NCBI GenBank assembly: GCA_900752785.1
Contig: CAADWP010000081.1
Location: 1 to 13,435 of the forward strand
Origin: an uncultured Ruminococcus sp.
GTDB lineage: Bacteria; Bacillota; Clostridia; Oscillospirales; Ruminococcaceae
Length of the DNA stretch: 13,435 nt
Reading direction: 5' to 3'
Positions 1 to 13,435 of this stretch are shown here, piece after piece. The first letter of the stretch is position 1. The number at the start of each line of letters is the position of its first letter. A program made the translations under genes and the position numbers. The notes under the pieces were generated by a model. That model was not told the DNA's origin. It worked only from the letters and a program-made list of their open reading frames with translations, and ran no database searches.

Positions 1-476
1 ACAGCAGCTGCCATAAGTAATCGTATTATAGTACTTCTCGTTGTAGAAAGCTTGAATTTTTCCAGTCCGAAGCAGCACCAATTTATATCAAATGCCGCCG
101 AAAGAACATATAAAAATTGTATTAAATAAATTGTTTTATATTCTTTATTTCTTATCAGAACAAATGGTATATAAACACAGCAGACAATAACAGATGTTAT
201 AAACTGAAATGAAAATATCTCCCAGAAGGTTTTTCCAAGAAGCTGTTTATTGTCGCGAACACGGGCGACAGATCTGTTACCGTAATTGTTTACGCCAAGC
301 ATAGCAAAAAGGAAAAAGTAATGTGCAAAAGCATTGCTTGTTGAAAATATACCTACATTATTTGCTCCAAGAGTTCTTGAAACATAAGGAGCCGTGATAA
401 GAGGCATGATTATAAGCAAAATTTGATATGCAACACTATAAATAAGATTTATTTTCAAATTACTCTTTTTAACCAA
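1..476 (-). CDS. wzx: Wzx-type polysaccharide flippase, N-terminal part (runs off the window)
   Basis: Partial gene: about 158 N-terminal residues are present and the rest lies beyond position 1. Members of this MOP-superfamily flippase group move undecaprenyl-linked repeat units across the cytoplasmic membrane. The N-terminus has the usual look: a basic start (VKKSNLKIN), a hydrophobic helix with YQ, then PLITAPYVSRTLGA at residues 25-38 and YGNRSVARVRD at 65-75. Hydrophobic helices lie near residues 11-28, 45-62, 88-109 and 116-130. I start it at TTG (474-476) because GAGGGG lies 9 nt upstream (486-491) and the conserved motif would be cut by the next ATG, near residue 24. It follows the Wzy-like gene by 46 nt, the classic Wzy/Wzx pairing. 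The family call is firm; the substrate cannot be read from sequence. Confidence 0.9.
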   Translation of the reverse strand, partial: MVKKSNLKINLIYSVAYQILLIIMPLITAPYVSRTLGANNVGIFSTSNAFAHYFFLFAMLGVNNYGNRSVARVRDNKQLLGKTFWEIFSFQFITSVIVCCVYIPFVLIRNKEYKTIYLIQFLYVLSAAFDINWCCFGLEKFKLSTTRSTIIRLLMAAA

Positions 477-485
477 GTCAAAAGT

Positions 486-491
486 CCCCTC
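486..491 (-). promoter_or_regulatory. Ribosome binding site deciding the TTG start of wzx
   Basis: On the minus strand GAGGGG sits 9 nt before TTG at 474-476. No in-frame ATG with a ribosome site exists upstream, so this site supports a TTG start. Confidence 0.6.
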
Positions 492-522
492 TCTTATTGC
501 TGCTCCTCTTTTATTTTTATAG

Positions 523-1812
523 CTACTTTTTTAATTTAATTTTTATTCCATCATCTTTCGGCAACAGTATTAACAACCAAATCAAAGAAAGCGCACGTGT
601 CGTATATATTGTATAAATTCTTGCCATAGAAAAAATCATAAATTGTATTAATATCAAATAACAAACAAGAGTACGCATATTCTTCTTTTTTATAAAATAC
701 ATATACGAAAGCATACAGAAATAACCAAATAAAAAACTGCCTAAGAATATACCAAACAAACCAAAATCATTATAAAAATTAAAAAATAATGTGCTGTATG
801 CATTCATTGTTACATGATCGCTGATCGGAACAAAAATTTCTAATTGTTGTTTAATATAGTTTATATCACCGAAAACAGGAGGAAATTTGATTCCAAGATA
901 ATTAAGAACAAAGAACACCGGATATAAAAAACCATATAGCGAAAAGAAGCCGTATGTTCTTATATCTGCAATTGGTTCATTCAAATGAAGATCAAAAAGT
1001 GTTATTCCTCCAGATAAATAAGCCAGCATATTATATAATAAATTTGCTTCCGATGTTTCGCTTCTTGCTTTTGTAATAATAATTATTACTACAAATAAAA
1101 GTGCGGCAAAAAGTGGTATACGCTTTAACCACTTTTTTACCTTATAAGATACTTTATTTTCTTTAAAAAACATTAACAATATAACTATAAAATAAAGAAT
1201 TAAAAATCCCCAAACAGCTCTTGAAACGCTGGAAATAGAATACAATGTTATCGAAGTTAACGCAAGAATTAAAAATTGTTTATTTCTATTACCTAAAAAT
1301 AATTCTACAGCAAACACTGGCGCAATCAAATATACACATGGTGCAACAAAATCGTCATGAATAAACTGACTCCAATTTCCACCTTTCAGGGTGCCCTCTC
1401 CCGATACGCCTGCAACGCCATGCATTAATCTAATACTGCCCCAGGAAAAGCCTCTTGATAAATATGAAGCGATTATTCCTAATCGATAAACCGAGTAAAT
1501 AATAATTATTACACATGCAATATTCAACAATTTATAATCTTTTATCTTCATGTCATAAATCATGTTGTTTTTGACTTTATGATGGGTAAATAAACAACAG
1601 AAACATCCTACACCAAAAGATACAAGACCCATTAATATAAATGCATATGTAGTTTGTTGAATCGCGGGTGCATTATCAAGTCTTAAACTTGCAAGAAATG
1701 TTATAATACACCAATATCCAAGAAACAATGTTCCGGGATTATAGATTCTTTTTGTTTTTAAAAAAAATTGTATCGCCAATACAATTGAAGTAATAATACA
1801 TAAATATTTCAT
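523..1812 (-). CDS. wzy: Wzy-like O-antigen / oligosaccharide repeat-unit polymerase
   Basis: A 429-residue multi-pass membrane protein with about 11-12 hydrophobic segments (roughly 3-18, 26-43, 54-76, 94-117, 156-173, 178-195, 198-216, 232-247, 284-304, 340-372, 381-399 and 405-418). Size, topology and a polar loop around residues 120-155 (GFSWGSIRLMHG...GGNWSQFIHDD) fit a repeat-unit polymerase that joins lipid-linked units outside the membrane. Wzy proteins share little sequence, so the call rests on topology and on wzx lying directly downstream. The ATG at 1810-1812 has GAGG 8 nt upstream. The gene is very AT-rich: 601-660 contains only 11 G+C in 60. The preceding 234-nt gap sets it apart from the upstream genes. 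Another polytopic polymerase or a membrane acyltransferase is less likely. Confidence 0.8.
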   Translation of the reverse strand: MKYLCIITSIVLAIQFFLKTKRIYNPGTLFLGYWCIITFLASLRLDNAPAIQQTTYAFILMGLVSFGVGCFCCLFTHHKVKNNMIYDMKIKDYKLLNIACVIIIIYSVYRLGIIASYLSRGFSWGSIRLMHGVAGVSGEGTLKGGNWSQFIHDDFVAPCVYLIAPVFAVELFLGNRNKQFLILALTSITLYSISSVSRAVWGFLILYFIVILLMFFKENKVSYKVKKWLKRIPLFAALLFVVIIIITKARSETSEANLLYNMLAYLSGGITLFDLHLNEPIADIRTYGFFSLYGFLYPVFFVLNYLGIKFPPVFGDINYIKQQLEIFVPISDHVTMNAYSTLFFNFYNDFGLFGIFLGSFLFGYFCMLSYMYFIKKKNMRTLVCYLILIQFMIFSMARIYTIYTTRALSLIWLLILLPKDDGIKIKLKK

Positions 1813-2046
1813 TTGTTGGTCCTCTCTGCCATTTTCATCACAATTTATCTTACACTTGAATCCGCAGAGTTAATTTATATAAAAGTGATATAAATCTGCT
1901 ATAATCTGATAAAACTATTATCTCCACATTTAAGCTTTTCTCCCATTTCGGTGAAAAGCTTAAAATTAAAAATTACTTTATAACTCTAAAAATGTTTGTT
2001 TGAGTTAAATTCGGCAGGGTCAGATTATATCTAAAATACACCATAA
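1813..2046. other. Longest internal intergenic gap, upstream of wzy
   Basis: This 234-nt, strongly AT-rich stretch separates the glycosyltransferase from wzy. It holds a perfect 12-bp inverted repeat (1929-1964), a weaker 6-bp one (TAACTC 1981-1986 with GAGTTA 2002-2007), and an imperfect tandem repeat on the minus strand (CAGATTATAG CAGATTTATA) near 1889-1908. I found no convincing sigma-70 promoter and no open frame worth calling. Confidence 0.6.
1929..1964 (-). repeat. Perfect 12-bp inverted repeat / RNA hairpin upstream of wzy
   Basis: TTTAAGCTTTTC (1929-1940) and GAAAAGCTTAAA (1953-1964) are exact reverse complements around a 12-nt loop. A CC/GG pair could form inside the loop. There is no U-run on the 3' side in either direction, so it is not a standard intrinsic terminator. 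An attenuator, an mRNA processing or stabilising element, or a protein site are all possible. Confidence 0.6.
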
Positions 2047-3195
2047 TTATATACATATATTCTCATAAACTTTTATAATCTCATTCACAACTCTCTTAAT
2101 TGAAAAGAAATCAATAGAATAACTATGTCCATTTTGAGCAATAATTTGAGACTGATTTTTATTTGATATTGCTTTAAATATCACATTTGCAAGTGCCTTA
2201 GAATCGTTTACTTCATATAAATAACCATTTTCACAATCTGTAATTATTTCAGGTGTTCCACCGCTATTCGCACCAATAGCCAGCATTCCTGCCATCATAT
2301 TTTCTATTGTTACCCGGCCAAAGGCTTCTCTTTTTGAACAAGTCAATCCTATATCATGTTGCCTTCTAAGCTCCAAAAGATTATCAGAATGTTCCATAAC
2401 AGAAATATGTTGTTTAAGACCATGCGTATCAATATAATTCATAATCTTATTTACATATTCTTTTGTCTCTCCTTGACCAATAATTGTCAAATAAATATTA
2501 TCTATACCTTTTTTAATTAAAATCTCAATAGCCTTGATCGCTGTAATTTGACCCTTTTGAGAAGAAATTCTTCCGGCTAACAAACAATGAACATTATCTT
2601 CCGCTAAAATTTTATGGTCTTGAATATCATATTTTTCTTGAGGAATACCATTATATATAACCTTTATACTTCTATTTATAATAGGCTCAAATTTATTTTT
2701 TACATCTTTGGATATCGCAATAACAGAATCTGCTTGAGAAACAAGTTTATATACATGCTTTTCACGAAAGAGCTTCTTACCAAGGTCAGCTTCCATAAAC
2801 TGCCTTATATGCCATACATATGGAATATTTAGCTTCTGTGCAATCTCTGCACCTATACCGCTGTCAAGACCATTTATATGAATAACATCAGGCTTATCGG
2901 CTTTTAAGTGTTGAATTATCTGTCTTTTTGAAAGCTTATTTCTCAAACTTTTTATAAAGAATTTAGGCTTAGTAAGAATATTCTTAACTTTTATATCCAT
3001 TCTCATTCCGTATAATGGAATTTTAATAAATTTAATCTTACTGTTAAGCATCTCATTGCTGATATTTTTTGTATTTGAGAGAACTACGCTGACTTCCATT
3101 CCACGATTTATCATTTCTTCAATGATATTATACATAGACAAAGTAGCTCCATCTTGATTTGTAAAACTATAATGTGCAAAAAAACAAACCTTCAT
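2047..3195 (-). CDS. GT4-family glycosyltransferase (GT-B fold)
   Basis: Retaining glycosyltransferase expected to add one sugar to the lipid-linked unit at the cytoplasmic membrane face; donor and acceptor are unknown. From the chosen start it has 382 residues. The N-terminal Rossmann half opens with MKVCFFAHYSF and the GATLSMYNIIEEMINRG helix (16-32), and has KPDVIHINGLDS at 101-112. The C-terminal half has LLAGRISSQKGQ (205-216) and the E-x7-E donor-binding motif EAFGRVTIE (290-298), followed by GANSGGTPEII. I use ATG at 3193-3195 rather than 3205-3207, because GGAGG (3201-3205) lies 5 nt before it and the upstream ATG has no site. It follows the CapA-like gene by 11 nt. It is the only non-initiating glycosyltransferase in the window, so others probably lie downstream. 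G+C is low (2401-2460: 14 of 60). Confidence 0.93.
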   Translation of the reverse strand: MKVCFFAHYSFTNQDGATLSMYNIIEEMINRGMEVSVVLSNTKNISNEMLNSKIKFIKIPLYGMRMDIKVKNILTKPKFFIKSLRNKLSKRQIIQHLKADKPDVIHINGLDSGIGAEIAQKLNIPYVWHIRQFMEADLGKKLFREKHVYKLVSQADSVIAISKDVKNKFEPIINRSIKVIYNGIPQEKYDIQDHKILAEDNVHCLLAGRISSQKGQITAIKAIEILIKKGIDNIYLTIIGQGETKEYVNKIMNYIDTHGLKQHISVMEHSDNLLELRRQHDIGLTCSKREAFGRVTIENMMAGMLAIGANSGGTPEIITDCENGYLYEVNDSKALANVIFKAISNKNQSQIIAQNGHSYSIDFFSIKRVVNEIIKVYENICI

Positions 3196-3200
3196 GCTCT

Positions 3201-3205
3201 CCTCC
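3201..3205 (-). promoter_or_regulatory. Ribosome binding site deciding the glycosyltransferase start
   Basis: GGAGG lies 5 nt before ATG 3193-3195. The first ATG of the frame (3205-3207) overlaps this site and the TAA of the upstream gene, and has no site of its own. Confidence 0.7.
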
Positions 3206-3206
3206 A

Positions 3207-4412
3207 TTAAATTTCATATTCCTTGCATATCTCAGGCACTGAACTTCCACAGAAACGTTGTTGTATAAACTGTACATCGCTTATTAATTTATTCTTCTCA
3301 TTATCTGCAAGTATCTTATAAAGGTCATATACAGGCCATACTGTAAGACTTCCATCTTTTGTCTCAACAATTTTAAGAATGCTGAACGTACATTTTACGG
3401 TCTTTCCGTTATCATCAAGATACAAATGATAACACACAGAATATTCAGGCTTAAGATCATGAAGCAAATAAACAGAACTCGGAGAAATGCTATAATTTCC
3501 GAGACAATAACAAACATGACTGCCGTCTATGATTTCGTGTTTCTGTACAACGTGCGGATGATTTGCAATTACATAATCTGCACCATAATTAACACAAAGC
3601 TGCGCGATATATTTTGCAAATTCACCGGGTTCAGCATTGAACTGACCTCCCATATGGGAACATACAATTACAATATCTGAATTTTCCTTAGCGGATTTTA
3701 TATCTCTTTCAAGAATATTATAGTATATTTCATTTTTATCTTCCTGATAAAGCACATCTACTCTTGAAACATTATATCTTCTATGGAGCAGCTTGTTTAT
3801 ACGCATCCTGTTTTCAGCAGTAATAAATGATGAAAGTTTCTTTTTGACATTTCCTATAATTCCTAAAGAACCTGATACCTTACCCTCAACTTTTTGAAGC
3901 CGATATGTCTGAGGCTTTATAAGATTAAGACAATAACGTTCATCTTCTGAAAGAATTATATTTGTTTCATGGGTATTTGTTCCATAGGTATAGGAAAGAA
4001 ATGCTATTCTTGTGCCGTTTATTTCTTTAATAAAATATCTGTTTGAATTTTCACTTTTATTAGTACCTGTAAAGTCTATCCCATAATGTTTAAGAACGTT
4101 TATTGTTCTGAAAAGACCTTCAGTACCTCTGTCAAGGGAATGATTTGTGGCTGTCGTCACCATATCTATACCGCTTTCAGCTAATGCTGCTGCAAAACTA
4201 TCGGGAGTATTGAAACAATAGATATGGTCGGTATATCCCCGTTCTTTTCCTGCAAATACTGTTTCAAGATTGCCTACTACATAATCTGATTCGGAAAAAA
4301 GAGATTTTGTTTTTTCAAACACCTTATTGAAAGTATCTCCCCTGTGTTTCATATAGCATTTCTGAAGAGGCTTTTCGCACATTATATCACCGATAAATGA
4401 TATTTTAGTCAT
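3207..4412 (-). CDS. CapA/PGA_cap family metallophosphatase-like protein without a membrane anchor
   Basis: A 401-residue protein of the CapA/PgsA family, calcineurin-like proteins often linked to poly-gamma-glutamate or capsule export; the reaction is not established. Visible motifs: GDIM (8-11), GNLETVF (47-53), TATNHSLDRG (87-96), CSHMGGQF (251-258, where many relatives have HWG-E), ANHPHVVQ (283-290) and YCLGNY (302-307). D9, N48, H91, H253, H285 and H287 are candidate metal ligands. Residues 145-232 form an insertion between core strands. Unlike typical CapA/PgsA, there is no signal peptide or transmembrane helix: the first strand starts at residue 2, suggesting a cytoplasmic protein. 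Its ATG overlaps the end of the preceding ATP-grasp gene by 8 nt. PgsB/PgsC partners are absent, so a poly-gamma-glutamate role is not supported. Confidence 0.88.
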   Translation of the reverse strand: MTKISFIGDIMCEKPLQKCYMKHRGDTFNKVFEKTKSLFSESDYVVGNLETVFAGKERGYTDHIYCFNTPDSFAAALAESGIDMVTTATNHSLDRGTEGLFRTINVLKHYGIDFTGTNKSENSNRYFIKEINGTRIAFLSYTYGTNTHETNIILSEDERYCLNLIKPQTYRLQKVEGKVSGSLGIIGNVKKKLSSFITAENRMRINKLLHRRYNVSRVDVLYQEDKNEIYYNILERDIKSAKENSDIVIVCSHMGGQFNAEPGEFAKYIAQLCVNYGADYVIANHPHVVQKHEIIDGSHVCYCLGNYSISPSSVYLLHDLKPEYSVCYHLYLDDNGKTVKCTFSILKIVETKDGSLTVWPVYDLYKILADNEKNKLISDVQFIQQRFCGSSVPEICKEYEI

Positions 4413-5499
4413 TATATACTTCCCTCATTATTTTCTCAGTATCTCCGCCAAAAAGAGGTCCGTTACACATCTGATGGAAATCAAGTTCGCCATGTCCCAT
4501 ATTTGCTTCTATAAGAACGGGTACACCGTCTTCGGTTACAGAAATATCCCATGAAACCATGCGTATATCTGGAATCATAAGAGCTGCACGCTTCACAAGA
4601 GAAATTATCTTATCAAATGAAGGAACAGTAACAGTTTCAAAATGGAGGCCGCTGTTCGGGTGACAATTGAATCTATCCCCCTTTGTATTATAAGCAACAC
4701 TTTTCAGTATACCATTTTCACATACACCGCAGAAAATTCCTCCGCTGCTTGCATTATCAACACGCGCACCGGAAACACCCATTCTTACAATTACAGAATA
4801 TATCTTAACTTCATTATCCTTAAGCAGGGATAACACACGTATTGAGTTTACAGAGCTTTCATTAAGCTTAGCGAGTTCTTTGTGCTGAACGATAGCCCTT
4901 TGAACAATAATATCCCTTTGCTTTTTTATTTTATTAACAGATTCATAAAACTCTTTTAAAAATTTTTCAGCAGAACTGTCAAATTCAATAAATACAACGT
5001 CTTTTCCGCCGCTTGATCCATCAGCCTGTTTTATAACAATATTCTTTTCTGACAAGAGAATTTTATTAAGCTGTTTACTATCAAGAATATGATAATCATT
5101 TGAAAGCCATATACCATTAATTCGGAAAGCAACAGGATATGGTTGACTGATTTCCGGAAACATACGGGGAAAGTAAGTTTTATTTTCTAAAACTGCCGCT
5201 TTCTTTAAATTGTTGAAATATGTATCAATAACTTTGACGTAGATATCATCAGGTATATATTCCTTATGAAATTCACCAGTTACAGAATAATAATAGTTAT
5301 GAAAAAGAGGATTCAGCTTAAAGTACGGCTTGTAAAAATTAACAGCTTCCTTTATCTGCTCTTGTGACATTTTTTTGTCAATATGTGGATGTATTCTTTG
5401 TTTAATTCTTATAACAATAGCTTCATTTCGAGCCTTTTGTTGTAATGAATAATCAAAATCTCGTTTTTTCTTTAAAATATTTGTTATAATATTCGCCAT
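4405..5499 (-). CDS. Sugar-transfer associated ATP-grasp protein (ATPgrasp_ST type), third copy
   Basis: A 364-residue ATP-grasp protein resembling the family found in polysaccharide loci (Pfam ATPgrasp_ST). Such enzymes are predicted to activate a carboxylate with ATP and join it to an amine; no product can be named. An alpha-helical N-terminal region (1-110, with YIPDD at 81-85) precedes the ATP-grasp core. Core motifs: NIVIKQADGSSGG (153-165, K157 the probable ATP lysine), KLNESSVNSIRVLS (211-224), MGVSGARVDNASSGG (240-254) and metal-site IEANMGHGE (330-338, E331 and N333). YIPDD, NESS-N-IRV and ARVDN recur in the protein at 7766-8857, so these two belong to one subfamily. ATG 5497-5499 follows the previous stop by 6 nt with AGGAG about 12 nt upstream. 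It overlaps the CapA-like gene by 8 nt, which suggests coupled synthesis. Confidence 0.87.
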   Translation of the reverse strand: MANIITNILKKKRDFDYSLQQKARNEAIVIRIKQRIHPHIDKKMSQEQIKEAVNFYKPYFKLNPLFHNYYYSVTGEFHKEYIPDDIYVKVIDTYFNNLKKAAVLENKTYFPRMFPEISQPYPVAFRINGIWLSNDYHILDSKQLNKILLSEKNIVIKQADGSSGGKDVVFIEFDSSAEKFLKEFYESVNKIKKQRDIIVQRAIVQHKELAKLNESSVNSIRVLSLLKDNEVKIYSVIVRMGVSGARVDNASSGGIFCGVCENGILKSVAYNTKGDRFNCHPNSGLHFETVTVPSFDKIISLVKRAALMIPDIRMVSWDISVTEDGVPVLIEANMGHGELDFHQMCNGPLFGGDTEKIMREVYND

Positions 5500-5505
5500 A
5501 ATTTA

Positions 5506-6510
5506 TTACAACTCCTTTTTCTTTGCAATTTCTTTAAGAAGAGGCTCATAAAGCGGCCACTTGCCTACTTGGTCTTCAATCTGAGTGACATCAGGGTCTG
5601 CTCCGGGATTTCCCTCAATAAGAACGATCTGACCGTTTTCCTTTATCATAACGTCCCAGCCGACGTAACGAACTTCGGGATGAACCATTGCAGCTTTTTT
5701 TACTGTATTGATTATTTCACTCCAATGCGGTACTTTAAATCCGACGATCTGCTTTTTTGAATCAGGGTGAAGCACATATCTGTTCCAATTGCGGTCAACA
5801 CCCGTCGTATAAACAATACCGGTTTTTATATCTATGAGTGCAGCTATTCCCTCATGATGAAAATTATCTGCAAATTTGCCTTTTCTGCTTATTCTAAGCA
5901 CAGATGCCATTACTCTTACAGTATTATCAGCACATACAAGCGTTACCATACGCAACGAATTAACTGCTGTATCATTAAATGCCGCAAGCTGCGGAGACTG
6001 TACAAGTATCTCCTCTAAAAGAGTTTTATTCTTCACACACTTTTTATAAAAAGCATCCGGCTTCTTAATATCAGCTCTTTTTACTATTTCAATTCCCCTG
6101 CCAAACATTCCATCGGGAGATTTGCAGAAATAAGCTTCATGCGCATAGAAAAAACGCATAAATTCTTCTTTTGTACAATATGCTGAATCTACCCAGTCTC
6201 TGCCAAGATACTGAGAAAATTCCTTATTGAAAAGAGGTTTCTGATCGAAAAGTCTTCTTGATTTAGGATCGTTGCAGGTTTTTATAATTTGAAGAAGCTT
6301 TCCGTGATTTATAAACTTGTTGCGCTCAGCACGTTTTTTATAATAAAAACGGTACTGAACGTAATCAATAAGCTCTGTATCATATCTGAATTTTTCCCAT
6401 AAAAAGTCAGCCGTAATAAACGCTTTTGTCCAGACAGACGCATCAGGAACGACATCTCTTTCAATGTCGGCATAAAATCTTTTAAATTTCTGTAAAATAT
6501 TTTCAGCCAT
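5506..6510 (-). CDS. Sugar-transfer associated ATP-grasp protein, divergent second copy
   Basis: A 334-residue ATP-grasp protein, the most divergent of three related copies. Core motifs: YFCKSPDGMFGRGIEIV (127-143, K130 the likely nucleotide lysine), AAFNDTAVNSLRMVT (176-190), KGKFADNFHHEGIAALID (210-227), VRYVGWDVMI (280-289) and the metal site LIEGNPGADPD (297-307, E299 and N301). Where its sisters have ARVDN followed by a Gly/Ser-rich loop, this one has FADNFHHEG, so its substrate pocket probably differs. The start is chosen at ATG 6508-6510. The open frame extends to a TTG at 6549, but that has no ribosome site, whereas GGAAAG (6519-6524) lies 8 nt before the ATG. A 131-nt gap with a strong hairpin separates it from the opine dehydrogenase-like gene. 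The family is clear; the substrate is unknown. Confidence 0.85.
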   Translation of the reverse strand: MAENILQKFKRFYADIERDVVPDASVWTKAFITADFLWEKFRYDTELIDYVQYRFYYKKRAERNKFINHGKLLQIIKTCNDPKSRRLFDQKPLFNKEFSQYLGRDWVDSAYCTKEEFMRFFYAHEAYFCKSPDGMFGRGIEIVKRADIKKPDAFYKKCVKNKTLLEEILVQSPQLAAFNDTAVNSLRMVTLVCADNTVRVMASVLRISRKGKFADNFHHEGIAALIDIKTGIVYTTGVDRNWNRYVLHPDSKKQIVGFKVPHWSEIINTVKKAAMVHPEVRYVGWDVMIKENGQIVLIEGNPGADPDVTQIEDQVGKWPLYEPLLKEIAKKKEL

Positions 6511-6595
6511 AGCAAATTCTTTCCGGTTTAAATACCAATCTAAAATCAATACAGAATATTTTCTTTAATATCTGTATTATCCATTTACCACTTCT

Positions 6596-6637
6596 TTTCA
6601 AAATCTTACTGCGCCTAATCAGCACAAGATTTTGAAA
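6596..6637 (-). repeat. Perfect 12-bp inverted repeat between the opine dehydrogenase-like and ATP-grasp genes
   Basis: TTTCAAAATCTT (6596-6607) and AAGATTTTGAAA (6626-6637) are exact reverse complements with an 18-nt loop. TGC (6610-6612) and GCA (6622-6624) can extend the stem inside the loop. In the reading direction of the operon no U-run follows, so full termination is unlikely. A T-rich run follows only on the plus strand. It may be an attenuator or a transcript processing or stability element. Confidence 0.6.
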
Positions 6638-6641
6638 TTTC

Positions 6642-7745
6642 TTATTTATCTTCCAGTATTTTATGAATATTTTCAATTCCGAGACGTTCGGGAGTTCTGC
6701 CGTTTTCACGGAAATCAATGCCAAGTGCAGCGCTTGCTATATTAATCAGAGATGTTGTAATCGGAGTTTTGACATCAAGAGATTTTCCAAGCGATTCAAG
6801 CATAACAAGTCCTTGAGGCACGTCCTCTGTAATATATCTTGAATTAACGTTTACAGGGCCTTTTGCTCTTGTCGGCATAGCCGCATATCCGAAAAATACT
6901 TCCTTTGCGTCAAGTTCATCATGCAGAGAATTACGGAATTTGCATGCTTCAACATAAGGCAAACGTTCAAATCCCATTTTTTCAAGAATATCCATTTTCT
7001 CTGCGTCAAGTTTTTCAAGCACGTTCCATGCGTGTTCTGTAAATGAACGATGATACATACAGAAATCCTTGCCCATAGCGTCGATCATGGGAATAGCAAG
7101 GATAGAACCGATAGTATGAACTATCATATTCGGATTGTGCAGAGCCGCACCGACAACATTATTCATATAATGAAACGGGAAACCAAGCTTATCAAGTTTT
7201 TCCTTTGCATATTCAAGATTTGCGGAAGGATAAACTCCCAAAGGATTACGTACATTTCTGAAACCGACCTTAAATCTGCCGGGTTCCATAATTCGTCCGT
7301 CAATGAATGAACTCTGCGCTTCAACAATTGTAAGCTTCTTATCTCCGCAGTATTTAAGCATATATGCTGTTGAAAAATATCCGGGATTAATAAGAACTAT
7401 CTGACCGTCAACAAGATGCTCAGCCATTCTCTTTATGAGCTGTTCATGATAGTTTGTCTGAATATAAATAATAATAACATCCATATCAGAAATCACAGAT
7501 AAATCTCTTGTAACATTTGAGATATAACCTGTTTTCTCGACTGTTTCCAGATCCTGCGGATTCATTGAACCGTTTTCTCCGAAATCCATGAGTACCATTT
7601 TTCCGTTATTCTTCTGAAGATAATCAAAATTATCATCGTGCATTGCATTCGATGTTTTTACAAGAGTTACATCAAGTCCTCTGTAAGCCATATCGCCTGC
7701 TACCGCACAACCGCCGTTCCCTGCTCCTACAACTGCAATTTTCAT
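6642..7745 (-). CDS. Opine dehydrogenase family NAD(P)-dependent reductase
   Basis: A 367-residue member of the octopine/nopaline dehydrogenase family. These enzymes reductively condense the amino group of an amino acid with a 2-keto acid, or run the reverse, giving a secondary-amine dicarboxylate (an opine). The N-terminal Rossmann domain has VVGAGNGGCAVAGDMAYRG (5-23) with the dinucleotide glycines, and INPGYFSTA at 119-127. The C-terminal helical domain has ALHNPNMIVHTIG (201-213); H203 or H210 is the likely catalytic histidine. FGYAAMPTRAKGP (285-297) and NSRYITEDVPQGL (301-313) are typical substrate-domain stretches. ATG 7743-7745 has AAGGAG 10 nt upstream and lies 20 nt after an ATP-grasp gene. 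Placement among ATP-grasp ligases suggests its product is a building block for the glycan. Another N-carboxyalkyl reductase, or a relative of 2-keto acid reductases, cannot be excluded. Confidence 0.87.
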   Translation of the reverse strand: MKIAVVGAGNGGCAVAGDMAYRGLDVTLVKTSNAMHDDNFDYLQKNNGKMVLMDFGENGSMNPQDLETVEKTGYISNVTRDLSVISDMDVIIIYIQTNYHEQLIKRMAEHLVDGQIVLINPGYFSTAYMLKYCGDKKLTIVEAQSSFIDGRIMEPGRFKVGFRNVRNPLGVYPSANLEYAKEKLDKLGFPFHYMNNVVGAALHNPNMIVHTIGSILAIPMIDAMGKDFCMYHRSFTEHAWNVLEKLDAEKMDILEKMGFERLPYVEACKFRNSLHDELDAKEVFFGYAAMPTRAKGPVNVNSRYITEDVPQGLVMLESLGKSLDVKTPITTSLINIASAALGIDFRENGRTPERLGIENIHKILEDK

Positions 7746-7765
7746 AAATTCTTTTCTCCTTTTCG

Positions 7766-8857
7766 TCAGTTCTGACTGTTAGCCAAAGTCTTTTTTATAT
7801 ATACTTCTTCAAGAACTTCTTCAGTAAGTTCGCCAAAAGTAGGTCCGAAAGTTATCTGATTTGAACCAGGGCATACATTATACTCAATAAATACAGGCTC
7901 ACCATCTGAATCAACACTGAAATCCCAGCCAATAAGCTTAAAATGTGCAAGTTTTCTGTGTTCTCTCTTAACAATATCAATTATTTCCTCAAATGCAGGA
8001 ACCTTTATCCCCTTAAATACAACGCCCTCGTTTGTCTGTTCAACCCATTCAGCCTTTCGATTTACACCCTTTTCGTTAAGAGAACCATCCGGCTGTATAA
8101 CGCATGCGTAACCTCCTGCACCGACATTATCAACGCGCGCACCTTTCGCACCTACACGAAGAATAGTTGAAAGGATATGAACCTTACCCTTAAAAAAGAA
8201 CGATACAACCCTTATCGTGTTCAGTGAAGATTCATTGAGACTTGCAAGTACAGGGTGCTGTTTTACGGCTTCCTGAGCAATGAAATTAGCTCCCATTTCA
8301 CGAAAAGTTTTCATTATTTCTTTTGGAGTTATGTCTTCTTTTTCAAAGAATCTGATAAGTCTTCCTTCGCCGCTGTCTATTGACGGCTTGATAAGGAAAG
8401 TCTCCTCTTTCAGACACAGTCTGCAAGCCTCCTTAGCCGATATCGGCTGAAAATCAGGAGTATAAAAAACACCCGAGACATTCATAACGACTGTTCTTGG
8501 ACGCTTCAGCTCCCTGAACCATACAGAGTGCATACATTTATCCTCGCCGAAACGACGAAACTGAGAATTGCTGAAATAAGGAACAATTTCTCCGTACCAA
8601 AGGTCATCGGGAATATATCTCGGATCAGGCTCGTGAGTCCTGTCCCAAAAAATCTGATACCACATTTTATCGGGTTTTAATCCAAAACGTTTCCAGAAAG
8701 GAACAACGATCTCTTCATACTCTTTTGTACATTCATAACCGCCGTTCATTCTTTTAAGACGAATTCTTGCTTTTTTCTGATATGACAGCTTTCTGTAAAT
8801 TGATTCCGCCTTAAAATTAACCGAATCCAATTTTTTACGAAGACTACTTCTTCCCAT
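7766..8857 (-). CDS. Sugar-transfer associated ATP-grasp protein, first copy
   Basis: A 363-residue ATP-grasp protein of the polysaccharide-linked ATPgrasp_ST type, predicted to form an amide or similar bond from a carboxylate at the cost of ATP. The basic, helical N-terminal part (1-110) includes RYIPDDLW (80-87). The core shows TFLIKPSIDSGEG (153-165, K157), ASLNESSLNTIRVVSF (205-220), VGAKGARVDNVGAGGYACV (235-253), LIGWDFSV (308-315) and FIEYNVCPGS (323-332, E325 and N327 as metal ligands). It is most like the protein at 4405-5499. ATG 8855-8857 has GGTGG 7 nt upstream. A 77-nt gap separates it from the CarB-like ATP-grasp gene, and the opine dehydrogenase-like gene follows 20 nt downstream, so these two may act together. 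Confidence 0.87.
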   Translation of the reverse strand: MGRSSLRKKLDSVNFKAESIYRKLSYQKKARIRLKRMNGGYECTKEYEEIVVPFWKRFGLKPDKMWYQIFWDRTHEPDPRYIPDDLWYGEIVPYFSNSQFRRFGEDKCMHSVWFRELKRPRTVVMNVSGVFYTPDFQPISAKEACRLCLKEETFLIKPSIDSGEGRLIRFFEKEDITPKEIMKTFREMGANFIAQEAVKQHPVLASLNESSLNTIRVVSFFFKGKVHILSTILRVGAKGARVDNVGAGGYACVIQPDGSLNEKGVNRKAEWVEQTNEGVVFKGIKVPAFEEIIDIVKREHRKLAHFKLIGWDFSVDSDGEPVFIEYNVCPGSNQITFGPTFGELTEEVLEEVYIKKTLANSQN

Positions 8858-8934
8858 TTTATAACCACCATTCTCAATAATAAATAATATTAATCAGCAC
8901 GATTTGATTTTCGCCTGTTATCTGATCCGTAATT

Positions 8935-9897
8935 TTATCTTACAAGTAATTCATTATATTTCATCATATATCTGCCTTCAGAATAATTTCCTATATCGGC
9001 AGCATTAGCCTTTCCAAGTAAATTATTCACAATCAGTTTCATATGATCGCAGCCGCATTCATAAGCATGAGGGTAGCCGCCGCCAAAACGCGGATTCACT
9101 TCCGAAATATAATATTCACCATTAATATCGAAAATATCAATGTCGATCTGCCCGCGATATCCCGCTTCTTTTACAAATTTCCGAATCAATTCAAAAAGTT
9201 TCTCATCTTTAAAAGATACAGCTTTATCTGTTTCTCCTGCTCTCATGGTGATTTTCTTCTTTGTAAAAACAGAAACAACCTCTCCGGACATCATATCAAT
9301 ATAAACGTCTGCTCCGATTTCCTGACCATTGAGAAACTGCTGAATCATCATCCCCTCTCTCTGTTCATATAAGAAACGAGCTGTTTTTTCGTTATCCGCT
9401 TTAGAAATTGCAATACTTGCACTACCTTTTGAAGGCTTTACAAAAACCGGATATGAAACACCAGAGGCTTCAAAATCATCAAAATTCATAAACGACCTTG
9501 CGCATTTGTAATCATGCTCAACAAGCCATGTATACATCTTATACTTATCAAGGCTCATTTCACAAAGTTCATAGGAAGAACCGATAACCATAACATTAAG
9601 TTCTTCAAATTTGCCGGCGTTTTCGGCAAGCAGACTAAGCTCAGGATCAATAAGGCTAAGAACCGCAGCAACATTTTCCTGTTTGCAAATATCAAATATA
9701 GCGTCAATATATCCCTCGTCAGTCATGCAAGGTACTTGATAAAATTTATCAGCCTCATAAACCGCCGGAGCAATATCACTCATATCGGTTGCAATTACAT
9801 TTCCGATCCTGCTTCCGTCATCATTTGTAAGAGCCTTCTTAAAGTATTGAACCACTTTATTTCTTGTACCGGCGCTCAAAATCAATATATTTTTCAT
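8935..9897 (-). CDS. CarB/PylC-like ATP-grasp carboxylate-amine ligase
   Basis: A 320-residue stand-alone ATP-grasp enzyme resembling one half of a carbamoyl-phosphate synthase large subunit, and unlike the other three ATP-grasp proteins here. The pre-ATP-grasp Rossmann domain (1-110) starts MKNILILSAGTRNKVV and has VLSLIDPELSLLAEN (79-93). The core has SYPVFVKPSKGSASI (148-162), MMIQQFLNGQEIGADVYID (183-201) and metal-site SEVNPRFGGGYPHAYE (265-280, E266 and N268). Free-standing relatives usually ligate an amino acid or a carboxylate in specialised pathways. It overlaps the PLP-enzyme gene by ATGA (9894-9897) with AGGA 7 nt upstream, implying tight coupling. A plausible inference is that it uses the PLP enzyme's product, but substrates are not readable. 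Confidence 0.88.
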   Translation of the reverse strand: MKNILILSAGTRNKVVQYFKKALTNDDGSRIGNVIATDMSDIAPAVYEADKFYQVPCMTDEGYIDAIFDICKQENVAAVLSLIDPELSLLAENAGKFEELNVMVIGSSYELCEMSLDKYKMYTWLVEHDYKCARSFMNFDDFEASGVSYPVFVKPSKGSASIAISKADNEKTARFLYEQREGMMIQQFLNGQEIGADVYIDMMSGEVVSVFTKKKITMRAGETDKAVSFKDEKLFELIRKFVKEAGYRGQIDIDIFDINGEYYISEVNPRFGGGYPHAYECGCDHMKLIVNNLLGKANAADIGNYSEGRYMMKYNELLVR

Positions 9898-10832
9898 TCT
9901 GCATTCCTTCCCTGTAAGTAATCAAAAAACAATGGCGTACCGCCTGTATGAATAAAAAGAATATTGAGCTTATTCACATGATTGACAGAGATGTAATTTT
10001 TCATTCCGCTGAATGCTTTGCCGACATATGTAGCATCCATCGGAATCCCATACATAACCATCATTTCTCTGATAGCAGCATTGATCTCTTCATTTGCCTT
10101 GCTATATCCATTTCCGATATAATCGTCAATAAAAATTGTTTTATCTTCTATTTCATTTATTGAAACATCAGTTCCGCAGCTTCTAAGATATTCATTAATA
10201 CTATTGATAACTACCTGTCGGCCTCTTGGATTTTTCCTGGCAATACTTATTCCTACGACATTTCTTTCGTCTTTATGAAGCAATTGACCGCAAACCAGAC
10301 CGGCGTGTGTTGTTCCTGTACCCGAAGCAAAAAAAATATAATCAAATTTTATATGATTGTCTGTTTCATATTGAACGATCTCATTATAGCAATCAACGTA
10401 GGCCTGTGTTCCAAGATTGCCATGTCCGCCTCCTTCAATAAAATAAGGCTTTTTTCCGGAATTTCTTAATTCAAAAAGTTTTCGTTCTATAGTTTCATGA
10501 ACATTTTCAACACTTACAACAATAATTTCAGCGCCGAACATTTCCATTAACTGACTGTTGAACGTAGGAATCGACGCTTCCTGAGGGGAAATAATATAAC
10601 AAGGCATATGCCTGCCGGCAGCCATATTTGAAATAATACGGCAATGATTTGAACTGCTGCTTCCATATGTTACAATGCAATCATAACCTCCGCCGTCTAT
10701 TTCATCAAAAAAATTAAGTGCCTTACGCGCCTTATTTCCGCCAAAGGAAACGGGGATCAGATCATCTCTTTTAATAAATATTCTATTATCGTATTCATCA
10801 TCATAAACATGATATAAAGGCGTACCGATCAT
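9894..10832 (-). CDS. Fold-type II PLP enzyme, D-cysteine desulfhydrase / ACC deaminase family
   Basis: A 312-residue PLP enzyme of the tryptophan synthase-beta fold. FIKRDDLIPVSFGGNKARK (19-37) carries the PLP lysine K34. TYGSSSSNHCR (55-65), GGGHGNLGTQAYVDC (134-148), ASGTGTTHAGLV (169-180) and FIHTGGTP (293-300) form the cofactor site. At the position where true ACC deaminases have Tyr-Glu, this protein has Y269-V270, and it has HTGG where ACC deaminases have HLGG. It is therefore closer to D-cysteine desulfhydrase-like enzymes, and the real substrate may be another amino acid. The start is ATG 10830-10832, 8 nt after GGAGG (10841-10845). The frame opens at a TTG at 10847, but that TTG overlaps the ribosome site. 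The ATG shares a base with the TAA of the GNAT gene (TAATG). Confidence 0.88.
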   Translation of the reverse strand: MIGTPLYHVYDDEYDNRIFIKRDDLIPVSFGGNKARKALNFFDEIDGGGYDCIVTYGSSSSNHCRIISNMAAGRHMPCYIISPQEASIPTFNSQLMEMFGAEIIVVSVENVHETIERKLFELRNSGKKPYFIEGGGHGNLGTQAYVDCYNEIVQYETDNHIKFDYIFFASGTGTTHAGLVCGQLLHKDERNVVGISIARKNPRGRQVVINSINEYLRSCGTDVSINEIEDKTIFIDDYIGNGYSKANEEINAAIREMMVMYGIPMDATYVGKAFSGMKNYISVNHVNKLNILFIHTGGTPLFFDYLQGRNAE

Positions 10833-11329
10833 TACGATTTCCTCCAATCAAATGATGATACGGAATAATAATACCTATCAACTGACTTTCCGCGATTAAC
10901 TGCGGAATCCTTGAATATCTCGCCCTTTATAAAACCGCATTTTTCAAATAATTTTTGTGCCGGGATATTATCCACTTCCGTATATAAATAAATCTCAGAA
11001 AGCTTCCGTTCAATAAAAGCATAATCAAGTAAAAGCAGTGTTGCTTTTTTAGCAATACCCTTTCCTTTGAAATCTGCTTCACCCATAGTTACATAGTATT
11101 CGGCTTTTCCATTCTTAATATTGAGCAATCCGATTATTCCAACAGGAGCGCCGTCATATTCGATAACCGCATCGTACCTGTCTGTCAAGTCCTTTATTTT
11201 AAAAAACCATGCTTTTGTACCTTCTTTTGTCAGCGGAAGATCATAATGCAGGTATTGATTATTTTCAGGATCATTGATCCACTTTACTTTATTTGGAATA
11301 TCTTTTTCTTCAAATTTCCGAATACTCAC
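10832..11329 (-). CDS. GNAT-family N-acyltransferase
   Basis: A 165-residue RimJ/RimL-type GNAT protein. It starts SIRKFEEKDIPNKVKWIND and has the acetyl-CoA pyrophosphate loop around VTMGEADFKGKGIAKKAT (about residues 81-98). LYTEVDNIPAQKLFEKCGF (115-133) is the usual GNAT motif B. Context favours acylation of an amino sugar, as PseH does for a 4-amino sugar nucleotide, because an aminotransferase and an initiating transferase lie just upstream; a protein or free amino-acid substrate is possible. Two GTG starts are available, at 11336-11338 and 11327-11329. I prefer the second because AGGA lies about 11 nt upstream of it, while the first is only 2 nt from that site. It overlaps the preceding gene by 20 nt and touches the next by TAATG. 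Confidence 0.85.
   Translation of the reverse strand: MSIRKFEEKDIPNKVKWINDPENNQYLHYDLPLTKEGTKAWFFKIKDLTDRYDAVIEYDGAPVGIIGLLNIKNGKAEYYVTMGEADFKGKGIAKKATLLLLDYAFIERKLSEIYLYTEVDNIPAQKLFEKCGFIKGEIFKDSAVNRGKSVDRYYYSVSSFDWRKS
10841..10845 (-). promoter_or_regulatory. Ribosome binding site deciding the PLP-enzyme start
   Basis: GGAGG lies inside the end of the GNAT gene, 8 nt before ATG 10830-10832. It fixes that ATG as the start in place of the TTG at 10847. Confidence 0.75.
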
Positions 11330-11960
11330 GGATTCCACTTTCCTTTACATCCTTTCTTGCATTATCCAATCTGCCAACTTTAATCTGACTTCCAACCTGA
11401 ATATCAGAACGTTTTATTACTTTATACAAAGTCAAAAATAAAATTTTCACATCAAAAATAAAACTGCATTTTTCAATATATTCAAGGTCATACGCAAACC
11501 TCTGTTCCCAAGAATCAATTGCGTTTCTTCCGTTAATCTGTGCCCAGCCGGTAAGTCCCGGACGAATATCATGACGACGCCTTTCATTTTCATAATAATA
11601 CGGCAGATATTCTACGAGAAGAGGTCTCGGCCCTACAATGCTCATGTCGCCATTTAAAATATTTAAAAGTTCAGGAAGCTCATCAAGAGAAGTCGAACGC
11701 AGAAAACGTCCGTATTTATTGAGCCTGATATCATCGGGAAGAAGATTACCGTCTTTATCCTTTTTATTACTCATTGTGCGGAATTTAATAAGCTTGAAAA
11801 TCTTTTCATCTTTACCCGGACGATCCTGAGTAAAAAAAGGATTGCCTTTCATAAAAACGGTTCCCAAAATAATAAGTATCAAAAAAACAGGAAGGAGAAT
11901 AATTAAAACACACAAAGACGCAAAAAAATCTATAATTCTTTTGAAAAAATCAGCGTACAT
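11310..11960 (-). CDS. PglC/EpsL-type initiating sugar phosphoglycosyl transferase
   Basis: A small monotopic phosphoglycosyl transferase of 216 residues. It moves a sugar-1-phosphate from a UDP-sugar to undecaprenyl phosphate at the inner membrane face and so starts the repeat unit. One hydrophobic re-entrant helix lies at 10-36, followed by FTQDRPGKDEKIFKLIKFRTM (43-63), then STSLDELPELLNILNGDMS (89-107) with the catalytic Asp-Glu pair at D93-E94, then IVGPRPL (108-114) and RPGLTGWAQINGR (133-145). Length matches the minimal PglC form rather than long WbaP/WcaJ proteins. ATG 11958-11960 has AGGAG (11969-11973) 8 nt upstream, so I prefer it to the TTG one codon earlier. It overlaps the aminotransferase gene by 11 nt. 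That pairing, as in PglE/PglC and EpsN/EpsL, suggests an N-acetylated 4-amino-6-deoxy sugar as first residue. Confidence 0.94.
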   Translation of the reverse strand: MYADFFKRIIDFFASLCVLIILLPVFLILIILGTVFMKGNPFFTQDRPGKDEKIFKLIKFRTMSNKKDKDGNLLPDDIRLNKYGRFLRSTSLDELPELLNILNGDMSIVGPRPLLVEYLPYYYENERRRHDIRPGLTGWAQINGRNAIDSWEQRFAYDLEYIEKCSFIFDVKILFLTLYKVIKRSDIQVGSQIKVGRLDNARKDVKESGIREYSEI

Positions 11961-13179
11961 CAAAACAACTCCTAATCATTTCAATAATAACATTCTGCTG
12001 CTCGGGTGTCATTTTATTGTCTGACGGCAAACACAAACCTCGGTTGAAGATGTCCATTCCGACATCACAGACATCGCCCGCAATATAAGCATTTGTCCTT
12101 GCTCTGCCGTTTCCCTGACGTGTAACAAATCCATTATTTCTGTAGATTGGCTGCATATGCATCGGCTTCCAGATAGGACGCCCCTCTGCATTCAATGAGG
12201 CTATTTTTTCAAGTATTTCCGTTGGACAACTTTTGCCACTCTCACTGATATAAAGTGCATCGCTTTCTCCACGAACCTGTCTGCACATTGCATCCGGATC
12301 TATAATCAAGCAGGAAAGCCAGTAATTTGGAATACTGTTCTTCTCATCAAACGGATTCATACTCACAGGAAGTCCCTTGAAGCCTGCCTTGTATCTCTCA
12401 TAAATTGCCTTTTTCTGAGCAATATGTTCTTCAAGATAAGGTATCTGACCACGAACAACTCCGGCTATTACATTTGACATTCTATAGTTGTAACCGATTT
12501 CTTCATGCTGATACCATGCAGCCGCTTCACGGCTCTGTGTAGACCATTTTCTTACTTTTTCAGCAGCCTCTTTATTATCAGTCAGCAGCATACCGCCGGA
12601 AGAACCGGTTATAATCTTGTTTCCGTTAAAGGAAATTGCATTATAATCACCAAATCTTCCTGTTTGAATGCCCTTATATGAAGCCCCGAAGGACTCGGCA
12701 GCATCCTCAATAATAACTGCATTATGCTTTGCACAAATATCCTTTATTTCATCAAGCTTACAAGGAACACCGTACAGATGAGCTACAACCACAGTCTTAA
12801 CATCAGGATAAATTTCAAATGCTTTTTCAAGAGCAACAGGATCCATGTTCCATGTATCATATTCCGTATCAATAAAAACAGGAACTCCACCCTCATAAAT
12901 TACAGGATTAACAGTAGCCGCAAATGTCATATCTGAACAAAAAACCTTGTCGCCCTGTTTAATACCTGCAAGTTTCACAGCCATGTGTAAGGCAGAAGTT
13001 CCACTTGAAAGCGCAACTGCATATTTGCAGCCGATTTTCTCAGCAATCATTCTTTCAGATTCATTAATATTTTCACCGACAGTTGACATCCAGTTTGTGT
13101 CATACGCTTCTTTCACATACTTCAGCTCATCACCATGCATAGTAGGTGAAGAAAGCCATATCTTGTTATCAAATTTCAT
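11950..13179 (-). CDS. DegT/DnrJ/EryC1 (PglE/EpsN-like) PLP sugar aminotransferase
   Basis: A 409-residue PLP enzyme that aminates a keto sugar nucleotide. Closest in style are PglE/EpsN enzymes, which make UDP-4-amino-4,6-dideoxy-GlcNAc from the 4-keto sugar. Motifs: ALSSGTSALHMAVKLAG (56-72, PLP phosphate cup), IIEDAAESFGASYKG (156-170) and SFNGNKIITGSSGGML (183-198) with PLP lysine K188; RPIWKPMHMQPIYRNNGF (334-351) is typical near the C-terminus. Residues about 299-331 form an insertion before that motif. The frame opens 7 codons earlier at 13200, but AGGAG (13187-13191) sits 7 nt before the inner ATG and inside the extension, so the inner ATG is the start. The matching 4,6-dehydratase is not in the window. 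It is the first gene behind the promoter and overlaps the next by 11 nt. Confidence 0.93.
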   Translation of the reverse strand: MKFDNKIWLSSPTMHGDELKYVKEAYDTNWMSTVGENINESERMIAEKIGCKYAVALSSGTSALHMAVKLAGIKQGDKVFCSDMTFAATVNPVIYEGGVPVFIDTEYDTWNMDPVALEKAFEIYPDVKTVVVAHLYGVPCKLDEIKDICAKHNAVIIEDAAESFGASYKGIQTGRFGDYNAISFNGNKIITGSSGGMLLTDNKEAAEKVRKWSTQSREAAAWYQHEEIGYNYRMSNVIAGVVRGQIPYLEEHIAQKKAIYERYKAGFKGLPVSMNPFDEKNSIPNYWLSCLIIDPDAMCRQVRGESDALYISESGKSCPTEILEKIASLNAEGRPIWKPMHMQPIYRNNGFVTRQGNGRARTNAYIAGDVCDVGMDIFNRGLCLPSDNKMTPEQQNVIIEMIRSCFDVR

Positions 13180-13186
13180 GTTATTT

Positions 13187-13191
13187 CTCCT
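13187..13191 (-). promoter_or_regulatory. Ribosome binding site deciding the aminotransferase start
   Basis: AGGAG lies 7 nt before ATG 13177-13179. The upstream in-frame ATG (13198-13200) has no site of its own. Confidence 0.75.
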
Positions 13192-13292
13192 AACTTGCAT
13201 TCCAATTAAAATTCCGGTTCAAATTTATGTTTAACTTTATAATTTCTGCTCAATACAGCATAAAAAACATATTCCATAACGTACACATTAGT

Positions 13293-13321
13293 AGTATATC
13301 ATATAAAGGCTGATTTGTCAA
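13293..13321 (-). promoter_or_regulatory. Near-consensus sigma-70/sigma-A promoter of the operon
   Basis: On the minus strand TTGACA (13316-13321) and TATACT (13293-13298) are 17 bp apart: a perfect -35, one mismatch in the -10 and ideal spacing. Transcription would start near 13286, leaving an untranslated leader of about 107 nt before the aminotransferase ATG. It is the only strong promoter I see, so it probably drives much of the locus. No terminator-like hairpin with a U-run was seen in the leader. Confidence 0.85.
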
Positions 13322-13330
13322 GATATTGAC
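13317..13330. promoter_or_regulatory. Small inverted repeat overlapping the -35 box, possible operator
   Basis: GTCAA (13317-13321) and TTGAC (13326-13330) are perfect inverted copies with a 4-bp spacer, covering most of the -35 box. A repressor bound here would block the polymerase. The arms are only 5 bp, so chance is possible. Confidence 0.3.
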
Positions 13331-13358
13331 TATTTTTTTGAAATGTAAAATTTGTTGG

Positions 13359-13380
13359 TTTGTCAATGATGTGAGACAAA
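13359..13380. promoter_or_regulatory. Inverted repeat upstream of the promoter, possible regulator site
   Basis: TTTGTC (13359-13364) and GACAAA (13375-13380) are perfect inverted copies spaced by 10 bp, about 38 bp upstream of the -35 box. Position and symmetry fit a dimeric activator or repressor site, but no regulator gene is visible. Confidence 0.3.
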
Positions 13381-13435
13381 TTAAATCAAAAAACTTGACC
13401 GTAATTAAGGAAAGCCTTGATGTAATCGGAAGGAG

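What the first reader, a model, noticed from the sequence alone, without database searches (positions are those of the whole stretch)
4405..13179. Candidate system for decorating a polysaccharide with an opine or unusual amino acid through several ATP-grasp ligases
Seen: one minus-strand gene run holds a sugar aminotransferase, an initiating PglC-type transferase, a GNAT, a PLP amino-acid enzyme, four ATP-grasp enzymes, an opine dehydrogenase-family reductase and a CapA-like protein, with Wzy and Wzx following. Known: ATP-grasp enzymes commonly make carboxylate-amine bonds, opine dehydrogenases make N-carboxyalkyl amino acids, and some Gram-negative O-antigens (for example in Providencia) carry such residues amide-linked to sugars. 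Inference: the PLP enzyme and the reductase supply an unusual amino acid or opine, and the ligases attach it, perhaps stepwise with other amino acids, to the 4-amino sugar or to a uronic acid. One tension is that the GNAT might instead acetylate the sugar amine, leaving a different acceptor.
Basis: partly seen in the sequence, partly recalled or inferred. Interest (0 to 1): 0.8.

Follow-up and report, generated by a model that had tools for sequence, protein, structure and literature searches.

The report
Opine-and-ligase cassette decorating a bacterial polysaccharide
A bacterial gene run for building a surface sugar polymer carries a recurrent pair, an opine-making enzyme next to amide-bond ligases, which probably hangs an unusual amino acid on the polymer; the product itself has not been seen.

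Summary
In detail: one minus-strand run encodes a DegT aminotransferase, PglC-type transferase, GNAT, PLP enzyme (PALP), four ATP-grasp proteins (one CarB-like, three ATPgrasp_ST), an opine dehydrogenase (ODH), PGA_cap protein, GT4, Wzy candidate and Wzx. ODH has an opine-dehydrogenase fold (first 14 PDB matches) and the lowest dN/dS of eight cassette genes (0.019). One correction: PALP does not go with ODH. It goes with GNAT (fused in both orders) and the CarB-like ligase, also without ODH; ODH goes with ATPgrasp_ST or TupA-like ligases, mostly without PALP. Two decoration modules are joined here: A probably acylates a 4-amino sugar, B probably makes an opine and amide-links it. No chemistry or acceptor was tested. 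Opine-bearing O-antigens are known; I found no gene set for them in the open papers searched.

The parts
11950..13200 (-). DegT/PglE/LegC-like sugar aminotransferase (in-frame ATG also at 13179)
   Evidence: Pfam DegT 1.7e-82; best NCBIfam LegC family 326.5 bits, below its cut-off of 420
11310..11963 (-). PglC-type initiating phosphoglycosyl transferase
   Evidence: Pfam Bac_transf 2.8e-61
10832..11338 (-). GNAT acetyltransferase, PseH-like (module A)
   Evidence: Pfam Acetyltransf_3 8.1e-19; PseH 44.6 bits, below cut-off 93.1; fused to PALP in L012, L017, L022 and to PglC in L004
9894..10847 (-). PALP fold-type-II PLP enzyme, D-cysteine desulfhydrase/ACC-deaminase family (module A)
   Evidence: Pfam PALP 1.6e-33; PDB 4d97 1.5e-31; K39, S66-N67-H68, Y274 invariant in 14 aligned
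8935..9897 (-). PylC-like_N / PRK12767 ('CarB-like') ATP-grasp ligase (module A)
   Evidence: NF009406 490.7 bits over cut-off 271; in the same locus as PALP in 7 of 7 ODH loci with PALP
7766..8857 (-). ST1, ATPgrasp_ST ligase directly upstream of ODH (module B)
6642..7745 (-). ODH, opine dehydrogenase (module B)
   Evidence: PF02317 2.3e-37; PDB 1bg6 2.8e-32; fold; dN/dS 0.019 against L001
5506..6549 (-). ST2, ATPgrasp_ST ligase downstream of ODH
   Evidence: PF14397 1.5e-41
4405..5499 (-). ST3, ATPgrasp_ST ligase
   Evidence: PF14397 6.3e-45
3207..4412 (-). CapA-like PGA_cap protein
   Evidence: PF09587 3e-64; weak MslH epimerase match 59 bits, cut-off 700; relative fused to a Mur ligase in L003
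2047..3207 (-). GT4 glycosyltransferase
   Evidence: Pfam Glycos_transf_1 2.5e-27; no DNA match in L001
523..1812 (-). Wzy-like polymerase candidate
   Evidence: no Pfam match; homologues after GT4 in L025 and L017
3..476 (-). Wzx flippase, cut by window edge
   Evidence: Pfam Polysacc_synt 7.6e-14

Best explanation
A Wzx/Wzy-type surface-polysaccharide locus, probably of a Ruminococcus-like clostridium, that carries two decoration modules. Module A (DegT, PglC, GNAT, PALP, CarB-like ligase): a UDP-4-amino sugar is made, a PALP-derived amino acid is amide-linked to an amine by the CarB-like ATP-grasp enzyme, GNAT caps an amine with acetyl, and PglC loads the sugar on undecaprenyl phosphate. 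Module B (ST1, ODH, then ST2/ST3): ODH condenses a 2-keto acid with an amino acid, using NAD(P)H, to give an N-(1-carboxyalkyl)amino acid (an opine); ST1 activates one of its carboxylates as acyl phosphate and joins it to an amine of the glycan precursor, and ST2/ST3 add further residues or use a uronic-acid carboxylate. GT4, Wzx and Wzy finish the polymer. SHOWN by computation: gene content, folds of ODH and ST1, conserved residues, module co-travel, fusions, purifying selection. INFERRED: every substrate, the order of steps, the acceptor sugar, and the role of CapA.
For: ODH fold: the first 14 PDB matches are all opine dehydrogenases (1bg6, octopine, yersinopine, pseudopaline and staphylopine dehydrogenases); H210 and D308 align with H202 and D297 of 1bg6 and are invariant in the 33 aligned rows. 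ATP-grasp within 400 bp of ODH in 55 of 78 loci (upstream 52, downstream 23, both sides 20), ST-type upstream in 39 of 78, TupA-like within 400 bp in 20 of 78. 83 of 102 over-cut-off ATPgrasp_ST genes of 50 ODH genomes lie in the ODH-centred loci, 0.94 Mb of about 118 Mb (rounded sizes summed). A TupA-like domain is a proven amide ligase on a capsule uronic acid in C. jejuni Cj1438 (PMC11800379 passages). The ST1 model resembles D-Ala-D-Ala ligase and RimK. Cassette DegT-PglC-GNAT-PALP-CarB-ST1-ODH in L001, L004, L012, L017, L022; without a DegT hit in L025 (near a contig end); without DegT and GNAT hits in L024. An opine on a 4-amino sugar is a known glycan structure (P. alcalifaciens O35, reference title seen in PMC10609480).
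Against: No substrate was tested. 21 of 78 ODH loci have no ATP-grasp gene of the four kinds searched in the fetched flank, and 23 none within 400 bp; many are short contigs, but L006, L014, L016, L023, L044, L067, L069 and L075 are not, and the single neighbours that I annotated at L067, L069, L073 and L075 are general genes. In a clade of 19 tree rows (isolate names suggest anaerobic digesters; my reading) ST-ODH, often ODH-ST-ODH, lies without hits to the window's DegT, PglC, CapA, GT4, Wzy or Wzx, so the pair may act on a small molecule or another envelope polymer; only one flanking gene there was annotated (L032, Na/Pi cotransporter). Only one glycosyltransferase is in the window, and no gene for the 4,6-dehydratase that DegT needs.
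Confidence: 0.6

Rival explanations
1. ODH acts on the glycan itself: it reductively alkylates the free amine of an amino sugar or of an amino acid already attached by an ATP-grasp ligase, so the N-carboxyalkyl group is built on the lipid-linked or nucleotide-linked precursor and the next ligase uses the new carboxylate.
For: ODH has a ligase gene within 400 bp on both sides in 20 of 78 loci, and is doubled around one ligase (ODH-ST-ODH) in L021, L032, L038, L051, L061 and L065 (in L065 the ST frame is split in two).
Against: Known opine dehydrogenases of this fold use free amino acids or small metallophore precursors (recalled; structures listed). No docking was done.
Confidence: 0.2
2. ODH is a 2-keto acid reductase making a hydroxy acid (as ketopantoate reductase or D-mandelate dehydrogenase do), which ST1 then amide-links, as the ATP-grasp protein PglB2 goes with the glyceramido sugar in Neisseria.
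For: D-mandelate dehydrogenase and ketopantoate reductase follow from rank 15 of the fold search; PglB2 (ATP grasp/phosphoglycosyl transferase) is responsible for the glyceramido sugar (PMC11130364 passages).
Against: Pfam Octopine_DH at 2.3e-37 against ApbA at 1.6e-4, below its cut-off; the His-Asp pair aligns with 1bg6.
Confidence: 0.1
3. PALP and ODH form one pathway like SbnA/SbnB (a PLP enzyme builds an N-linked diacid and the dehydrogenase cuts it oxidatively to diaminopropionate); SbnA/SbnB chemistry is recalled.
For: Both genes are in the same run here and in 7 of 78 ODH loci.
Against: The two genes are separable both ways; the PALP belongs to the D-cysteine desulfhydrase family, not that of SbnA (recalled).
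Confidence: 0.05
4. The ligases and CapA make a poly-gamma-glutamate- or teichuronopeptide-like side chain, and ODH supplies a capping residue.
For: A PGA_cap protein is fused to a Mur ligase in L003, and a Mur-ligase protein follows the PGA_cap gene in L002; these two hold the closest ODHs outside L001 (81 and 80% identical), with TupA-like and UDP-glucose-dehydrogenase-family genes beside them.
Against: No Mur ligase or TupA is in the window; in L001 a UDP-glucose dehydrogenase follows Wzx, but the window ends inside Wzx.
Confidence: 0.15

Closest known systems
O-antigens with amide-linked opines: Providencia alcalifaciens O35 (alanopine derivative of 4-amino-4,6-dideoxyglucose), P. rustigianii O14 (N-epsilon-carboxyethyl-lysine)
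   Same: Expected product class: opine joined to a surface polysaccharide (a passage and a reference title in PMC10609480).
   Different: Gram-negative O-antigens; no paper seen assigns an opine dehydrogenase and ligase to them, and I did not compare their gene clusters.
Campylobacter jejuni Cj1438 C-terminal TupA-like ATP-grasp amidoligase
   Same: ATP-grasp amide ligase on a capsule sugar; TupA-like relatives lie beside ODH in 20 of 78 loci.
   Different: The window has ATPgrasp_ST, not TupA; Cj1438 adds serinol- or ethanolamine-phosphate to glucuronic acid; no opine enzyme is mentioned in the passages seen.
Neisseria PglB / PglB2
   Same: A phosphoglycosyl transferase coupled to either an acetyltransferase or an ATP-grasp domain (PMC11130364 passages); here the slot after PglC holds GNAT or, in L024 and L112, an ATP-grasp gene.
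   Different: The acetyltransferase here is a GNAT; L112 has a GNAT on the other side of PglC as well and L114 has neither in the slot, so the swap is not clean; PALP and ODH have no counterpart.
Staphylopine, pseudopaline and yersinopine dehydrogenases
   Same: Same fold and, expected, the same reaction class.
   Different: 13-16% identity in the fold alignments; their genes lie in metallophore loci (recalled).
Poly-gamma-glutamate CapA/CapB
   Same: PGA_cap protein, with a Mur-ligase partner in relatives L002 and L003.
   Different: No CapB-like Mur ligase found in the window.

Membership tests
NAD(P) opine dehydrogenase (Octopine_DH) family | Octopine_DH alpha-helical domain over curated cut-off | tested here: met
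   128.8 bits against cut-off 30
NAD(P) opine dehydrogenase (Octopine_DH) family | whole-protein fold of opine dehydrogenases | tested here: met
   pLDDT 90.5 model; first 14 PDB hits are opine dehydrogenases
NAD(P) opine dehydrogenase (Octopine_DH) family | catalytic His-Asp pair (role recalled) | tested here: met
   H210/D308 align with H202/D297 of 1bg6, invariant in 33 rows
NAD(P) opine dehydrogenase (Octopine_DH) family | reductive condensation of keto acid and amino acid | not testable with these tools
   needs an enzyme assay
ATPgrasp_ST carboxylate-amine ligases (ST1-ST3) | PF14397 over cut-off and conserved ATP-grasp residues | tested here: met
   111.6, 142.9 and 154 bits, cut-off 31.4; two Lys in 86 of 87 rows, Arg, Asp and E-x-N in 87 of 87
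ATPgrasp_ST carboxylate-amine ligases (ST1-ST3) | amide-bond formation on a glycan precursor | not testable with these tools
   needs an enzyme assay
D-cysteine desulfhydrase / ACC deaminase | over curated cut-off of a named enzyme model | tested here: not met
   CuyA 189.1 of 450 bits, ACC_deam_rel 167.6 of 289.4, ACC deaminase 118.7 of 392: in the superfamily, not a named enzyme
D-cysteine desulfhydrase / ACC deaminase | Glu after the active-site Tyr, as in the ACC deaminase 1f2d (its importance is recalled) | tested here: not met
   1f2d has Y-E, query Y-V (Y274); D-cysteine desulfhydrase 4d97 and also 1j0a, deposited as ACC deaminase, have Y-T
TupA / teichuronopeptide synthesis | TupA-like ATP-grasp in the locus | tested here: not met
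   none in the window proteins scanned; beside ODH in 20 of 78 relatives
Opine-substituted O-antigens | opine residue in the polymer | not testable with these tools
   needs chemical analysis
Wzx/Wzy polysaccharide pathway | initiating transferase, flippase and polymerase in one locus | tested here: inconclusive
   PglC and Wzx by Pfam; Wzy by position and homology only

The most novel reading that the evidence does not exclude
Alternating pseudo-peptide synthesis on a glycan: ATP-grasp ligases and an opine dehydrogenase act in turn on the same lipid- or nucleotide-linked sugar, so that each reductive N-carboxyalkylation by ODH creates a new carboxylate for the next ligase. This would be a template-free way of growing opine-containing side chains on capsules, spread among Firmicutes as an exchangeable module, with the ODH-ST-ODH version in other clostridia building a free or envelope-bound product of the same kind.
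Probability: 0.15. Interest if true: 0.82.

Novelty: new variant of a known kind. Interest (0 to 1): 0.6.

Why it matters
Opine residues in bacterial polysaccharides are known chemically, but the open-paper searches made here showed me no gene set for making and attaching them. If right, an ODH beside an ATPgrasp_ST or TupA-like gene is a genome-readable sign of opine-decorated surface glycans in Firmicutes, and it gives defined two-enzyme assays. It also splits off a second module (GNAT-PALP-CarB-like ligase) whose PALP one source names 'D-cysteine desulfhydrase' (P0128 and P0149), a name that its context makes doubtful.

Tried and rejected
Own genome: none held for the window. 'PALP plus ODH make one product' rejected because they separate both ways. 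'ODH is catabolic' rejected for the window's clade by context, left open for the basal group of the midpoint-rooted tree (11 rows, 9 without ATP-grasp). 'GNAT and the extra ATP-grasp gene (c10) replace each other after PglC' kept only as a tendency: L112 has c10 there but a GNAT on the other side of PglC, L114 has neither in that slot. PALP is not always followed by a CarB-like gene: of the six family-sample PALP genomes I looked at three in wide context; G346 and G350 have the CarB-like neighbour, G461 has a GT2 and a c10 ATP-grasp instead; G044, G495 and G401 were not looked at. The 350-aa protein in PALP's place in L066 looks to me by eye like an aminotransferase-type PLP protein, but Pfam, NCBIfam and PDB searches gave nothing of the kind. 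ST1's substrates could not be read from the fold: the listed matches are general ATP-grasp enzymes. Literature: no paper held 'opine dehydrogenase', 'ATP-grasp' and 'polysaccharide' together, nor 'carboxyethyl', 'lysine', 'O-antigen' and 'opine'; (20 of 42 papers listed; 20 of 39; 12 of 12; 12 of 44; 8 of 515; 10 of 24; 20 of 29; 12 of 1,870) I saw listings only, apart from six papers searched for passages: PMC10609480, PMC2824669, PMC11130364, PMC5560731 (no 'carboxyethyl', 'opine' or 'ATP-grasp' in its main text), PMC11800379 and PMC11641403 (no 'ATP-grasp' or 'carboxyethyl'). The library leaves out most subscription journals. The order-sample ODH genomes are not independent of the 78 loci: G001 and G016 hold L001 and L017, and G185's contig has the length of L020's contig (22,259). 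Of the 78 loci, 50 went into; one in-range hit in G005, with an internal stop, was not counted as inside. The gene callers used on the loci are home-made scripts, so gene lists beyond profile hits are approximate.


Full report
What is there. The window holds thirteen consecutive minus-strand genes. In transcription order: DegT aminotransferase, PglC-type transferase, GNAT, PALP, a PylC-like/CarB-like ATP-grasp ligase, ST1 (ATPgrasp_ST), ODH (Octopine_DH), ST2, ST3 (both ATPgrasp_ST), a PGA_cap protein, GT4, a Wzy candidate and a Wzx cut by the edge. No own genome is held. The closest relative found is L001, from an uncultured Ruminococcus sp. MAG: eleven of the thirteen genes match there at 72-91% DNA identity per aligned stretch, while GT4 and the Wzy candidate have no DNA match, the pattern that one expects of an exchangeable surface-antigen locus (inference).

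ODH belongs to the opine-dehydrogenase family. Pfam Octopine_DH 2.3e-37; best PDB sequence match the N-(1-D-carboxyethyl)-L-norvaline dehydrogenase 1bg6, 2.8e-32. The predicted model (pLDDT 90.5) has opine dehydrogenases in the first 14 places of the PDB search; D-mandelate dehydrogenase and ketopantoate reductases follow. H210 and D308 align with H202 and D297 of 1bg6 and are invariant in the 33-row alignment; that these are the catalytic pair is recalled. Against L001, ODH shows the lowest dN/dS of the eight genes compared (0.019; the others 0.055-0.166).

The survey. One scan of species genomes with an ODH alignment gave 78 loci, the list being capped (90 relatives found, the best 80 kept). 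Profiles of four ATP-grasp kinds (ST, TupA-like, CarB-like and a fourth, 'c10') find such a gene within 400 bp of ODH in 55 of 78 loci (upstream 52, downstream 23, both sides 20), and within the fetched flank in 57 of 78. ST lies upstream within 400 bp in 39 of 78, TupA-like on either side in 20 of 78. In 50 genomes taken from these loci, 83 of 102 over-cut-off ATPgrasp_ST genes, in 36 genomes, lie inside the ODH-centred loci, which are 0.94 Mb of about 118 Mb (rounded sizes summed). As background, 73 of 295 genomes of the order of G001 have an over-cut-off ATPgrasp_ST gene; a close ODH (over 60% identity) is in 3 of 295, each with ATPgrasp_ST beside it, but these three are not independent of the 78. 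In 200 genomes of the family of G044 an ODH at 1e-60 or better is in one, G044 itself. So the gene is sporadic. Against: 21 of 78 loci have none of the four kinds in reach, partly through short contigs, partly for good. In the ODH tree (79 rows, midpoint root) a basal group of 11 rows has 9 without ATP-grasp; the one neighbour annotated at each of L067, L069, L073 and L075 is a sigma factor, GrpB, a MacB/FtsX permease and a phosphoglycerate mutase. A clade of 19 rows has ST-ODH or ODH-ST-ODH without hits to the window's sugar genes.

Two modules. PALP and the CarB-like ligase occur together in 7 of the 78 ODH loci, always both (L001, L004, L012, L017, L022, L024, L025). GNAT is there in six of these seven: as its own gene (L001, L025), fused to PALP (L012, L017, L022) or fused to PglC (L004); L024 has an ATP-grasp gene in that slot. 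Among the 120 listed PALP homologues (of 7,791 found) 15 also carry GNAT domains. In L116 the fusion has the opposite order, PALP first, beside a CarB-like gene, a DesI-like DegT and a flippase, with no PglC hit in the 16 kb. PALP beyond 1e-60 is in 5 of 295 order genomes, next to a CarB-like gene in 5 of 5, with PglC in the fetched flank in 4 of 5; G303, G131 and G063 of these have no ODH match. In L114 the order is PglF-like dehydratase, a glyoxalase-family gene, DegT, PglC, PALP, CarB. In L118 a more distant PALP (40% identity) has a GT2 and a c10 ATP-grasp gene after it, not a CarB-like one. In L066 the PALP-CarB pair is replaced by a 350-aa protein of unknown family and a weakly CarB-like protein (57 bits, cut-off 218). 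So GNAT-PALP-CarB works with 4-amino-sugar genes, independently of ODH, and ST-ODH is a second unit.

Mechanism. Inference from these facts and known chemistry. A TupA-like ATP-grasp domain forms amides on capsule glucuronic acid (Cj1438; PMC11800379 passages). Neisseria PglB and PglB2 couple a phosphoglycosyl transferase to an acetyltransferase or an ATP-grasp domain and give diacetylbacillosamine or the glyceramido sugar (PMC11130364 passages). Alanopine on a 4-amino sugar and carboxyethyl-lysine are known in Providencia O-antigens (reference title and passage in PMC10609480). I therefore take module A to acylate a 4-amino sugar with a PALP-derived amino acid and acetyl, and module B to make an opine and amide-link it. 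Which carboxylate, which amine and which keto acid are unknown. CapA may edit or help polymerise amino-acid residues: a relative is fused to a Mur ligase (L003) and it has a weak match to a lasso-peptide epimerase model (59 bits, cut-off 700); this is a lead only.

Novelty. The product class is known; the ODH-ATP-grasp module and its spread I did not find described in the searches, of which most gave capped listings and which leave out most subscription journals. I rate it a new variant of a known kind.

Noticed in passing
L003:3540-6920, L003:13665-16697, L002:13628-15382: BspA-type leucine-rich repeats (LRR_5) are fused to an ATPgrasp_ST protein and to Mur-ligase proteins of the same polysaccharide loci; odd for enzymes expected in the cytosol.
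   Followed up: no
L021, L032, L038, L051, L061, L065: ODH-ST-ODH triplets in clostridia, without hits to the window's sugar genes: two opine dehydrogenases round one ligase suggest an unknown product.
   Followed up: partly
L006:8996-11994: In a Bacilli MAG the ODH lies between UppP/BacA and an undecaprenyl-phosphate translocase-like gene, a cell-envelope setting without ATP-grasp.
   Followed up: partly
L082: A DegT very like the window's (665 bits) is followed directly by a distant opine dehydrogenase relative (27% identity) in an order-sample genome.
   Followed up: no
window 523-3207 against L001: GT4 and the Wzy candidate have no DNA match in L001 while both flanks match: a likely serotype exchange.
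   Followed up: partly
L001:11166-11672: L001 has an extra hexapeptide-repeat protein (169 aa) between ODH and ST2; the window has no such gene there.
   Followed up: no
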